Shown piece after piece: positions 1-64,000 of a stretch of 64,000 nt of DNA. Below the pieces are notes generated by a model, which had not been told where the DNA came from, did not search any database, and saw nothing but the letters and a program-made list of their open reading frames with translations. Both the position numbers and the translations under genes were made by a program. Numbering within the stretch: position 1 is the stretch's first letter; each line of letters begins with the position of its first letter. The DNA lies in the NCBI RefSeq assembly GCF_014648275.1, contig NZ_BMQU01000002.1, positions 310,001-374,000 on the forward strand, in the 5' to 3' direction. The DNA is from Pseudomonas laurentiana (GTDB lineage: Bacteria > Pseudomonadota > Gammaproteobacteria > Pseudomonadales > Pseudomonadaceae).

Positions 1-543
1 ATAGCCCAGGTAGTGGCGCAACAGCAGAATACGCAGCACCAGGGACGTGGACTTGCCAGCACCGGCACCCGCAATCACGCAGGTCGAGGGCGTGTCACTG
101 AAGATCATTTTCCATTGCGCGGCGCTGGGCTGTGCCTGCGCGGGCAGGCGCTGCGCAACGTCGGCCTTGAAGCGTTTTTTCAGCTCGGCACTGAGCGGCA
201 GACGCCAATCGTCGAACAGGCTGTCGTCCTGTCCTGGCACGACATGCGCATCGGGGCGGGTATCACGAATCACCAGAACCTGGCGGCCGGCCTCGAAACC
301 GTCGACACGGCCCTCCTCATAGCCCTCGCGCAAGCCCTCGGCATGGCCGGTACGTTGGCCGCTGGCATGCCCCTGAAACCACGAGTCGCGGTGCTGTGCC
401 TGCAACCGGCTCAGGCCTCGACCAAGGACACGGGCCAACAACCGCCTGACCCAGGGTAACTGGGCCGGCGGGGTTAATTCCGGGGGGTGCTTGGGGCGCT
501 CGTGTGACACACCGACTCCAACTGAAAAGGGCTCTGTCGCCAT
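1..543 (-). CDS. UvrD/Rep-type ATP-dependent DNA helicase, N-terminal part (3' truncated by the window)
   Basis: Only the first 181 residues are inside the window. The frame is open from an ATG at 543 to base 1. It ends in a Walker A motif, AGAGAGKST, just after the Q-motif-like segment SAAQWKMIF, which is the arrangement at the start of UvrD-like superfamily 1 helicases. These unwind DNA with ATP in repair and replication restart. A GGAG sits 6 bases before the ATG. Residues 58-86 hold eight glycines spaced exactly four apart (G58, 62, 66, 70, 74, 78, 82, 86). This is a GX3 helix-packing repeat of the kind seen in Yae1 and FliH, and is unusual on a helicase. The upstream neighbour is the divergent pirin gene. 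Subfamily cannot be decided because the motor core is missing. Confidence 0.8.
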   Translation of the reverse strand, partial: MATEPFSVGVGVSHERPKHPPELTPPAQLPWVRRLLARVLGRGLSRLQAQHRDSWFQGHASGQRTGHAEGLREGYEEGRVDGFEAGRQVLVIRDTRPDAHVVPGQDDSLFDDWRLPLSAELKKRFKADVAQRLPAQAQPSAAQWKMIFSDTPSTCVIAGAGAGKSTSLVLRILLLRHYLGY

Positions 544-656
544 GTTCGCTCCATTGACCGCAAAGCACCAGCCGATTGCTTGTAGATCAGGTAATTAGGC
601 GATGAAGTGAATCCATCACTGCACCTTTTACATCTAATAATCAGATCAATATAAGC

Positions 657-677
657 CGAAATTTACGCTTAATTTCG
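657..677. repeat. Inverted repeat in the helicase-pirin divergent promoter region
   Basis: CGAAATT and AATTTCG arms of 7 bases flank a 7-base spacer in the AT-rich gap between the divergent helicase and pirin genes, about 55 bases before the pirin start. It could be an operator for either gene; no regulator is identifiable. Confidence 0.35.
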
Positions 678-729
678 ATCATTAAGTGCGCGATCATCAT
701 TTCCATAAACCTTGCCGAGGAGATGACTC

Positions 730-1428
730 ATGTTGCAACTGCGCCCTTTCGCCACCCTTGGCCATGCCAACCACGGCTGGCTGGATGCCCATCATCACTT
801 TTCATTCGCCGAATACTACGACCCCGAGCGCATGCACTGGGGCACCCTGCGGGTCTGGAACGATGACCTGATCGCTGCAGGCAGCGGTTTCCCACCGCAC
901 CCGCACCGTGACATGGAAATCATTACCTATGTCCGCGAAGGGGCAATCAGTCACCAGGACAACCTGGGCAACAAAGGCCGTACGGAAGCGGGCGATGTGC
1001 AAGTGATGAGCGCCGGGACCGGAATCGTCCACAGTGAGTACAACCTGGAGAAGGTTGATACGCGCATCTTCCAGATCTGGATCATTCCAGAGCGCAGCGG
1101 CGAAGCACCCTCGTGGGGCACCCGTCCGTTTCCCAAAGGTGAGCGCGGCGAAGGCTTCGTGACCCTGGCCAGTGGCCGTGAAGGTGACGAGCAAAGCTTG
1201 CGCATCCGGTCTGACGCACGGCTGGTCGCGGCGACACTGAAAGCCGGAGAAAGCGCCGAGTACGTGCTGGACAGCGGACGTCGCGGCTATCTGGTGCCGG
1301 CCAAAGGGCTGATCGAGGTCAACGGTGTGCGCGCCGCTGCCCGTGACGGCCTGGCGATCGAAGACGAATCGTTGCTGCGAGTGACGGCGCTGGAGGACAG
1401 CGAAATCGTTCTGGTCGATGTTGCCTGA
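730..1428 (+). CDS. Pirin family protein (YhhW-like bicupin)
   Basis: 232-residue bicupin matching the YhhW/pirin family, whose members bind one metal ion in the N-terminal cupin; some have quercetin 2,3-dioxygenase activity. The metal ligands are all present at the expected positions: H57 and H59 in PPHPHRDME, and H101 and E103 in GIVHSEYN. The length equals typical bacterial pirins. No signal peptide, so cytoplasmic. A GAGGAG ribosome site lies 8 bases before the ATG. The gene stands alone, divergent from the helicase and convergent with pgm, with a 12-bp hairpin at 1432-1459. The physiological substrate is unknown; these genes are often stress-responsive. Confidence 0.9.
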   Translation: MLQLRPFATLGHANHGWLDAHHHFSFAEYYDPERMHWGTLRVWNDDLIAAGSGFPPHPHRDMEIITYVREGAISHQDNLGNKGRTEAGDVQVMSAGTGIVHSEYNLEKVDTRIFQIWIIPERSGEAPSWGTRPFPKGERGEGFVTLASGREGDEQSLRIRSDARLVAATLKAGESAEYVLDSGRRGYLVPAKGLIEVNGVRAAARDGLAIEDESLLRVTALEDSEIVLVDVA

Positions 1429-1431
1429 CCG

Positions 1432-1459
1432 GCACCCGCCCCGCTAACGGGGCGGGTGC
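1432..1459. terminator. Hairpin between convergent pirin and pgm genes
   Basis: A perfect 12-bp GC-rich inverted repeat (GCACCCGCCCCG / CGGGGCGGGTGC) with a CTAA loop sits in the 42-base gap between two convergent stop codons. No T-tract follows on either strand, so it may act as a bidirectional weak terminator or an mRNA 3' end stabiliser. Confidence 0.6.
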
Positions 1460-1470
1460 GCGACCAAAGA

Positions 1471-3108
1471 TCAGGAAATGGCGTTATCGACCAATTCCTG
1501 GGCTTCGCTTACCAGGCGCTGCAGGTGTGCATCGTCGATAAAGCTCTCGGCGTAGATCTTGTAGATGTCCTCGGTACCCGACGGACGCGCCGCAAACCAG
1601 CCGTTGGCGGTCATCACTTTCAAACCGCCGATGGCCTGGCCATTGCCCGGCGCATGACTGAGGATCTGCTGAATTGGCTCACCGGCCAGTTCAGTGGACT
1701 TCACCTGCTCCGGCGCCAGCTTGCTCAACAGGGCTTTCTGTTGCGGGTTGGCCTTGGCCTCGACACGCGTCGCGAAGGGTTCACCCAGCTCGGCGGTCAA
1801 TGCGGCATACGCCTGGCTCGGGTTACGCCCGGTACGCGCGGTGATTTCCGCCGCCAGCAACGCCGGGATCAAGCCGTCCTTGTCGGTGGCCCACACACTG
1901 CCATCCTTGCGCAGGAACGAAGCACCGGCACTCTCTTCGCCACCAAAACCGAGCGAGCCGTCGAACAGCCCTTCGGCAAAGAACTTGAAACCAACCGGCA
2001 CTTCGTAGAGACGACGCCCCAAACGTGCCGTCACCCGGTCGATCAGGCCACTGCTGACCACGGTCTTGCCAACGGCCGCATCGGCGCGCCACTGCGGACG
2101 GTTCTGGAACAGGTAGTCGATGGCAACCGCCAGGTAGTTGTTCGGAGCCAGCAGGCCGTTTGGCGTGACGATGCCGTGACGGTCATGGTCGGGGTCGCAG
2201 GCAAAGGCAACGTCAAAACGCTCACGCAGGCCGATCAGGCCCTGCATGGCATAAGGCGAGGACGGGTCCATACGGATCTGGCCGTCCCAGTCCACGCTCA
2301 TGAAGCGGAAGGTCGGGTCGACCTCGGTGTTGACCACGTCCAGGTTCAGGCGATAGTGATCGGCAATGGCCGACCAGTAGCGCACACCGGCACCGCCCAG
2401 CGGGTCAACGCCAAGGCGCAGGTTGGCACCACGAATAGCATCGAAATCAATCACATTGACCAGATCGCTGACGTAATTGCCCAGGTAGTCATGACGATGG
2501 GTCGTGCTGGCCTTGAGCGCCTGCTCATAGTCCATGCGCTTCACGTCTTTCAGGCCATCGGCCAGCAGTTCGTTGGCCTTGGCCTCGATCCACTTGGTCA
2601 CGTCGCTGTCGGCCGGGCCGCCATTGGGCGGGTTGTACTTGAAGCCGCCGCTCTGTGGTGGGTTGTGCGACGGGGTGATGACCACACCATCGGCCAGACC
2701 GCGGCTGCGACCACGGTTGTAACAAAGAATGGCGTGGGACACTGCCGGCGTTGGCGTGTACTCATCGTCCTTTGCCAGCATCACTTCGACGCCATTGGCG
2801 GCCAGTACCTGCAATGCGGTGGCTGCTGCCGGCGTGGACAGTGCGTGGGTATCGATACCGACGAACAGCGGGCCATCAATGCCTTTGACCTTGCGGTACA
2901 GGCAAATGGCCTGGCTGATAGCCAGTACATGGTCTTCGTTGAAACTCAACTCCAGAGAACTGCCGCGATGCCCTGAAGTACCGAACGCTACCCGTTGGGT
3001 GGCGATGCCGGCATCCGGCCGGCCAGAGTAGTAGGCGGTCAGCAGTCGAGGGATATCGACCAGAATCGACGCAGGTGCCGGTTTGCCCGCCAGGGGACTG
3101 AGCTTCAT
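1471..3108 (-). CDS. pgm: Phosphoglucomutase (alpha-D-glucose phosphate-specific)
   Basis: 545-residue cytoplasmic enzyme interconverting glucose 1-phosphate and glucose 6-phosphate, supplying trehalose/glycogen and envelope sugar nucleotides. The phosphoserine loop is intact (FGTSGHRG near residue 45), as are the metal loop CDPDHDRHG, the sugar-binding GGEESAG and the phosphate-binding [10 protein letters not shown] close to the C-terminus. Length fits the E. coli Pgm family (546 aa). The ATG at 3108 is preferred over an upstream in-frame start at 3150 because it gives the family N-terminus and has an AGG 9 bases upstream. It is separated from the helicase-nuclease gene on the same strand by about 95 bases and is convergent with pirin. 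Confidence 0.95.
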
Positions 3109-3203
3109 GCAAAACCTCAAGAATGGGTGTTCAGGGTAATGAAAGGTCACAGTTTACTGGCAGTTTGACCTTAAGGCGACGTGGAAGCTCCCTGCCCTGA
3201 CGA

Positions 3204-5465
3204 CTATTTTTTTTGCGGAGCCCACCACGCTGGAAACATCTGCTGTACCTTCGGCTCGGCAAACCGGTCATCGATCAGCATCACCACACCCCGATCCTCG
3301 GGGCCACGAATAACGCGCCCAGCGGCCTGGATGACCTTGCGCACCCCTGGGTACAGGTAGGTGTAATCAAAGCCTGCGCCAAACCGCTCGGCCATGCGGT
3401 GCTTGATCTGTTCATTGACCGGGTTGACTTGCGGCAGGCCCAGGGTCGCGACGAACGCACCGATCAGGCGGGTTCCCGGCAGATCGACCCCTTCGGCGAA
3501 CGCCCCGCCCAACACCGCGAAACCGATCCCTTGTCCACCGTCGACAAAGCGTTCAAGAAACGCCTGCCGTGCCTCCTCAGCCATCCCTTGCGACTGACGC
3601 CATTGGTGAATGGCCGGGTACCGCGTTGCCAGCATTTCGGCCACGTGCTGCAGGTACTCGAAACTGCTGAAGAACGCCAGGTAGTTGCCCGGTTGCCGGG
3701 CATACTGCTCGGCAATCAGTTCGCTGATGGGAGCGATAGATGCCTGACGGTGCTGGTAGCGCGTCGAAATATCGCTGACCACACGCACCTGCAACTGCTC
3801 GGCGACAAAGGGCGAAGCCACCTCCAGCCAGGCGGTGTCGCCTGGCATGCCCAGCAGGTCGGCATAGAACTGCCGAGGCCCAAGTGTGGCGGAGAACAGC
3901 ACAACGCTGCGTGCCGCCGTCATTCTCGGCGCTATCAACGGCGCTGGCAGTACGTTGCGCAGGCACAGGGTCGACAGGCTGCGCCGCCCCTGGCCCTCAC
4001 GCTTGCTGATGTCGAACAGGAAGTTTGCGTCAAAGACTTCGCTCAACCGGCTGAATTGCAACCCACGGAAGTAAAAGTCCATCAATGCCGGGTCCAGCCC
4101 CGACGGAGCCTGATTCATCTGTTCCTGAATCAGCGTCAGGCAGCGCTGCAAGGCCTTGAGAAAGGCTGTCGGCAACTCGACGCTGGCCCTGTAGGGCGCC
4201 ACCTGCTCATTGTGCAGCGCATTCCACTGACGATTGAGTTGCTGCAATGCACTGGTCATACCGACAGGCTTGCTGCGTCGCAGGCTCTGCAACGACCACT
4301 GATCGAGGCTCGCGCTGTACATCTGGCGGGCGCGTTCGACCAGGTTATGCGCCTCGTCCACCAACACCGCCACACGCCATTGATTGAGCTGGGCCAGGCC
4401 ATGCAGCAAGGCGCTTTGGTCAAAGTAATAGTTGTAGTCAGCAACCACGACATCGACCCAGCGCGCCATCTCCTGGCTCAAGTAATAAGGACAGACCTGA
4501 TGCCTCAGCGCCACCTCGCGCAACGCGGCCTTATCCAGCAGTGCGACCTGCCGCGCCGCCTGCCGCGCCGCCGGCAAACGGTCATAAAACCCCTTGGCCA
4601 ACGGGCAGGACTCGCCATGGCAGGCGTTCTGCGGATACTCACAGGCCTTGTCCCTGGCCACCAGTTCGAGGCTGCGTAGCGCAAGCGTGGGCGCGCTGGT
4701 CATGACCTGGCGCACTGCGTCCAGTGCCAAGGCCCGCCCCGGGGTCTTGGCGGTCAGAAAGATCACTTTGTCCAGTTGTTGCGGCACGACAGCCTTGAGC
4801 ATCGGGAACAATGTGCCCAGGGTCTTGCCAATGCCCGTGGTGGCCTGGGCCATCAGACAACGGCCCGTGCTGACCGCCTTGTACACCGTTTCGGCCAGAT
4901 CGCGCTGGCCGCTGCGCATGTGCGCGTAAGGAAAACTCAGCGCCTGCAGCCCGCTGTTGCGCTCGGTCAACCGCTGCATCTGGGGAACGGCCCACGCCAG
5001 AAAGGCCGTACATTGCTGCTTGAAGTACTGCTCCAGAGCCTCGGCCGGGTAGTGCTGCTCGATACGGGTCTCGCGGTCACTGTCGACATCCAGGTAGACC
5101 AGTGCCAGGTGGATCTCGCTCAGGTGCCGCGTGCTGCACAGCAGCCAGCCATAAATGCGCGCCTGTGCCCAATGCAACGCACGATGATTGTCCGGTTGAT
5201 TGGCGAGGTCACCGCGGTAAGTCTTGATCTCCTCCAGCCGGTTGGCCGAGGGCTCATAGCCATCAGCGCGACCACGCACCCGAAGGTGCTCGTAACTGCC
5301 CTCCAGCGTGACTTCAGCCTCATAGTCCGAACCGCGCCGAGCGACCACCCGGCGATGCCCGGCGATCCCCTCCTGAGCCGTAGGCGATGGTGTGAAGCGC
5401 AGGTCCAGGTCGCCCTGCTTTGCAGTAAATTCACATAACGCACGTACAGCGACCACATACGTCAT
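3204..5465 (-). CDS. ATP-dependent helicase of the DinG/XPD (Rad3) type with an N-terminal RecB-like nuclease domain
   Basis: 753 residues. Residues about 60-110 show the full RecB-type PD-(D/E)XK nuclease signature: D68 in GRADG, E79-x-K81 in EEIKT, and Q102/Y106 in AQARIYGWLL. After this comes an SF2 motor with Walker A ATTGIGKT, a set of cysteines (CEYPQNACHGESC and HQVCPYY) placed like the 4Fe-4S ligands of XPD/DinG, the DEAH box VDEAHN and the C-terminal QAAGRVIRG. It should therefore be an iron-sulfur 5'-3' helicase able to cut DNA. The ATG at 5465 overlaps the TGA of the FAN1 gene (ATGA), so the two are translationally coupled and probably act together in repair of cross-linked or branched DNA. 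An in-frame start at 5495 lies inside FAN1 and is less likely. Confidence 0.88.
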   Translation of the reverse strand: MTYVVAVRALCEFTAKQGDLDLRFTPSPTAQEGIAGHRRVVARRGSDYEAEVTLEGSYEHLRVRGRADGYEPSANRLEEIKTYRGDLANQPDNHRALHWAQARIYGWLLCSTRHLSEIHLALVYLDVDSDRETRIEQHYPAEALEQYFKQQCTAFLAWAVPQMQRLTERNSGLQALSFPYAHMRSGQRDLAETVYKAVSTGRCLMAQATTGIGKTLGTLFPMLKAVVPQQLDKVIFLTAKTPGRALALDAVRQVMTSAPTLALRSLELVARDKACEYPQNACHGESCPLAKGFYDRLPAARQAARQVALLDKAALREVALRHQVCPYYLSQEMARWVDVVVADYNYYFDQSALLHGLAQLNQWRVAVLVDEAHNLVERARQMYSASLDQWSLQSLRRSKPVGMTSALQQLNRQWNALHNEQVAPYRASVELPTAFLKALQRCLTLIQEQMNQAPSGLDPALMDFYFRGLQFSRLSEVFDANFLFDISKREGQGRRSLSTLCLRNVLPAPLIAPRMTAARSVVLFSATLGPRQFYADLLGMPGDTAWLEVASPFVAEQLQVRVVSDISTRYQHRQASIAPISELIAEQYARQPGNYLAFFSSFEYLQHVAEMLATRYPAIHQWRQSQGMAEEARQAFLERFVDGGQGIGFAVLGGAFAEGVDLPGTRLIGAFVATLGLPQVNPVNEQIKHRMAERFGAGFDYTYLYPGVRKVIQAAGRVIRGPEDRGVVMLIDDRFAEPKVQQMFPAWWAPQKK

Positions 5466-7123
5466 GAAGCCTGCGGCTCCCATTGCACATGGCAAACCTC
5501 GACTGGCAGGCCATGTTCATTGCAGAACTCGATCCAGCGCAGCTGATTGTCCTGAAGGCGGTCACCGGGGCCTTTGACCTCGATCATCCGGTAGCGCCGC
5601 GCCTCAGGCCACAGTTGAATCAGGTCGGGCATGCCGGCGCGGTTGTGCTTGATATCTTCCAGCAGGCGCCGGAAACACTGGCTCAGATGCTCGGCGGGCA
5701 CACAGGCCAGGGCCTGTTCCAACAGTGTTTCGTCAAGCACGTCCCAAACCACGAAAGGCGACTGCAGGCCCTGTTTCGCCGCATGGTTGGCGCGGATCGT
5801 CTGGCGATAGCGACCATCCTCCAACTGTGCCAGGCAGTCACCGAACAGCACCTCACGACGCGCCTGGAAACCGGGGTCATGCAGGTCTTGGGGGCCACGT
5901 TGGAACGGGTGGAAGAACGCCCCCGGCAGCGGCGCGAAAATCGCGTCCCAGCAAAGCAGGCCAAACAGGCCGTTGAACAGGCAGTTCTCGACATAGAACA
6001 CCTGCCCGCCCTCTTCCTGAAGATACTGCTGGACTGCCCGCTCGACACCCTGCACCGCATGCTCGCGAGGCAGGCACAGGTCGATCCGATGCACCTCAGG
6101 TGCCGGGCGCCTCGGCTGCACAGGGCCACCCAGCTTGCGCCGCAGGCGCGGCAGCACTCTGGCCAACGCCTGCGCTTGCAGCGCATTGAGCGGCTGTTCA
6201 CTGACCGCCTCGGCCAGATGCAGCGCCGCCGCCCACTGTTCGCCGCGCTCCAGCACCCGTATGTGACGTAATGGCGCCTGCGGGTGCGCGCTGAGCGGAT
6301 AGACCTGCTGGGCCAATGCCCAGTTACCCTCCCGCTCACAGTGCTGGCCCAGGTGGAACAGCAAGCGGGCCCGGCGACGTTCCAGCCAGGGATTGGCGCT
6401 GCGCAAGTGCTCGGCGCGCGCCAGTACCTGTTCGACGGCAGCGCCCGCAGCAAGTTGCTCGGCACACTCATGCAAGGCCAGGGCAACCTCCACATCTTCG
6501 CGCTGGCGCATCGCCCGGGAATCAATGCTGAACGCCACCTGTTCGTAACGCAGCACACCCAGGTCAGCCAATACGAATTCGGACCAGTCCTGATGCAGAT
6601 TGCCAAAAAACAGCAGACGCAGGCGGTCGCACAAGGCTTGCAAACGCCACTCATAAACAGCTTCGGCAAAGCCCGGATACCACTCGGACAAACGACGTGG
6701 CTCGGGGTACAACGGCACCAATTGCTCGAAAAGATCGGGTTTTGCCGCCCGAGGGCGTGTCAAAGCCGTGGAAAAACAGGCAACGATTTCATCCTTGCGC
6801 AGCATCTGGAACAGCTGCTCCAGGCTCAGCACGCCATCATCATCGACCCAGGCCAACGCCACCAACGGCGCCAAGGCCTCGGCCGATGGGCCAATCTCGG
6901 GGTAGATCAACTTGCTGGCACGAAACAACTGGCCCTTGCGCATCACCATGCGTACCAGCATTGCCTGGGCCGCACGTGGTTGCTGGCCGAACAGGCGAAC
7001 AAACTCGTGCTCCTGCTCCGTAAGCAGGTCCGCATAACGCAGCTGCAACCAGTCCAGTACCTGCTGGAAGTTGTGGAGGTAGTAAAACGGATCAGAAACA
7101 GGGTGAGCGATCACAGCAAGCAT
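5462..7123 (-). CDS. FAN1-type structure-specific nuclease (VRR-NUC domain)
   Basis: About 553 residues, the length of the bacterial FAN1 protein of Pseudomonas. The C-terminus carries the VRR-NUC catalytic signature: PDLIQLWP, then E-V-K in MIEVKGPGDRLQDNQ, where D, E, K and Q bind metal. The preceding region is helical and TPR-like, and the N-terminus (DPFYYLHNFQQVLDWL) resembles the SAP-containing FAN1 nuclease N-region. FAN1 incises 5' flaps and unhooks DNA interstrand crosslinks. The ATG at 7123 gives the N-terminus MLAVIAHP; a GTG at 7144 is possible and neither has a clear ribosome site. The gene overlaps the nuclease-helicase by ATGA. It follows the PP-loop gene on the same strand by 63 bases, so all three may be cotranscribed. 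Confidence 0.88.
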   Translation of the reverse strand: MLAVIAHPVSDPFYYLHNFQQVLDWLQLRYADLLTEQEHEFVRLFGQQPRAAQAMLVRMVMRKGQLFRASKLIYPEIGPSAEALAPLVALAWVDDDGVLSLEQLFQMLRKDEIVACFSTALTRPRAAKPDLFEQLVPLYPEPRRLSEWYPGFAEAVYEWRLQALCDRLRLLFFGNLHQDWSEFVLADLGVLRYEQVAFSIDSRAMRQREDVEVALALHECAEQLAAGAAVEQVLARAEHLRSANPWLERRRARLLFHLGQHCEREGNWALAQQVYPLSAHPQAPLRHIRVLERGEQWAAALHLAEAVSEQPLNALQAQALARVLPRLRRKLGGPVQPRRPAPEVHRIDLCLPREHAVQGVERAVQQYLQEEGGQVFYVENCLFNGLFGLLCWDAIFAPLPGAFFHPFQRGPQDLHDPGFQARREVLFGDCLAQLEDGRYRQTIRANHAAKQGLQSPFVVWDVLDETLLEQALACVPAEHLSQCFRRLLEDIKHNRAGMPDLIQLWPEARRYRMIEVKGPGDRLQDNQLRWIEFCNEHGLPVEVCHVQWEPQAS

Positions 7124-7186
7124 GCAACCAGAATGTGCGAGCACTGGTTATACATACAGACCGGCAATCTTGGCAACTTCCCGTGA

Positions 7187-8617
7187 TCAGCGGTGTGCCG
7201 CAGCCCTGCCAAAACACTGACCGTGAGTCGGGTGATTGAGCGACGGACTCAACGCCTCTGCTTCAAGCCGGTACAACGCCTGCAAGGTCGACAGCGGCAA
7301 GCCGCCGATACTCACCAGCCACTGGACAACCGGCTCCGGTGCCCGTTGCTCACGCAGCGCCTTGTGCATGTACGGTAGCGCAACCAGCATGCCTGGGTGA
7401 CACCGGCGTAAAAACTGCTCCAGCCGCTTGCCGCCTTCGACAAAGGGCGCAAAGAGCAGGCAGATCAACTGCGCCTCACTCAAGCCATAGGCCTGGGCAG
7501 CAAGATCGCGAGCCCGCTGGCGACGCTGTGCCAATTGATCGGCCCCTTGCCATGCGGCCAGGGCCTCGCGTTGCAATGACGGCGACATCTGCTTGCGTTG
7601 CATCCGAACACGGGCACGCTTGAGGTAGTCGTTCACGCCGGCCACATAGGGCTGCCCATGCACATGCTCGCTGCGCAGGCCCCACAGGTGGGCACTTAGC
7701 AGTGGCGTGGCGCAATCCGACTCGCTGAGCACAAAGGAATGCTCATCGTAGTGGAAGCCCAGAAACGCATTCAGCACGTCGCACGGCTCGTCAAACGGCT
7801 GGTGAACCAGATCATCGATCGCAATGAACCGCAACGGGCGCTGGCTTCCCGCGAAAGGCTGGGCCTGCAAAGGCTGGCCCAACCACTGCTGCACCTGTTG
7901 ACGCCGCACCGCGCCCAGCGCATCGATCATGGCCCTGGGGAATGTCGCGACCTGGGCACTCAGCCCAACCCCCGCGCGTCGAAGCACCCGGCGCCCCCAG
8001 GCCAGGTAGCGCTTGCGCTCGGGCAAGGGGTCGGCGCTGATGACCGCATCCACACCGCCATCCCATGCCATTGCGTGCCGATACAGATCAGCCAGGCCCG
8101 GGTAACAACATCCGCAGAACGCCGGGCAAGCTGCCCCCAGTGTCAAATGCCCGGACAGCAACAGGTCGTTGCGGTCCGCCTGACATTGGTCCGGCGTGGC
8201 TGTCTGACCGCTGTCGAACGGCTGCAACACCCCGCCATCGAGCACCAACGCCTCGACGCGCGGGTCATCATGGACAAACAGTGCCGAATAACCACGCTCG
8301 ATGTTCGCCATGACATCAGCGGTCATGCCTGCGTGCCGGGCCGTCGCAATACGCAGGTGAAAGGTCGAGGTAGAGCGCGCCGCGATGCTCAACTGCGCGG
8401 CACGCAGGAAAGCCAGGGCCTGGACGCTGTCTTTGCCACCGCCATGGGCATACATCACCTTGAAGCCCGCGACGCGTTCGTAACCGCCCGCGGCAACAAT
8501 CACGCGCTGAATCAAGAGTTGCAAGGAGGCACGCTGGGCCTGGGAAAAGTGCTCCATCAGCCGCTGAAGCACTTGTCGATAAACATGCTGCATGGCTTGA
8601 TCATGAACGCTACTCAT
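7187..8617 (-). CDS. PP-loop (ATP pyrophosphatase-like) protein of unknown function
   Basis: 476 residues. Residues 55-64 read MYAHGGGKDS, a variant of the SGGxDS PP-loop that binds ATP for substrate adenylation in N-type ATP pyrophosphatases (PAPS reductase, TilS, QueC, ThiI families). A cysteine cluster follows at C164, C168, C170 and C171 (CPAFCGCC). Many PP-loop enzymes that handle sulfur or bind Fe-S or zinc have such clusters, so a thiolation, desulfuration or amidation reaction is conceivable. No recognised C-terminal domain is visible. The ATG at 8617 is chosen because GCAGG lies 9 bases upstream; the 56 residues encoded above it look non-coding. FAN1 follows downstream. I do not recognise a named family, and the function is open. 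Confidence 0.75.
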   Translation of the reverse strand: MSSVHDQAMQHVYRQVLQRLMEHFSQAQRASLQLLIQRVIVAAGGYERVAGFKVMYAHGGGKDSVQALAFLRAAQLSIAARSTSTFHLRIATARHAGMTADVMANIERGYSALFVHDDPRVEALVLDGGVLQPFDSGQTATPDQCQADRNDLLLSGHLTLGAACPAFCGCCYPGLADLYRHAMAWDGGVDAVISADPLPERKRYLAWGRRVLRRAGVGLSAQVATFPRAMIDALGAVRRQQVQQWLGQPLQAQPFAGSQRPLRFIAIDDLVHQPFDEPCDVLNAFLGFHYDEHSFVLSESDCATPLLSAHLWGLRSEHVHGQPYVAGVNDYLKRARVRMQRKQMSPSLQREALAAWQGADQLAQRRQRARDLAAQAYGLSEAQLICLLFAPFVEGGKRLEQFLRRCHPGMLVALPYMHKALREQRAPEPVVQWLVSIGGLPLSTLQALYRLEAEALSPSLNHPTHGQCFGRAAAHR

Positions 8618-8997
8618 GGTGATTACCTGCTCTACCGAAAAGGGTGACGACCGTTTGCGCCAGCGAGGACAGAGACACCGTGGCCCGAACAACAACGCGT
8701 GCAGGTCGGAGGGGAAGAATGAGAATGGCCATGGATGCTTCCTACAGAGCCGTAGGATTTCTAGAAAACAAACGCGCAAGAGCAACGCCTATCCAAGGCC
8801 ATTTCGTGAATCCAGAGAGGTCGCCTTTGATCAGTCGATCAATCATTTCTCGCTCCGTGAGAGGACAGTGAATGGAGGTATCCAGTTAACGTGTCAGACA
8901 AGCCGCAGTACTTTTTCCTATGCATTCAACAGTAAGCCAATACACGCTCATCCGTTTCAGCAAACTGAGTAGGAAATTTCCGAAGCTCTCTCGGAGC
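8618..8997. other. Gene-free stretch upstream of the PP-loop gene
   Basis: About 380 bases, AT-richer in the middle, with no open frame showing family similarity or a good ribosome site. It should contain the promoter of the minus-strand PP-loop gene. A short inverted repeat (CCTAC...GTAGG near 8741-8756) is the only structure noted. Confidence 0.5.
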
Positions 8998-9020
8998 GCC
9001 AAGAGCGGAGCGCTCTTGGC
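8998..9020. terminator. Perfect 10-bp hairpin downstream of the histidine phosphatase gene
   Basis: GCCAAGAGCG and CGCTCTTGGC pair perfectly around a 3-base loop, about 65 bases past the phosphatase stop on the minus strand. No T-tract follows, so it may be a T-less terminator, an mRNA end or a dispersed repeat element. Function is inferred only from position. Confidence 0.4.
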
Positions 9021-9084
9021 CTGACCTATCGCGAACACGTCGGCCTCAACAGCCGTATCGCCATGTTCGGGTTGGCGTCGATGC

Positions 9085-9657
9085 TCAGCGGGTCAGCAGG
9101 TCTACGGTAAAACAACCTGAGCGGTATACTTCACGTGACTGCATGCCCTGTTTTTGCAGGGCCTTTCTGACTGTCCGGAGAAACAGGCCATGGGACACCA
9201 CCGCCGTACGCCCGCCCGTGGTTACCCATGACTGGTACAGCTCGTCAGCGACGCCCTGCGCCCGCCGGGTTTCGTCTCGGCGGGAAGCCGCCCCCAACGA
9301 AACACCCAGCAACCACAGTACCCGGAACAACGCAAACCACTGCTTGAGGCCTATCCGCAGGAACGGGAGGCGACTCAAGCGCAGGTCATACTCATGCAAG
9401 CGGTTGTCGGTTTGAACACGCGTAGCGCCAAACAATCTGCAGGCAGTAACGTAGGCTCTATTGACCGGCGAGGACAGCACCCGCACCTCTGCCGACAACA
9501 ACGGCTGACTCAGCGGCAATTGCTGAAGAAAACCTTCGATTTCGCGCAGATCGATCTGTGTGGTCTGGTTGTACTCATCCAGAAGGCGCTTGGCCGTCGC
9601 TGCATCGCAGCGGCCGTAACAGAGCACAGGCGTAGCATGACGTATCAAGTAAATCAC
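9085..9657 (-). CDS. Histidine phosphatase family protein (phosphoglycerate mutase-like)
   Basis: 190 residues of the branch-1 histidine phosphatase fold. The catalytic RHG-type motif is at the extreme N-terminus (YLIRHATP, H7 being the phosphorylated histidine). SSPVNRAYVTA supplies the second arginine and VVSHGLFLR the second histidine. The arginine pocket is complete, so an active phosphomonoesterase or phosphotransferase is likely; the substrate cannot be read from sequence. Residues about 98-120 are hydrophobic (QWFALFRVLWLLGVSL), which is unusual for the family and may give membrane contact. It starts with GTG at 9657, supported by a GGAG 10 bases upstream. It lies 37 bases behind the apbE gene on the same strand and could be a fourth gene of that operon. 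Confidence 0.85.
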   Translation of the reverse strand: MIYLIRHATPVLCYGRCDAATAKRLLDEYNQTTQIDLREIEGFLQQLPLSQPLLSAEVRVLSSPVNRAYVTACRLFGATRVQTDNRLHEYDLRLSRLPFLRIGLKQWFALFRVLWLLGVSLGAASRRDETRRAQGVADELYQSWVTTGGRTAVVSHGLFLRTVRKALQKQGMQSREVYRSGCFTVDLLTR

Positions 9658-9694
9658 AGTGGTTAGAACTCCATTTCAATGCCAGGGTGTGCGC

Positions 9695-10648
9695 CTATTG
9701 TACCTGGCCATCAAACACAGCGATCTGTTTGAATCCATCACCGTCACGCAGCAAAAACACGGCATCCATACCCCGCTGCTGCGCCAAGGCAACGCCCTCG
9801 TCCGGGCCCAGCACCATCAACGCGGTGGCCCAGGCATCCGCGTACATGCAACTGGTGGCGACCACCGATACTGCCGCCAGCGGCGAGTGCAGTGCGCGGC
9901 CACGGGCCGGGTCCATGGTGTGCGAGTACAGTACGCCGTCGCGCTCGACCCAATGCCGGTAATCACCGGAGGTTGCGATAGACGCATCGCTGAGTTCCAT
10001 GACCCCCATCACCTCTCGCAGGCCACGCAGCGGCTTTTCGATCGCGATGTTCCAGGGGTCGCCCGAGGGTTTGTGCCCGGCTGCACGCATCTCGCCGTCG
10101 ATGCCGACCAGGTAATGCTTAATGCCCGCCTGTTCCAGGCAGTGGGCCAGTTGGTCGACGCCAAAGCCTTTGGCGATACCGTTCAGGTCCAGGGTAATGG
10201 GCAGGCGTTTACGTACGCGTTGAGTGCTGAAGTCGATTTCAAGGGCTGCCGAGGCGCGGTGTCGCGTCTGCCCCCCGTTCGCCGCCAGTACTTCAGCCGA
10301 TTGACCGCCCGCACCAAACCCCCAGGCGTTGACCAGGTCACCCACGCCGATGTCGAAGGCCCCCTGTGACTCGTGCTCAATACGCAGCGCTGTCGACAAG
10401 ACCCACAGCAAGGCATCGGGAATCTCCATCCACTCGCCGACTGGCAAGGCGTTCAACCGCATCAACGCCGAGTCGGGTTTCCAGGTGGACATCTGCTGGT
10501 CCACGGCATCGACCGCCTGAAACAACCGTGCATGCAGCACCGAGGTGTCCTGCCCCACTGGCGCATAGAAGACCGCGCTGTAGCGCGTTCCCATGGTTTC
10601 GCCATTGAGGCTGTAGCGCGCAAGCGCTGACTCAGAAAACGTCTTCAC
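9695..10648 (-). CDS. apbE: FAD:protein FMN transferase
   Basis: 317 residues. ApbE transfers FMN from FAD onto a serine or threonine of a target protein. The family landmarks are present in order: GETMGTRYS at the N-terminus, DLNGIAKGFGVD in the FAD site, SGDYRHW, HTMDPARG and the metal-binding YADAWATALMVLG. The GTG at 10648 has GGGGCG 8 bases upstream and overlaps the flavoreductase stop by 17 bases. No signal peptide or lipobox is visible with this start, whereas most ApbE proteins are exported lipoproteins; either the enzyme works in the cytoplasm here or the true start lies elsewhere. The probable substrate is the DUF2271 protein encoded two genes upstream, which has the target motif DGISGAS. 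Confidence 0.9.
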   Translation of the reverse strand: MKTFSESALARYSLNGETMGTRYSAVFYAPVGQDTSVLHARLFQAVDAVDQQMSTWKPDSALMRLNALPVGEWMEIPDALLWVLSTALRIEHESQGAFDIGVGDLVNAWGFGAGGQSAEVLAANGGQTRHRASAALEIDFSTQRVRKRLPITLDLNGIAKGFGVDQLAHCLEQAGIKHYLVGIDGEMRAAGHKPSGDPWNIAIEKPLRGLREVMGVMELSDASIATSGDYRHWVERDGVLYSHTMDPARGRALHSPLAAVSVVATSCMYADAWATALMVLGPDEGVALAQQRGMDAVFLLRDGDGFKQIAVFDGQVQ

Positions 10649-12851
10649 GGTATCGCCCCTGTACGTTGAGGGCCTCGACGTTGAGGCAAATGGGTGCCAA
10701 CAGCCCGTCAAACACCTGCCTGACGCTTTCTGCCATTTCACGTCCTCCGCACACCAACACTTGCGCCCCGCTCTGGATCAACGCCTGCAGCTTCAGCGCA
10801 TCGGCGCGAATGCGGTCTTGAACGTAGGCGCGCTCTGCTCCGCGAGAGAACGCCGTGCTCAGGTGGTTGAGCCGCCCGTCCTCCAGGTAAGTACCCAGTT
10901 CGTCCTCATAGAGGAAGTCTGTCGCGGCAGAGCGCCCACCCCAATACAGGTTGATCGGACGCGCGCGGTGGTTCTTGCGAATAAAGCCTACCAACGGACC
11001 GATCCCGGTACCCGCGCCCACCAGAATGACCGGAGCCTGCCCGGCACTCGGCCGGAAATGCGGGTGTTGCTGAACGAACGCCTCGATGCGACCGCCAAGC
11101 GGCAACGTATGCAGGTATCCCGAGCACAGCCCCTGCACGTGTCGACGCACACAAATCTCAACCACCCCGTCGCTACGGCTGGTGGCAATGGAGTAAAGCC
11201 TTGCCTCTTGCCCGTTGCCTGGCACGACACCCAGCAAGTCCCCTGGTTCGAACGCAGGCAAACGGTCTTTGCGCAGCAGCCAGGACAGCAGGTTACGCCC
11301 AGGGCGGGGTACGGGCGCAAAACGCATGACGGCGGTGCTGGTCTCGGCTGTATCACCGTAAACCACCCGCTCGATCAATTCGAGGCTGCGTGTCGGCATG
11401 GAAACACGCACTGGTTGCAGGTGCAGCGCCACACCCAATTGCTCGGCAAGGTCGTCCCCCCACTTACTGAAGGCTTCGGCATCGCCACGATCAACCGTAG
11501 CCAGGGGCAACAACGTTGAACAACCAGCGTCCGACAAGGCGTCCTGCACCCGTTGGGCATAGGCGCAAAACTGTTTGAAACGTGAATCACCAAAGCCCAG
11601 TACTGCAACCGCCACCTCAGGCCCCAACTGGGCGTGTTGCAAGCGTGCCAGGAAGGCACTGGCAGAGTCCGGCGCATGCCCATCACCGTAGGTCGAGGTC
11701 AGCACCAGCAGGCGCTTGGCCTGACGATAGCGCGGTTGCAGGCTGTTCATCGTGGCGGTATGCACGGCATGACCGGCATTCGTCAGGGCATCGTGCACGG
11801 CGCTGGCAAACGCCCAGGTGTTCGCCGACTGACTGCCTACCAGCACCACGGTATCCGCCTGTTGCGCGCCGACGTTGCCACGCAGTGTTGGCGTCAGCGT
11901 GCGCCGTTGCCACCAGATCAACGTGCCGGTAATGGCCAACAACGGCACTATCGACACACACAGGCCACACAGCAGGCTCAACCACCAGTAGCCTTCGCCA
12001 GTGTGCAACTGATAGACCGTCTCATAGACCTGACGCGCCAACGTGTGGGCCTGATAGCCCAGCCATTCGCCTGACGCCTGGTCGACGTAGCCATCGCCAG
12101 ACGCGGTTCTCAGGGTAATGACGCCGTTGCTGTCCTCGGGCTTGGGAAACTCCAGTTCACGCAGGTCGGCGATGTCAACGGCCTTGAGGGCCTTCAGGTC
12201 AGCCACGGCGGCATGCGGGCCTTGTGTCACCTGGCTGGGATAGGCCGGCTCAAGCGCCATGCCATCATCGATCAGGCCAAAGGTGACGCCGGACATGTAC
12301 AGGCCTGTCACCGACAACAGTATCAGCCCTGGCACGCTCAGGCGGCCAGCGGCCGAGTGCCAGCGCTGAGAACGGTCACCCGTTGAGCGGGCCAACAGCT
12401 TGCGCCACCCACCCATTTTTCGGGCCAACAACACCACGCCGGACAGTGACAGCAGCGCCATCACCAGGGCCACGACACCACTGACACCGCGCCCCATGTC
12501 ACCCGAGAAGAACGAACGGTGCAGGTCCCGCATCCAGGTCATGAAGGCGCCTGGCGCATAGGCGCCCAGTACTGCCCCGGTACGCGGATCGACACGCAGG
12601 GTGTCGCCACCGTGCTTCGCGTCGACCGTTACCCGTACCTCGCCTGAAGGTGCCCGCTCGATCAGCTCGACGCCGGCAACCTGCTGAGTGATCCGTGAGG
12701 CAACGGTAGCGGCGCTGACGCCCTGCAGCGGGCTACCCACCTCCAGGCGCGTGAGTGTCGGTTGCAGCGCCAGGGTCGCCCCGCTCAGGGCTACGACCAT
12801 GACCAGCACACTCAGCGCCACACCTGGCCACGAATGAAGTTTGCGCAACAT
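10632..12851 (-). CDS. PepSY-transmembrane / flavodoxin / ferredoxin-reductase fusion (sulfite reductase flavoprotein alpha-like)
   Basis: 739 residues. An N-terminal PepSY-associated membrane part has helices near 7-30, 120-145, 165-190 and 300-330, with conserved histidines in LRKLHSW, RDLHRSFF, RWHSAAG and YQLHTGEG that could hold heme. It is followed by a flavodoxin-like FMN domain (VLVGSQSANTWAFA, TSTYGDGHAPDSA) and an FNR module (RLYSIATS for FAD, VGAGTGIGPLVGF for NADPH). The protein should carry electrons from cytoplasmic NAD(P)H across the inner membrane. ATG 12851 is preferred because GAGG lies about 9 bases upstream; the ATG at 12872 overlaps the DUF2271 stop but has no ribosome site. 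It sits between DUF2271 and apbE, which fits a flavin-based extracytoplasmic electron-transfer unit. Confidence 0.9.
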   Translation of the reverse strand: MLRKLHSWPGVALSVLVMVVALSGATLALQPTLTRLEVGSPLQGVSAATVASRITQQVAGVELIERAPSGEVRVTVDAKHGGDTLRVDPRTGAVLGAYAPGAFMTWMRDLHRSFFSGDMGRGVSGVVALVMALLSLSGVVLLARKMGGWRKLLARSTGDRSQRWHSAAGRLSVPGLILLSVTGLYMSGVTFGLIDDGMALEPAYPSQVTQGPHAAVADLKALKAVDIADLRELEFPKPEDSNGVITLRTASGDGYVDQASGEWLGYQAHTLARQVYETVYQLHTGEGYWWLSLLCGLCVSIVPLLAITGTLIWWQRRTLTPTLRGNVGAQQADTVVLVGSQSANTWAFASAVHDALTNAGHAVHTATMNSLQPRYRQAKRLLVLTSTYGDGHAPDSASAFLARLQHAQLGPEVAVAVLGFGDSRFKQFCAYAQRVQDALSDAGCSTLLPLATVDRGDAEAFSKWGDDLAEQLGVALHLQPVRVSMPTRSLELIERVVYGDTAETSTAVMRFAPVPRPGRNLLSWLLRKDRLPAFEPGDLLGVVPGNGQEARLYSIATSRSDGVVEICVRRHVQGLCSGYLHTLPLGGRIEAFVQQHPHFRPSAGQAPVILVGAGTGIGPLVGFIRKNHRARPINLYWGGRSAATDFLYEDELGTYLEDGRLNHLSTAFSRGAERAYVQDRIRADALKLQALIQSGAQVLVCGGREMAESVRQVFDGLLAPICLNVEALNVQGRYREDVF

Positions 12852-12871
12852 GAGCCTGTACCTCACCGGCA

Positions 12872-13342
12872 TCAAAGGTCGTAACGGAAGCTATCGACGT
12901 AGCCATTGCCCGAGGTTGCCTTACCCGAGCCCTCGCGGGTCAGCGGCACCTGAACCTCGGCGCTGTTTTCGCGTTTGTCTTCCACCGCGGTGTCGATGCG
13001 GATCTGATAGCCGGCGTCGATCAATGCATCGGCAATGTCCACCGACACTTTCAGCGTTTCGCCACTGCCGACACTGGCACCACTGATGCCGTCGAATTCG
13101 GCAGCGTTCAGGCCGCTGCCACGAGCCCAGTCGCGCAGGTGCTTGTAGTACTTGGCCTTCTTGCCAGCCACCCACAGGGTACGTTCATACTTGCCCTGGG
13201 CATCGGTCAGGTAAATGGCAACATAGGCACCGTTGCCACGATAGGATTGCAAGGTGCTGGTGAGGGTGACCTCCCGAGCGTGTGCAAATGCCGGGGCTGC
13301 GGCGACACCCGCAAGGGCAAGGGAAAAGACAGCCTTTTTCAT
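12872..13342 (-). CDS. DUF2271 periplasmic protein, probable flavinylation target
   Basis: 156 residues with a clean signal peptide (MKKAVFSLALAGVAAAPAFA, cleavage near A20). Residues 84-90 read DGISGAS, which fits the D-x-x-[ST]-G-A-[ST] type motif onto which ApbE links FMN, here at S90. With the PepSY flavoreductase and apbE just downstream, it is best read as a periplasmic flavoprotein or electron acceptor of that reductase. The ATG at 13342 has GAGGG 7 bases upstream. It is the first gene of the operon; the promoter region carries a perfect CTTAAG-N5-CTTAAG box at 13425-13441. DUF2271 assignment is from recall of the family pattern; the acceptor role is inference. Confidence 0.82.
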   Translation of the reverse strand: MKKAVFSLALAGVAAAPAFAHAREVTLTSTLQSYRGNGAYVAIYLTDAQGKYERTLWVAGKKAKYYKHLRDWARGSGLNAAEFDGISGASVGSGETLKVSVDIADALIDAGYQIRIDTAVEDKRENSAEVQVPLTREGSGKATSGNGYVDSFRYDL

Positions 13343-13424
13343 CGAGAAGCCCTCAGGTAGAGGAAAAGATGGCTTCACGATAACCGCCATTACTTAATGG
13401 AAGCTGAACGCGCTTTTATCGGGA

Positions 13425-13441
13425 CTTAAGGGTTCCTTAAG
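13425..13441. promoter_or_regulatory. PmrA/BasR-type response regulator box
   Basis: CTTAAG, 5 bases, CTTAAG: two exact half-sites in the spacing of the known PmrA box ([CT]TTAAG-N5-[CT]TTAAG). It lies 83-99 bases before the DUF2271 start codon. No pmrAB genes are in the window. The match suggests control of the flavin operon by an OmpR-family regulator sensing iron, zinc or cationic peptides. Confidence 0.6.
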
Positions 13442-13464
13442 GTGCTTGTGCGGTACGGGCGAGG

Positions 13465-14655
13465 TCAATTGGCACGCGCTCTGCCGAACAGCAGGAGCAA
13501 TGACAGCGCCGAAAAAACTGCACCTGCGTAAAATGCCATCGCAGCGCCATAGGCTTGCCAAAGCCAGCCGGCAATCACACTGGCCAGCAACAAGGCCAGC
13601 CCACCGACCAGGTTGAACACCCCAAATGCCGTGCCTTTCAGATCGGCGGGCGTGGTATCGGCGACCAGTGTGGCCAGCGTGCCTTGGCTGAAGCCCATAT
13701 GCAGCCCCCACAGCGCAACGCCGGCCATCATCGCCCAGGTGCCTTGGGCATACGCCAGGACAAGGTCAGCCAGTATCAGCAACACCAGGCTCATGGACAA
13801 CAGTGCCGTACGGCTGACCCGGTCCGACCACTTACCGACCGGGTAGGCCGACACCATGTAGAAACCTGCCATCACCACCATGACCAGAGGCACCCAGGTG
13901 GCCGCGAAACCTGCCTGCTGCGCACGCAGAATCAGAAACGCTTCACTGAAGCGCGCCAGTGAAAACGCTGCGCCAATGGCCACGACCCACAAGTACGCCG
14001 AGGAAAACTGCCTCAACGAGGCCATCCGCAGCGGCGCACGGAAGTGTCGCTCGCCCCCTTCGTGAGCAGGCTCGCGGATCCCCACCAGCAACAGCCCAAC
14101 GGCCAGCGCAGCAGGAATCACGGCAAACCACAGTACCGACGAGATCGCCCCGGCAAACACCGTCATCAGCAGAATGGCCAGCAGTGGCCCGAGAAATGCG
14201 CCCACAGTGTCCATCGCCTGGCGCAAGCCAAAGCAGGCTCCGCGAATGGCAGCGGGCGCCACATCGGCGACCAGCGCATCGCGTGGTGCCCCCCGTATAC
14301 CTTTGCCGATCCGATCCAGAATACGTGCAGTGAACACCACGCCTGCCGAACTCGCCAACGGGAACAATGGCTTGGTCAGGGCCGCAAGCCCGTAACCGAG
14401 CAACAATAATTCCTTGCGCCGCCCGATAAAGTCGCTGAGCGCGCCGGAAAACACCTTCACGATCAGCGCAGTGGCCTCCGCCACGCCCTCGATGATACCC
14501 ACCGCCAGGATACTGATGCCGAGCTCACTGACCAGATACAGCGGCAACAGGCTATGCACCAGCTCGGACGACAGGTCCATGAACAGGCTGACAAAACCCA
14601 ACGTCCAGACCGTTCGCGGAATAACGGGAAGCGCACGATCTGCCCCCATGCTCAT
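13465..14655 (-). CDS. Major facilitator superfamily transporter
   Basis: 396 residues with about 12 hydrophobic helices and the MFS loop 2-3 motif ALSDFIGRRKEL near residue 75. A second MFS-like loop is GKWSDRVSR in the C-terminal half. The segment GKGIRGAPRDALVADV is characteristic of a bacterial MFS group with no firmly known substrate. The ATG at 14655 has AGAGGGG 7 bases upstream and is preferred over an in-frame start 57 bases earlier. It lies 117 bases downstream of ssuD on the same strand and could be part of that transcript, but nothing in the protein points to sulfur compounds. Confidence 0.88.
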   Translation of the reverse strand: MSMGADRALPVIPRTVWTLGFVSLFMDLSSELVHSLLPLYLVSELGISILAVGIIEGVAEATALIVKVFSGALSDFIGRRKELLLLGYGLAALTKPLFPLASSAGVVFTARILDRIGKGIRGAPRDALVADVAPAAIRGACFGLRQAMDTVGAFLGPLLAILLMTVFAGAISSVLWFAVIPAALAVGLLLVGIREPAHEGGERHFRAPLRMASLRQFSSAYLWVVAIGAAFSLARFSEAFLILRAQQAGFAATWVPLVMVVMAGFYMVSAYPVGKWSDRVSRTALLSMSLVLLILADLVLAYAQGTWAMMAGVALWGLHMGFSQGTLATLVADTTPADLKGTAFGVFNLVGGLALLLASVIAGWLWQAYGAAMAFYAGAVFSALSLLLLFGRARAN

Positions 14656-14772
14656 CGAGTACCCCTCTGGCAATGACCTTGGTCGGCCGGACATGCCCCG
14701 CCGCTCATGCACGCAGGAGCATAGACGATTGCCCTTCCCGGCTCCTGCGCCTTGCCTTGGTCATGCTTGGGA

Positions 14773-15927
14773 TTACGCGAGAACCTCAGGCTCGCTCACG
14801 ACGGGTCTTACCGCCGCACGCGCGTCAAAAGCGCCACCCGTCAGGACTTGATCGGCAAGCGTCACCGGCTTTTTCCCAGGCAGCAGCGGGAACACCAGCT
14901 CGGCAAAGCGAATCGCTTCTTCCAAATGCGGGTAGCCCGACAACACGAAGCTGTCGACACCCAGCTCGGCGTACTCCTGCAAACGCGCGGCAACCGTCTG
15001 TGGATCACCCACCAAGGCCGTACCGGCACCACCCCGTACCAGGCCAACACCCGCCCACAGGTTCGGGCTGACTTCCAGTTGGTCACGGCGCCCGCCATGC
15101 AGGGCAGCCATGCGTCGTTGGCCTTCGGAGTCCATGCGGGCGTAGTTGGCCTGGGCGCTGGCAATGGTGTCGTCGTCCAGGTGGCTGATCAGCCGCTCGG
15201 CGGCAGCCCAGGCTTGCTCGGTCGTTTCGCGCACGATCACATGCAGACGCACACCAAAACGTACGGTACGCCCGTATTTCGCCGCACGTTCGCGCACATC
15301 GGCAATTTTCTCGGCCACCGCAGCCGGCGGCTCGCCCCAGGTCAGGTAAGCATCCACATGCTTGGCCGCCAGCTCATGGCCGGCTGCCGAGGAGCCGCCG
15401 AAATACAGCGGTGGATAGGGTGTCTGCACCGGTGCAAAGACGTTTGAAGCCTGTTTGACGTTGACGTGCTTGCCTTGGAAATCCAGGGTCTTGCCTGCCA
15501 GCAGTTGGCGCCAAACGGTGAGAAATTCGTCTGCCGCTTCGTAACGCTGGTCGTGATCGAGGTAGACGCCCTCTGCCGCCAGCTCGGTGGCATCGCCGCC
15601 GGGTACAACGTTGAGCAGCAGTCGGCCGTTCAGCGCCTGATCGAGCGTGGCCGCTTGCCGTGCGGCCACCGTCGGGCCGCTCACCGAGGTGCGCAACGCC
15701 ACCAGCAGTTTGATCCGCTGGGTTACCGGCACCAGGCTCGCAGCGGTGACCCAGGGGTCCAGGCAACTGCTGCCGGTGGGTATCAACAAACCGTCATAGC
15801 CGAGGCTTTCTGCAGTCACTGCAATCTGGCGCATATAGGCATTGGTCGCCGGGCGACCGGACGACGACTTGCCCAGATAGCGGGTGTCACCGGAGGTGGG
15901 AAGAAACCAGAAAATCTCCAAGCTCAT
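14773..15927 (-). CDS. ssuD: FMNH2-dependent alkanesulfonate monooxygenase (SsuD/MsuD family)
   Basis: 384 residues of the bacterial luciferase-like fold; E. coli SsuD is 381. It desulfonates alkanesulfonates to aldehyde and sulfite using reduced FMN and oxygen, for sulfur supply. Family signatures run the whole length: N-terminal [37 protein letters not shown], the active-site loop ISHLDDDT and [21 protein letters not shown]. The ATG at 15927 has GAGG 12 bases upstream. No flavin reductase (ssuE/msuE) gene is adjacent, so reduced FMN must come from elsewhere. A candidate sigma54 promoter and a perfect palindrome lie upstream at 16181-16227, and the divergent neighbour is the sigma54 activator sfnR. 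Methanesulfonate (MsuD) versus longer substrates cannot be decided. Confidence 0.92.
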
Positions 15928-16180
15928 AGGTACAGGCCTCAAAAAGGAATGCGCGGCTGACAAGGCAACCCGTTCTGGCGCAAGGCGTGCGGCATCCGTG
16001 CCGTCGGCATTTTGGCAAGCGCTCTGCGGCGCCCTGATCAGCAGCGAGGCTGGATAGACCAGGAGATGAGCAAGAGCTGTACCAGTTACGGCTGAACTGC
16101 GCTCCAGGCCCATAGGGCCGGGAAACGCCACTCAAGGAGTTGCCGCCACTCAGCCACTGGCGGCCCGGCAACTATTGCTC

Positions 16181-16200
16181 GATCAACAGCACTGTTGATC
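16181..16200. promoter_or_regulatory. Perfect palindrome upstream of ssuD
   Basis: GATCAACAG and CTGTTGATC arms of 9 bases around a CA spacer. It lies immediately downstream of the candidate sigma54 promoter, about 250 bases before the ssuD start, so it would overlap the transcription start. The TCAACA/TGTTGA core also occurs in the imperfect palindrome before sfnB at 21703-21730. Likely an operator for a shared regulator; which one is unknown. Confidence 0.45.
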
Positions 16201-16211
16201 CACTGTTGCCC

Positions 16212-16227
16212 TGCAAACACTGCCCCA
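16212..16227 (-). promoter_or_regulatory. Candidate sigma54 (-24/-12) promoter facing ssuD
   Basis: Read on the minus strand, TGGGGCA-N4-TTGCA keeps the invariant GG and GC ten bases apart and the TTGCA element. The -24 box matches the consensus TGGCACG only partly. It would give a leader of roughly 270 bases before ssuD. Support comes from the divergent sigma54 activator sfnR. Confidence 0.4.
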
Positions 16228-16480
16228 CCTGACGCCTCAGTCCATTCAATTCCCCTCGATCCAGAGCCTTTCGACCCACTTCGGCAACGCCTTAAGCTAA
16301 TAACTAAAATGTCTTTATTTAATGGTTGTTAGATCAATTACATTCAACACCGCACGCACCGATACTGTTGTGCCTTACGCAGCTCAGCAGTGTTGCCAGC
16401 CCAACAGCCCGTCAAAGACTGAACGGCTGGGCGCCAAACGGGGCGCTACAAACACCGTCTTTTTACTCATAGGCCCGACC

Positions 16481-17578
16481 ATGCAACTACTCACGCTGCC
16501 GCCCTCACCCGCACTGGCCACGTCGATCCGCGCCACCGCGCAGGTTTTCGAGGACCCTAAATCGCAAGCGCTGCTGGCGCACCTGCAACAAATCGCGCCC
16601 AGTGACGCCAGTGTCTTGATCATTGGTGAAACCGGTACCGGCAAAGAGTTGGTCGCACGTCATCTGCACAACCTGAGCGCACGGCGCAACAAGCCGTTCA
16701 TTGCAGTCAACTGCGGGGCATTTTCCGAAACGCTGGTAGAAGCCGAATTGTTCGGCCACGAAAAAGGCGCCTTCACCGGTGCCCTGAGCGCCAAGGCGGG
16801 CTGGTTTGAAGAAGCCAACGGCGGCACGCTGTTCCTTGACGAGATCGGCGACCTGCCAATGCCTATCCAGGTCAAACTGTTGCGTGTGCTACAGGAGCGG
16901 GAAGTGGTGCGCCTGGGTTCTCGCAAGAGCATCCCGATCAATGTGCGGGTATTGGCCGCCACCAACGTGCAACTGGAAAAGGCAATCAATGCCGGGCACT
17001 TCCGCGAGGACCTCTACTACCGCCTGAACGTCGTCAGCCTGGAGCTCAACCCGTTGCGTGAACGACCAGGCGATATCCTGCCGTTGATTCGCCACTTCAT
17101 TGCCGAGTACAGCCGACGCCTGGGCTATGGCGAGATCGCGCTGGATGCCGAGGCTCAACAAAAGCTGGTGAGCTACTCCTGGCCAGGCAACATTCGCGAA
17201 CTGGAAAACGTCATTCACCACACCTTGCTGATCTGCCGTGACAACCTGATACGTGCGCAGGACCTGCACCTGTCCAATCTACGTATCGAGCGCCAGGAGA
17301 GCAGCAACCACAACGACAGCGCCGAAGTATTGCTGGAACAGGCTTTCCAGAAACTGTTTGAAGAGGAAAGTGGTGCGCTGCATGAACGGGTCGAGGCGCT
17401 GCTGCTGCGAGCGGCCTACCGTTTCTCCCACTACAACCAGGTACACACCGCCAACCTGCTCGGCCTGAGCCGCAACATCACCCGGGCAATGCTGATCAAA
17501 AGCGGCGAGCTTGTGGTCAATAAACGCCAACCTGCGCCGCGCGAGACCGGCGCCAGGGCCTTCAACCTGTCGATCTGA
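16481..17578 (+). CDS. sfnR: Sigma54-dependent transcriptional activator of the SfnR type
   Basis: 365 residues made of an AAA+ sigma54-interaction domain and a C-terminal DNA-binding domain, with no N-terminal sensor or receiver; this is the SfnR architecture. Walker A is GETGTGKE near residue 48, the sigma54-contact loop GAFTGA is intact, Walker B is GGTLFLDEIGD, and SYSWPGNIRELENV marks the end of the AAA+ part. SfnR activates sulfone and sulfonate use genes during sulfate starvation. Lacking a sensor, it is probably controlled by its own expression. ATG 16481 is chosen at the family N-terminus; AGG lies about 10 bases upstream. It is divergent from ssuD and convergent with metN, and a strong terminator follows. 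Confidence 0.88.
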   Translation: MQLLTLPPSPALATSIRATAQVFEDPKSQALLAHLQQIAPSDASVLIIGETGTGKELVARHLHNLSARRNKPFIAVNCGAFSETLVEAELFGHEKGAFTGALSAKAGWFEEANGGTLFLDEIGDLPMPIQVKLLRVLQEREVVRLGSRKSIPINVRVLAATNVQLEKAINAGHFREDLYYRLNVVSLELNPLRERPGDILPLIRHFIAEYSRRLGYGEIALDAEAQQKLVSYSWPGNIRELENVIHHTLLICRDNLIRAQDLHLSNLRIERQESSNHNDSAEVLLEQAFQKLFEEESGALHERVEALLLRAAYRFSHYNQVHTANLLGLSRNITRAMLIKSGELVVNKRQPAPRETGARAFNLSI

Positions 17579-17599
17579 ATACCCGTGGTCGATAAAAGA

Positions 17600-17635
17600 A
17601 GCCCGGGGCTATCCCATCGATAGCCCCGGGCTTTT
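17600..17635. terminator. Bidirectional rho-independent terminator
   Basis: A 13-bp perfect stem (AGCCCGGGGCTAT / ATAGCCCCGGGCT) with a 7-base loop. TTTT follows on the plus strand and AAAAGAA precedes it, giving a T-rich tail on the minus strand. It separates convergent sfnR and metN and can serve both. Confidence 0.9.
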
Positions 17636-17658
17636 TCGCGTCAACAGTACAGGCCTCC

Positions 17659-18786
17659 TCAGCGTGGCGTGAGGTACCCCACCAACTGCACGCGGTCGGC
17701 CAGCGTCGACGCTTTCGCGAGCAACGCCTCGGCGTCTCCCTGCACCGGCACGCTCACGAGCAAGCGGCCTTGAGCGCGCCCCTGAATGCGCTCGACGCCG
17801 CCGTGCAGCAAACGGGTCTGGGGGCCCAAGGCCCTGGCAATCGCCAGCAGGTCCACCTCATGCTGATGGCCGCTGAACTGCAGGCTCAACAGCCGCTCAT
17901 CCGTCACAGCCCCCGGCCCAGCGTGCAATCGCTGCTGCAAGTCGACAGGCACGTCATTGAGCTGATTGCCCAGCAGGGTGCGGGTGACCTCATGCTGTGG
18001 GTCACCAAACAATTGCCAGACCTCGCCCTGCTCCACGACCTGACCGCGCTCCAGCACGACCACCCGGTCGCAGATCGCCCGGATGACTTCCATTTCGTGG
18101 GTGATCAATACAATGGTCAAACCCAGACGGCGGTTGATGTCACGCAACAGTGCCAGGATAGCCTGGGTGCTTTCCGGGTCGAGGGCCGAGGTAGCCTCGT
18201 CACAAAGCAGGATCTGCGGCTGATGCACCAAGGCACGGGCAATGCCGACGCGCTGCTTCTGCCCCCCGGACAGCTGCGCCGGGTAGGCCTGGTGTTTGTC
18301 CTGCAACCCCACCAATGCCAGCACCTCACCAACCTTGCTGGCGATCTGCGCCTTGTCTGCACCGGCCATGCGCAAGGGCAGCGCCACGTTGTCCCAGACG
18401 GTTTTCGCCGACATCAGGTTGAAGTGTTGAAAAATCATCCCGACCCGTCGCCGCAATTGCACCAGTTGCGCGGCGTTGTACAAGCCAATGTCCTGATCAT
18501 CGATGAACACCCGGCCGCTGCTCGGTTGCTCAAGGCGATTGAGGGTGCGAATCAGCGACGACTTGCCGGCTCCGCTACGACCGATAATGCCGAACACCTC
18601 CCCGTGACGAATTGCCAGGTTGAGGTCGCTCAATGCCGGCTGGGGATTACCCGGGTAGTGCTTGCCTAACCCCTGTAGACGAATGTGTGCTGGCTCGCGC
18701 AGGCTGCTCACCGCCGCACCGCTTCGGGCTGAAGGCACCTGGGCCAGATCATCAGGTACAACCTTGAGTGCAGTGTGCTGGGTCAT
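17659..18786 (-). CDS. metN: Methionine-type ABC transporter ATP-binding protein
   Basis: 375 residues. The ABC domain has Walker [11 protein letters not shown]-loop IFQHFNL, signature [15 protein letters not shown], Walker [13 protein letters not shown] and the switch histidine in LITHEME. The C-terminal 75 residues form a NIL domain, the sensor of MetN proteins. About 35 extra residues precede the core. With MetI and MetQ it would import methionine or a related sulfur compound. The ATG at 18786 has AGGAAG upstream. It is the last gene of sfnB-metI-metQ-metN, an operon behind a sigma54 promoter. That context suggests uptake of an organosulfur source during sulfur limitation rather than constitutive methionine uptake. 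Confidence 0.9.
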
Positions 18787-18824
18787 CTGAATAGGCTTCC
18801 TGACAGCCACGATGCCGACGGGGC

Positions 18825-19595
18825 TTAGAAGCCCGGGGCAATCTGGCCTTTGTAACGGGCAAGGATGAATTCGCGCACGTGTGGCGAGTTCAGCTCTTTG
18901 GCCAATTTCTGCAGGGCCGGGCTCTGCAGGTTGTCCGGACGGGCGACCAGGTATTCAACATAGAGGTCCTTGCCCTTTTCGACGATCAGCGCACTGCTGG
19001 TGTCGATACCGGCTTCAAGGGCATAGTTGGCGAACACGAAAGCCAGATCGACCTGGTTCACCGATCGCGCCAACAGTGCGCCTTCCAGTTCACGAATCTT
19101 CAATTTTTTCGGGTTCTCGGCGATATCGCGCTGGGTCGCCAAGGTATTGCTTGGGTCTTTCAGCGTGATCAGGCCAGCTTCATGCAGCAAGACCAACGCC
19201 CGGCCCGTGTTGACCGGGTCGTTGGGAATCGCCACCGAGGCGCCGTCCTTCAGTTCCGACAGGTGCTTGATCTTGGTTGAATAAGCGCCAAAGGGCTCGA
19301 TATGTACACCGACCACTGGCACCAGGTTGGTATGACGGGTCTTGTTGAATTCGTCGAGGAACGGTCGGTACTGGTAGTAGTTGGCGTCGAGGTTCTTTTC
19401 TGCGAGTTGCAGGTTGGGCTGGATGAAGTCGGTGAACACTTTGATGTCCAGATCGACACCTTCCTTGGCCAGTGCCGGTTTTACGAATTCGAGAATTTCC
19501 GCATGTGGAACCGGGGTGGCACCCACCACCAGTTTTTCACCCGCCTGAGCGCTGAACGCGACCACGGCAGCCAGTATGGCAATAGCCTTTTTCAT
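18825..19595 (-). CDS. metQ: MetQ/NlpA family substrate-binding protein
   Basis: 256 residues with a signal peptide ([18 protein letters not shown], then GEK) and the MetQ core: [45 protein letters not shown] and [18 protein letters not shown]. Unlike E. coli MetQ there is no lipobox cysteine at the cleavage site, so the mature protein should be soluble in the periplasm. It captures the ligand and delivers it to MetI/MetN. AAGGAG lies 8 bases before the ATG at 19595; an in-frame upstream extension is not a plausible signal sequence. It lies between metI and metN in the sulfur operon, so the ligand may be methionine, its sulfoxide or another organosulfur compound. Confidence 0.9.
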
Positions 19596-19693
19596 CACAG
19601 TGACTCCTTGAACAGTAGAGGATTGGCCGTCGTGGGGTGGACGTGGGGCCACAGTTGGCAGCACTACCCGGCTGCCACTCGGGAAAGCATTTT

Positions 19694-20359
19694 TCAGCGC
19701 CGGCTGTAGCGCACCACCAGCCGGTCACCACTGACCTGCAGGGCCTGCACCAGGACAATCAACAGGAGCACGGTGACGACCATCACATCGGTCTGGAAAC
19801 GCTGATAACCAAAGCGAATGGCCAGATCGCCCAAACCGCCGCCACCGATCACGCCGGCCATGGCGGTGTAATCCACCAGGACAATGGCGGTGACGGTCAC
19901 CGCAGCGATCAGCCCGGTACGGGCTTCAGGCAGCAAGGTGTGCCAGATGATCTGCCAGGTGCTGCCGCCCATTGATTGGGTTGCCTCGACCAGGCCACGG
20001 TCGACCTCGCGCAGGGCGGTTTCCACCAGACGGGCGAAGAACGGCGTGCAGCCCACCACCAGCGGCGGAATGGCGCCCGCCACCCCCAGTGAAGTACCCG
20101 TCAACAGGGTGGTTACCGGTACCAGAACAATCAGCAGGATAATGAACGGCAACGAACGCAAGGTGTTCACCAGCACCGACAGGCTGCGGTACACACCCGG
20201 GGTTTCGTGCAGTTGCTGTTTGCCGGTGAGGTACAACCACACACCCAACGGCAGGCCCAGCAGCACGGTAAAACTCAGCGCTGCGCCGAGCATGGTCAAG
20301 GTATCGAGGCAGGCCTGAGCGATTTCCCCACCATTGAGATTGGCGAACAGTTCGTTCAT
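19694..20359 (-). CDS. metI: MetI-type ABC transporter permease
   Basis: 221 residues with five to six transmembrane helices and the binding-protein-dependent transport inner-membrane signature EATQSMGGSTWQIIWHTLLPEA around residues 125-146, which contacts MetN. Length and sequence (LVNTLRSLPFIILL, GGGGLGDLAIRFGYQRF) are those of MetI. GAGGAG lies about 8 bases before the ATG at 20359. It follows sfnB by 26 bases and precedes metQ by about 100 bases, so the four genes form one transcription unit. Confidence 0.93.
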   Translation of the reverse strand: MNELFANLNGGEIAQACLDTLTMLGAALSFTVLLGLPLGVWLYLTGKQQLHETPGVYRSLSVLVNTLRSLPFIILLIVLVPVTTLLTGTSLGVAGAIPPLVVGCTPFFARLVETALREVDRGLVEATQSMGGSTWQIIWHTLLPEARTGLIAAVTVTAIVLVDYTAMAGVIGGGGLGDLAIRFGYQRFQTDVMVVTVLLLIVLVQALQVSGDRLVVRYSRR

Positions 20360-20385
20360 CCCTTCACTCCTCAGTGCAGTCCAGC

Positions 20386-21609
20386 CTACGACCAGTCATG
20401 GCGTGGCGGTTTAACCCCATTGAGCAACCAGTTGCCCACCACGTGGTACTTCCAGCGCACCGGGTCGTGCAAGGTATGCACGCGGGCGTTGCGCCAATGC
20501 CGGTCATGGTTGTGCACGGCCAGCGAGGAACGCGTGCCGCCCAACTCGAACAGACGGTTGCTGGCTTCCAGGGCAATTTCCGTGGTCAGCACCTTGGCCT
20601 TGGCGACCGCCACCGAAGCCAGCGCCACCCCCTCTTCGTCCGGGGCCGCCCGCACGCTGTCCATAACCTTGCCGGCGCGCTCCAGCAACGCTTCAGCGGC
20701 CTCCAGGCGAATGCTCAGGTTGCCGACCTGCACGATGGTCAGCGGATCTTCGCTGGCCTTGGCCAGCCCGGCATCGATCCAGGGCCGTGCATGTTCACGC
20801 ACAAAGCGCACGGTGTCGCGCAGCGCAGCCTGGGCGATCCCGGCATCGATGGCGGCGGTCGTGATTTGTGCAAACGGCCCGGCCAGGGTCGGGCTCTCGT
20901 ACGAGCGATAGGTCTGGAACACATTGAACGCCGGTACCCGCAGGTTCTGCGCCAATACCGTACCGCTGGCGGTATTGCGCTGCCCGATACTGGCCCAATC
21001 GTCGACCACGGTCAGCCCAGCCGTGTGGCGAGGCGCAAACGCCAGGTGCGCCCTGCCCTCGGCATCCAGCGCCAGCACGCCCAGCCAGTGAGCGTAGAGC
21101 GAACCGGTGCAGTAACCCTTGCGCCCATTGATGACGATGGACTCGCCATCGCGGGTAAAGTGCGTCTGGATGTCCTGTACCGTCTTGCCGCCGGTTTCCG
21201 ACAGTGCGTTGGCGAAGCGATTGCCTTTGAGCGCCAGGCCAAAGAAAAAGCGTTTCTGCGCTTCACTGCCCTGCAGACGGATGTCTTCGAGCAAGCAATA
21301 GTGGTTTTGTGGAATCTGCCCCAGCGAAGCATCGGCAGCGGAAATAATGGCAATCACTTCGGCCAGGGTGGCATAGGACACCTCCGCGCCGCCGAAAGCC
21401 TTGGGCACGGTAATCCCCCACAGGCCACTGTTGGAAAACACGTCCACCACCTCAGCGGGTACCTGGCGCTGACGGTCTCGCTCAGCGTCGCCCTCCAGCA
21501 GGAATGCCGCAACCTTATGCGCAACGGCAATGGCTTCGGCATCACTGCGAATGACATGCGCATCCGGTTCAGAAAGCGGGTAATGGGCGCTGGTCAGGTT
21601 GTTTGACAT
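20386..21609 (-). CDS. sfnB: SfnB family sulfur-acquisition oxidoreductase (acyl-CoA dehydrogenase-like)
   Basis: 407 residues with the acyl-CoA dehydrogenase fold of the SfnB/DszC group, flavin-dependent enzymes tied to sulfur scavenging. Helical N-domain to about 120, beta domain with ALSETGGKTVQD and GRKGYCTGS, C-terminal helical domain ending LHDPVRWKYHVVGNWLLNG, which matches SfnB-type proteins. The exact reaction has not been settled for this family; monooxygenation of a sulfur compound with reduced flavin is the usual proposal. GAGG lies 6 bases before the ATG. First gene of the operon with metIQN; a near-consensus sigma54 promoter lies 61-76 bases upstream of the start. Confidence 0.9.
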   Translation of the reverse strand: MSNNLTSAHYPLSEPDAHVIRSDAEAIAVAHKVAAFLLEGDAERDRQRQVPAEVVDVFSNSGLWGITVPKAFGGAEVSYATLAEVIAIISAADASLGQIPQNHYCLLEDIRLQGSEAQKRFFFGLALKGNRFANALSETGGKTVQDIQTHFTRDGESIVINGRKGYCTGSLYAHWLGVLALDAEGRAHLAFAPRHTAGLTVVDDWASIGQRNTASGTVLAQNLRVPAFNVFQTYRSYESPTLAGPFAQITTAAIDAGIAQAALRDTVRFVREHARPWIDAGLAKASEDPLTIVQVGNLSIRLEAAEALLERAGKVMDSVRAAPDEEGVALASVAVAKAKVLTTEIALEASNRLFELGGTRSSLAVHNHDRHWRNARVHTLHDPVRWKYHVVGNWLLNGVKPPRHDWS

Positions 21610-21669
21610 AGGTTCCTCACGGCTTACTCATCGTCGGCCACCACCCTCGGCGGCCTTTCAATGCGTCAG

Positions 21670-21685
21670 TGCAGGAGCCGTGCCA
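21670..21685 (-). promoter_or_regulatory. Sigma54 (-24/-12) promoter of sfnB-metIQN
   Basis: On the minus strand TGGCACG-N4-CTGCA: the -24 element is a full consensus match and the -12 element differs at one base (CTGCA for TTGCA). Spacing is exact. Transcription would begin about 12 bases downstream, giving a leader near 50 bases. The likely activator is SfnR encoded 4 kb away. Confidence 0.8.
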
Positions 21686-21702
21686 GTATTTTTATCCTTA
21701 TA

Positions 21703-21730
21703 TTTCAGCAGCTTATAAATATTGTTGAAA
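21703..21730. promoter_or_regulatory. Imperfect palindrome upstream of the sfnB sigma54 promoter
   Basis: TTTCAGCA and TGTTGAAA arms (one mismatch) around an AT-rich 12-base centre, 18 bases upstream of the -24 element. It shares the TGTTGA half with the palindrome before ssuD. Candidate binding site for SfnR or another sulfur regulator. Confidence 0.4.
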
Positions 21731-21994
21731 TCGATACAGCGCAAAAACCAGCAAAGTGTTGGACACCTGTTGCCTGGCGAACAGGTGGCCGGGCATCACA
21801 ACCCTGTTGCGTGGCAGCCGCACGGCGATAAACAAAAACGATACCCGCTTAAAGATTTCCAAGAGGCCGCCCCACGGCCTGCGGCCGTAGACTCACCCCA
21901 CTCCGCGATGCGGTCAGGTGATTCCTGCCGGTCATCACTGTTTTCGAATGCCCGGCGGAATTTTCACCACTACAAAAACAAAAGGTGAATGCGC
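21731..21994. other. galT upstream region
   Basis: No gene seen. It contains the inverted repeat ACGGCC-TGC-GGCCGT at 21874-21888 and the ribosome site AAAGG at 21981-21985. An open frame across it (from 21722) has no family resemblance. It should hold the GalR-responsive promoter of galTAP. Confidence 0.45.
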
Positions 21995-23332
21995 ATGCTT
22001 AATCAAACTGTCGATGTGAAAGCGTGGATCGACAACCGGCCCGTGACACGCTACCAGTGGCTTATCCTTGGTTTGTGCTTCCTCATCGTCCTGTTCGACG
22101 GCTTCGACGTCGCGGTCATGGGCTTCATCGCCCCTTCACTGATGCAAGAATGGGGACTGTCCCGTGCGGCTTTCGGCCCGGTGATGAGTGCGGGCATGGT
22201 GGGCCTGGCAATAGGGGCCCTGACCGCCGGCCCCTACGCCGACCGCTTCGGGCGCAAGCGCGTACTGGTTTTCGCCGTGACCGGCTTCAGTCTCCTGAGC
22301 CTGGGCTGTGCATTTGCTCGCAACCCTTATGAGCTGGCGACCTTGCGCCTGCTGATCGGTATCGCGCTGGGCGCGGCATTGCCAAACACCACGACCCTGC
22401 TCTCGGAATACCTCCCCGAGCGCAACCGTTCACTGCTCATCACCCTCATGTTCACCGGGTTCAACCTGGGCTCGGGTGCCGGTGGCCTACTGGCGGCCTG
22501 GCTCATCCCTTTGCATGGCTGGCAATCGGTACTGATGGCTGGCGGTATTCTGCCCTTGCTGCTCCTGCCCGGTCTTTGGTTCCTGCTGCCGGAGTCGGCG
22601 CGCTTCCTGGCGGCACGCAATGCGCCCGCAAGCCAGATTGCCAAGGTCTTGAACCGGCTGGGCGGTACCTTCGATGCGAACACCTGCTTTACCGTTGCCG
22701 AACCCAAGGCGCAGCATAAAGCACCTGTACGCATGCTGTTCAGTGAGCGCTATCGCCTCGGTACCCTGGCCCTCTGGATGACCTACTTCATGGGCCTGCT
22801 GGTGATCTACCTGACCATGGGCTGGCTGCCAACGCTACTGCGTGACAGCGGCCTGAGCATCGAGCGAGCAGCCACCCTTACCGGGTTGTTCCAGATCGGC
22901 GGCACCGTCGGTGCGATCGTCGTCGGCTGGATCATGGACCGTCGCAACCCGAACGGCGTTATCGCCACATCCTATGCCTTGGGGGGCACCTTCATCCTCT
23001 TGCTTGGGGCCTTGAGCCTGGAGTCGAACGTGCTGGCCGTGGGCGTGATCGCCGCCGGCTTCTTCATGAGCGGCGCACAAACCGGTCTGAATGCCTTCGC
23101 ACCCAACTACTACCCAACGGATTTTCGCGCCACCGGCGTCAGTTGGATGCTCGGCATCGGCCGCTTCGGGGCGATTTTTGGCTCGCTGATCGGTGGCGTG
23201 ATTCTAAGCTTGGGGCTAGGCCTGCCTACCCTGTTCACCCTCCTTGGCCTGCCGGCCTTCATCGCGGCCCTGGCGATTCTGGCCAACGGTCAGGCAAGGC
23301 GCCGCGCCAACCAGACGTTGATCGCGCAATGA
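21995..23332 (+). CDS. galT: Gallate transporter, MFS aromatic acid:H+ symporter family
   Basis: 445 residues, 12 helices, PcaK/BenK-like aromatic acid/H+ symporter. The family motif FDGFDVAVMGFIAPSL lies in helix 1, and the MFS loop motif GPYADRFGRKR follows helix 2. Imports gallate through the inner membrane by proton symport; the gallate assignment comes from the adjoining galA and galP. ATG 21995 is preferred over the ATG two codons earlier because AAAGG is then 9 bases upstream. First gene of galT-galA-galP, with 25 bases to galA. Confidence 0.9.
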   Translation: MLNQTVDVKAWIDNRPVTRYQWLILGLCFLIVLFDGFDVAVMGFIAPSLMQEWGLSRAAFGPVMSAGMVGLAIGALTAGPYADRFGRKRVLVFAVTGFSLLSLGCAFARNPYELATLRLLIGIALGAALPNTTTLLSEYLPERNRSLLITLMFTGFNLGSGAGGLLAAWLIPLHGWQSVLMAGGILPLLLLPGLWFLLPESARFLAARNAPASQIAKVLNRLGGTFDANTCFTVAEPKAQHKAPVRMLFSERYRLGTLALWMTYFMGLLVIYLTMGWLPTLLRDSGLSIERAATLTGLFQIGGTVGAIVVGWIMDRRNPNGVIATSYALGGTFILLLGALSLESNVLAVGVIAAGFFMSGAQTGLNAFAPNYYPTDFRATGVSWMLGIGRFGAIFGSLIGGVILSLGLGLPTLFTLLGLPAFIAALAILANGQARRRANQTLIAQ

Positions 23333-23357
23333 TCCGCTTCGTTTAAAGGAAACTCTC

Positions 23358-24620
23358 ATGGCACGTATTATTGGTGGTCTTGCGGTCTCGCACACCCCAA
23401 CCATCGGCTTCGCAGTCGATCACGATAAACAGGACGAGGCGGCCTGGGCGCCAATTTTCCAAGGCTTCGAACCGATCAAAGCCTGGCTGAAAGAGCAGCA
23501 GCCCGATGTGTTGTTCTACATCTTCAATGACCATGTCACATCGTTCTTCTTTGACCACTACGGTGCCTTCACCCTGGGTGTGGACGAGCGCTATGACGTG
23601 GCCGATGAAGGTGGCAACCCGCGTGCACTGCCGCCCATTGGTGGCCATGCGGCACTGTCACGGCACATCGGCGAAAGCCTGATGAGCGATGAGTTCGACA
23701 TGGGCTTTTTCCGCGACAAACCCCTGGATCACGGTTTCTTCTCACCGATGTCGGCCCTGCTGCCCTGTGAGCCCGACTGGCCGGTGGAAATCGTCCCCCT
23801 TCAGGTCGGCGTCCTGCAGTTTCCAGTTCCCAGCGCAGCGCGGTGCTACAAACTGGGCCAGGCCCTGCGCCGTGCCATCGAGAGCTACCCGCAAGACCTC
23901 AAGGTTGCGATCGTGGCGACTGGCGGTGTGTCGCATCAGGTGCATGGCGAGCGCTGCGGCTTCAACAACCCACAGTGGGACGCCCAGTTCATCGACCTGT
24001 TCGTCAACGACCCGGTGCGCCTGACCGAAATGACCCTGGCCGAGTACGCTACACTCGGCGGCATGGAGGGTGCCGAAGTGATCACCTGGCTGATCATGCG
24101 CGGCGCGCTGTCCTCGACGGTGAAGCAACTGCACTACGACTACTACCTGCCATCCATGACTGGCATCGCCACGCTGCTGCTGGAAAACCAGGCGCGTCCG
24201 GTACCGGCCGAATTGAATGCACGTCATCTGCAACACATGGGCCGTCAGTTGGCGGGTATCGAGAAGCTGGAAGGCACTTACCCGTTCACACTGGAACGCA
24301 GTGCCAAAGGCTATCGCCTGAACAAGTTCCTGCACCGCATGATTGAGCCCAACTGGCGCCAGCGCTTTCTGGACGAGCCCGAAACCCTGTTCAAGGAAGC
24401 CGGGCTGAGCGAAGAAGAGTGTGAACTGGTGCGCCGACGTGATTGGCGGGGACTGATTCACTACGGCGCGATCTTCTTCGTCCTGGAGAAGCTCGCCGCC
24501 GTACTCGGCATCGCCAACCTGCACGTCTATGCAGCGATGCGCGGCCAAAGCCTGGAAGACTTCATGAAAACCCGCAACCAACAAGTGCTGTATTCGGTGG
24601 CAGGTAAAACCGCACGCTGA
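23358..24620 (+). CDS. galA: Gallate dioxygenase
   Basis: 420 residues, the length of GalA of P. putida. Extradiol type II enzyme combining a LigB-like catalytic domain (about 1-280) and a LigA-like helical domain (about 300-410) in one chain. It opens gallate between C4 and C5 with Fe(II) and oxygen to give 4-oxalomesaconate. Conserved histidines fit the metal site: H12 in VSHTPT, H59 in FNDHV, and H125 in PLDHG as likely general base. Start ATG 23358 has AAAGGA about 9 bases upstream. It lies between the importer galT and the porin galP, so uptake and ring cleavage are coexpressed. Confidence 0.95.
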   Translation: MARIIGGLAVSHTPTIGFAVDHDKQDEAAWAPIFQGFEPIKAWLKEQQPDVLFYIFNDHVTSFFFDHYGAFTLGVDERYDVADEGGNPRALPPIGGHAALSRHIGESLMSDEFDMGFFRDKPLDHGFFSPMSALLPCEPDWPVEIVPLQVGVLQFPVPSAARCYKLGQALRRAIESYPQDLKVAIVATGGVSHQVHGERCGFNNPQWDAQFIDLFVNDPVRLTEMTLAEYATLGGMEGAEVITWLIMRGALSSTVKQLHYDYYLPSMTGIATLLLENQARPVPAELNARHLQHMGRQLAGIEKLEGTYPFTLERSAKGYRLNKFLHRMIEPNWRQRFLDEPETLFKEAGLSEEECELVRRRDWRGLIHYGAIFFVLEKLAAVLGIANLHVYAAMRGQSLEDFMKTRNQQVLYSVAGKTAR

Positions 24621-24629
24621 TCGACGGAC

Positions 24630-24657
24630 GGGGCCTGAGCCAAAAAGCGAAGGCCCC
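24630..24657 (+). repeat. Intercistronic hairpin after galA
   Basis: GGGGCCT and AGGCCCC arms flank a 14-base loop 9 bases past the galA stop. There is no U-tract, so it more likely marks mRNA processing or partial attenuation between galA and galP than full termination. Confidence 0.4.
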
Positions 24658-24678
24658 GCTCCGCACCCTCCACCCCCT

Positions 24679-24707
24679 GCACCAGCACCAGCACCAGCAC
24701 CAGCACC
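24679..24707 (+). repeat. Hexanucleotide tandem repeat, (GCACCA)4 plus GCACC
   Basis: Four perfect GCACCA units and a partial fifth in the 174-base galA-galP gap. It is not in a gene. Such short repeats can change copy number by slippage and so alter spacing between galA and galP. Confidence 0.8.
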
Positions 24708-24794
24708 TGCCCAGGCTCATCCAGCCACAGCCCCATTCGACCTGCCCTGCAACTGGGCAGCGGCCACGCTTTGCTCAAAAAACGGAGAACAACA

Positions 24795-26042
24795 ATGAAA
24801 ACAACCGTCACCCCGCGCCTGCTCTGTACCCTGGCGATGGCATCCGCACTGCCACTGGAGGGGTTCGCTGAGGGTTTCAGTGATGACGCCAGTGCGACAC
24901 TGACCCTGCGGAATTTTTATCTGAATCGAAACTTCGTCGATCAGACCAGACAGGGCAAGGCCGAAGAATGGACGCAGAGTTTCATTCTCGACGCCAAGTC
25001 TGGCTTCACCCAGGGCACCGTCGGCTTTGGCCTGGATGTACTCGGCCTGTACAGCCTCAAGCTCGATGGCGGCAAAGGCACCACCAACACCCAGTTACTG
25101 CCAGTACATGACGACGGTCGGCCAGCAGACGACTATGCTCGCCTGGCCCTCGCAGCCAAGACCCGCGTATCGAAAACCGAACTGAAAGTTGGCGAGTGGA
25201 TGCCCGTGTTGCCGATTCTGCGCGCCGATGACGCACGGTCGTTGCCGCAGACCTTCCAGGGCGCCCAGATCAGCTCACGGGAAATCGACCACCTGGCACT
25301 CTATGGCGGGCAACTCCGCGGCAACAGCCCACGCAACGACGCCAGCATGGAAGACCTGTCACTGTTCAACCGTAGCGCCTACACCTCTGACCGGTTCACC
25401 TTCGCGGGCGGCGAGTACCGCCTGAATCAGGACCGCACATTGATTGGCGTGTGGAATGCCGAACTCAAGGACATCTACCAGCAACACTACCTGCAACTGC
25501 AGCACTCTCAACCGCTGGGGCGCTGGGTGCTAGGCGCAAACCTCGGCTATTTCTGGGGTAAGGAAGACGGCAGTGCACGTGCTGGCGAACTGGACAACCG
25601 CACCGCGTCCGGGTTGTTCTCCGCCAAGTACGGCGCCAGTACCGTCTACCTCGGGCTGCAGAAAGTCATGGGCAAGGACGAGTGGTTTCGTGTCAACGGC
25701 ACCAGCGGTGGCGTGCTGGCCAACGACAGCTTCAACTCCAGCTATGAAAACGCCAGGGAGCGCTCCTGGCAGTTGCGCTACGACCACGATTTCGCCGGTT
25801 TCGGCGTCCCGGGCCTGACCTTCATGACCCGCTACATTCATGGCACCGACGTGCATAACAGCAGCACCACCGACGGCACCGAATGGGGCCGCGAGAGCGA
25901 ACTGACCTATACCGTGCAAAGTGGCAGCTTCAGGGCCCTCAATGTCAAATGGCGCAACTCCAGCATCCGCCGCGACTGGGGCAGCACCAACAGCTTCGAT
26001 GAGAACCGTCTGATCATCAGCTACCCACTCAGCCTGCTCTGA
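24795..26042 (+). CDS. galP: OprD-family outer membrane porin for gallate
   Basis: 415 residues with a signal peptide ending near FAEG, then the OprD core: FSDDASATLTLRNFYLNR, EEWTQSFILDAKSGFTQGTVGFGLDVLG, ISSREIDHLALYGGQ. An 18-strand outer membrane barrel of the substrate-specific OprD/OccK type is expected, here for aromatic acid entry. It ends in YPLSLL rather than the usual terminal phenylalanine. ATG 24795 has GGAG 8 bases upstream. It is the last gene of galTAP and is convergent with galR. Confidence 0.9.
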   Translation: MKTTVTPRLLCTLAMASALPLEGFAEGFSDDASATLTLRNFYLNRNFVDQTRQGKAEEWTQSFILDAKSGFTQGTVGFGLDVLGLYSLKLDGGKGTTNTQLLPVHDDGRPADDYARLALAAKTRVSKTELKVGEWMPVLPILRADDARSLPQTFQGAQISSREIDHLALYGGQLRGNSPRNDASMEDLSLFNRSAYTSDRFTFAGGEYRLNQDRTLIGVWNAELKDIYQQHYLQLQHSQPLGRWVLGANLGYFWGKEDGSARAGELDNRTASGLFSAKYGASTVYLGLQKVMGKDEWFRVNGTSGGVLANDSFNSSYENARERSWQLRYDHDFAGFGVPGLTFMTRYIHGTDVHNSSTTDGTEWGRESELTYTVQSGSFRALNVKWRNSSIRRDWGSTNSFDENRLIISYPLSLL

Positions 26043-26081
26043 CCCACCACCAACAGGCTGGCCGAAAGTCCGGTCGGCCTG

Positions 26082-27290
26082 TTATCCATCCACCTGCTCG
26101 CGAATCGCCTGGCGAATGATCGTCATCATGACCTGCGCGGCGGGCGAATGCAGGCAACCATTGCGGTAGGTCAGGCCAATGGCACGGGTGGTCTGCTTCA
26201 ACTGCACCGGCAGGATGCACAATGCCCCGGAGGCAATCTCCTGTTCCAGTTGGTGGGCAGACACGATGGCCAGCATGTCCGAGCACAGCAACAGCCCGCG
26301 AATGATTGCCAGGTCGCCACTTTCGACCACAGGCCAGGGCACGGCCAGGCCCGAGTCAGTGAACCAGGCGTCCAGCAATTGCCGCGCCGGCGAACCGGCC
26401 CGTGGCAATACCCAATGCGCCTCACTGAGCGCTTCGCGTCCAACCGGCACGCCGCACAGCGGGTGGTCACGGCGCGCCAGTATGACCATTTCCTCAGTCA
26501 GCAAAGCCTCGCCGACCAGGTCCGACGCATAGTCAGCCGAACGCAAGGCCCCCAGGATGAAATCGACATCGCCGGCTCGCAGCTCCGTAGCCAACAGGTC
26601 GAACGGGCTCTCATTGGTGATCACCCGAATGCCGGGGTGCGCGGCTGTGAGCCGAACGATGGCGTCCGGCAGTATGCGGGTGCGGCCCAGCGGCAGCGCG
26701 CCGACATGCACCACGCCCTGCAATGTGCCCCGCATTGCAGTGATATCGGCCTGGATATGCCGCAGTTCGTTCAGCGCACGGCGAATCGGAAAGACCATCT
26801 CGTGGCTGGCCCGCGTCGGTTGCAAGCCCCGTGGCGTTCGCTCGAACAGCGATTGCCCACAACCACCCTCCAGCACCTTGAGCGCTGCGCTGACGGCAGG
26901 TTGGCTCAAGCCAAAATGGCGCGCCACCGTCTGCATGTGACAGGTCTCGCAGAGCTTGACGAACACCTGCAAGCGCCGGGCCTGGAACAGGTAGAGCGGT
27001 TCGACCGCTTTGCCAACGGCACCCTCCAACAGGCGCGGCACGCTCTCCAGCTCCGCCAGAACACGTCGTGCCCGAGGCAGCGCCCGGGCGCCATAGTCGG
27101 TCAGGCGCATGCCGTTGACATGCCGCTCAAACAACGGCACCTCCAGGCGCGCCTCCAGCTCAGCGATTGCCCGGGTTACCACGGACTGCGCCCGGTAAAC
27201 AGCCTCGGAGGCCTTCGACACACTGCCCAGTTCCGCCACCCGAACGAACGCTCGCACCTGCATCAGGTTTGGAAGCTCATCAGCCAACAT
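26082..27290 (-). CDS. galR: LysR-type regulator with two N-terminal HTH domains
   Basis: 402 residues, about 100 longer than a normal LysR protein. Two winged-helix domains lie in tandem: residues 9-68 (LMQVRAFVRVAELGSVSKAS ... PLFERH) and about 104-165 (RRLQVFVKLCE ... HFGLSQPAVSAALKVLE ... LFERTPRG). An ordinary effector-binding domain follows (about 190-400). It is divergent from galB and convergent with galP, so it is the expected activator of the gallate genes with gallate as inducer. The double HTH is also known in GbpR-like LysR proteins. ATG at 27290 with a weak GAG nearby. Confidence 0.88.
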   Translation of the reverse strand: MLADELPNLMQVRAFVRVAELGSVSKASEAVYRAQSVVTRAIAELEARLEVPLFERHVNGMRLTDYGARALPRARRVLAELESVPRLLEGAVGKAVEPLYLFQARRLQVFVKLCETCHMQTVARHFGLSQPAVSAALKVLEGGCGQSLFERTPRGLQPTRASHEMVFPIRRALNELRHIQADITAMRGTLQGVVHVGALPLGRTRILPDAIVRLTAAHPGIRVITNESPFDLLATELRAGDVDFILGALRSADYASDLVGEALLTEEMVILARRDHPLCGVPVGREALSEAHWVLPRAGSPARQLLDAWFTDSGLAVPWPVVESGDLAIIRGLLLCSDMLAIVSAHQLEQEIASGALCILPVQLKQTTRAIGLTYRNGCLHSPAAQVMMTIIRQAIREQVDG

Positions 27291-27388
27291 TCGCGCTCAT
27301 ACCTTCTGAAAGTCTCATGCCGACGGAACTATGCCCCGGCACCCCGAGGACATCAATAAGAAAAACGCATACCTCGAACAACTGAACG

Positions 27389-27413
27389 CATTATTCGCCT
27401 GTGGCGGTGAATG
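27389..27413. promoter_or_regulatory. Interrupted palindrome between galR and galB
   Basis: CATT-N3-CGCC-TGT-GGCG-N3-AATG, symmetrical over 25 bases, 35 bases before the galB start. Position and symmetry fit a LysR-type regulator site, probably for GalR. Confidence 0.45.
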
Positions 27414-27447
27414 ACATGCTTTTCAAAAAGCAGGAGGACACCTCGCC

Positions 27448-28182
27448 ATGATCGATGTACAGAAAACCGCCCTGATCGTCAGCGCACATTCCGCCGATTT
27501 CGTCTGGCGCGCAGGCGGCGCCATCGCCCTGCATGCCGCACACGGCTATGCGGTGCATATCGTCTGCCTGTCGATGGGTGAACGCGGTGAGTCTGCCAAG
27601 CTGTGGCGCAAGGGCGACATGACCGAGGAGCGGGTCAAGGCCGTGCGCCGTGACGAAGCCCTGGCCGCAGCAGAGGTATTGGGTGCCAGCGTCGAGTTCT
27701 TCGACATTGGCGACTACCCGATGCGGGCCGACAACGACACGCTGTTCCGCCTGGCGGATGTGTTTCGTCGACTGCAACCCGCGTTTGTCCTCAGTCATTC
27801 GCTGAAAGACCCCTACAACTATGATCACCCCCTGGCCATGAACCTGACTCAGGAGGCCCGTATCATCGCCCAGGCCGAAGGCTACAACCCCGGCGAAAAA
27901 ATCCTCGGGGCGCCGCCGGTCTACAGCTTCGAGCCGCACCAACCAGAGCAATGCGAGTGGCGCCCGGATGTGTTCCTCGACATCACGGAGGTGTGGGACA
28001 AGAAATACGCGGCGATCCAGTGCATGGCCGGCCAGGAACACCTCTGGGAGTACTACACCCGTGTGGCCTTGCAGCGGGGCGTACAGGCCAAACGCAATGT
28101 CGGCATCACCTCCAGCCGCAACATCGTCTACGCCGAAGGTTACCAGAGCCTCTTTCCGCGGGTTACGGAGCACCTGGCATGA
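27448..28182 (+). CDS. galB: 4-Oxalomesaconate hydratase
   Basis: 244 residues of the PIG-L/LmbE-like zinc hydrolase fold. [12 protein letters not shown] near residue 13 is the zinc loop (AHPDD-like), and [14 protein letters not shown] holds the second cluster of histidines. It hydrates the enol form of 4-oxalomesaconate to 4-carboxy-4-hydroxy-2-oxoadipate. GCAGGAGG lies upstream of the ATG. The stop overlaps galC by ATGA, so galB-galC-galD are one unit, divergent from galR. Confidence 0.92.
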
Positions 28183-28895
28183 GCACGCTGATCGGAAAAA
28201 CCGGGATTGTCGTGCGCAATGCACCACGTGCCGACGCCACGTTGATCGACGAACTGGGACGCTTCGGCGTGGCCACGGTGCATGAAGCACAGGGGCGCAA
28301 GGGGCTGCTCGGCGCTTCGCTGCGGCCCATCCAGCAAGGGGTGTCGGTCAGCGGCTCGGCCGTCACGGTGCTGGTGGCACCGGGCGACAACTGGATGTTT
28401 CATGTCGCCGTCGAACAGTGCCGACCAGGCGATGTTCTGGTCGTGGCGCCCAGCTCACCCTGCACGGACGGCTATTTCGGCGACTTGCTGGCCACCTCGC
28501 TCAAGGCGCGTGGTGTACGCGCACTGGTGATCGATGCCGGCATCCGTGACAGCCACACACTGCGGCAGATGGGTTTCCCGGTCTGGTCCAGCGCCATCAA
28601 CGCTCAGGGTACGGTGAAAGAAGTGCTGGGTTCGGTCAACCTGCCGCTCGTCTGCGCCGGCCAGTTGATCAACCCGGGGGATGTCCTGGTGGGCGACGAC
28701 GATGGTGTCGTGGTCGTACGCCATAACGATGTGCATCAGGTCGTAGAGGCCACACGCAAACGCGCTGATCTGGAGGAGCAAAAGCGTGTCCGCCTGGCCA
28801 ATGGCGAACTCGGCCTGGACCTCTACAACATGCGTCAGCGCTTGGCCGAAAAGGGCCTGCGCTACGTCGATAGCCTGGACGAACTGGAGGGCTGA
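28179..28895 (+). CDS. galC: 4-Carboxy-4-hydroxy-2-oxoadipate aldolase
   Basis: 238 residues of the RraA-like class II (Mg-dependent) pyruvate aldolase family. The key loops are [20 protein letters not shown] (metal and substrate) and [20 protein letters not shown] with the conserved R and D. It splits 4-carboxy-4-hydroxy-2-oxoadipate into pyruvate and oxaloacetate, the final step of gallate breakdown. The start ATG 28179 overlaps the galB stop; a longer in-frame upstream reading is antisense-like and not family sequence. galD follows after 2 bases. Confidence 0.93.
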
Positions 28896-28897
28896 GC

Positions 28898-29974
28898 ATG
28901 AGCCAGGTACGTATACCTTGCCTGCTGATGCGCGGCGGCACCTCCAAGGGTGCCTACTTCCTGGCCAGCGACCTTCCCAGCCAGCCGACACAGCGCGATC
29001 GCCTGTTGCTTGCGGTCATGGGCTCACCGGACAAACGCCAGATCGATGGCATTGGCGGCAGCGACCCGCTCACCAGCAAGGTCGCCATCATCAAGCCGTC
29101 TGAGCGAGCCGATGCCGACGTTGACTACCTGTTTGCCCAGGTGCTGGTGGATGAACCCCGGGTGGATTACGGCCAGAACTGCGGCAACATCCTTGCGGGT
29201 GTCGGCCCGTTCGCCATCGAAAAGGGTCTGGTCGCGATTCACGCAGCCATCACACCGGTACGGATCTTCATGGAAAACACGGGGCAAATCGCGGTCGCGC
29301 AGGTGCCGACACCGAACGGTGCCATCTGCTACGCCGGCGACACCCGGATTGACGGCGTACCCGGTCAGGCCGCGCCCGTACTTATCGAGTTCTCGGATGT
29401 CGCCGGCTCCAGTTGCGGCGCCTTGCTGCCGACCGGCAATGCGTGTGATGTGTTCGACGGTGTCGAAGTGACCTGCATCGACAACGGCATGCCGGTGGTG
29501 CTGGTACGTGCCGCAGACCTGGGTTGCAGCGGCGAGGAAAGCCCAGAACAACTGGAGGCCAACACGACGCTGAAGGCCCGCCTTGAGTCGATCCGCCTGC
29601 ACGCAGGGCCGCGCATGAACCTGGGTGACGTGAGCACGCGCAATGTGCCGAAAATGTGCCTGATCGCACCGGCGCAGTCGGGGGGCGCTATCAACACCCG
29701 CTCGTTCATCCCCCACCGCTGCCACAGCGCTATCGGCGTGTTCGGCGCCGTGAGTGCGGCCACCGCCTGCCTGATCGAAGGTTCTGTCGCACACTCGATC
29801 GCGCACATACCGGACGGCGAGGTAAAACGGATATCGGTGGAGCACCCAAGCGGCGAATTCAGCGTCGAAATCCGTCTGCACGACGGCCAGATCGCCGGCT
29901 GCGGCCTGATTCGTACCGCCAGGCTATTGTTCGAGGGAAGGGTCTGTGTACCGGAATCGCTGTCGCGGCAGTGA
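28898..29974 (+). CDS. galD: 4-Oxalomesaconate tautomerase (PrpF family)
   Basis: 358 residues with the DapF/PrpF-like fold: N-terminal CLLMRGGTSKGAYF, DYLFAQVLVDEPRVDYGQNCGN and the C-terminal SFIPHRCHSAIGVFGAVSAATA. GalD converts the keto form of 4-oxalomesaconate to the enol form used by GalB. A single catalytic cysteine in the GQNCGNI loop and PrpF-type residues support isomerase activity. GGAGGG lies 8 bases before the ATG. Last gene of galBCD; no strong terminator follows. Confidence 0.93.
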   Translation: MSQVRIPCLLMRGGTSKGAYFLASDLPSQPTQRDRLLLAVMGSPDKRQIDGIGGSDPLTSKVAIIKPSERADADVDYLFAQVLVDEPRVDYGQNCGNILAGVGPFAIEKGLVAIHAAITPVRIFMENTGQIAVAQVPTPNGAICYAGDTRIDGVPGQAAPVLIEFSDVAGSSCGALLPTGNACDVFDGVEVTCIDNGMPVVLVRAADLGCSGEESPEQLEANTTLKARLESIRLHAGPRMNLGDVSTRNVPKMCLIAPAQSGGAINTRSFIPHRCHSAIGVFGAVSAATACLIEGSVAHSIAHIPDGEVKRISVEHPSGEFSVEIRLHDGQIAGCGLIRTARLLFEGRVCVPESLSRQ

Positions 29975-30079
29975 GCATGGACGATGGGGTTGCACGGTGG
30001 TGGCGGGCCAGCTGACAAAGGGAGCGCTTGGTTTCATACCCAACGGTGACTTTGCCAGCGGCATCGCGCCCATCACAGG

Positions 30080-30358
30080 CTATTTGGCGATCACTGCGGC
30101 GAGTAACGGCGCCGCCTGCTCATCGGTCAGTGCGGGGTGAATATCCATGGTCATGAGGTCGGTCCATTCGAGCGCCCATTTCTGCATGAGCGCGGCATCG
30201 TTGGCCTCCGCGATGCCGACACCGGTCATGCGTCCGATGGCATGCCAGCGTCCCAGCATGGTCACACCTGCGGGTGGCGCCCCTCCCGTCTTGAGAAACC
30301 GTTCGATTGCCGCGTTACGACGTTCCGACGAAATTGACCAACTGACAATGAATAACAT
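30080..30358 (-). CDS. Small DUF3303-like protein
   Basis: 92 residues, cytoplasmic, beginning MLFIVSWSISSERRNAAIERF and continuing PPAGVTMLGRWHAIG, the pattern of the DUF3303 family of small alpha/beta proteins with no known function. AGGAGG lies 7 bases before the ATG at 30358, a near-perfect ribosome site; the in-frame extension upstream to 30445 has none. It faces galD convergently and stands alone. Confidence 0.8.
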   Translation of the reverse strand: MLFIVSWSISSERRNAAIERFLKTGGAPPAGVTMLGRWHAIGRMTGVGIAEANDAALMQKWALEWTDLMTMDIHPALTDEQAAPLLAAVIAK

Positions 30359-30571
30359 CGGCCACCTCCTGCCAGGCATTGGCACCTGTTTCTTGGTCGC
30401 GTACCGAGTGTGCGTCACCACCCGGATGCGCTGCGGTTTGCACATTCAACCCTGAATGAACGGAAGCACTGCTCCCTTTTGAAGGCATAGCAGCCGCAAG
30501 TCCTTTGCGTACGACCACTGATCCTCTTTGCGCAGCCCCGCGCGCCAGTTCAAACCCGTAATGCTTCAGGT

Positions 30572-31027
30572 TCACGGCGTCACTTGGTAGCCGCGTTGCT
30601 GCATGCATGTGCTGTAGGCAGAGGATGTGCTTGTCTGGTCTGCAGTGCGCCGGTCTTGACGCCGCTCCTGACGCTGCCGTGATCCACCTACCGCCATCCC
30701 GGCTACTGCGGCATTCTTGGCCTGGTTCTGCCGGTAGTCTTGCTTGATGTCATCGTCTACCCGGTCATACACCTCGTCATGCTGACGCATACGCGCCCCG
30801 GCAACCGCCGCCCCCGCGACCGCGCCGGTAGCGGCACCACGGGCGCGGCCACCCGATTGCGTAGTGTTGGTGCTGCTGGTGCTGCCAGCCTGTGCCTGAC
30901 AGGCGCTGATGTCCTGCTGGACAGTCTCCGGAGACTGGCCCTTGAGCGGTGTGACGGTCTCGGCCGTGGCGCCAAGAGAAAACAGCGAGAGGAGCACTGC
31001 GACATAGGGAACACGAGAAACATTCAT
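30572..31027 (-). CDS. Secreted glycine-zipper protein
   Basis: 151 residues. Signal peptide MNVSRVPYVAVLLSLFSLGA, cleaved before ETV. Residues about 55-75 are a G/A-rich zipper (GGRARGAATGAVAGAAVAGA) like the YMGG/OmpA-linked glycine zippers that insert in or cross membranes. A basic, Q/R-rich stretch (SRQRQERRQDRRTADQ) follows. Two cysteines (ISACQAQ and STCMQQRGY) may form a disulfide. The ending SAYSTCMQQRGYQV resembles small periplasmic proteins where this pattern is common. ATG 31027 has GGGG 8 bases upstream. Function unknown; envelope stress or outer membrane association is plausible. Confidence 0.78.
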   Translation of the reverse strand: MNVSRVPYVAVLLSLFSLGATAETVTPLKGQSPETVQQDISACQAQAGSTSSTNTTQSGGRARGAATGAVAGAAVAGARMRQHDEVYDRVDDDIKQDYRQNQAKNAAVAGMAVGGSRQRQERRQDRRTADQTSTSSAYSTCMQQRGYQVTP

Positions 31028-31193
31028 GAGGACCCCACTGCTGATCAACATGGTTCGAGTCTTTAAGTCTAACCTCACGACTCACCCATGCTGGCCATGC
31101 CAGACACGCGGTGATGATCCGGGTACAACGGGATTCAGCCCACCACTGACAAGCCTGCCCAGCCACTGAATCAGCGAGTTAAATAAGTATTAA

Positions 31194-31217
31194 TATCAAT
31201 TGATAATACGTATCAAT
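31194..31217. promoter_or_regulatory. Fur-like operator upstream of the ECF sigma factor
   Basis: 31199-31217 is a perfect 19-base palindrome, ATTGATA-ATACG-TATCAAT, overlapped by the 12-base palindrome TATCAATTGATA at 31194-31205. Repeated GATAAT-type hexamers in an AT-rich promoter 57 bases before the start are typical Fur boxes, so this sigma factor is probably iron-repressed. Confidence 0.65.
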
Positions 31218-31273
31218 AGAATTAATATCGCCGCGCTTGCTGGTCGTCATCGTGTTTAACGAGCGTGGTCGTT

Positions 31274-31780
31274 GTGTCAGAACACCGTCAAAAACTTGAG
31301 CTCTACCTCTCACACCGCAAGGCGCTGGTGGAGTATGCGTCGCCGATCGTCGGCTGCCGGTCCAAGGCCGAAGACGTGGTTCAAGAGGCCTGGCTGCGTT
31401 TCAGTGACATCAATGCCGATCGAACACCTTTGGTTCAACCCGTGGGTTACCTCTACCGTATTGTGCGTAATCTCGCCATTGACCTGAACCGGCGCCTCAC
31501 CCGGGAAAACCCTCACCCCGCCAGCGAGGACGAACTCGAAGGGTTGCCTTCCGAGAATCCTTCGCCAGAATGTGAAGCCCTCTACAACGATGAGTTGCAG
31601 CAGCTTCAAAATGCCCTGGCCCAGTTACCCGAACGATCTCGCCAGGCATTTGTCATGCACCGGTTGCACGGCATGACGTTCAAGGACATCGCACAACACC
31701 TGGGCATTTCCTTGAGCCTTGCCCATCAACTCGTTCGGGACGCCCTCACCTACTGCGCGGAGCAATTGAGTGATGACTGA
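31274..31780 (+). CDS. ECF sigma factor, FecI/iron-starvation type
   Basis: 168 residues with sigma region 2 (AEDVVQEAWLRFSDI ... PVGYLYRIVRNLAIDLNRR) and region 4 (LPERSRQAFVMHRLHGMTFKDIAQHLGISLSLAHQLVRDAL). It directs RNA polymerase to cell-surface-signalling promoters, here presumably that of the TonB receptor downstream. GTG 31274 is chosen because GAGCG lies 10 bases upstream; a GTG three codons earlier is too close to it. The fecR-like gene starts 29 bases after the stop. A Fur-like palindrome precedes it. Confidence 0.88.
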   Translation: MSEHRQKLELYLSHRKALVEYASPIVGCRSKAEDVVQEAWLRFSDINADRTPLVQPVGYLYRIVRNLAIDLNRRLTRENPHPASEDELEGLPSENPSPECEALYNDELQQLQNALAQLPERSRQAFVMHRLHGMTFKDIAQHLGISLSLAHQLVRDALTYCAEQLSDD

Positions 31781-31809
31781 CAACACACCACCGGCACACC
31801 TGCATCCGA

Positions 31810-32847
31810 ATGCAACAGGTGCCGCCCTCACGCGCTCCAATCCCCGTGCTTGAGCCGCGCACCGAAGCACCCGCAGTGGTGTGCGATCGCCCCAAGGATC
31901 CGGTCTGGGAAATGGCCCTGGACTGGCTGCTGCGCATGCAGGAACAACCCGGTGACCCGGTTCTGCACCGTCGGCTGCATACCTGGCTCGAGGCATCCCC
32001 AGCGCATCTGCGGGCCTATCGCAAAGCTGAGAAAGTCTGGCGGATGAGCGGGCAACTGATGAACAGCCCACTGCTCGACTGTTCCCTGCCTGCGCCGGCT
32101 AACCCGCCACGCGCGCGACGCCACTGGCTGCGCCGGAGGGTCGTCAGTAGCGCTGTGGCCGCCTGCGCAATGCTGCTGGTACTACCCGACTGGCAAGGCA
32201 TCACGGCCGATTACAGCAGCCCTGTCGGCGAGCACCGCCAAGTCACCCTGGCCGATGGCAGCGTAGTGGAACTGGACAGCGGCAGCGCTATCGATGTCCA
32301 GTTCAGCGCTGATAAACGCCAGGTAACCTTGCTGCGCGGGCATGCGTTCTTCTCCGTCCAGCCCCAGCCTCAGCGCGTGTTTCAGGTAGCCGCCGAAGCA
32401 ATAACCGTTACCGTCACAGGCACCGCCTTTGCGGTGGAACTGTCGCCCGATACCGTTGATGTGAGTGTGGCAAACGGCTCAGTCAACGTTGCCGACCAAC
32501 GTCGCCACGACGCAACACTGGAACCGCTCAAACCCGGTCAGCGCATCAGCTTCTTGCGTCAGGGCGAGGGTGTTCAACGAGCGCCCATCCCGGTGGATCA
32601 GATTGCCGCCTGGCGCCAGTGGCAGCTAGTGGTGATCGACCAGCCCGTGAGTGACATCGTTGCGCGCTTGCGTGCATATCAACCCGGGCTGATCGTGCTC
32701 AACGACGACGCGCTGGGCAAACGCCGGATAACCGCTGCACTCGACTTGCGCTCGCCACAGCAAGCGCTACGAGCAGCCATTGCGCCGCTGGGTGGCCAGG
32801 TGAAGACCTTAAGCCCCTATGTATTAAGGGTGTCCGGCGCCGACTGA
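31810..32847 (+). CDS. FecR-family anti-sigma factor / signal transducer
   Basis: 345 residues. Cytoplasmic N-terminus with the DUF4880 sigma-binding region (DPVWEMALDWLLRMQEQPGD ... LEASPAHLRAYRKAEKVWRMS), one membrane helix near 112-127, then the periplasmic FecR domain (SSPVGEHRQVTLADGSVVELDSGSAIDV ... VTVTGTAFAVEL) and a C-terminal STN-like part (VSDIVARLRAYQPGLIVLNDDAL). It receives a signal from the loaded receptor and releases the sigma factor. There is no ribosome site before ATG 31810 and no alternative in-frame start after the upstream stop, so translation may depend on coupling with the sigma gene. Confidence 0.9.
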   Translation: MQQVPPSRAPIPVLEPRTEAPAVVCDRPKDPVWEMALDWLLRMQEQPGDPVLHRRLHTWLEASPAHLRAYRKAEKVWRMSGQLMNSPLLDCSLPAPANPPRARRHWLRRRVVSSAVAACAMLLVLPDWQGITADYSSPVGEHRQVTLADGSVVELDSGSAIDVQFSADKRQVTLLRGHAFFSVQPQPQRVFQVAAEAITVTVTGTAFAVELSPDTVDVSVANGSVNVADQRRHDATLEPLKPGQRISFLRQGEGVQRAPIPVDQIAAWRQWQLVVIDQPVSDIVARLRAYQPGLIVLNDDALGKRRITAALDLRSPQQALRAAIAPLGGQVKTLSPYVLRVSGAD

Positions 32848-32908
32848 GCCGGCGCACTCCCCTACAGCTCCAGCGCAGCCTCCACTGACCTGCTATCCGC
32901 TATCCAGC

Positions 32909-32942
32909 AATCGCCGTTTCATCGATTCGGCGATTTTTTTGT
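32909..32942 (+). terminator. Rho-independent terminator after the fecR-like gene
   Basis: AATCGCCG / CGGCGATT stem of 8 bases with an 11-base loop, followed by a run of seven to nine T. It lies 62 bases past the stop and separates sigma-fecR transcription from the receptor gene, so the receptor needs its own promoter. Confidence 0.85.
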
Positions 32943-32950
32943 TTATTTCT

Positions 32951-32977
32951 GGAAATTTCGAAAGACCGAGCGTCGTT
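32951..32977 (+). promoter_or_regulatory. Candidate ECF (FecI-type) promoter of the TonB receptor
   Basis: GGAAAT at 32951-32956 and CGTCGTT at 32971-32977, i.e. GGAAAT-N16-TC, close to the fecA-type promoter (GGAAAT-N17-TC). It lies just behind the terminator and 65 bases before the receptor start, as expected for a surface-signalling target. Confidence 0.5.
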
Positions 32978-33041
32978 AACCTGAATGCCACTGATAAGGA
33001 TTCGCATTGGCGAGTCCGAATTTCACGTCACAGGTGCATGA

Positions 33042-35846
33042 ATGTCTCGCTCGAAGCGTTTTGCCTACTCCGCGTCGCCGTCTCTCTTGCCAAGGTCCAG
33101 CCTGCTAACCCTGCTGATGGCGATGCCATGCCTGGCGCAGAGTGCGCCTACAGAAACCACTTCGCACCTGCTGGCGCCTTCGGCACAACGCGCCTACTCG
33201 TTCGACATACCTGCTGGCTCACTGAGCAACGCGCTCATGCTGTTTGCCCGGCAGTCCGGCGTACAAGTCAGTGTCGAGAGTGCATTGCTGCACGGGCTTT
33301 CCTCACGGCCTGTCCATGGTCAGATCGACCTGGAACACGCGCTGGAGCAACTGCTCGCCGGCAGTAACCTTGCCTGGCAACACAGCACCGACAACGCACT
33401 CTCTATCCACCGGCGCGAAGCGGTCGATGTGCTGCAGTTGGACAGCACCCGCGTCGATAGCCAGGCCGCTGAGTACCAGGCTGATCGGACCATCGACCGG
33501 CGGACCATCACATCACTGCCCAGCGGCAACGGTGACATCACCAGCCTGTTGCGAACCAACCCCAGCGTGCAGTTCGACGACGGCCAGCTCACGGGCAAGG
33601 CCCCCGGGGAGATCGGCCCGGCCAACGTCAGTATCAATGGAGCCCGTTACTGGCAGAACCTGTTTGTGGTCGATGGCATGAGCATAAACAACGATATCGA
33701 TCCTGGTTCGACAACCAACAATTATGACCAGGTTGAGGGCCGCAGCCAGGGCCTGGCACTGGACACCGATCTACTGGAAGAGATCAAGGTGTATGACAGC
33801 AACGTGCCGGCTGCCTACGGCGGTTTCAATGGAGGGGTGATTGAGGCCAATACCCGTACCCCCAGCAAAGAACTGCATGGCAAAGTGTCGACCCAAATGA
33901 GCCGCTCATCCTGGACCCGCTATCACCTGGACAAGGACGATCCGGCCCTGGATGAGTTCGAGGCTGGATACGGTACTGGCAATCAACCTGAGTTCGACAA
34001 AGTCATCACCCGCGCCACGCTAGAAGGTCACCTGACCGACACGTTTGGCTTGATGGGCAGTTTTTCGCGCAAGGATTCCACCATTCCGACCCGTACCTTT
34101 GCCCTGAGCCACCATTCGGCGCAAGCCAACGAGGAGCACGAACAGACCCGCCGGATCGACAACTACTTCCTCAAATCGGTCTGGCAGATCAACGATGACT
34201 GGGGCCTGGACGTCAGCCTGACCCATGCGCCGGAAACCGCGCACACCTATGGCAACAATGCGTTGTATTCGGCCAGGGACACCACGGCCGGCGGCAACAG
34301 CATCGCCGCACGGTTGGTGTGGAACGCACCGCTGGCCAGGGTCGAACAGAACCTGAGCTGGAGCCAACTGGAAAACTCCCGCTCATCCGAGTCTGATTAC
34401 CTCATCGCCTGGCGCTCTTCGACCACCAAGAACTGGAGCAACTCGACCACCGCCAGTGAAGGTGGCCTGGGAGACATCGAGCAGGAACAGAACAACCTGA
34501 GCTACAAGCTCAAGGCGGACTGGAACAGCTTCCGCACCTTTAGCCTTGAGCACACGTTGCAAACCGGCCTGGAGCTGTCACACAGCTCAACAGCCTACGA
34601 CCGCTCATCGCCCTATACCAGCTACAGCGTCTCGGGGATGACCAAGACGTCTACCTGTGTTGGCGACGATCCGTTGTGCTCGATCGGCAAGACCGTCAAC
34701 GGCTGGGACGGACAATATGCACGAACCAAAACCGTCACCCAAGGCAAAATAGACTTCGATACCCAGTCCTGGGCGCTGTTCCTTCAAGACGATATGCGCT
34801 GGGGACGCGTGAAGATCAGGCCTGGCGTACGTGTCGACGCCGATGACTACATGAACACCACCACGGTTGCCCCGCGCCTGGCGGTGGAACTGGACGTGTT
34901 TGGCGACGGCCAGACCCGAATCACCGGCGGTGCCAACCGCTATTACGGACGCAACCTCTCCGCCTATCGTCTGCGCGATGGGGTCGCCGCCCTGCAAAGC
35001 TACTACACCCGTGCCAGCCAGACCTCGGAATGGGTCTACACGTCCCGCGTGGCCAACGGCGCCAAATTCAACGAGCTGGATGTACCCTACGACGATGAGT
35101 TGACCCTGGGCCTGACACACATCCAATGGAACACCGAGTTCGCGCTGAAGTACGTCAACCGCAAAGGCCATGACCAGATTTCGCGGGCATGGGGCGCTCA
35201 GATCGGTCAGCCCAGTACCGACACCCACGTACTGGCCAGCAACTACTTCACCTATTACAACGGCGGTGAAAGCGAATCCGACATCTACACCTTGACCATC
35301 ACCCCGCTGCGCGACTTCGCCTTATGGGGCACGCGCAGCAGCGGCCAGTTGGCGCTCGACTGGACCAAGGTGCAAAGCTCAGGCCTGTCCGATTACACCA
35401 CCAGCATTGGCCTGCTGTATGTCGACGATCCGATCATTCAGTACCAGGGCACGTTCATGAACTATTCGGACCGTCCTGCGGAGAACTACAACCGGCCCTG
35501 GACCGTGCGCCTGACCACCCTCACGGAGATTCCCCAACTTAACCTCAACTGGGGCAACTTCCTGCGTTACCGCGATGGTTACCGGCGCATTGCCGGCACC
35601 GGTGAGACGGTCGCTTACAACGGCCAACAGGTGCGCGTCTGGGAAGAAACCGATTACGCCGCCGCACTGACCTGGGACACCCGACTGGCCTGGGAGCTGC
35701 CTACCGCCAAGGATCAGGCACTGTTCGTCAATCTGGATGTCAGCAACCTGCTGGACAAGGCCATCGTCAGCAACACGGACAGTGACGACATTGCCACTTA
35801 CGAGGTGGGCCGCCAGTTCATGGTTGAAGTGGGGTACCGGTTTTGA
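33042..35846 (+). CDS. TonB-dependent outer membrane receptor with N-terminal signalling (STN) domain
   Basis: 934 residues. Signal peptide to about residue 35. An STN domain at about 50-105 (YSFDIPAGSLSNALMLFARQSGVQVSVES) contacts the FecR-type protein, marking a transducing receptor. A plug at about 135-270 contains NVSINGARYWQNLFVVDGMS and AAYGGFNGGVIEANTRTP. A 22-strand barrel ends in the outer membrane signature VEVGYRF. Cysteines in TSTCVGDDPLCSIG suggest a disulfide-locked loop. The ligand is unknown. The MauG-like gene starts within the receptor stop codon, so the two products are made together. AGG lies about 9 bases before the ATG. Confidence 0.92.
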   Translation: MSRSKRFAYSASPSLLPRSSLLTLLMAMPCLAQSAPTETTSHLLAPSAQRAYSFDIPAGSLSNALMLFARQSGVQVSVESALLHGLSSRPVHGQIDLEHALEQLLAGSNLAWQHSTDNALSIHRREAVDVLQLDSTRVDSQAAEYQADRTIDRRTITSLPSGNGDITSLLRTNPSVQFDDGQLTGKAPGEIGPANVSINGARYWQNLFVVDGMSINNDIDPGSTTNNYDQVEGRSQGLALDTDLLEEIKVYDSNVPAAYGGFNGGVIEANTRTPSKELHGKVSTQMSRSSWTRYHLDKDDPALDEFEAGYGTGNQPEFDKVITRATLEGHLTDTFGLMGSFSRKDSTIPTRTFALSHHSAQANEEHEQTRRIDNYFLKSVWQINDDWGLDVSLTHAPETAHTYGNNALYSARDTTAGGNSIAARLVWNAPLARVEQNLSWSQLENSRSSESDYLIAWRSSTTKNWSNSTTASEGGLGDIEQEQNNLSYKLKADWNSFRTFSLEHTLQTGLELSHSSTAYDRSSPYTSYSVSGMTKTSTCVGDDPLCSIGKTVNGWDGQYARTKTVTQGKIDFDTQSWALFLQDDMRWGRVKIRPGVRVDADDYMNTTTVAPRLAVELDVFGDGQTRITGGANRYYGRNLSAYRLRDGVAALQSYYTRASQTSEWVYTSRVANGAKFNELDVPYDDELTLGLTHIQWNTEFALKYVNRKGHDQISRAWGAQIGQPSTDTHVLASNYFTYYNGGESESDIYTLTITPLRDFALWGTRSSGQLALDWTKVQSSGLSDYTTSIGLLYVDDPIIQYQGTFMNYSDRPAENYNRPWTVRLTTLTEIPQLNLNWGNFLRYRDGYRRIAGTGETVAYNGQQVRVWEETDYAAALTWDTRLAWELPTAKDQALFVNLDVSNLLDKAIVSNTDSDDIATYEVGRQFMVEVGYRF

Positions 35847-37012
35847 ATACGCCTGAATACGGTCACCCGTTCGAGCTGAAACGGCAGCTCACGTGCGCCT
35901 TTCTGACCACGGCCTGGCTCGTGACCTTGCCGATGACTGCCAGCCCAGCCGATGCCGCCGAACCCTGCGAAGCCCTGGCAGGAACGCTACCTGCCTACCA
36001 AGCCTGTATCGGTCAGCTGTACCGTAAACCCATCGCGCAATGGCCCGCACCGCAGATTGACCCTGATGTGGCCTGGGAAGAAATGGGCCCCTTGCCTGAA
36101 CGGGCCCCCTCCCCACCGGAAAACCCCTACACACCAGCCAAAGCGGCCTTGGGTGAGCGTCTGTTCAACGACCCGAAACTGTCCCGCTCCGGCCAGATCG
36201 CCTGTGCCTCCTGCCATGAACCTGACGAGGCGTTCGCCGACGGACGCCGGGTATCGTTCGGCCACGACCGCCGAAGCGGTCGGCGCAACGCCCCCAGTGT
36301 GGTGATGAGCGGCTTTACCCACCAGCTGTTCTGGGACGGTCGCAGCGCCAGCCTTGAGGCCCAGGCACTACGCCCCGTCAACGACCACGTCGAGATGGCA
36401 TTCACCACCGATGAACTGCTCTCACGCTTGAACGCTGATGCCGAATACCCCGGTCTCTTTGACCGGGCCTTTGCCAGTAAAGGCCCGGTCACGGCTGAGC
36501 GCATTGCTCAGGCACTCGCCACCTACCAGCGCACGCTGGTCACGGCCACCCGCAACACCGCGTTCGAACAATTCCTGCGCGGCCGCCCACAACGCATGAA
36601 CGACGAGCAGCTGCATGGTCTGCACCTGTTCCGTACACAGGCACGCTGCATGAACTGCCATTTCGGCCCAAGCCTGAGTGATGACCAGTTCCACAACCTG
36701 GGGCTGACCTATTACGGCCGCACGTATCAAGACCTGGGGCGCTACGAAGTGACGGGCAATGTGGAGGATGTCGGTGCCTTTCGCACCCCGTCACTGCGCC
36801 TGCTAAGCAAGACCGCACCGTGGATGCACAATGGCCTGTTCGTCAACCTGGAGGGCACTATCGCCCTGTACAACACCGGCATGCCTCGCCCACAGCCTGC
36901 CGGGCAACAGAAAAACGATCCGCTCTTTCCCAAGACCAGTGAGCGCCTGAAGCCGTTGGGGCTGGACATGAACGAACGCCGGGCACTGATGCGCTTTCTC
37001 GAAACACTGTGA
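35843..37012 (+). CDS. Di-heme c-type cytochrome peroxidase of the MauG/CcpA superfamily
   Basis: 389 residues, exported (hydrophobic stretch 17-33, cleavage near AADAAE). Two heme c sites, CASCH at 121-125 and CMNCH at 269-273, an inter-heme Trp region (QLFWDGR) and APWMHNG at 326-331 follow the bacterial di-heme peroxidase/MauG layout. Such proteins reduce peroxide or oxidise protein side chains, as MbnH does in methanobactin loci. The start is TTG at 35843, within the receptor stop (TTGA), with GTGGGG about 9 bases upstream; no other in-frame start precedes the signal peptide. Coupling to a TonB receptor implies a role in handling the imported metal complex. Substrate unknown. Confidence 0.88.
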   Translation: MNTPEYGHPFELKRQLTCAFLTTAWLVTLPMTASPADAAEPCEALAGTLPAYQACIGQLYRKPIAQWPAPQIDPDVAWEEMGPLPERAPSPPENPYTPAKAALGERLFNDPKLSRSGQIACASCHEPDEAFADGRRVSFGHDRRSGRRNAPSVVMSGFTHQLFWDGRSASLEAQALRPVNDHVEMAFTTDELLSRLNADAEYPGLFDRAFASKGPVTAERIAQALATYQRTLVTATRNTAFEQFLRGRPQRMNDEQLHGLHLFRTQARCMNCHFGPSLSDDQFHNLGLTYYGRTYQDLGRYEVTGNVEDVGAFRTPSLRLLSKTAPWMHNGLFVNLEGTIALYNTGMPRPQPAGQQKNDPLFPKTSERLKPLGLDMNERRALMRFLETL

Positions 37013-37044
37013 AACCGTCGGCTGCCCAGTCCTGCGGCCAGGCA

Positions 37045-37485
37045 TCACCAGCTCAGCAGGAACATGGCCTTGGCGAGAAACAGAATGCCGAGCATGTGCA
37101 GCAACACACTAAGGTGAAGCCGCCGTGACCGTGATGCGGTCATGCGGCCAGTACGCATCAGGTACACCACGCAGATGAACTGAACGAGGATACTCACGGC
37201 CAGGCCGATTTTCAGCGCCATCATGGTGCCGAGGCTACTGGCCAGGGGGTTATGCAGCACCGCTCGATACTGCCAGGCCAAACCCAGGCCAGCACCGTAG
37301 AGCACGGGTATCACCCAGCGCATGACACTGCGCGCGCGGGTGCCCAGCACGTTGGACAGTTGCTCACGTGACGCTGGCGCCAACTGTCGGGCCGAGCGAC
37401 TGAGGATCATCACCTCGAAGAAAACACCGCCAATGAAGAACGCTGCCGCCGTCAGGTGGACAAACTTCAACAACAGATAACTCAT
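37045..37485 (-). CDS. Small CopD-like integral membrane protein
   Basis: 146 residues with four predicted helices (about 5-25, 50-75, 85-108, 122-143) and histidines in the first and last ones (LKFVHLTAAAFFIGG, RLHLSVLLHMLG). It resembles CopD or DUF2269-type proteins, which may bind heme or copper. ATG 37485 has GGAG 8 bases upstream. It starts 10 bases after the nnrS stop, so the two form an operon. Its 3' end converges on the di-heme gene. A metal or nitric-oxide link is inferred from the neighbour. Confidence 0.75.
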   Translation of the reverse strand: MSYLLLKFVHLTAAAFFIGGVFFEVMILSRSARQLAPASREQLSNVLGTRARSVMRWVIPVLYGAGLGLAWQYRAVLHNPLASSLGTMMALKIGLAVSILVQFICVVYLMRTGRMTASRSRRLHLSVLLHMLGILFLAKAMFLLSW

Positions 37486-37495
37486 ACCGTCTCCA

Positions 37496-38683
37496 TCAGC
37501 CTGGATGGCCATCAGCGCGAGTGCGCCAGAGCATGGGCGCATAGCAGAAAAGATACTGGGCAAATGCCCCCGTCCAACAGGCTGCCGCGAGCCACAGTGC
37601 CAGCGGGTGCCAGAAGCCGACCGCCAATACGCGGAACAGGCCGCCCAGGTTGAGCAGCACAAATGCCCAGGCGAAACCGTGTGGCAGCACCAGCGGACGC
37701 CCGGTATGACCCAGCGAGACACGCGCCAGCATGGCCAGGATCAACCCGCCCAGGGCGCCGACCGTGACCCCGTGCAACGCCTGGCTTGCACTGCCGAGCA
37801 AGCCGAAGTGCCAAAGCGCCATGCCAATACAGGCCATTGCCAACCAGGCATACGCCACATGCAGTGACCACAACAACGGCACCTTCAGCATGCCGCGATC
37901 AAACCAGCGCACCAGGCGAGTACCGTGCCCCGTGGCCAAGGCGACAAAGACCAGCCCCAGCCAGGCATGCACCTGCAGCGCGATTCCCAACGCATACAGC
38001 ATCGCCAGCGAAACCGTGACAATCAACAACGCCCAGTCCAGCCAGGCCCACGGCTGAACGGCAGCCGCACGCCCAAGCCCCCGTTGAGTAAAGAATGGGA
38101 TCACCCGGCCCCCGATCAAACCCATCATGGCGGCGACCAGCCAGACTGCCGCCCAGACGCCTTGTCGCTGCAAACCGTCGTTTGCCTGCTGTAACCCGAG
38201 CTGCGTCAACAGGTCGGCGCCCATCAGCAGCACCAGGACCGCCACAATGGGGTAGTTACGGGTTTGCCGTACCGCCCAGAGGTGATGAGCCATGACCACG
38301 GCCACGCTGGCGAAGAACATCAGGTTGGCCGTCATCAGCACCAGTGGCGAACCCGTCCACCATGCCAGCCGTGCCGCCAACCAGACCACCACCAGCACAC
38401 CGAGGGGCGTGCCAGACACGCCGGGACGCCCGGTCCACGTCTGTACCGCCGTCAGCAGAAAGCCGGCAATGATCGCTCCGGCGAAACCGAAGACCAGTTC
38501 ATGTCGATGCCACGCCAGCCAACCGCCCAGAGGCTGCGCTGTAACGGCATAGCCCTGCAAGGCGAAGATCCATAGCGGAATCGCCAAGGCGGCCAACAGG
38601 CTGCCCAGCAGAAAAAAAGGCCGAAAGCCCAAGCGCAACACGGGCCACGTGCTCATGGCCTGGCGTTTATCGAGAATCTGCAT
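37496..38683 (-). CDS. nnrS: NnrS family protein
   Basis: 395 residues, about 12 helices, with the family signatures LRLGFRPFFLLGSL at the N-terminus, WHRHELVFGFAGAIIAGFLLTAVQTWTG, GGRVIPFFTQRGL and ARVSLGHTGRPL. NnrS proteins are heme- and copper-containing membrane proteins induced by nitric oxide that protect against nitrosative stress. ATG 38683 has GGAG 8 bases upstream; an earlier in-frame ATG lacks one. First gene of an operon with the CopD-like protein. A half-conserved ANR/DNR-type site lies at 38746-38759. Confidence 0.9.
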   Translation of the reverse strand: MQILDKRQAMSTWPVLRLGFRPFFLLGSLLAALAIPLWIFALQGYAVTAQPLGGWLAWHRHELVFGFAGAIIAGFLLTAVQTWTGRPGVSGTPLGVLVVVWLAARLAWWTGSPLVLMTANLMFFASVAVVMAHHLWAVRQTRNYPIVAVLVLLMGADLLTQLGLQQANDGLQRQGVWAAVWLVAAMMGLIGGRVIPFFTQRGLGRAAAVQPWAWLDWALLIVTVSLAMLYALGIALQVHAWLGLVFVALATGHGTRLVRWFDRGMLKVPLLWSLHVAYAWLAMACIGMALWHFGLLGSASQALHGVTVGALGGLILAMLARVSLGHTGRPLVLPHGFAWAFVLLNLGGLFRVLAVGFWHPLALWLAAACWTGAFAQYLFCYAPMLWRTRADGHPG

Positions 38684-38745
38684 GGTTTCTCCGGGAGACA
38701 GGCCACTCATCCACGTCAGTCTTGCAGTTCTATGCCCACGTCGCC

Positions 38746-38759
38746 ATGACGAACATCAA
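38746..38759 (-). promoter_or_regulatory. Weak ANR/DNR (FNR-type) site upstream of nnrS
   Basis: On the minus strand TTGAT-GTTC-GTCAT: the first half matches TTGAT-N4-ATCAA fully, the second only at 3 of 5. It lies about 63 bases before the nnrS start. Listed because nnrS genes are usually under such regulators; the match alone is poor. Confidence 0.25.
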
Positions 38760-38870
38760 GTATCAGGCCACTGCCCCCACCATCAGCCCCCTCGCTTTAC
38801 CCGACCTGGCGGCAACCTTGAGCATCAGCGCCTATAGTCCATTCTCTTATCGCTGACAGGGAGGCGTGCG

Positions 38871-41771
38871 ATGCCATCGCGTCGAATTCCACTTTACGTC
38901 CATATCGCCTATCTGTTCGTCGGCTTGCTGCTGACCTTTGCCATTGTCAGCAATGGCTATCAGTTCCTGCAGAACCGCGAACAGATGGTCAATGGCGCGA
39001 AAAAACACTTTGAACTGGTCCGCCAGCTCGCGCTTTCCGAACTGGACGCCCTCTATCGGCCAACGGTAAGCACGGTGTCATTGTTGGCCCATCAGCGCCT
39101 GATGCGGGCGCAGACGGTTGAAGCGCGGCTCGATAGCCTGCAGTTCCTGGTGGCAGCCCTGGATAGCCAGCCGGCCTTGACCTCACTGTACATGGGCTAC
39201 GACACGGGCGACTTTTTCATGATCCGCCCCTGGCGCGATGAAGCTGCACTGATTCCCCTGTTCAACCCTCCCGCTGGCACACGATGGATCGTGCAGAGTA
39301 TCCAGGTGATTGACGGCCAGACGGTAGGCGAGCATCTGTTTATTGGTGCGGACTTTCAGGTCATAGAGCGGCGAGCGCGGCCAGACTACCGCTACGATCC
39401 TCGTAGCCGCCCGTGGTTTGTCTCCGCCAAAGAGCGCGGTGGCCTGTACGTCACCGACCCCTACCTGTTTTTCTCCACAGGGCAACCCGGCGTGTCCTTC
39501 GCTCACCCGACCGAAAATGGCAGCGGCGTTGCCGGCGCAGACATCACCCTGAACTCACTGAACGCCCTGCTGCTGGCGCTTAAAGCCACCCCAGACAGCC
39601 GCATTGCCTTGCTCAATGCCAAGGATGAAGTGCTGAGCTGGCAAAAAGGCGCCCCGCAGATGATGGATGCCGGCGCGGGCAAACTACGGTTGCCACATCT
39701 GGACGAGTTGCAGGCGCCGATACTGCAGCGCCTGGTCAACACGCTGAACCAAGCCGCAGAGGACAGCCTGAGCTTTCAGACTGCGGGAGATGACTGGCAA
39801 GGCATCCGCATTGCCCTGCCCACCGTTGGCGGGCAAACCTTGACGCTGTTGATGGCATCGCCCTACCGCGAGTTGTTGGCGGACGCTATCGCACTGCGCA
39901 ACCGCGGCATGCTGATTGCCTTGGTGTTGCTTGCCCTCGGTGTACTGATGGCCTTGGCCATGGCACGCCTGGCGTCCAGACCCTTGCAAGCCTTGACCGT
40001 CGAGGCGGCGAAGATCGAGCACTTCAACTTCGACGAGCCGATCGAAGTGGAGTCGCAGATTGCCGAGGTGGTCGACCTGTCCCGGGCCATGGGCAGCATG
40101 AAAAACACCATCCACCGCTTCCTTGAACTATCGATTGCCCTGTCCAGCGAGACCAATTTTCAACAGTTGCTGGCCCATCTAGTGCGTGAAATGCAGGAAA
40201 TCACCAACGCCGAGGTCAGCCTGATCTACCTGGCAGATGCCGATGCCACTCGCCTGCAACTGGCGCGAGCCCACTGTCGTAGCGGCCTGCTCGACGTCGA
40301 GCCCGGCACTGATATCGACCTTGCCGTGGCCGAGGATCACCCGCTAGTGCGGGCCATGCATGAAGCCAGGCCCTGTTCACTGTCGACCGAAGTGCTGCAG
40401 CGCCACTTCCCCCAGTTCAGCGGCATCAACCCGCCCTCGTCGTTGTGGGTGCTGCCATTGAAAAACCGAGCGGGCCATCTGCTTGGCGCACTGGCATTGC
40501 TCGTCGACGAACAGCAACACCCACTCAGCCCGGAACTGATGGCCTTTGTCGAGGCACTGTCCACGACCTCGGCGGTGGCGCTGAACACCCAGCGTCTGGT
40601 CGATGAGCAGAAGGTTCTGCTGGAAGCGTTCATTCAGTTGATCGCCGGTGCGATCGATGCAAAGAGCCCCTACACCGGCGGGCACTGCCAGCGTGTGCCC
40701 GAGTTGACCAAGATGCTCGCACGCGCCGCCTGTGCCGAACGCAGCGGACCGTTCGCGGCATTCAACCTCAGCGAGGATGAATGGGAAGAACTGCACATTG
40801 CAGCCTGGTTGCACGACTGCGGCAAAGTCACGACACCTGAGTACGTGGTGGACAAAGCGACCAAACTGGAAACCCTGCATGATCGTATCCATGAAATACG
40901 CATGCGCTTTGAAGTGCTCAAGCGCGACGCTGAGCTGGCCTGCTGGAAGGCAATCGCTGCCGGTGGCGATACTGGGCCGCTGCAGACCGCACTGGACGAG
41001 CAGTTGCGTGAGCTGGACGAGGAATTCGCCTTCGTTGCCGAGTGCAATGAAGGCGGCGAGTTCATGGCGCCAGAGCGTGTCGAGCGGCTACAACGCATCG
41101 CCGCACGCACCTGGCGCCGTACCCTGTCCGATCGCATTGGCATTTCCCATGAGGAGAAAGCACGCAAGAACCTCACCCCGGAGCCAGCACTGCCCGTCGA
41201 CGAGCCGCTGCTGGCCGACAAGCCCGAACACATCTTCCCGCGCGGGCCGCGCGAACAGATGCCTGCAGACAACCCCTGGGGGTTCAAGGTCAAGGTGCCC
41301 GAACACCTGTACAACCGTGGCGAACTCTACAACCTCAGCATTGGCCGAGGTACCCTCGTCGAGGAGGAGCGCTACAAGATCAACGAGCACATCATCCAGA
41401 CCCTGATCATGCTGGATAAACTGCCGTTTCCACGGCACCTGCGACGGGTGCCGGAAATTGCTGGCGGCCATCACGAGAAAATGGACGGCACGGGCTACCC
41501 CAAGGGCCTGACACGCGACCAGATGAGCATACCCGCCAGGATGATGGCCATAGCCGATATCTTCGAGGCACTCACCGCCGTCGACCGTCCCTACAAACAG
41601 GGCAAGACCCTGTCCGAGGCGATCAGGATCATGGGCTTCATGCGCAAGGACCAGCACATCGATGCCGAGCTGTTCTCACTGTTCCTGCGCTCAGGTACCT
41701 ATCGCACGTACGCCGAACGCTACATGCCCCCGGCGCTGATTGATGAGGTGGACATCGCCGCCTACCTGTAG
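38871..41771 (+). CDS. Membrane HD-GYP c-di-GMP phosphodiesterase with dCache, HAMP and GAF domains
   Basis: 966 residues. Helix at about 8-27, periplasmic dCache sensor to about 340 (YRYDPRSRPWFVSAKERGGLYVTDPYLFFSTG), second helix about 343-363, HAMP to about 420, GAF about 420-580, then the HD-GYP region. The HD pair is H648-D649 in LHDCGKVTTPEY and the GYP motif lies in HHEKMDGTGYPKG from 867. About 219 residues separate these, far more than in a standard HD-GYP domain, so a large helical insertion sits in the catalytic domain. It should degrade c-di-GMP in response to a periplasmic ligand. GGGAGG precedes the ATG. The gene stands alone. Confidence 0.92.
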   Translation: MPSRRIPLYVHIAYLFVGLLLTFAIVSNGYQFLQNREQMVNGAKKHFELVRQLALSELDALYRPTVSTVSLLAHQRLMRAQTVEARLDSLQFLVAALDSQPALTSLYMGYDTGDFFMIRPWRDEAALIPLFNPPAGTRWIVQSIQVIDGQTVGEHLFIGADFQVIERRARPDYRYDPRSRPWFVSAKERGGLYVTDPYLFFSTGQPGVSFAHPTENGSGVAGADITLNSLNALLLALKATPDSRIALLNAKDEVLSWQKGAPQMMDAGAGKLRLPHLDELQAPILQRLVNTLNQAAEDSLSFQTAGDDWQGIRIALPTVGGQTLTLLMASPYRELLADAIALRNRGMLIALVLLALGVLMALAMARLASRPLQALTVEAAKIEHFNFDEPIEVESQIAEVVDLSRAMGSMKNTIHRFLELSIALSSETNFQQLLAHLVREMQEITNAEVSLIYLADADATRLQLARAHCRSGLLDVEPGTDIDLAVAEDHPLVRAMHEARPCSLSTEVLQRHFPQFSGINPPSSLWVLPLKNRAGHLLGALALLVDEQQHPLSPELMAFVEALSTTSAVALNTQRLVDEQKVLLEAFIQLIAGAIDAKSPYTGGHCQRVPELTKMLARAACAERSGPFAAFNLSEDEWEELHIAAWLHDCGKVTTPEYVVDKATKLETLHDRIHEIRMRFEVLKRDAELACWKAIAAGGDTGPLQTALDEQLRELDEEFAFVAECNEGGEFMAPERVERLQRIAARTWRRTLSDRIGISHEEKARKNLTPEPALPVDEPLLADKPEHIFPRGPREQMPADNPWGFKVKVPEHLYNRGELYNLSIGRGTLVEEERYKINEHIIQTLIMLDKLPFPRHLRRVPEIAGGHHEKMDGTGYPKGLTRDQMSIPARMMAIADIFEALTAVDRPYKQGKTLSEAIRIMGFMRKDQHIDAELFSLFLRSGTYRTYAERYMPPALIDEVDIAAYL

Positions 41772-41781
41772 CCGTTGGCGT

Positions 41782-42468
41782 CTAGACGGAAATCCCTGCC
41801 TGCTGTACGAAGGCAAGGGCCTGACGGGTCAGTTGATCGAGGTGTCGGTCACGCTGCTTTTCCGCGTCCACCATTGCTTTCTTGCCCTGTTGCTGGAGCA
41901 GGTAGGTGTGTATCTGGCGTACCTCCACGGAGCGGTAAATCGGCGCGACATCCAGCACCGCAAACTGTCCGTGAGTCCGGTAATCACGGGTGTTCATCAG
42001 CACCTGCGGGCCACGCACACCGATGACCTGAAACCCCATCGACTCAAAGCACGGCACCTTGCCAGTAACGCACGCCAGCTCGGCATGGGGGTATCGGCCG
42101 AGCATGGCCTGTACCATCGACCGGGCAATCCCCTGACGCCGGTGGCTGAGCGACACCGCCATGTAGGCCAGCGAGCAGGCTTCGGGATCGCCCGTGGCAG
42201 GCAAATACAGTAGAAAGCCGACAACCGTTGCCGGGTCGTCGGCATCCAGGGCCACGATCAATTCGACAGGCATCTCCCTGGAACCGTCCATCGCCTCCAG
42301 ATAAAGATGAACCTCGTAGCCGACACCGTATTGGTAGAGCCGGTAAAGCGGGTTGCTCGGCGCAATGGCCACCGCGCTGATGTCCGTGACGTAATCGACG
42401 ACCATCTGCATGATCTGGCTTCTGATCGCCTCGGGGGGTGGGCTTTCAAGGCGGGTGACAGTGAACAT
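41782..42468 (-). CDS. GNAT family N-acetyltransferase
   Basis: 228 residues. The acetyl-CoA motif A is visible as AYMAVSLSHRRQGIARSMVQAML around 102-124, followed by HAELACVTGKVPCFESMGFQVIG, the usual motif B region. About 70 residues after the GNAT core (YRSVEVRQIHTYLLQQQGKKAMVDAEKQRDRHLDQL) form a charged helical tail. Substrate unknown. It lies convergent with the HD-GYP gene (10-base gap) and downstream of the lipase effector on the same strand, about 150 bases away. GGAG precedes the ATG by about 11 bases. Confidence 0.85.
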   Translation of the reverse strand: MFTVTRLESPPPEAIRSQIMQMVVDYVTDISAVAIAPSNPLYRLYQYGVGYEVHLYLEAMDGSREMPVELIVALDADDPATVVGFLLYLPATGDPEACSLAYMAVSLSHRRQGIARSMVQAMLGRYPHAELACVTGKVPCFESMGFQVIGVRGPQVLMNTRDYRTHGQFAVLDVAPIYRSVEVRQIHTYLLQQQGKKAMVDAEKQRDRHLDQLTRQALAFVQQAGISV

Positions 42469-42616
42469 TGTGTTTCGAACTCCGGGACTAAGGCCTGCCC
42501 AAAGCCTGGGGGTTGGCGCTGGGGGTCATATGATAACGCGTGTTTGCGCCGCTGAGCTGCTGCATGGCTCTGCGCCAATGATGAGGGGGTATCCGTGCGC
42601 CGGCACACCCAGGTAT

Positions 42617-44794
42617 TCAAGAAGGCTCGTCACCATCATCGTCATTGAACACGTCTTCCCAGTTGAACGCCAACACGCGATCGTCATCAGCAGAGACCGG
42701 AGCCATGGCCAACTGCTCAGCCTTCAGGTTCTCCGGATGCTGCCGCCAACGCTCGAGGCTGGCAGTCAATATCGCTGCCTGAGACGCGTAATGGCCGTAC
42801 ACATCCTCCGCATGGAGGCGAATGGTGTGTAGCATGAGTAAACGTTCCCGGGTGTTTTTCACCTGTTCGGCTTCACGCGCCAGCGCCCTGACCTCATGCT
42901 CGTGGGCATTCACGTAAGCATCGGGCCGAGCGAAAAGGTTGTGATGCTGCTGGCGCAGTTGCGCCTCGATGCTCACCAATGCCTCATCCACCTGGTTGAA
43001 CTCGCGCCGGGTGACCAGGTAACGCTTGAGCTCATATGTTTCCTGCCATCGACGCAACGTCGCCCAACAGCTTGGGATATACCCACCCACCATCGAATGA
43101 TTACCGGCACTGAACATTTGCGCCAACAGCGACTGACGCTCCGGCAAGCCATTGCGCTGCCTGAGTGCCAGGGAGCAGGCGGCATGCTGGCTCACCGTAT
43201 CGCAACCCGGCGACCAGAGAATCGAAGATTGCTCATGGGTGTCGAACTGCACCGGGAAGAAGTGCCACAGGAGGCCATGGTGTGCATAAGGCTCCCCCCC
43301 CCAATTGCTGATACCGGCGACAAACACCGAGAGGCCGACGGGCACATTGGCGAAGGTCATCGCAACCCCGGAGCCATACACCGACGGTTTGGTGTTCAAC
43401 CAGGTACCAGGCACGCTCGGCACCGGGTCGTTGTGGTTGACCATTCGGTAGTGCTTTAACGCCTCGGCGCCCTTGACGAAGGTGGCATCCCCCGCCCGGG
43501 GTGCGCCGTAGGTGTAGAGCGAAATACTGTAACCATCAGGCTTGCGGCGCAGCATCTCCGAAACCAGCAAGGCTATGGCGCCGCCCAGGCTGTGGCCGCA
43601 GATCATTAGCCTTTGCCCGGCATAGAACTTCTCCAGGTAATTCAAGACAAAACCCAAAACCACTTGGGCGGCTTGATAGAAGCCTCGATGTACCTTACCT
43701 TCGCCCTCCTCGAAGGGCACCTGCAGCGCGTCGACATCACGCAAGGCGTCCCAAGGCATCTCACTGGTGCCACGAATGGCAATCAGGATCAGTTCGTCAT
43801 TATGGGTGATGAACGCCTGGCTATCCGTGCCCCCTGTGCTTTGCCTCGAGTCATCGAGAAAATGGAGGCTCTCGGGGTTTTCCTGCTTATCCCTGAGTTC
43901 GGGGTTGTTCTGGGGGTAGAGGCCAGAGTCAAAGGGCACCACTTCCAAACGCCGGGAATACGCCACGTCTTCGTACAACGGGTAGTAGGCCTGTTTTTGC
44001 CCGGCATCGACCTGCCAGACCTCATCGAAACGGCACAGCGCGTCCCCCAGCATATTGCCCACGCTCGGCTGCCGCGGAAAGCTCACCAGACCACCCCGCA
44101 CCGGTAGATCGCGGGGCGACTGCCCGAACGGGCAATAACTCAGGGTGGCCATCAACGCCAGTTGATAAAGGTTCAGGGCGCAGAACTGCGGGCGGGTTGA
44201 GAGCATCGGCAGCAGTGCGCGCAGCGGGCGGACCTCCAGCACCGTGTGCCGGTTCGGCAACAGGCCAAACCCTTGCTCGCCGTACTTGCCCATCAGCCGC
44301 CGTAACCCAAGGGTGCGCTTGAAATGGCAGGCGACCTCGGGAGGCAGATGCGCGACATGCCTGACCAGGTGCCGAACCTCGACCTGATAATACGCATCCG
44401 CACAGGCCTGGGCCGGGTTGCTGGTGGTACGCGCACCATCGTGATTGCGGTAGCGGGTCTGTTCCGCGCGGACCTGAAGTTCGGTGATGGGGAGTGGGTA
44501 GGACTGCCTATCCATTAAGCGTGAGTAAAGTGGGACGCTTTGGTTATGCAAACTATTAAAGTTCACAGCAACCGGCCCCGCGAAGTGATTGTCTACTTTG
44601 CCCTTGCCTGCACTGTCCAAACTCCCCTTATAAACATGACCTTCGCTGTCAATGACCTCATAAAGAAGACCCGCATAGGGCTCACCAGACCCAAGCTCGT
44701 CTACCAATTGAAAGCTGGTCCATCGACCTTGTCGAGGGCAAGAAAACATACGACTACCCAATGGGGCTTGTAACTCGTCATCCGACTTTGACAC
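42617..44794 (-). CDS. Class 3 lipase, probable type VI secretion phospholipase effector (Tle family)
   Basis: 725 residues without a signal peptide. The alpha/beta hydrolase part has the nucleophile elbow ICGHSLGG (S402), acid D456 in MVNHNDPVPS and H505 or H506 in AHHGLLWHF. AIRGTSEMPWDALRD is the lid-side segment typical of Lipase_3 domains. The N-terminal 100 residues form a small beta domain common on VgrG-linked cargo. Expected to hydrolyse phospholipids of rival cells from the periplasm. GTG 44794 has AAGGAG 8 bases upstream, overlapping the end of the immunity gene. Order vgrG - DUF4123 - immunity - immunity - lipase identifies it as the island's toxin. Tle2-like by domain type; subfamily uncertain. 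Confidence 0.85.
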   Translation of the reverse strand: MSKSDDELQAPLGSRMFSCPRQGRWTSFQLVDELGSGEPYAGLLYEVIDSEGHVYKGSLDSAGKGKVDNHFAGPVAVNFNSLHNQSVPLYSRLMDRQSYPLPITELQVRAEQTRYRNHDGARTTSNPAQACADAYYQVEVRHLVRHVAHLPPEVACHFKRTLGLRRLMGKYGEQGFGLLPNRHTVLEVRPLRALLPMLSTRPQFCALNLYQLALMATLSYCPFGQSPRDLPVRGGLVSFPRQPSVGNMLGDALCRFDEVWQVDAGQKQAYYPLYEDVAYSRRLEVVPFDSGLYPQNNPELRDKQENPESLHFLDDSRQSTGGTDSQAFITHNDELILIAIRGTSEMPWDALRDVDALQVPFEEGEGKVHRGFYQAAQVVLGFVLNYLEKFYAGQRLMICGHSLGGAIALLVSEMLRRKPDGYSISLYTYGAPRAGDATFVKGAEALKHYRMVNHNDPVPSVPGTWLNTKPSVYGSGVAMTFANVPVGLSVFVAGISNWGGEPYAHHGLLWHFFPVQFDTHEQSSILWSPGCDTVSQHAACSLALRQRNGLPERQSLLAQMFSAGNHSMVGGYIPSCWATLRRWQETYELKRYLVTRREFNQVDEALVSIEAQLRQQHHNLFARPDAYVNAHEHEVRALAREAEQVKNTRERLLMLHTIRLHAEDVYGHYASQAAILTASLERWRQHPENLKAEQLAMAPVSADDDRVLAFNWEDVFNDDDGDEPS

Positions 44795-44806
44795 TTTGCG
44801 ATCTCC

Positions 44807-45535
44807 TTATTCTGTGCAGCTCGGGTAAACCGTACATCTACGCCCATCAGGCATCATGAAGTCGGTGAACCTAGGTGGGCTTATACAACTTTCTTCATTT
44901 TCCGTACCCCACCGGCCTGTGCATGGGCGCCAGCCCTCTTTCGTTTTCAACCAAAAACCGTCGTAATACGGTTCTTCACTTTCATCGACCCTTACATTCA
45001 GCCTCACTGTTTTACCCGGCAGTTGCTCAAGGGTATACCCTGCAAAAGGATGCCCAGCACCCAACTGACCCTCCGCATCAATGGCTTTACAATCCAGTAT
45101 TTTCACAATGCGCCGCTTCGGCCCCATCGTGCGAAAAAACCATTGGCACTGGCCATGAAACGTACTTTCACCTGCAGCATTGAATATTTCTCTGTACTGC
45201 CCCTCTCGTTCATAGCGAATCGCGACTAAACCCGTATCTTCGCCAAAATCAAACCAGTCGTCGCTATACGCAGCTGCAATCTGTAACTCTATGCGACGCA
45301 GTACCAACGGACACCCGCTGACCGTTCGATACAAGGCAATGACCGAATTGGGCTCGTACTCTTTTCGCCATTTCAAGTTATAACCCACCTCGGTTTTTCG
45401 CCCGCCCGGCACCGTACAGGTTTCCCCTTCGTCGGGCACGTAAACCGCAATCGCCTTGTAGGCAAAACCTGGCGGCAAATCGGCGGTGAAGGTGAAGTGG
45501 TTCGGCGGCGCGCTTGTGCAACCTGCCAACAATGT
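44807..45535 (-). repeat. Tandem duplication unit A (immunity gene 1)
   Basis: This stretch aligns with 45653-46381 at a constant offset of 846 bases. The first and last 60-120 bases differ at only one or two positions, while the centre is clearly diverged. Confidence 0.85.
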
Positions 45536-45640
45536 GAAACCAAAGTAAAAGAGCAGCCGTGCGCAACTACTGATTTGCACTTGCTCAGTCACTGGCCCAT
45601 TACCCAATAATAAATTCAAGACTTTATCCCGTGGTGGCAT
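44807..45640 (-). CDS. T6SS immunity lipoprotein, copy 1 (next to the lipase)
   Basis: 277 residues with a lipobox LLAGC (C about 41), then SAPPNHFTFTADLPPGF. It is a close paralogue of the next gene, with near-identical ends and a divergent middle (about residues 125-150, AAAYSDDWFDFGEDTG). Being a lipoprotein of the periplasm and lying directly before the lipase gene, it is the likely cognate inhibitor. ATG 45640 has AAGGA 9 bases upstream but gives an unusually long N-terminal region before the membrane stretch; a GTG at 45592 is possible. Several conserved cysteines (GETCTVPGG, HGQCQWF, PSCTE) suggest disulfides. Confidence 0.82.
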   Translation of the reverse strand: MPPRDKVLNLLLGNGPVTEQVQISSCARLLFYFGFTLLAGCTSAPPNHFTFTADLPPGFAYKAIAVYVPDEGETCTVPGGRKTEVGYNLKWRKEYEPNSVIALYRTVSGCPLVLRRIELQIAAAYSDDWFDFGEDTGLVAIRYEREGQYREIFNAAGESTFHGQCQWFFRTMGPKRRIVKILDCKAIDAEGQLGAGHPFAGYTLEQLPGKTVRLNVRVDESEEPYYDGFWLKTKEGWRPCTGRWGTENEESCISPPRFTDFMMPDGRRCTVYPSCTE

Positions 45641-45652
45641 CGCGTAATGTCC

Positions 45653-46381
45653 TTATTCTGTACAGCTCGGGTAAACCGTACATCTACGCCCATCAGGCAT
45701 CATGAAGTCGGTGAACCTTGGCGGATTAATGCAAGGCTCCTCGTTTACCGTACCCCATCGCCCCGTACATGGCCGCCAACCACCCGGACTCTTAAGCCAC
45801 CAGCCGTTATAATAGGGGCTCTCTTCTTCCGCCAACTTTATGTGCAGTCTTACGACCTTACCTGACAACTGCTCAACTGCATAAGCAGCAAAGGGTTTTC
45901 CGCGACCCAATCGGCCCTCTTCGTCGGTCGATGTGCAATCAAGAATTTTGCGAAGCACACGATGCTTACCCATCGTGCGAAAAAACCATTGGCACTGGCC
46001 ATGAAAAGTGCTTTCGCCAGCAGTGTTGAATGTCTCTTTATACTGCTCATCCAGCTCATAGCGAATCGCTACACCGCCGGTGCTATAGCTCCTATCCCAA
46101 ACACTTTCACCATAGACCGAACCAATGTTCAAATTGATACTTCTTAACACCAACGGACACCCACTGACGGTCCGATACAAAGCAATAACCGAATTGGGCT
46201 CGTACTCTTTCCACCACTTCAAGTTATAACCCACTTCAGTCTTTCGCCCGCCCGGCACCGTACAGGTTTCCCCTTCGTCGGGCACGTAAACCGCAATCGC
46301 CTTGTAGGCAAAACCCGGCGGCAAATCGGCGGTGAAGGTGAAGTGGTTCGGCGGCGCACTTGTGCAACCTGCAAGCCATGT
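45653..46381 (-). repeat. Tandem duplication unit B (immunity gene 2)
   Basis: Partner of 44807-45535, offset 846 bases with no net insertion or deletion across the alignable part. The conserved ends include the stop codon and the Shine-Dalgarno sequence of the following gene. Confidence 0.85.
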
Positions 46382-46423
46382 AAAACCGAAGTACGCGAGC
46401 CCTCGTTGCATAGCCCGGATCAT
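45653..46423 (-). CDS. T6SS immunity lipoprotein, copy 2
   Basis: 256 residues, lipobox WLAGC with the cysteine near residue 20, then the same SAPPNHFTFTADLPPGF start and FMMPDGRRCTVYPSCTE end as copy 1. The middle differs (GSVYGESVWDRSYSTGG). ATG 46423 overlaps the DUF4123 stop by ATGA, which fixes the start better than an in-frame ATG 21 bases earlier. It may protect against an older or related lipase variant, or the pair may broaden immunity. Confidence 0.82.
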   Translation of the reverse strand: MIRAMQRGLAYFGFTWLAGCTSAPPNHFTFTADLPPGFAYKAIAVYVPDEGETCTVPGGRKTEVGYNLKWWKEYEPNSVIALYRTVSGCPLVLRSINLNIGSVYGESVWDRSYSTGGVAIRYELDEQYKETFNTAGESTFHGQCQWFFRTMGKHRVLRKILDCTSTDEEGRLGRGKPFAAYAVEQLSGKVVRLHIKLAEEESPYYNGWWLKSPGGWRPCTGRWGTVNEEPCINPPRFTDFMMPDGRRCTVYPSCTE

Positions 46424-47274
46424 CGACTGCCACCTTGGGTACAAAATCGGGTACGCAGGTACACGCGTTCAAAATGTGCGCTCGGCCTTTCACCCGGCTG
46501 TACCTCCCACCATTCCGGCAGCCGATAGTCGGGCGACTGCAAACTCTGGGTCAGTAGAAATTCCAGCTGCGCTGCTTGCTTCCACCCCCATCGCTCTGCC
46601 AGTTCCAGCAAGCGCGTCAACCAGAGGTCCGGTGGATGACGCTCGGCCAGGGCTGCGTAGGCCTCGAGGTGCTCGGCCAGCAGGTAGCGATGGGCGTTGG
46701 TATACCGCAACTCAGCCGTGAGCTGTGCGGGCGCGGGAACGTGCAACCACGCTGGATCAGGGGGTAGCGGGTATCGACCTGGCGCGGGGTTTTCGGTGAC
46801 AGTCCAGCACGCCCCCTGCCAGTAACAAACGCTGATGGCCGTACCCAAGTATTCGGCAACGACCGATACTGGCAAGTACGCCAGTGCCCGGCTCAGCACA
46901 CGAGGATCCTGGAAACGGTAGAGTGCCTGGTGCGGTCGGGGGCCAATCAGCAAGCGCTCGCGCCAGTGTTCGACCCATTCGGACAACCCGCCTTCAGGAA
47001 GGCTGGCGAACCAGCCCCACTGGCAGTCCGGGGCGTTGATGAGTCGATCGAGTTCGTCATCATCGCCCTCCCCCAGGATAAACAGGAACGGGCCAATACC
47101 TGCCAGCTCCGCAACCGGGGTCGCGCTGCAAACACTGCTGTAGCGATCAGGGCTACGGCGGCCCGCCAACGCCTGCCGGGTTTCGAACTGATCCTGGGCA
47201 TCCAGCACCAGGCACAGCGAGTAACCGTGGCGCAGTTGTTCGGCCATCCATTGACGGGGCGATAGTATTGTCAT
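46420..47274 (-). CDS. DUF4123 effector-loading adaptor for type VI secretion
   Basis: 284 residues. The N-terminal half (YSLCLVLDAQDQ, GPFLFILGEGDDDELDRLI, GWFASLPEGGLSEWVEHWR, QALYRFQDPRVL) follows the DUF4123 pattern. These adaptors dock one effector onto one VgrG spike and are not themselves secreted. ATGA overlaps join it to vgrG upstream and to immunity gene 2 downstream. The C-terminal half (about 150-284) is variable and probably recognises the lipase. Confidence 0.88.
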   Translation of the reverse strand: MTILSPRQWMAEQLRHGYSLCLVLDAQDQFETRQALAGRRSPDRYSSVCSATPVAELAGIGPFLFILGEGDDDELDRLINAPDCQWGWFASLPEGGLSEWVEHWRERLLIGPRPHQALYRFQDPRVLSRALAYLPVSVVAEYLGTAISVCYWQGACWTVTENPAPGRYPLPPDPAWLHVPAPAQLTAELRYTNAHRYLLAEHLEAYAALAERHPPDLWLTRLLELAERWGWKQAAQLEFLLTQSLQSPDYRLPEWWEVQPGERPSAHFERVYLRTRFCTQGGSR

Positions 47275-49313
47275 GGGGTTTCCCCCTCAGGCACACAGAA
47301 ACCGGCCTTGCAGGCCTCGCACACCGGACAGAAATCAGCACCGAGCGCTTTGCTGGCCGACATCAGTGCGTGCTGTGATGGTGCGACACTCAGTGCCAAC
47401 GGCAGCGGAGCATGTAGCGCCGGTAGACCGTCCGGCAGTACCACGGCCCCCGCCCCCAGTGCAGCGCCGAGCTGTATGTCGCAGCTACTGAAGATTCCCC
47501 CGGCACCGATCACGATGTGTTGGCCACCCGCGCTCAAGGTAATGCTGGCGCCAGCCATGATATGCACGTTCTGCCCTGCCTCAAGTACTGCGCTCTGCCC
47601 AACCTGGGTGTGACGGTTGTCAGCCACCTGAAGGTAATCATTCGCTTCAAGCTTTACCTTGCGGTTGCCATGAACACTATGGTGCTCCTCAGCGTTCAGT
47701 ACGCTGATGCTATTGCCCTTGACCGTGACCGTGCGCTGGTTACCGATCTCCATGCGGCTGTCGTGCTCGACCTTTTGCTCAAGGTCGCGCTGGGCGCGCA
47801 GGTAGATCAACTCCTGACCAACCCGGTCCTCGATGTGCAGTTCGTTAAACCCGCTACTGCCTGTGGAACTGCGACTGCGAAAGACGCTGCGGGTCTTGTG
47901 TGCCGGCAGTTCGTAGGGCACCGGGTTGAGGCTATTAGGTAGGCAACTGCTGACCACCGGCCGGTCAGGGTCCCCTTCCAGGAAGGAAATCAGTACCTCC
48001 ATACCCACCCGTGGAATGCTGATGCTGCCGTAACCATTGCCCGCCCAACCGGAGGCAACCCTCACCCAACAACTGCTGTGATCGTTGTACGCACCTTCAC
48101 GGTCCCAGTGAAACTGCACCTTGACCCGACCGTACGAATCGCAATACACCTCTTCCCCCTTTGGACCGGTCACCCGCGCAGTCTGTTGCCCTAGCACCCG
48201 CGGTTTGCGGTAGACCTGTTGCGGGCGATAGAACACATCCCAAGGGGTTGCGATAAAACGATTACGGTATCCCTGCAGAAAACCGCGCTCAGGGTCGCCT
48301 GCCTCGTGGCTGATGCTTTCCTCCAGTACTTGGGGTTGCCTACCCTCGTGATGGATCTCGGTCAGCAACCAAAAGTCGTTCCACGCCTTGCGTGGATGCT
48401 CGGTCAGCGGCAGCAAATGACCGCTGACCAGTAGGGCTTGGTCGCTGTGGCCTTCGGCCTGCCGGTGGTCGATACGGTGACGCTCCAGAGCTCTCTGGCT
48501 GAGTTGTTTACCGCGTTCGCCTTCGCTGAAGCCGCCCGGGTAGGTGTAATCCTCCAGGTCCGGCTCGGGGTAATGCGTGTCTTCACGGTGCTCGGCTTGC
48601 AATACAACGCTGGACTTTTCAAAGTCGTAATCACGCCATGTGGTACGCCTGGTACGCGCCTCCAGACGCAATTGAAAGCGCTTGATTACCGGTTCATCGG
48701 CGACCAGACCGCTGTCCTGAGCATAGGCCGTGGGCTTTTCAAGTTTGGGGAAGAAGGTCTGGTGATCGCTGAACACCACCCGATGGCCTGCGGGGCTATG
48801 CCTGAAGGAGTAACTGACGCCCTCTTCAAAACACAGCCGCTGGATGAAATGCAGATCGGTTTCGCCGTACTGCACGCAGTACTCCCGCTCTGTGGCGGTC
48901 TTCTCGAGGTGCATCTGGTAGGCATTGCTGAGAATGCCGTGCTCCTTGAGGATCTGCGCGATGATCTGCTCCACCGTGCGCTTCTGGAAGATACGGTGAT
49001 TGCGACGCAGCTCAAGGTAAGCCAACTGCGGTACCAATGTCAGGTGATAACGCGTAAGACGCTTGCCAGCCTCACCCAGGGCTGCCCGGAACACCTGACC
49101 GTGGATACCAGCCCCTCGGTCATCGAATGCCAGAAACGCCTGTTTGTGCAACAGGGTTTCAAGCGCCAGATCGGCGCGCTCGCTGACCAGTTCCACATCA
49201 AACGCGTAGGGTGTGCTGATGGCCTCCTGGCCGCTAAATGACAACACTTGCAGGTCATGCTGAAGACCCTCAAGCGTCAGGCTGAATTGCACCGTATTGG
49301 CGGCTGTGAACAT
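47271..49313 (-). CDS. vgrG: VgrG spike protein (type VI secretion)
   Basis: 680 residues. The gp27-like base occupies about 1-370 (YCVQYGETDLHFIQRLCFEEGVSY). The gp5 OB-fold domain is at about 390-470 (GPKGEEVYCDSYGRVKVQFHWDREG, SCWVRVASGWAGNGYGSISIPRVGMEVLISFLEGDPDRPVV). A DUF2345-like beta-helix of repeats follows (SVLNAEEHHSVHGN, AGASITLSAGGQHIVIGAGG). The last 20 residues are cysteine-rich (CPVCEACKAGFC). ATG 49313 has GAGGGA upstream. No PAAR protein or other T6SS core gene is in the window, so this is an orphan vgrG island fed by a secretion system elsewhere. Confidence 0.95.
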   Translation of the reverse strand: MFTAANTVQFSLTLEGLQHDLQVLSFSGQEAISTPYAFDVELVSERADLALETLLHKQAFLAFDDRGAGIHGQVFRAALGEAGKRLTRYHLTLVPQLAYLELRRNHRIFQKRTVEQIIAQILKEHGILSNAYQMHLEKTATEREYCVQYGETDLHFIQRLCFEEGVSYSFRHSPAGHRVVFSDHQTFFPKLEKPTAYAQDSGLVADEPVIKRFQLRLEARTRRTTWRDYDFEKSSVVLQAEHREDTHYPEPDLEDYTYPGGFSEGERGKQLSQRALERHRIDHRQAEGHSDQALLVSGHLLPLTEHPRKAWNDFWLLTEIHHEGRQPQVLEESISHEAGDPERGFLQGYRNRFIATPWDVFYRPQQVYRKPRVLGQQTARVTGPKGEEVYCDSYGRVKVQFHWDREGAYNDHSSCWVRVASGWAGNGYGSISIPRVGMEVLISFLEGDPDRPVVSSCLPNSLNPVPYELPAHKTRSVFRSRSSTGSSGFNELHIEDRVGQELIYLRAQRDLEQKVEHDSRMEIGNQRTVTVKGNSISVLNAEEHHSVHGNRKVKLEANDYLQVADNRHTQVGQSAVLEAGQNVHIMAGASITLSAGGQHIVIGAGGIFSSCDIQLGAALGAGAVVLPDGLPALHAPLPLALSVAPSQHALMSASKALGADFCPVCEACKAGFCVPEGETP

Positions 49314-49468
49314 TCCTTGTCCCTCTCGCGATGGCAGCGAAAAGGCGCCCACTGTGAAACAAGCGCCTTCAATTACGAAGGACTGGAACGCTAGCAGATA
49401 CCCTTCCCGAAGGATGTAGGACCCTTCCGAAAGTGCTTACTGCACGACCATTGTTCTGGCGCCCGCGC

Positions 49469-51646
49469 TCAACCGCGAAGGCGTCTCACCAGTGCCGGGA
49501 TCACTTCCGCTGGCACCGGGCGCGCCAACAGATAACCCTGGCCCAGCTCACACCCCAACCGCAGCAGTTCGTCGGCGGTGCATTGATCTTCGATGCCTTC
49601 GGCCAAGGTTTCCAGCCCCAGCGAGCGGGCCATCTGGATGATCGCCTCGACGATGGCGTGGCCATCGGCGGCACTGGTCATCCCGCGCACAAAGGACTGG
49701 TCGATCTTGAGCGTGTCTACCGGCAGCCGACGCAAGTACGCCAGCGATGAATAGCCGGTGCCAAAATCGTCGATAGACAGTTTGATGCCATAGGATTTAA
49801 GGCTGATCAGCGTCGCCAGCACCTGCTCGGTGTCTTCGATCAGGCTCGACTCCGTCAACTCCAGCTCCAGTGCCGATGCCGGCAGGCTGGCATCGCTCAG
49901 TGCCCGTTTGATCACCGCCTCCAGCGAGTGATGATGCAGTTGCACGGGCGACAGGTTGACCGCAACCCTTGGAATATCCAGCCCATTGGCCCGCCATTGT
50001 GCGGCCTGCCGGCAGGCTTGCTGGATAATCCAGTCGCCCATTGGAACGATCAACCCGCTTTCTTCAGCAGCAGTAATGAAACGGTCTGGTGAAATCAGCC
50101 CTTGCGTTGGATGCTCCCAACGTACCAGCGCTTCGGCACCGACAATTCGCCCGCTGCCCAGCTCGAACTGCAACTGGTAATGCAGCGTCAGCTCATGCTG
50201 GTCGATAGCCTGGCGCAGGCTGTTAAGCAGTTGCAGGCGCTCACTGACCTCCAGGTTCATGGCCGCGCTGTAGAAACGCCAGGTCTTGCGGCCCGCCTGC
50301 TTGGCCTTGTACATCGCGGTTTCTGCGTTACGCAGCAACTCAGCCGGTGCGTCGCCATCGTGGGGCGCCACGGCGACGCCAATGGACACCGACGCTGCAA
50401 TCGCTTGCCCGCCAATCTGGAAGGGTGCGGCCAGCAGGTCCAGGATAGTTTGCGGAACGCTGGCAATGTCATCGGCATTCGTCAGGCCGGTCAGCAGTAC
50501 AGCGAATTCGTCGCCGCCATAACGACACACGGTAGCCGTCGCCGGCAACCCTTCACGCAAGCGCTCACCTATCGCTCGCAGCAGATTGTCGCCGTGGGCA
50601 TGGCCCAAGGAATCGTTGACCAGCTTGAACGCATCGACATCCAGAAACAGCAAGACGACCGGGTTATCGTCACCGCGCACACTGACCAGTGCCTGCAGTA
50701 TACGGTCTTGCAGCAGTACCAGATTAGGCAGGCCTGTCAGTGCATCGTAGAACGACATCACCTCGATACGTTTCTCGGCAGCCTGGCGGTCGGCGATTTC
50801 TATCGCCAGGCGCTCATAGGGCTCGCGCACGCTTGAAACGAACACAATGCGGTAGATCAAGCCGTACGAGAGGACCTTGTACAGGTGTCCGGTCAGGCTG
50901 TAGAGCCCGTTGACGTTGTGATACGCGGTGAAGCACAGCTCAGCGAGTATGGAAATCAGCGTAGCGGCGAGCAGGCCGTTGGCATCGTAAGCGCGGCTCT
51001 GCCGCGCATGCCAAAAGCAAACGGCCGCAATGGCCAGCAAGCCGATGATGGCCCATTCCATAGCGATCTTGAAGGGTGTGAGACCGCTGCCATCAATGAA
51101 GGTAGGCGGCCAGGCTTCAGGGAAAAACAGGCCGAATACATAAACCATGGCCACCATCGTCAATGCCGTAAGCAGCATTGGCAGGCGCGGAGTGCGGCTA
51201 GTCAGCGGACGCCACGAGCGCACCGAAATCAGCAACAACGTGGCGGCGGTCAGTGCACGCGACACCAGCCAGAAATCAATCGCCTTTTCGGGAGACGCAG
51301 GCGTAACGAATACCGGCATGCCCTTGTAGGACAGCACATGTGCCAGATCAAGCAACGCAATGGAAAGGAACGCACAACCGAGCAACAACAGGTTGCTGGG
51401 CTGCCCTGGCCGATAGCTGTGCCAGGTCACCGCGAATACCAGCACCGCAACCGTAATGGCAAAGATTTCACAGATCGCATGCAACGCCACCGGGAACCAG
51501 TCGGCACTGCTGTGAACAGAAGGGGGGGCAAGCCATACGGCAAGCAGCACCACGCCGAGGACAAGGACCATGGTCAGATGGTTGCTGTCGCGAGGCTGAC
51601 GGTCTGTAGCAGTGAATGTCGGAGAGGAACTGCTCGGATAGGTCAT
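49469..51646 (-). CDS. MASE3-GGDEF-EAL membrane protein (c-di-GMP turnover)
   Basis: 725 residues. Seven to eight helices in the first 275 residues form a MASE3-type sensor (LLLGCAFLSIALLDLAHVLSYKGMP). The GGDEF domain at about 290-455 has the intact motif RYGGDEFAV, and the EAL domain at about 465-720 has GAEALVRW, VNLSPVQL, LELELTESSLI and IDDFGTGYSSL. Both active sites look complete, so the protein could make and degrade c-di-GMP. ATG 51646 is chosen; a GTG two codons earlier is possible and neither has a strong ribosome site. It lies 155 bases upstream of vgrG on the same strand but is probably a separate transcript. Confidence 0.92.
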   Translation of the reverse strand: MTYPSSSSPTFTATDRQPRDSNHLTMVLVLGVVLLAVWLAPPSVHSSADWFPVALHAICEIFAITVAVLVFAVTWHSYRPGQPSNLLLLGCAFLSIALLDLAHVLSYKGMPVFVTPASPEKAIDFWLVSRALTAATLLLISVRSWRPLTSRTPRLPMLLTALTMVAMVYVFGLFFPEAWPPTFIDGSGLTPFKIAMEWAIIGLLAIAAVCFWHARQSRAYDANGLLAATLISILAELCFTAYHNVNGLYSLTGHLYKVLSYGLIYRIVFVSSVREPYERLAIEIADRQAAEKRIEVMSFYDALTGLPNLVLLQDRILQALVSVRGDDNPVVLLFLDVDAFKLVNDSLGHAHGDNLLRAIGERLREGLPATATVCRYGGDEFAVLLTGLTNADDIASVPQTILDLLAAPFQIGGQAIAASVSIGVAVAPHDGDAPAELLRNAETAMYKAKQAGRKTWRFYSAAMNLEVSERLQLLNSLRQAIDQHELTLHYQLQFELGSGRIVGAEALVRWEHPTQGLISPDRFITAAEESGLIVPMGDWIIQQACRQAAQWRANGLDIPRVAVNLSPVQLHHHSLEAVIKRALSDASLPASALELELTESSLIEDTEQVLATLISLKSYGIKLSIDDFGTGYSSLAYLRRLPVDTLKIDQSFVRGMTSAADGHAIVEAIIQMARSLGLETLAEGIEDQCTADELLRLGCELGQGYLLARPVPAEVIPALVRRLRG

Positions 51647-51906
51647 GGGCACAATCAGGCTGTGTTTCCGATAGCAGCATGGATACCGTCAGCTGCGGGC
51701 GGTCGCCATTGTATAAGGCGGCCTGGGCTAAAACCATATTTAAAATGGGTTTACTGGTGCTCTTTAAAGCCCCAAAGCAGCGCAAAACAAGGCACGAACG
51801 TCCCAAGTATGCGGCAACTTTGTCCGCTTAAAGATTTCGATTCTCATCAGCAATGTTATAGAGTAACCACACACGCGCACCTCAACCCCTGCACTGCGAA
51901 CGACAC

Positions 51907-53073
51907 ATGAACGCTGCTCTTCCCCACACCACTACCACGGCCAACCGGCTGCTCTCGATTGATGCCTTGAGAGGCCTGGTGATGCTCTTCATGCTGCTGG
52001 ACCATGTCCGGGAGACCTTCCTGCTCCATCGGCAAGTGTCCGACCCGATGGACGTCACGGTGACAGAGCCTGCGCTGTTCGTCAGCCGGACCCTGGCCCA
52101 CCTGTGTGCGCCCGTGTTTGTCTTGCTGACCGGACTGTCGGCCTATCTGTTCGGCGAGAAGCATGCCGGCAAACGTGATGTGAGCGTTTTTCTGTTCAAG
52201 CGCGGGCTGTTTCTACTGGTGCTGGAGTTCACCCTGGTCAACTTCGCCTGGACATTTCAATGGCCACCCACAGTTATCTACCTGCAGGTCATCTGGGCGA
52301 TTGGCCTGAGCATGATTGCCTTGTCGGCCCTGGTCTGGCTGCCACGCCAGATGCTGATAGGTGTGAGCCTGATGATCATTGTCGGGCACAACCTGCTCGA
52401 CCCGTTGCATTTTCCAGAGGGAACGGCAATGCACGTGCCCTGGGCGATTCTGCATGATCGCGGCTGGATTGAGCTGTCGGATACGCTGCGGCTGCGCACC
52501 TCCTATCCCCTGCTGCCGTGGATTGGCGTCATCGGCCTGGGCTATGCCATCGGCCCCTGGTTCGCACGCAGCGCAGTGGCCGCTTCACGTCAACGAAAAC
52601 TGCTGGGCTGGGCGATCATCGGTTTCACGGCCTTCATTGCCTTGCGCGTGATCAATGGCTACGGCGAACGCCCCTGGCGCTTCGGTGAGACCTCATTGCT
52701 CTCACTCATGAGCTTTTTCAACATCACCAAGTACCCGCCTTCGCTGCTCTTCCTCGCCTTGACCCTGAACCTCGGCCTGTTGCTGCTACTGAGCTTCGAA
52801 CGCACACAGGTACACCAGGCAATCCGCCCGCTGAGTGTTCTGGGATCAGCACCGATGTTCTTCTACTTGCTGCATCTGTATGCGCTGAAAGCACTCTATG
52901 TGCTCGCTGTAGCGCTGTTTGGGCCGAACCAGGGCAACTATTTCGGATTCGATAGCATCTGGGCCATCTGGTTGACCGCCGGGGTGCTGACGGTGGCGCT
53001 ATACCCTGCAGTGCGCAGGTTCGCTACCCTGAAGGTTCAACGCCGTGATATTGCCTGGCTCAAGTATTTCTAA
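51907..53073 (+). CDS. DUF1624/YeiB-like integral membrane protein (acyltransferase-type)
   Basis: 388 residues, about ten helices. The N-terminal signature RLLSIDALRGLVMLFMLLDHVRE resembles DUF1624 and heparan-alpha-glucosaminide acetyltransferase-like proteins, where H in LLDHVRE is the proposed acyl acceptor. Further motifs: TRTL-like SRTLAHLCAPVFVLLTGLSAYLFG, SYPLLPWIGVIGLGYAIGPWF. It may transfer acyl groups to an envelope component, but no substrate is known. Start ATG 51907 has a poor ribosome site (CGAACGAC). Divergent from the MASE3 gene and followed by a convergent hairpin. Confidence 0.85.
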   Translation: MNAALPHTTTTANRLLSIDALRGLVMLFMLLDHVRETFLLHRQVSDPMDVTVTEPALFVSRTLAHLCAPVFVLLTGLSAYLFGEKHAGKRDVSVFLFKRGLFLLVLEFTLVNFAWTFQWPPTVIYLQVIWAIGLSMIALSALVWLPRQMLIGVSLMIIVGHNLLDPLHFPEGTAMHVPWAILHDRGWIELSDTLRLRTSYPLLPWIGVIGLGYAIGPWFARSAVAASRQRKLLGWAIIGFTAFIALRVINGYGERPWRFGETSLLSLMSFFNITKYPPSLLFLALTLNLGLLLLLSFERTQVHQAIRPLSVLGSAPMFFYLLHLYALKALYVLAVALFGPNQGNYFGFDSIWAIWLTAGVLTVALYPAVRRFATLKVQRRDIAWLKYF

Positions 53074-53086
53074 CAGCCCTTGCAAA

Positions 53087-53115
53087 GCATCGCCGTGATC
53101 GGCCCACGGCGATGC
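53087..53115. terminator. Hairpin between convergent genes
   Basis: Perfect 11-bp stem GCATCGCCGTG / CACGGCGATGC with a 7-base loop in the 52-base gap between two convergent genes. No long T-tract, but the position suggests a bidirectional terminator. Confidence 0.6.
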
Positions 53116-53125
53116 TGACGCGGAA

Positions 53126-53413
53126 TTAAACCAGCAGTTCCGGATTGATCATGTCGCACTCGAAGGCCAGCCAGCCGCCATTCGGTTCAGCATGGCCGTT
53201 AACAATCGGACCGTAGTAGGACAAGCCATTCTTAAGGGTAATGCACACATGCGTCGGTGCATCCGGAGCCGCCAACTGGCCAGTGAAATGCACCTTTTTC
53301 AGGTTATCCGTCACAGCTTCCAGGCCAATGGCTACGTTTTCATTGTCGACTGCCTCGACCTCACCTGCGCTTTGCTCAGCGCTGACGGTCACGGTGGCTG
53401 TGTCTTGGTACAT
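53126..53413 (-). CDS. Small acidic protein of unknown function
   Basis: 95 residues, no signal peptide, acidic. It begins MYQDTATVTVSAEQSAGEVE and has a beta-rich look (HVCITLKNGLSYYGPIVNG, GGWLAFECDM). Position 53413 has ATG with GGAG 9 bases upstream. I recognise no family. It is flanked by a hairpin on one side and the ABC permease genes on the other, with a gap of about 135 bases, so it may be monocistronic. Confidence 0.7.
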   Translation of the reverse strand: MYQDTATVTVSAEQSAGEVEAVDNENVAIGLEAVTDNLKKVHFTGQLAAPDAPTHVCITLKNGLSYYGPIVNGHAEPNGGWLAFECDMINPELLV

Positions 53414-53548
53414 GCTTGAACTCCATCGGCAGGGCATTTGGCACAGTGTCGCGCCAAAAAGACACTAGGGTAAGCCAGTGGCGGCATTAGCTGAAGCGCC
53501 TGCACGAAAAGAGTTACCCGCGACATGCCTTTGGCGGCGGACAGCACA

Positions 53549-54316
53549 TCAGTTGAGCACCCAACGCTGACGAATGCGGTCACTGACAGCGTCGACAATC
53601 AACACCAGCGCCAGCATGGCGATGATCACCGTGCTGGCCCGCGACTCCTGGAACAGGCTGAGCGTCATGTACAGCAACTGGCCCAGCCCTCCGGCACCGA
53701 CGAAGCCCAATACTGCCGCCATGCGAATGTTGTTTTCCCAGCGGTACAGGGTGTAGGCCAGCAGCTGTGGCCACAGGTTGGGCAGCATGCCATAGCAGAA
53801 CGCCGAAACCTGGCTGCCGCCCTGCAAGCGAATGGCCCGGGCCGCTACGGTGGGCGTGTTCTCAAAGGCCTCGGCGTACAGTCGGCCCAGCACGCCCGCC
53901 GTGTGCAAGGCCAGCGCCAGGGTACCGGCATTTGGCCCAAGCCCGGCCGCCAGTACCATCAACACCGCCCAGACCAGCTCGGGTATCGCCCGCAAGGCAT
54001 TGAGCAGCAGCCGTGCAAGCCCGCGCAAGGCTGCGCCGAACAGCCCGGCCGCCGGCAATGCCAGAAGCAGCCCCAGTACCGCTGCCAACAACGTGCCTAT
54101 ACCCGAAATAGCCAGTGTTTCCAGCGCACCCCGTGCCACGGCCTGCAGATGCTCGCGGCTGGTATCAGGGTTCAGGAAACGTGCGGCGTACTCCCCCATC
54201 TTGCCCGCGCCGCCCTCACCCACCAGCGCCCACAGATCCAGGCTCAAGTAAGCAAACGACGACACTATCGCGGCCAACACGGCGAACAGCACCAGCAGGT
54301 TGATCAGGCGCCTCAT
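53549..54316 (-). CDS. PhnE-type ABC permease (second copy)
   Basis: 255 residues, about six helices, with the inner-membrane component signature EAFENTPTVAARAIRLQGGS ... MLPNLWPQLLAYTLYRWENNIRMAAVLGFVGAGGLGQ. This is the PhnE pattern, in which the permease contacts the ATPase. The start ATG 54316 overlaps the stop of the first permease by ATGA, with AGGAGG upstream. Last gene of a four-gene transporter. Two different permeases in one operon suggest a heterodimer. Substrate argued under the binding protein. Confidence 0.88.
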   Translation of the reverse strand: MRRLINLLVLFAVLAAIVSSFAYLSLDLWALVGEGGAGKMGEYAARFLNPDTSREHLQAVARGALETLAISGIGTLLAAVLGLLLALPAAGLFGAALRGLARLLLNALRAIPELVWAVLMVLAAGLGPNAGTLALALHTAGVLGRLYAEAFENTPTVAARAIRLQGGSQVSAFCYGMLPNLWPQLLAYTLYRWENNIRMAAVLGFVGAGGLGQLLYMTLSLFQESRASTVIIAMLALVLIVDAVSDRIRQRWVLN

Positions 54317-55140
54317 GCCAGCCTCCTGCGCAGCAAACCACTGAGTTGATCGGCCAGCCAGACCAGCCCCAGGAACGTCAACAGCATGCTGGCCACTTCC
54401 GCACCAGCAAACATGCGCATCGACAAGTCGATCTGCTGGCCCAACCCGCCAGCACCCACAAAGCCCATGACGACCGAAGCCCGGATGGCGCATTCCCAGC
54501 GATAGACGGTGTACGACACCAGCTCGGTACCCGCACACGGCAAGATGCCGTAGAAGAAGGCTCCCAGACGACTGCTGCCGGCCTGCAGCAACGCGTGAGC
54601 AGGACGCTGATCGACCGACTCGAAAATTTCCGCATAGACCTTGCCCAACATGCCGCTGTAAGTAATGGCGATGGCCAGCACACCCGCTGTCGGGCCAAGG
54701 CCCACGGCCCGTACAAACAGCAGCGCCCAGACGATTTCCGGGACACTGCGCAGGAACACCATCAGCGCACGCACTGGCCAGCGCAGGGCCACAGCCAAGG
54801 CGCTGGGGCGACCGCCCCTCGAGGCTGCGGATAACGACAACGCTCGACTGGCCAGCAAGCTGGCCGGGATCGCCAGGAGTAAGGCCAGCGTCATGCCCGC
54901 CGTGGCGACCGCGAGGGTTTGCAGCGTAGCGCGCCATAACAACTCGAGGAACGCGTGGTCATGGGCGGGCGGCCAAAAGGCGCTGACGAAGCTGCCGATC
55001 TGACGACGGCTGTCGGCCTGGAACAACACACCGAGATCGAGTTCGCTCACGTGCAGCCCCGGCCAGAGCAGCACCAGCGCCAACAGGGTCAGCAACAGCC
55101 GTGGCGCGGCTGCCGGGTCGCGCTGGTCACGACTCAGCAT
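54313..55140 (-). CDS. PhnE-type ABC permease (first copy)
   Basis: 275 residues with six helices and the PhnE-like EIFESVDQRPAHALLQAGSS ... ILPCAGTELVSYTVYRWECAIRASVVMGFVGAGGLGQQ region. Start ATG 55140 overlaps the end of the ATPase gene by 7 bases. It and the second permease share the same C-terminal pattern and arose by duplication. Confidence 0.88.
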   Translation of the reverse strand: MLSRDQRDPAAAPRLLLTLLALVLLWPGLHVSELDLGVLFQADSRRQIGSFVSAFWPPAHDHAFLELLWRATLQTLAVATAGMTLALLLAIPASLLASRALSLSAASRGGRPSALAVALRWPVRALMVFLRSVPEIVWALLFVRAVGLGPTAGVLAIAITYSGMLGKVYAEIFESVDQRPAHALLQAGSSRLGAFFYGILPCAGTELVSYTVYRWECAIRASVVMGFVGAGGLGQQIDLSMRMFAGAEVASMLLTFLGLVWLADQLSGLLRRRLA

Positions 55141-55928
55141 CGGGGAATCTGCAGGGTCAGCGGCGCGACTGGCTGAGCAGGCAAGGTCAGTTGCTCATTG
55201 GCGTACAGGGCATCCAGCAAGTCCTCGGTCACGTCAGCAGCCGGTTTGTCAAAGACCAGGCGACCTTCACGAATACCGATCACCCGCGCGAAGTGGGCCA
55301 ATGCCAGGTCTACCGCATGCAAGCTTGCGACCAGGGTAATACCTCGTACGCGGGCGTAGCTGCACAGGGTACCCAGGCTGTGTGCGGCGAGCACCGGATC
55401 CATCGCGGATACCGGTTCGTCGGCCAGCAGCAAGTCCGGCTGCTGGTACAGCACGCGGGCGATGCCCACGCGCTGCAATTGACCGCCGGACAATTGTTGG
55501 CACTGCACGAACAGTTTGTCTGCCAGGTCCAACGTCGACAGCACCGCACGCGCGCCCGCCACATCGATGGGGCGCAACAGGCTGAGCAACCCGCGCAACG
55601 TCCCCCACTGCCCCAGTCGGCCAGCCAATACCGTCGTGACCACCCGCTGACGCGGCGGCAAGGGTGGCACCTGATGAATCAGCCCCACCCGTGCGCGCAG
55701 CTTTTGCCGCAGTCGGGCCGGAAGGCGCCAGGGTCGCTGGCCAAGTACTTCCAGCTCGCCGCCAGCCGGCTCGATGGCCGTGGCAATCAGGTGCAACAAA
55801 CTCGACTTGCCAGCACCAGAGGGGCCAATAATTGCCACCTGCTCGCCGGCCTCAATAGTCATGTTCAGGTCACGCAGGGCTTGCAGCGCGCCATGGTTGA
55901 GGCAGGCCCCGGTCAGTCGGATCGTCAT
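55134..55928 (-). CDS. PhnC-type ABC transporter ATP-binding protein
   Basis: 264 residues: Walker A GPSGAGKSS, Q-loop LIHQVPPL, signature LSGGQLQRVGIARVL, Walker B LLLADEPVSAMD, switch histidine in VASLHAVDLAL. PhnC-like in length and in the C-terminal extension. Start ATG 55928 overlaps the binding protein stop by ATGA. It powers import through the two downstream permeases. Confidence 0.9.
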   Translation of the reverse strand: MTIRLTGACLNHGALQALRDLNMTIEAGEQVAIIGPSGAGKSSLLHLIATAIEPAGGELEVLGQRPWRLPARLRQKLRARVGLIHQVPPLPPRQRVVTTVLAGRLGQWGTLRGLLSLLRPIDVAGARAVLSTLDLADKLFVQCQQLSGGQLQRVGIARVLYQQPDLLLADEPVSAMDPVLAAHSLGTLCSYARVRGITLVASLHAVDLALAHFARVIGIREGRLVFDKPAADVTEDLLDALYANEQLTLPAQPVAPLTLQIPRC

Positions 55929-56776
55929 TTCAGCAGTTCAGCAGCCCGCGCGGCCTCTTCGATACCGGCATAGTTCTCCGGGCGCGTTTCGATGAAACGA
56001 GTAGCCGCCTGCAGGTCCAGAATGGCCTTGTGCTCGGGGTTGGCTGGATCAAGGGCCAGGAACGCTGTCTTGATCTTCTGCGCCAGCACCGGATCGAGGC
56101 TGCCGCGCACGGTCCAGTTGTAGTCGAAGTAGGTAGGCGTAGTGGCGAACACATGCACCTTGCTGGTATCGACCTTGCCTGAGGCTACCAGTTTGTCCCA
56201 CACACTGGCGTTGAGCACACCGCCGTCGACCTTGCCCGCCTGCACCCAGGCAGCCGTCGCATCATGGGCCCCGGAATAGGCCACCCGACTGAAGAACGTT
56301 TCCGGCTTGATGCCGTCCTTGAGCATGAAGTAGCGCGGCATCAGGCTGCCGGAGGTGGACGATACCGAGCCAAAGGCAAAGGTCTTGCCCTTGAGGTCAG
56401 CCAACTGTTTGACCTGCGGGTCGGCCGTGATGAATTTGCTGGTAAACCGGGCGTCCTGCTCGCGCTGCACCAAAGGCATGGCACCCGGGCTTTTCTGGTG
56501 AACCTGGACGAAGGTGAAACCGCCGAGCCAGGCGAGGTCCAAGCGATCACTGGCCAATGCCTCGACCACTGCCGGGTAGTCGGCCACCGGCACGAACTCC
56601 ACCTTCATGCCCAACTGCTGCTCCAGGTAAGCGCCCAGCGGCTTGAACTTGCGCAGCAGCTCGGTTGGCGCCTCATCGGGAATCGCGCTGACGCGCAAGG
56701 TTTCGCTGGCCTGGGCCAGAAAAGCGGAACCACTCAGTACCAGGCCGGCAAGCAGTGCCAGGGTGTTTTTGAGCAT
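55925..56776 (-). CDS. PhnD-like periplasmic binding protein, probable selenium oxyanion transporter
   Basis: 283 residues, signal peptide MLKNTLALLAGLVLSGSAFL ending near AQA. PhnD fold: RVSAIPDEAPTELLRKFKPLGAYLEQQLGM, DLAWLGGFTFVQVH, GKTFAFGSVSSTSGSLMPRYFM. PhnD relatives bind phosphonate, phosphite or other oxyanions. The operon is divergent, 117 bases away, from selD-mnmH. A PhnCDE-type set with two permeases beside selenium genes and no C-P lyase points to selenate or selenite rather than phosphonate. ATG 56776 has GGAG 8 bases upstream. Confidence 0.82.
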   Translation of the reverse strand: MLKNTLALLAGLVLSGSAFLAQASETLRVSAIPDEAPTELLRKFKPLGAYLEQQLGMKVEFVPVADYPAVVEALASDRLDLAWLGGFTFVQVHQKSPGAMPLVQREQDARFTSKFITADPQVKQLADLKGKTFAFGSVSSTSGSLMPRYFMLKDGIKPETFFSRVAYSGAHDATAAWVQAGKVDGGVLNASVWDKLVASGKVDTSKVHVFATTPTYFDYNWTVRGSLDPVLAQKIKTAFLALDPANPEHKAILDLQAATRFIETRPENYAGIEEAARAAELLK

Positions 56777-56843
56777 GGGGATTCTCCGGTTCAACAGCGC
56801 AATAGGTAGGGCTTACAGGTGCCGAATTATAGGAGTTAGCAGC

Positions 56844-56860
56844 GCAAAGACCAGCTTTGC
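56844..56860. promoter_or_regulatory. Inverted repeat in the divergent transporter-selD promoter region
   Basis: GCAAAG and CTTTGC arms around a 5-base spacer, midway between the two divergent starts. TAGAAT next to it may be a -10 element for selD. Possible shared operator. Confidence 0.3.
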
Positions 56861-56893
56861 TAGAATCCGACGCGATAACTCCTGAGGTGTGAC

Positions 56894-57928
56894 ATGAGCG
56901 AACCCATTCGCCTGACCCAGTACAGCCACGGTGCTGGCTGCGGCTGCAAGATTTCTCCCAAGGTGCTGGACGTGATCCTGGCCGGTAGTGGCGCCCAACA
57001 TCTGGACCCGAAACTCTGGGTCGGCAATGCCTCCCGCGATGATGCCGCCGTCTACGCACTCGATGACGAACGCGGCGTGGTCTCGACCACCGACTTCTTC
57101 ATGCCAATTGTCGATGACCCCTACGATTTCGGCCGTATTGCGGCAACCAACGCCATCAGCGACATCTATGCAATGGGTGGCGACCCACTCATGGCCATCG
57201 CGATCCTCGGCTGGCCGGTGAACCTGCTACCCGCAGAAGTGGCCCGCGAAGTGATTCGAGGTGGTCGCGCCGTATGCGATGCCGCAGGCATTCCCCTGGC
57301 GGGAGGCCACTCCATTGATGCACCCGAGCCGATTTTCGGCCTGGCCGTCACCGGCGTGGTCGAAAAACGCCACATGAAGCGTAACGACACCGCTACTCGC
57401 GGTTGCCGCCTCTACCTGAGCAAGCCACTGGGGATCGGCATCCTCACCACGGCGGAAAAAAAAGCCCGGTTGCGCGAACAGGACAAGTACCTGGCCCGCG
57501 ACTGGATGTGCACCTTGAACACCCCCGGGAGCCGATTCGGCAAGCTGGAGGGTGTCAAGGCAATGACCGACGTCACCGGTTTCGGCCTGCTCGGCCACCT
57601 GGTGGAAATGGCCGACGGCAGCAACCTGACCGCACGCATCATCTACGGCGCCGTGCCGCGTCTGCCTGGTGTCGATTACTACCTGGCTGAAGGTTGCGTG
57701 CCCGGTGGCACGCAACGCAACTTCGACAGCTACGGCGAAAAGATCGCAGCCCTGAATGATGAACAGAAAAACCTGCTCTGCGATCCACAGACCAGCGGCG
57801 GCCTGTTGGTCGCGGTAAGCCCTGAAGGTGAAGCCGAGTTCCTGACTGTAGCCGCCGAACTGGGCCTGACACTGGCCCCGATCGGTGAACTGGTCGAGCG
57901 ACAGCGACACGCGGTAGAGGTGATGTAA
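56894..57928 (+). CDS. selD: Selenophosphate synthase (selenide, water dikinase)
   Basis: 344 residues. N-terminal [15 protein letters not shown] carries the catalytic C16 and K19 (C17 and K20 in E. coli). The ATP-binding metal aspartates appear in [17 protein letters not shown] and [13 protein letters not shown], and [11 protein letters not shown] is intact. Makes selenophosphate from selenide and ATP. It has Cys, not selenocysteine, at position 16. GAGGTG precedes the ATG. Stop and mnmH start overlap by one base (TAATG), so selenophosphate goes straight to the tRNA enzyme. Confidence 0.95.
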
Positions 57929-59031
57929 TGGCTGACAACACCTGTGACTACCGCACACTGTTTCTCAAGGATGTTGCGCTGATGGACGTTCGCGCCCCCG
58001 TTGAGTTCAACAAAGGGGCCTTCCCCTGCGCAATCAACCAGCCCTTGATGAACGATCAGGAACGTCAGCGGGTTGGCACCTGCTATAAGCAGCATGGCCA
58101 GCAAGCCGCTATCGAACTGGGCCACCAACTCGTAAGCGGCAAAACCAAGGACGAGCGTATCGCCGCCTGGACAGCCTTTGCCAAGGCTAATCCAAGTGGT
58201 TACCTGTACTGCTTTCGTGGCGGGCTGCGCTCACAGATCACCCAGCAATGGCTCAAGGATGAGGCCGGTATCGACTACCCGCGTGTAGTCGGCGGCTACA
58301 AGGCGATGCGGACCTTCCTCCTGGAGACCACCCAGCAGGCGGTGGGCCACTGCGATTTCGTGCTGGTAGGCGGGCTCACCGGCACCGGCAAGACCGAGGT
58401 GATCCACGCCTTGCGCAACGCCATTGACCTGGAAGGGCTGGCCAACCACCGTGGCTCGAGCTTCGGCAAGCGCGCCACCGGCCAACCGGCACAGATTGAC
58501 TTTGAAAACCGCCTGGCCATCGACCTGCTGAAAAAGCGCGATGCTGGTATCGAACAGTTCGTGCTGGAGGACGAAAGCCGCCTGGTCGGCAGCTGCAACC
58601 TGCCTCTGGAGCTCTACCAGGGCATGCAGCAGTACCCCATGGTCTGGCTGGAAGACAGCCTGGAACACCGTATCGAACGCATCCTTCAGGACTACGTCAC
58701 AGGTTTGTGTGCCGAGTTCATCGCCGTCCACGGCGAGGAGACGGGGTTCGCACAGTATGCCCAGCGCCTGCAAAACAGCATGGCGAACATCCAGAAACGC
58801 CTGGGTGGCGAGCGCTACAAGCGTTTCTCTACCCTGCTGCAGGACGCGCTCGATGAGCAGCAACGCAGTGCTCAGGTCGACTTGCACCGCGGTTGGATCG
58901 CAGGCCTGCTGAACGAGTATTACGACCCGATGTACGCCTTCCAGCGCGCCAGCAAGAACGAACGGGTTGAGTTCGTCGGTAGCCAACAGGCGCTGATCGA
59001 GTATCTGCAACAGCGCGCAATACGTCGATAA
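57928..59031 (+). CDS. mnmH: tRNA 2-selenouridine synthase
   Basis: 367 residues (also called SelU/YbbB). Rhodanese domain 1-130 with the catalytic C95 in [12 protein letters not shown], then a P-loop domain with [10 protein letters not shown] near 147. It replaces sulfur by selenium at the wobble 2-thiouridine of Lys, Glu and Gln tRNAs using selenophosphate. Coupled to selD by a one-base overlap. With no selA or selB in the window, this pathway seems to be the local selenium use. Confidence 0.95.
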
Positions 59032-59145
59032 CCGAAAAGTTTCATGAACGGCACCCGACACACAAAGTAACATTCGCACGCACCGTTATAAGGTTACACG
59101 GCCTCAAACAATGCAGGGTCAACCATTGCACTGTGACCGGCCGTG

Positions 59146-59174
59146 AGCCCATGCATCTATCCGCCCCATGGGCT
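59146..59174 (+). terminator. Weak hairpin after mnmH
   Basis: AGCCCATG / CATGGGCT, 8-bp stem with a 13-base loop, about 115 bases past the mnmH stop and before the SPFH operon. Only a short TT follows, so termination is possible but unproven. Confidence 0.35.
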
Positions 59175-59250
59175 TTACTCAAAAAGCATGGCGCTTCCCC
59201 CGTCGACAGCCCGCTGAGCCATGCCCTGATCTTGAATGTACGGAGTGCTG

Positions 59251-61197
59251 ATGAGGGTCGACCTCGACACTGATAAAGCCCAGCTGGCAGCCCTGCCGCG
59301 CTTCCAGCATGCAGCCTTGCATGCCCGACACCTCCTGATCATGGGGCTGGTATCAGGCGTGCTGATTGGTCTGCTGTTGCTCGCGGCACTTTTTGTTGAC
59401 TTGTTTGCCGCCGACTCAATCTGGCTGCCCCTGCTGTGCAACACTGCGGCCACGCTGCTCTTGCTGGCCGCTGCCACACAGGCGGCCTGGCGTGTTGCCA
59501 AATGGCGCGCCAGTGCCTTGCAGGATGAACCAACACCAGGCGCGGATGGCTCCAACAGCAATACCGAGCAATCCCTGGCAGCACTCAGCCCCTATGACCG
59601 CCTGCTGGAGCATGTCAGTCAGGGCAGCCTTGCCTTGCTACGCCACATTGGGCTCAGCGCAGTCTGGATCACCGGGCTTTCGCTGCTGGCATTACTCTGT
59701 GTAAAGGGAGGCTGGCGCCTCGACCTGCCCGCAGCGCCACTTGGGCAGAATGCAAGCGTAGCGGTCGGTGTGGCGTTACTGGTGGCTTTCGCACTGCTAG
59801 TGCTGGAGCGACAGCTCAGCGCCAACAGCTCACTGCAGTGGCCTGAGGCAGCTGGCCTGGCGATGCTCAGCCGGGTGGTTATCGCCAGCCTCCTGATCGC
59901 CGCCCTGTGCCTGTCCTTTGTCTCGGCCGAAACAAATTGGCCAGTACGCCTGGCGGTGCTGAGTGGCCTGCTGCCCGCACTGGTGGCGCTGGAGTTGATA
60001 CTGCGCGCGCTGCTCTCTGTCTTCAGCCCACAACGTCCAACCATTGAGCCACAGTTCATCGCTGAGAGTTTCATTGCCAGCTTGCTACAGTGGCCGCCAC
60101 GCCCCCTGGACAGCCTGCAAGACGCACTGCAACAACGCTTTGGTATCGATCTGCGCCAGGTATGGGCATTCGGGTTCATGCGTCGAGCATTTCTGCCAGT
60201 GCTGACGCTGGTCGCGCTGGTAGGCTGGCTACTCAGCGGCATCAGCGAAGTGCCCATGAACGAACGTGGCATCTACGAACGCTTTGGCAAGCCGATGGAA
60301 GTGCTCAATCCAGGGCTCCACGCCGGATTGCCCTGGCCGTTTGGCCGGGTACGAGCCGTGGAGAACGGTGTTATCCACGAAGTGGCGAGTAGCAGCGGCG
60401 AGCTTTCCTCGGAGACCGCAACCACTGCCGAAGGGCCTGCGCCAGACAGCGCCAACCGCATGTGGGATGCCTCGCACCAGAGCGAGAAGTCGCAAGTCAT
60501 CGCCAGTGCGAACGACGGCAAGCAGAGCTTCCAGGTGGTCAACATGGACGTGCGCTTTGTCTACCGCATTGGTCTGAGCGATCAGGCCGCACTGGCGGCG
60601 ACCTATAACAGTGCCGACGTGCCAGCCTTGATCCGCAGCACCGCCAGCCGGGTGCTGGTTCACAACTTCGCCACGCGCACCCTCGATGATCTTCTCGGAG
60701 AGGAGCGGCTGGCACTGGCTGCGGACATCGGCAATGCCGTACAGGGCGACCTCGACCGCATGAACAGTGGCGTCGAACTTCTCGCCACGGTCGTCGAAGC
60801 CATCCACCCGCCTGCGGGTGCTGCCAATGCCTATCACGGCGTACAGGCCGCGCAAATCGGGGCCAAGGCACTGATTGCCCGAGAACGCGGCACAGCGGCC
60901 GAAACGACCCATCAGGCACGACTGCAAGCCAGCATTATCAGTGATCGTGCCAATGCCGCCGCCCATGAGACGCAGGCCGCAGCACACGCCGCCGGCTTGC
61001 GCTTCGATGCCGAGCAACGCGCCTGGCGCACTGCCGGCCAAGCCTTTATCAATGAACAGTACTTCAGCCAACTTGGCCTGGGCCTAGCCAACGCCAAGGC
61101 GTTGATACTCGATCACCGTATCGCCGTGCAGGAACCGCCAACCCTCGACCTCAGAACTTTTGCCGCGCCAATCGACCCCGGCAAAGCACATCCGTAA
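59251..61197 (+). CDS. SPFH/HflK-like membrane protein with long N-terminal membrane region
   Basis: 648 residues, much longer than ordinary HflK (about 420). Residues 1-330 contain about seven helices (27-50, 58-78, 132-152, 168-185, 200-225, 230-255, 305-322). An SPFH (band 7) domain follows from about 325 (ISEVPMNERGIYERFGKP ... GLHAGLPWPFGRV) to about 530, then an Ala-rich coiled tail (AAHETQAAAHAAGLRFDAEQRA). HflK-type proteins form a membrane cage with HflC that modulates FtsH. ATG 59251 has GGAG 6 bases upstream and is preferred over ATG 59236. The extra helices and the downstream P-type ATPase set it apart from hflKC. Confidence 0.85.
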   Translation: MRVDLDTDKAQLAALPRFQHAALHARHLLIMGLVSGVLIGLLLLAALFVDLFAADSIWLPLLCNTAATLLLLAAATQAAWRVAKWRASALQDEPTPGADGSNSNTEQSLAALSPYDRLLEHVSQGSLALLRHIGLSAVWITGLSLLALLCVKGGWRLDLPAAPLGQNASVAVGVALLVAFALLVLERQLSANSSLQWPEAAGLAMLSRVVIASLLIAALCLSFVSAETNWPVRLAVLSGLLPALVALELILRALLSVFSPQRPTIEPQFIAESFIASLLQWPPRPLDSLQDALQQRFGIDLRQVWAFGFMRRAFLPVLTLVALVGWLLSGISEVPMNERGIYERFGKPMEVLNPGLHAGLPWPFGRVRAVENGVIHEVASSSGELSSETATTAEGPAPDSANRMWDASHQSEKSQVIASANDGKQSFQVVNMDVRFVYRIGLSDQAALAATYNSADVPALIRSTASRVLVHNFATRTLDDLLGEERLALAADIGNAVQGDLDRMNSGVELLATVVEAIHPPAGAANAYHGVQAAQIGAKALIARERGTAAETTHQARLQASIISDRANAAAHETQAAAHAAGLRFDAEQRAWRTAGQAFINEQYFSQLGLGLANAKALILDHRIAVQEPPTLDLRTFAAPIDPGKAHP

Positions 61198-61218
61198 CGG
61201 CCAGCAGGAGCGCACCCT

Positions 61219-62232
61219 TTGAGTTCATCGCACAGCCACTCCGGGCATGCCCACGACCATCACGATCACGATCATGACCACCCACCGACGTCCGGTGCAT
61301 TGCCTTGGCGGCGCATCGCCTTGGCGGCACTGCTGGTACTGTTCGCCGCCGCGTCCGCCTGCCTGGTGCAAGTACGCTCAGGCGAGGCCACAGTGATCAC
61401 CCGCTTCGGCAATCCGGCACGGGTGCTACTGGATCCTGGCCTAGCCTGGCGCCTGCCCGCGCCCTTCGAGTCGGCAATACCGGTTGATCTGCGCCTGCGT
61501 ACAACCTCCAGCGGCTTGCAAGATGTCGGTACGCGCGATGGCCTGCGCATCATCGTGCAGGCCTACGTTGCCTGGCAGGTACAAGCCGACCCGGAAAACA
61601 TCCAGCGTTTCATGCGGGCGGTACAGAACCAGCCCGACGAAGCTGCGCGACAAATCCGCACCTTCGTCGGCTCGGCATTGGAAACCAGCGCCAGCGGCTT
61701 CGATCTTGCCAGCCTGGTCAACACCGACGCCAACCAAGTGCATATTGCCGACTTTGAGGCACGCTTGCGTGGGCAAATCGAACAACAGTTGCTCAGCACC
61801 TACGGTGTACGCGTCTTGCAGGTGGGCATTGAGCGCCTGACGCTACCCTCGGTCACCCTGGGGGCCACGGTCGACCGCATGCGTGCCGAACGTGAAACCA
61901 TTGCCACTGAACGCACTGCCGAGGGCAAACACCTGGCCGCCGAAATTCGCTCTGCGGCTGAACGCGATGCGCGTATTTTGCAGGCCGATGCATCGGTACA
62001 GGCCGCCAGTATTGAAGCCCAATCGCGGGTCCAGGCCGCCGAGCTCTACGGTAAGGCCTACGCCAGCGCCCCCGAGTTGTACAACCTGCTGCGCTCGCTG
62101 GATACCTTGGGCACCCTGGTCAATGCCAACACGCGCTTGATCCTGCGCACCGACGCGGCGCCCTTCCGGACATTGGTCGAGGGGCCCGCGAACCTGGTAC
62201 CTCCCGGGCATAACGGCGGACAGCAACCGTGA
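61219..62232 (+). CDS. SPFH/HflC-like protein with histidine-rich N-terminus
   Basis: 337 residues. Residues 3-21 read like a metal sponge (SSHSHSGHAHDHHDHDHDH). A single helix at about 33-50 and an SPFH domain of the HflC type follow (VRSGEATVITRFGNPARVLLDPGLAWRLPAPF, TRDGLRIIVQAYVAWQV, GVRVLQVGIERLTLP). TTG at 61219 has AGGAG 8 bases upstream. It lies 21 bases after the large SPFH gene and its stop overlaps the next gene by GTGA. The His-rich stretch faces the cytoplasm if topology is N-in, as for single-helix HflC with a periplasmic SPFH cage, and could bind zinc, nickel or copper ions. Confidence 0.85.
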   Translation: MSSSHSHSGHAHDHHDHDHDHPPTSGALPWRRIALAALLVLFAAASACLVQVRSGEATVITRFGNPARVLLDPGLAWRLPAPFESAIPVDLRLRTTSSGLQDVGTRDGLRIIVQAYVAWQVQADPENIQRFMRAVQNQPDEAARQIRTFVGSALETSASGFDLASLVNTDANQVHIADFEARLRGQIEQQLLSTYGVRVLQVGIERLTLPSVTLGATVDRMRAERETIATERTAEGKHLAAEIRSAAERDARILQADASVQAASIEAQSRVQAAELYGKAYASAPELYNLLRSLDTLGTLVNANTRLILRTDAAPFRTLVEGPANLVPPGHNGGQQP

Positions 62233-63275
62233 ACCCTGAACGTAACGTATCCGCATCAGACAGCCCTTGGCTACAGGCCAGCCGCCTGGCCTTTATCGCC
62301 CTCTACGGGATTACCCTGGTGGCCGCACTTGGCTGGGCAATTTCCAACATTCGCCAGATTGGTCCTGAAAGCCGAGCGGTGGTACTGCGCTTGGGCGCAC
62401 TGACGCGGATAGAGAACGCGGGCCTGCTGTTGGCCTGGCCGCGGCCCTTGGAGCAAGTGGTACTGCTGCCATCAGCCGATCGCATCATCGAACGACGCGT
62501 CGAAACCTTGCTGCGTTCGGCGCAGGCACAAAAAGCCGAGCTTGGCGCTGGACCGCTCGGCGATGCACTGGCCGGCTCCGGTTATTTGCTGACCGGCGAC
62601 GCCGGGGTCGTCCAACTGGATGTGCGGTTGTTTTATAAAGTCACCGACCCCTACGCCTATGTCCTTCAGGGCGAACATGTTGCACCTGCGCTGGATCGCC
62701 TGGTAGCACGCAGTGCAGTGACCGTCTGTGCCTCACGCGACCTTGACACCATTCTGGTTGCACGCCCGGAACTGGTCGGTACTGACAACCAGCTTGCCGA
62801 ACGCCGCGAGCGCCTGCGCAGTGACCTGGTACAGGGCATCAACACACAGCTGGCCGCACTGGAGGCAACCGGCACCGGACTGGGCATACACATCGAGCGG
62901 GTCGATCTGCAATCGAGCCTGCCACGCGACGCCGTGAATGCCTTCAATGCCGTACTGACCGCCAGTCAGCAGGCGGAAAAGAACGTCGCCAGTGCACGCA
63001 ACGACGCCGCCAAGCAAATTCAAGCGGCAACGCAGGCGGCGGATCGCACCCTTCAGGTAGCCAAAGCCCAAGCCGGCGAACGTGTCGCCAGGGCCAACAC
63101 CGACACGGCAACCATCATCAGCCTGGCCCAAACACAGCGTACGCATACTGACCCTGGCTTGCTGCTGCGCCTCTATCGCGAACGTATCACGAAGATTCTT
63201 GCACAAGCCGGCTCGATTACCACCCTTGACCCCCATGACGATGCCCACCTTATCCTGCAGGGCACGCAACCATGA
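62229..63275 (+). CDS. Third SPFH/HflK-like protein
   Basis: 348 residues, N-terminal helix at about 17-38 then SPFH domain (IGPESRAVVLRLGALTRIENAGLLLAWPRPLE ... VVQLDVRLFYKVTDPYAYVLQ), and a coiled tail (SQQAEKNVASARNDAAKQIQAATQAADRT). Starts with GTG at 62229, overlapping the HflC-like stop, and its stop overlaps the P-type ATPase start by ATGA. Most similar in outline to HflK but without a His- or Gly-rich N-terminus. Three SPFH proteins in a row is unlike hflK-hflC, which has two. Confidence 0.85.
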   Translation: MNPERNVSASDSPWLQASRLAFIALYGITLVAALGWAISNIRQIGPESRAVVLRLGALTRIENAGLLLAWPRPLEQVVLLPSADRIIERRVETLLRSAQAQKAELGAGPLGDALAGSGYLLTGDAGVVQLDVRLFYKVTDPYAYVLQGEHVAPALDRLVARSAVTVCASRDLDTILVARPELVGTDNQLAERRERLRSDLVQGINTQLAALEATGTGLGIHIERVDLQSSLPRDAVNAFNAVLTASQQAEKNVASARNDAAKQIQAATQAADRTLQVAKAQAGERVARANTDTATIISLAQTQRTHTDPGLLLRLYRERITKILAQAGSITTLDPHDDAHLILQGTQP

Positions 63276-64000
63276 GTGAGCACACCGGGATGCCCCATAC
63301 CCACGATCAGCGCGGCCATGATCACGCGGCCCACTGCCACTCGCATGCGCATTTCACCACTGCACTGCTCAGCCAGGCTGAACAGCGCAGTGCCGCCCGA
63401 CAACTGAGTCTGGCAATGGTCGCCCTGGGCCTTCTCGGCCTTGGGCTACTATGGCGCGGGTTCGCGGCGCAGCAGGAAGGCGTCAGCCAACTGTTGTTCG
63501 GGGCCGCCTCGTTGCTCGTCGCACTCCCGGTGTTGAAAGCCGCCTGGGGCAGCCTGCGCCATCCAAGCCTGCACGGCATCACTGATCAACTTATCGCACT
63601 AGCCATGATTGGCGCATGGGCCAGTGGTGACCTGCTGACCGCAGCGCTGTTGCCGATCATCATGATATTCGGACATGTGCTTGAGGAGCGTAGCGTCATA
63701 GGCTCTCAAGAAGCCATCGAGGCGCTTGGGCGACTGACGCGCAGCCAGGCCAGGCTGATTGACGCCGACGGCGGCATACGCGAAGTGGACAACACTGAAC
63801 TGCGGTCCGGCGATCAAATTGAAGTGCGCGCCGGAGACCGCATACCCGCAGACGGCCGGGTGCTTGAAGGCCAGGCCAGCCTCGATACGGCGCCCATCAC
63901 CGGCGAGTCGGTACCGCTTGAGGCCAGTGCAGGCACCGAGGTGTTCGGCGGAGCAATCAACCTCGATGGATTGCTGCGTATCGAGGTCACCCGCATCGGC
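63272..64000 (+). CDS. P1B-type cation-transporting ATPase, N-terminal part (3' truncated by the window)
   Basis: 243 residues before the window ends. The N-terminus is histidine-rich (MPHTHDQRGHDHAAHCHSHAH) in place of an HMA domain. Helices at about 45-61, 70-90, 102-118 and 120-135 precede the actuator domain with the motif APITGESVP (residues about 217-225) and AGDRIPADGRVL. This is the ZntA/CadA/CopA superfamily; CPx, DKTGT and the metal-choosing helices lie outside the window. ATG 63272 overlaps the third SPFH gene by ATGA, so it is the fourth gene of the operon. Zinc, cobalt, nickel or copper cannot be told apart yet. Confidence 0.85.
   Translation, partial: MSEHTGMPHTHDQRGHDHAAHCHSHAHFTTALLSQAEQRSAARQLSLAMVALGLLGLGLLWRGFAAQQEGVSQLLFGAASLLVALPVLKAAWGSLRHPSLHGITDQLIALAMIGAWASGDLLTAALLPIIMIFGHVLEERSVIGSQEAIEALGRLTRSQARLIDADGGIREVDNTELRSGDQIEVRAGDRIPADGRVLEGQASLDTAPITGESVPLEASAGTEVFGGAINLDGLLRIEVTRIG

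Follow-up and report, generated by a model that had tools for sequence, protein, structure and literature searches.

How three relatives of HflK and HflC, proteins that in E. coli assemble around the ATP-driven membrane enzyme FtsH (as described in the available parts of the reports), come to be encoded beside a metal pump is the question raised by the window analyzed here, a 64,000-nucleotide stretch of Pseudomonas laurentiana DNA (Table 1). On balance, and by only a little over an even chance, we favor the answer that the four genes specify one machine, an HflK/C-like dome around an HmtA-type pump, which would serve zinc/copper uptake in zinc starvation. As in the E. coli HflK/HflC-FtsH complex, the trio comprises HflK-type and HflC-type subunits with, by homology, an SPFH domain on the periplasmic side. 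In contrast to that complex, the partner gene encodes a P1B pump, there are two HflK-type subunits, one of them with six extra helices, and the unit adds a His tail on SPFH2 and an insertion with invariant His in SPFH1. Shown in the present analysis are the conserved order and all-or-none co-occurrence of the genes, their presence as four-gene units on plasmids, the division of the trio between HflK and HflC types, the SPFH1 residues that are the same in every row compared, and a membrane signature of the pump clade; the co-occurrence counts are new.

Table 1. Features of the four-gene unit, in window coordinates.
Feature	Position	Strand	Description
Zur-box-like palindrome GTTATAAGGTTAC	59085..59097	+	Upstream of the four genes; weak form
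SPFH1	59251..61197	+	648 aa; 653 aa from alternative start 59236; HflK-type SPFH domain fused to six-helix membrane domain
SPFH1 extra N-terminal membrane domain, residues 26-262	59311..60021	+	CDF-zinc-transporter-like helix arrangement, structure model only
SPFH1 residues 381-414, candidate periplasmic metal site	60376..60477	+	Invariant H381, W410, D411, H414
SPFH2	61219..62232	+	HflC-type; N-tail rich in His and, from HflC homology, on the cytosolic side
His-rich tail of SPFH2	61228..61281	+	Kept in 97/97 Pseudomonas-type loci
SPFH3	62229..63275	+	HflK-type; tree partner SPFH1
HmtA-type P1B ATPase	63272..64000 (window), on to 65245 (window-equivalent end; gene read past the window edge)	+	657 aa; N-tail His-rich in this genome

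The gene row and its products

The coordinates agree with the initial annotation's picture of four genes in a row with short overlaps or a small gap: SPFH2 begins at a TTG codon 21 bases after SPFH1, and the SPFH2/SPFH3 and SPFH3/ATPase junctions are GTGA and ATGA overlaps, respectively. The first invariant Met of SPFH1 in 25 relatives is residue 6, so the 648-residue start at 59251 is likely right. Pfam places Band_7 in all three SPFH proteins, and the earlier assignment of SPFH2 as HflC-like and SPFH3 as HflK-like holds in the best NCBIfam matches, which are hflK for SPFH1 (56.8 bits vs. an equivalog cut-off of 159.4), hflC for SPFH2 (98.9 vs. 134.4), and hflK for SPFH3 (92.1 vs. 159.4). All three thus fall short of cut-offs that are cleared by another hflK-hflC pair in the genome (379.5 bits vs. 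159.4 for HflK; 283.1 bits vs. 134.4 for HflC). In the tree, SPFH1 and SPFH3 form a group beside HflK (92/85), and SPFH2 lies, weakly, beside HflC (84/63).

The pump matches E1-E2_ATPase and Hydrolase in Pfam and passes the NCBIfam cut-offs of TIGR01525 and TIGR01512 (490.8 vs. 313.5 bits for the latter). Its CPx motif, which the initial annotation proposed to look for past position 64,000, is present there as CPC in TM6, together with DKTGT, SSHP, and GDGIND. ZntA-type P1B-2 pumps, which are among its best solved-structure matches, have the CPC in TM6 and the catalytic motifs in common with it, but the window pump differs from them in having no Pfam match to HMA. The TM7 Lys and TM8 Asp of ZntA have roles in P1B-2 pumps. 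In the window pump, Thr, after a conserved Trp, takes the place of this Lys, and His-Asn that of the Asp-Thr of TM8; Thr and His occupy these places in the window pump and 19 aligned relatives, whereas ZntA and a zinc-pump-like paralogue in this genome carry Lys and Asp. The hinge reads GDGxNDxLA, in contrast to GDGxNDAP in ZntA-type P1B-2 pumps. The clade of the window pump has its own membrane signature (present in 107-108/108), and the P. citronellolis copy of the pump matches at 83% by tblastn.

Candidate metal-binding features and the zinc-starvation locus

Extra helices in SPFH1 were found as first described, but the count of about seven was not: the structure model gives six plus the HflK-type one. 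The modeled arrangement of the six resembles that of CDF zinc transporters, a likeness without sequence support: the membrane domain has no Pfam match to Cation_efflux at 1e-3, hhalign against three CDF proteins from the same genome returns a probability of 0.2, and hmmsearch retrieves no CDF chain up to E 10. CDF zinc transporters hold an Asp/His metal site in the membrane, and the six SPFH1 helices have no invariant or near-invariant Asp/His in 29 rows. Outside these helices, H362, H381, W410, D411, H414, E521, H524, and H534 (five His and one each of Asp, Glu, and Trp) are identical in 113/113 rows, although many further SPFH1 residues are invariant as well in the Pseudomonas rows. This genome's HflK has none of the eight, and W410, D411, and H414 lie in an insertion that is missing from it. 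H381, D411, and H414, with H362, E521, H524, and H534, are a candidate periplasmic metal site; the SPFH domain of the structure model, on which any clustering of the His residues would have to be judged, has a pLDDT mostly <50. On the cytosolic side, the His-rich N-terminus first noticed in SPFH2 proved to be a lasting trait, with a median of 15 His across the 97 loci; the SPFH2 of a K. aerogenes plasmid copy is without it. The pump's N-terminus, described at the outset as His-rich in place of an HMA domain, is so in this genome but not as a family trait, since it varies between loci and the conserved tail is that of SPFH2.

By gene order, we identify the unit with the PA2439-PA2435 (hmtA) zinc-starvation locus of P. 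aeruginosa. In the available parts of the reports, that locus (PaFlo5-PaFlo6-PaFlo7 and HmtA) runs HflK-like, HflC-like, SPFH, (PA2436), P1B pump, as in the window, and is induced by zinc starvation; the window genome differs in having no gene at the PA2436 place, which in P. citronellolis and P. panipatensis is taken by a short additional ORF. The initial annotation knew of no characterized system of this composition, which has to be amended: the pump corresponds to HmtA by gene order, and the operon has been listed as induced in zinc starvation, with Zur binding reported at its promoter. What stands is that no paper in the literature searched names both HmtA and SPFH, and that the PA2439-PA2435 papers, in their accessible sections, predict one operon for the trio and do not describe the pump and the SPFH proteins as parts of a single machine. 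According to the same kind of partial sources, a znuA mutant shows PA2437-2439 raised 9-14-fold and hmtA raised 5.6-fold, protein levels rise in zinc depletion (with several increases in the proteomics table missing p 0.05), a weak Zur site is predicted in silico, and the passage of a NAC table that lists the SPFH trio does not list hmtA. Zur shifts the PA2439 promoter in an EMSA; the same study found hmtA mRNA to be low and unresponsive to zinc, and one review, as far as available, makes hmtA an exception among Zur targets, contrary to that shift. Upstream of SPFH1, a box matching at least 9/12 positions occurs in 98/98 distinct Pseudomonas-type loci, and this genome carries like boxes next to zigA, folE2, and a hisI-like/dihydroorotase pair. 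Among more distant loci, 3/7 lack the box, and no clear one was found upstream of the plasmid cassettes.

The direction of transport bears on what the trio would do. In the portions available, HmtA is reported to import zinc and copper, with hypersensitivity and metal gain described, while a review takes all PIB1-ATPases to be exporters and places Lewinson 2009 with the claims of import that rest on phenotypes. In an alternative reading, the trio would stabilize a pump that, like other P1B ATPases, exports zinc/copper into the periplasm, where enzymes might, for instance, be supplied with metal during starvation. A working precedent, in the parts of the reports available, is mycobacterial PacL1-CtpC, in which the membrane scaffold, whose tail binds metal, is encoded beside the P1B pump that it stabilizes; P1B pumps are regarded as exporters, and a cytosolic His tail would fit a donor for one. 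PacL1, however, is a DUF1490 protein rather than an SPFH protein (no DUF1490 match was found in five proteins scanned), and its pump is an exporter for zinc resistance rather than starvation. Induction by zinc shortage rather than excess, the reports on HmtA of hypersensitivity and metal gain, and the Thr/His at the ZntA Lys/Asp places make such an efflux platform unlikely.

Co-occurrence of the SPFH trio and the pump

The initial annotation named a gene order not conserved in other genomes as grounds for rejecting its reading, and this outcome did not occur. SPFH genes and pump are found together at each scale sampled. In the genus, the carriers of SPFH1, of SPFH3, and of the pump are one identical set of 71/119 genomes; SPFH1 and the pump likewise share the same 11/398 genomes of the phylum and the same 10/72,556 plasmid records. 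Gene order is likewise conserved, in all 97 complete distinct loci, in 7/7 more distant ones, and in 10/10 plasmid carriers, each with all four genes; two of these carriers are typed as conjugative, and one copy has zinc ABC transporter genes a few kb away.

These data bear on the possibility that the trio modulates the zinc protease FtsH during starvation, the pump being merely co-transcribed. The zinc papers, in the sections available, annotate and discuss the trio in this way, and its members are HflK/HflC relatives by profile and tree, but they score below the equivalog cut-offs that the genome's own hflK-hflC pair passes, SPFH1 tracks the pump in each sample, plasmids included, and no FtsH gene is annotated in the flanking segments covered for five annotated plasmid copies, for which the gene table is incomplete. 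We regard this explanation as improbable. Because co-occurrence is all-or-none and the genes transfer as a unit, the initial annotation's view that the trio partners a metal pump rather than FtsH gains support, which suggests that these proteins are devoted to a zinc/copper pump rather than to regulating a protease, as their usual labels have it. Loosely related genes often share operons, but a set of co-regulated genes with physically separate products, held together by nothing more than common regulation or gene transfer, is very improbable given that trio and pump are never apart among the 71, 11, and 10 carriers (several families, two classes, and plasmids) despite flanking genes that vary between lineages.

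The proposed machine and its implications

In the favored machine, SPFH1 and SPFH3 (HflK-type) would assemble with SPFH2 (HflC-type) into a periplasmic HflK/C-like dome, produced in zinc shortage, whose membrane patch would hold the HmtA-type P1B ATPase much as HflK/C surrounds FtsH. The dome would stabilize the pump and concentrate metal for it, with the invariant His/Asp/Glu of SPFH1 gathering metal in the periplasm and the His-rich tails of SPFH2 acting on the cytosolic side, where they would take up the zinc and/or copper moved into the cytosol. We infer the dome, its contact with the pump, the binding of metal, and the transport direction, and the cage or microdomain around the pump suggested by the initial annotation is likewise an inference. 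Stomatin domes around AQP1 or UT-B, in the available descriptions, similarly place a transporter inside an SPFH dome, but in the human erythrocyte membrane, around water/urea transport proteins, and without an operon link. A bolder version, which we consider improbable, is that the dome itself would make an importer of a P1B pump by closing its periplasmic face and loading metal through the SPFH1 His/Asp site, with the SPFH2 tails as cytosolic acceptor; the altered TM7/TM8 and hinge motifs would match. If so, the dispute over HmtA's direction would reflect a pump tested without its dome.

A triple deletion of the P. aeruginosa SPFH genes (paFlo5-7) grows normally in LB and, in the available parts of the report, has little effect under conditions that do not include zinc starvation. 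The four-gene unit gives these three orphan SPFH proteins (PaFlo5-7) a testable function. HmtA has been hard to place, maybe because it was judged without the partners that here always accompany the pump. The proposed machine would carry the SPFH principle, known from FtsH and from stomatin with AQP1/UT-B, over to a pump that moves metal actively, and it is relevant to the debate on whether import by a P1B ATPase is possible at all.

Composition and conservation of the unit

The window ends inside a plus-strand run of four genes encoding SPFH1 (HflK-type, with six extra membrane helices), SPFH2 (HflC-type), SPFH3 (HflK-type) and an HmtA-type P1B ATPase, here the pump. Re-reading the coordinates gave the same overlaps and 21-base gap as the initial annotation. 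A Pfam search placed a Band_7 domain in each SPFH protein and returned no HMA domain match in the pump, and the top NCBIfam ranks were hflK, hflC and hflK for SPFH1, SPFH2 and SPFH3, each below its own cut-off. By gene order and annotation, the unit is the P. aeruginosa PA2439-PA2435 locus, where PA2435 is hmtA. In the window genome, a CDF efflux gene that passes the DmeF equivalog cut-off follows shortly 3′ of the pump; the other 100 compared loci gave no such gene.

Coordinates of the unit, its neighbours and related features (G, genome; C, contig; L, compared locus)
Feature	Location	Strand	Remark
Window	G000:C2:310001-374000		window genome
SPFH1	window 59251-61197	+	gene reading of window
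SPFH2	window 61219-62232	+	gene reading of window
SPFH3	window 62229-63275	+	gene reading of window
P1B ATPase	window 63272 to window-equivalent 65245	+	657 residues, read past window end
CDF efflux gene	L007:9623-10579 (window-equivalent 65623-66579)		DmeF-type score
Upstream neighbours	window 55134-59031	-	resembling an ABC uptake system
Upstream neighbours	window 55134-59031	+	resembling selD and a tRNA 2-selenouridine synthase gene
Zur-box-like palindrome GTTATAGAGTAAC	window 51855-51867		upstream of 388-aa open frame matching HGSNAT_cat acetyltransferase family
Zur-box-like palindrome	G000:C3:55568-55580 (L134)		before phosphoribosyl-AMP cyclohydrolase gene, then dihydroorotase gene
SPFH1 in two frames	G034:C1:934964-936888 (L042)		overlapping open frames
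ORF at PA2436 place	L069:5487-5984		
ORF at PA2436 place	L083:12199-12726		
ORF at PA2436 place	L162:5642-6094		

Conserved co-occurrence of the four genes, which the initial annotation had named as a check, was borne out: removal of identical copies left 98 distinct loci, and gene order is kept in all 97 that are complete, two of which have an additional small ORF ahead of the pump. SPFH2, assessed in the 101 compared loci (some being one locus from two sources), adjoins other unit genes in 100, and the one remaining locus is a 3.3-kb contig; the genus-wide searches covered SPFH1, SPFH3 and the pump. Of 119 genus genomes, 71 match SPFH1 strongly (one, G034, as two halves), and SPFH3 (E <= 1e-30) and the pump (E <= 1e-120) occur in the same 71, with 48 genomes having neither; three more of the 74 genus genomes tallied gave only weak and short SPFH1 matches. 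In the genus carriers, the match tables, read by eye, show the three genes within a few kb of each other, on the same contig and strand. Strong SPFH1 matches occur in 9 of 293 genomes of the order sample, two of them from another family, all others among the 117 tallied being weak, and in the class sample in the window genome only (1/369). The phylum sample, with the three best candidates per genome scored, gave an identical set of 11 of 398 genomes for SPFH1 (E <= 1e-25) and for the pump (E <= 1e-130). Seven more distant loci from four families, with SPFH1 44-62% identical, each have the four genes in this order. These counts are not independent, because the samples overlap and the genomes are related.

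In L042, a break at about residue 341 divides SPFH1 near the border of its membrane part and SPFH domain, by fission or frameshift. Three loci have a related ORF between SPFH3 and the pump, in the position of PA2436; its product, 150-175 aa long, has a signal-like start.

A search of 72,556 plasmid records found SPFH1 in 10 (E <= 1e-20) and the pump in the same 10 (E <= 1e-85): seven Rhizobium replicons, some near-identical; pYD-K10_1 of Klebsiella aerogenes and pMSMB2035 of Burkholderia ubonensis, each typed as conjugative; and pl1WSM5005 of Paraburkholderia sprentiae. The four genes are in order on all 10, and transposase genes lie close to the Klebsiella and Burkholderia copies; the unit therefore appears to move as four genes. 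On the P. sprentiae plasmid, genes for a zinc ABC transporter and for a PCu(A)C copper chaperone lie a few kb from it.

Distinguishing features of the SPFH proteins and the pump

A tree that included HflK and HflC from several families pairs SPFH1 with SPFH3 (92/85) beside HflK and places SPFH2, weakly, beside HflC (84/63); the program warned of long branches. The window genome retains a separate hflK-hflC pair above the equivalog cut-offs and a further SPFH gene next to an NfeD-like gene. Eight SPFH1 residues (H362, H381, W410, D411, H414, E521, H524 and H534), among many further invariant ones, are identical in all 113 rows, which reach down to about 42% identity. The window-genome HflK has Asn and Arg at H362 and H381, gaps at the next three, and Gln, Ala and Asp at the last three; HflC has a His within the H362 motif (by eye). 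By homology with HflK, the eight residues are predicted to face the periplasm.

A His-rich tail precedes the SPFH2 helix in 97/97 Pseudomonas-type loci, with 7-19 His (median 15); the pump N-tail has a median of 2 His, with none in 13 of the 97. The K. aerogenes SPFH2 is without this tail, and its pump has a modest one. All 108 members of the pump clade have CPC and GDGxNDxLA (vs GDGxNDAP), 107 have the TM8 motif HNxxT, and the TM7 Trp was found in 106 by pattern and in two by eye. In 20 aligned pump rows, Thr and His occupy the positions that are Lys and Asp in ZntA and in a zinc-pump-like paralogue of the window genome. This genome's six other P1B pumps scoring above the family cut-off show 29-34% identity. 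In L113, the pump match extends only as far as residue 620 of 657 and no TM8 motif was detected, which may reflect a frameshift in the record.

Zur-box-like palindromes

Upstream of SPFH1, 98/98 distinct loci have a palindrome related to GTTATAnTATAAC, matching at 9-11 of 12 positions. A looser pattern occurs at six places in the window genome, and a reversed control at none. One of the five other places, at L134, precedes the cyclohydrolase and dihydroorotase genes, two possible zinc-starvation paralogues; another two lie by a membrane acyltransferase-like gene and a MOSC gene, and the remaining two flank and separate zigA and folE2. ZigA is a member of the P. aeruginosa Zur regulon, and FolE2 is a zinc-starvation paralogue (PMC9431628). 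The box is present in four of the seven more distant loci, where 3 to 13 of 500 shuffles reached it; in the other three, the corresponding counts were 153 to 217 of 500, and no clear box was seen upstream of the plasmid cassettes. In Rhizobium copies and a copy from another class (L157, L186, L187), an inverted repeat around TACGTAATAACGTATC upstream of SPFH1 stands in place of the Pseudomonas-type box.

The SPFH trio as a probable partner of the pump

In a znuA mutant, PA2437, PA2438, PA2439 and hmtA rose 14.4-, 10.6-, 9.0- and 5.6-fold, and a weak Zur site was given (Pederick 2015, PMC4542158). Zur shifts the PA2439 promoter, and hmtA mRNA was low throughout (Ducret 2021, PMC8531726). Upon zinc depletion, HmtA and PA2437-2439 were raised, only some significantly, and PA2436 was undetected (2025 preprint, PMC11761036). 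A study of NAC counts the three SPFH genes among the Zur regulon (log2 change 0.6 to 0.8), in a portion of its table from which hmtA is absent, and interprets the trio as FtsH modulators (PMC9431628). Two reviews describe HmtA as a zinc/copper importer, one of them wanting import confirmed and treating hmtA as the exception among Zur targets; E. coli work employs HmtA as an import pump (PMC5353632), and a copper review describes PIB1 pumps as exporters (PMC3817396).

A 2026 study of P. aeruginosa SPFH proteins names the trio PaFlo5-7, in a single predicted operon for which gene transfer is suggested; the triple deletion grew normally in LB, formed about 20% less biofilm and partly lost virulence in larvae (PMC13086221). 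Our larger genome sample differs from its finding of the operon in only 2/10 reference Pseudomonas genomes and from its abstract, which reports no conserved context. Its main text holds no occurrence of "ATPase", "HmtA", "P-type" or "transporter". A full-text literature search returned no paper that mentions both HmtA and SPFH, and in a wider search, which matched 641 SPFH-type papers, HmtA did not occur in the 40 listed; PMC4542158 and PMC11761036 only name hmtA and the HflK-like genes next to each other in lists.

Most likely, the trio serves the pump as a dedicated partner. From the domes of HflK/C (PMC12048511) and stomatin (PMC12407830), we infer by analogy that it may enclose the pump in a dome. 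A functional parallel for trio and pump would be PacL1-CtpC (PMC9374683), a type of system taken up in a later effluxosome paper (PMC13043812).
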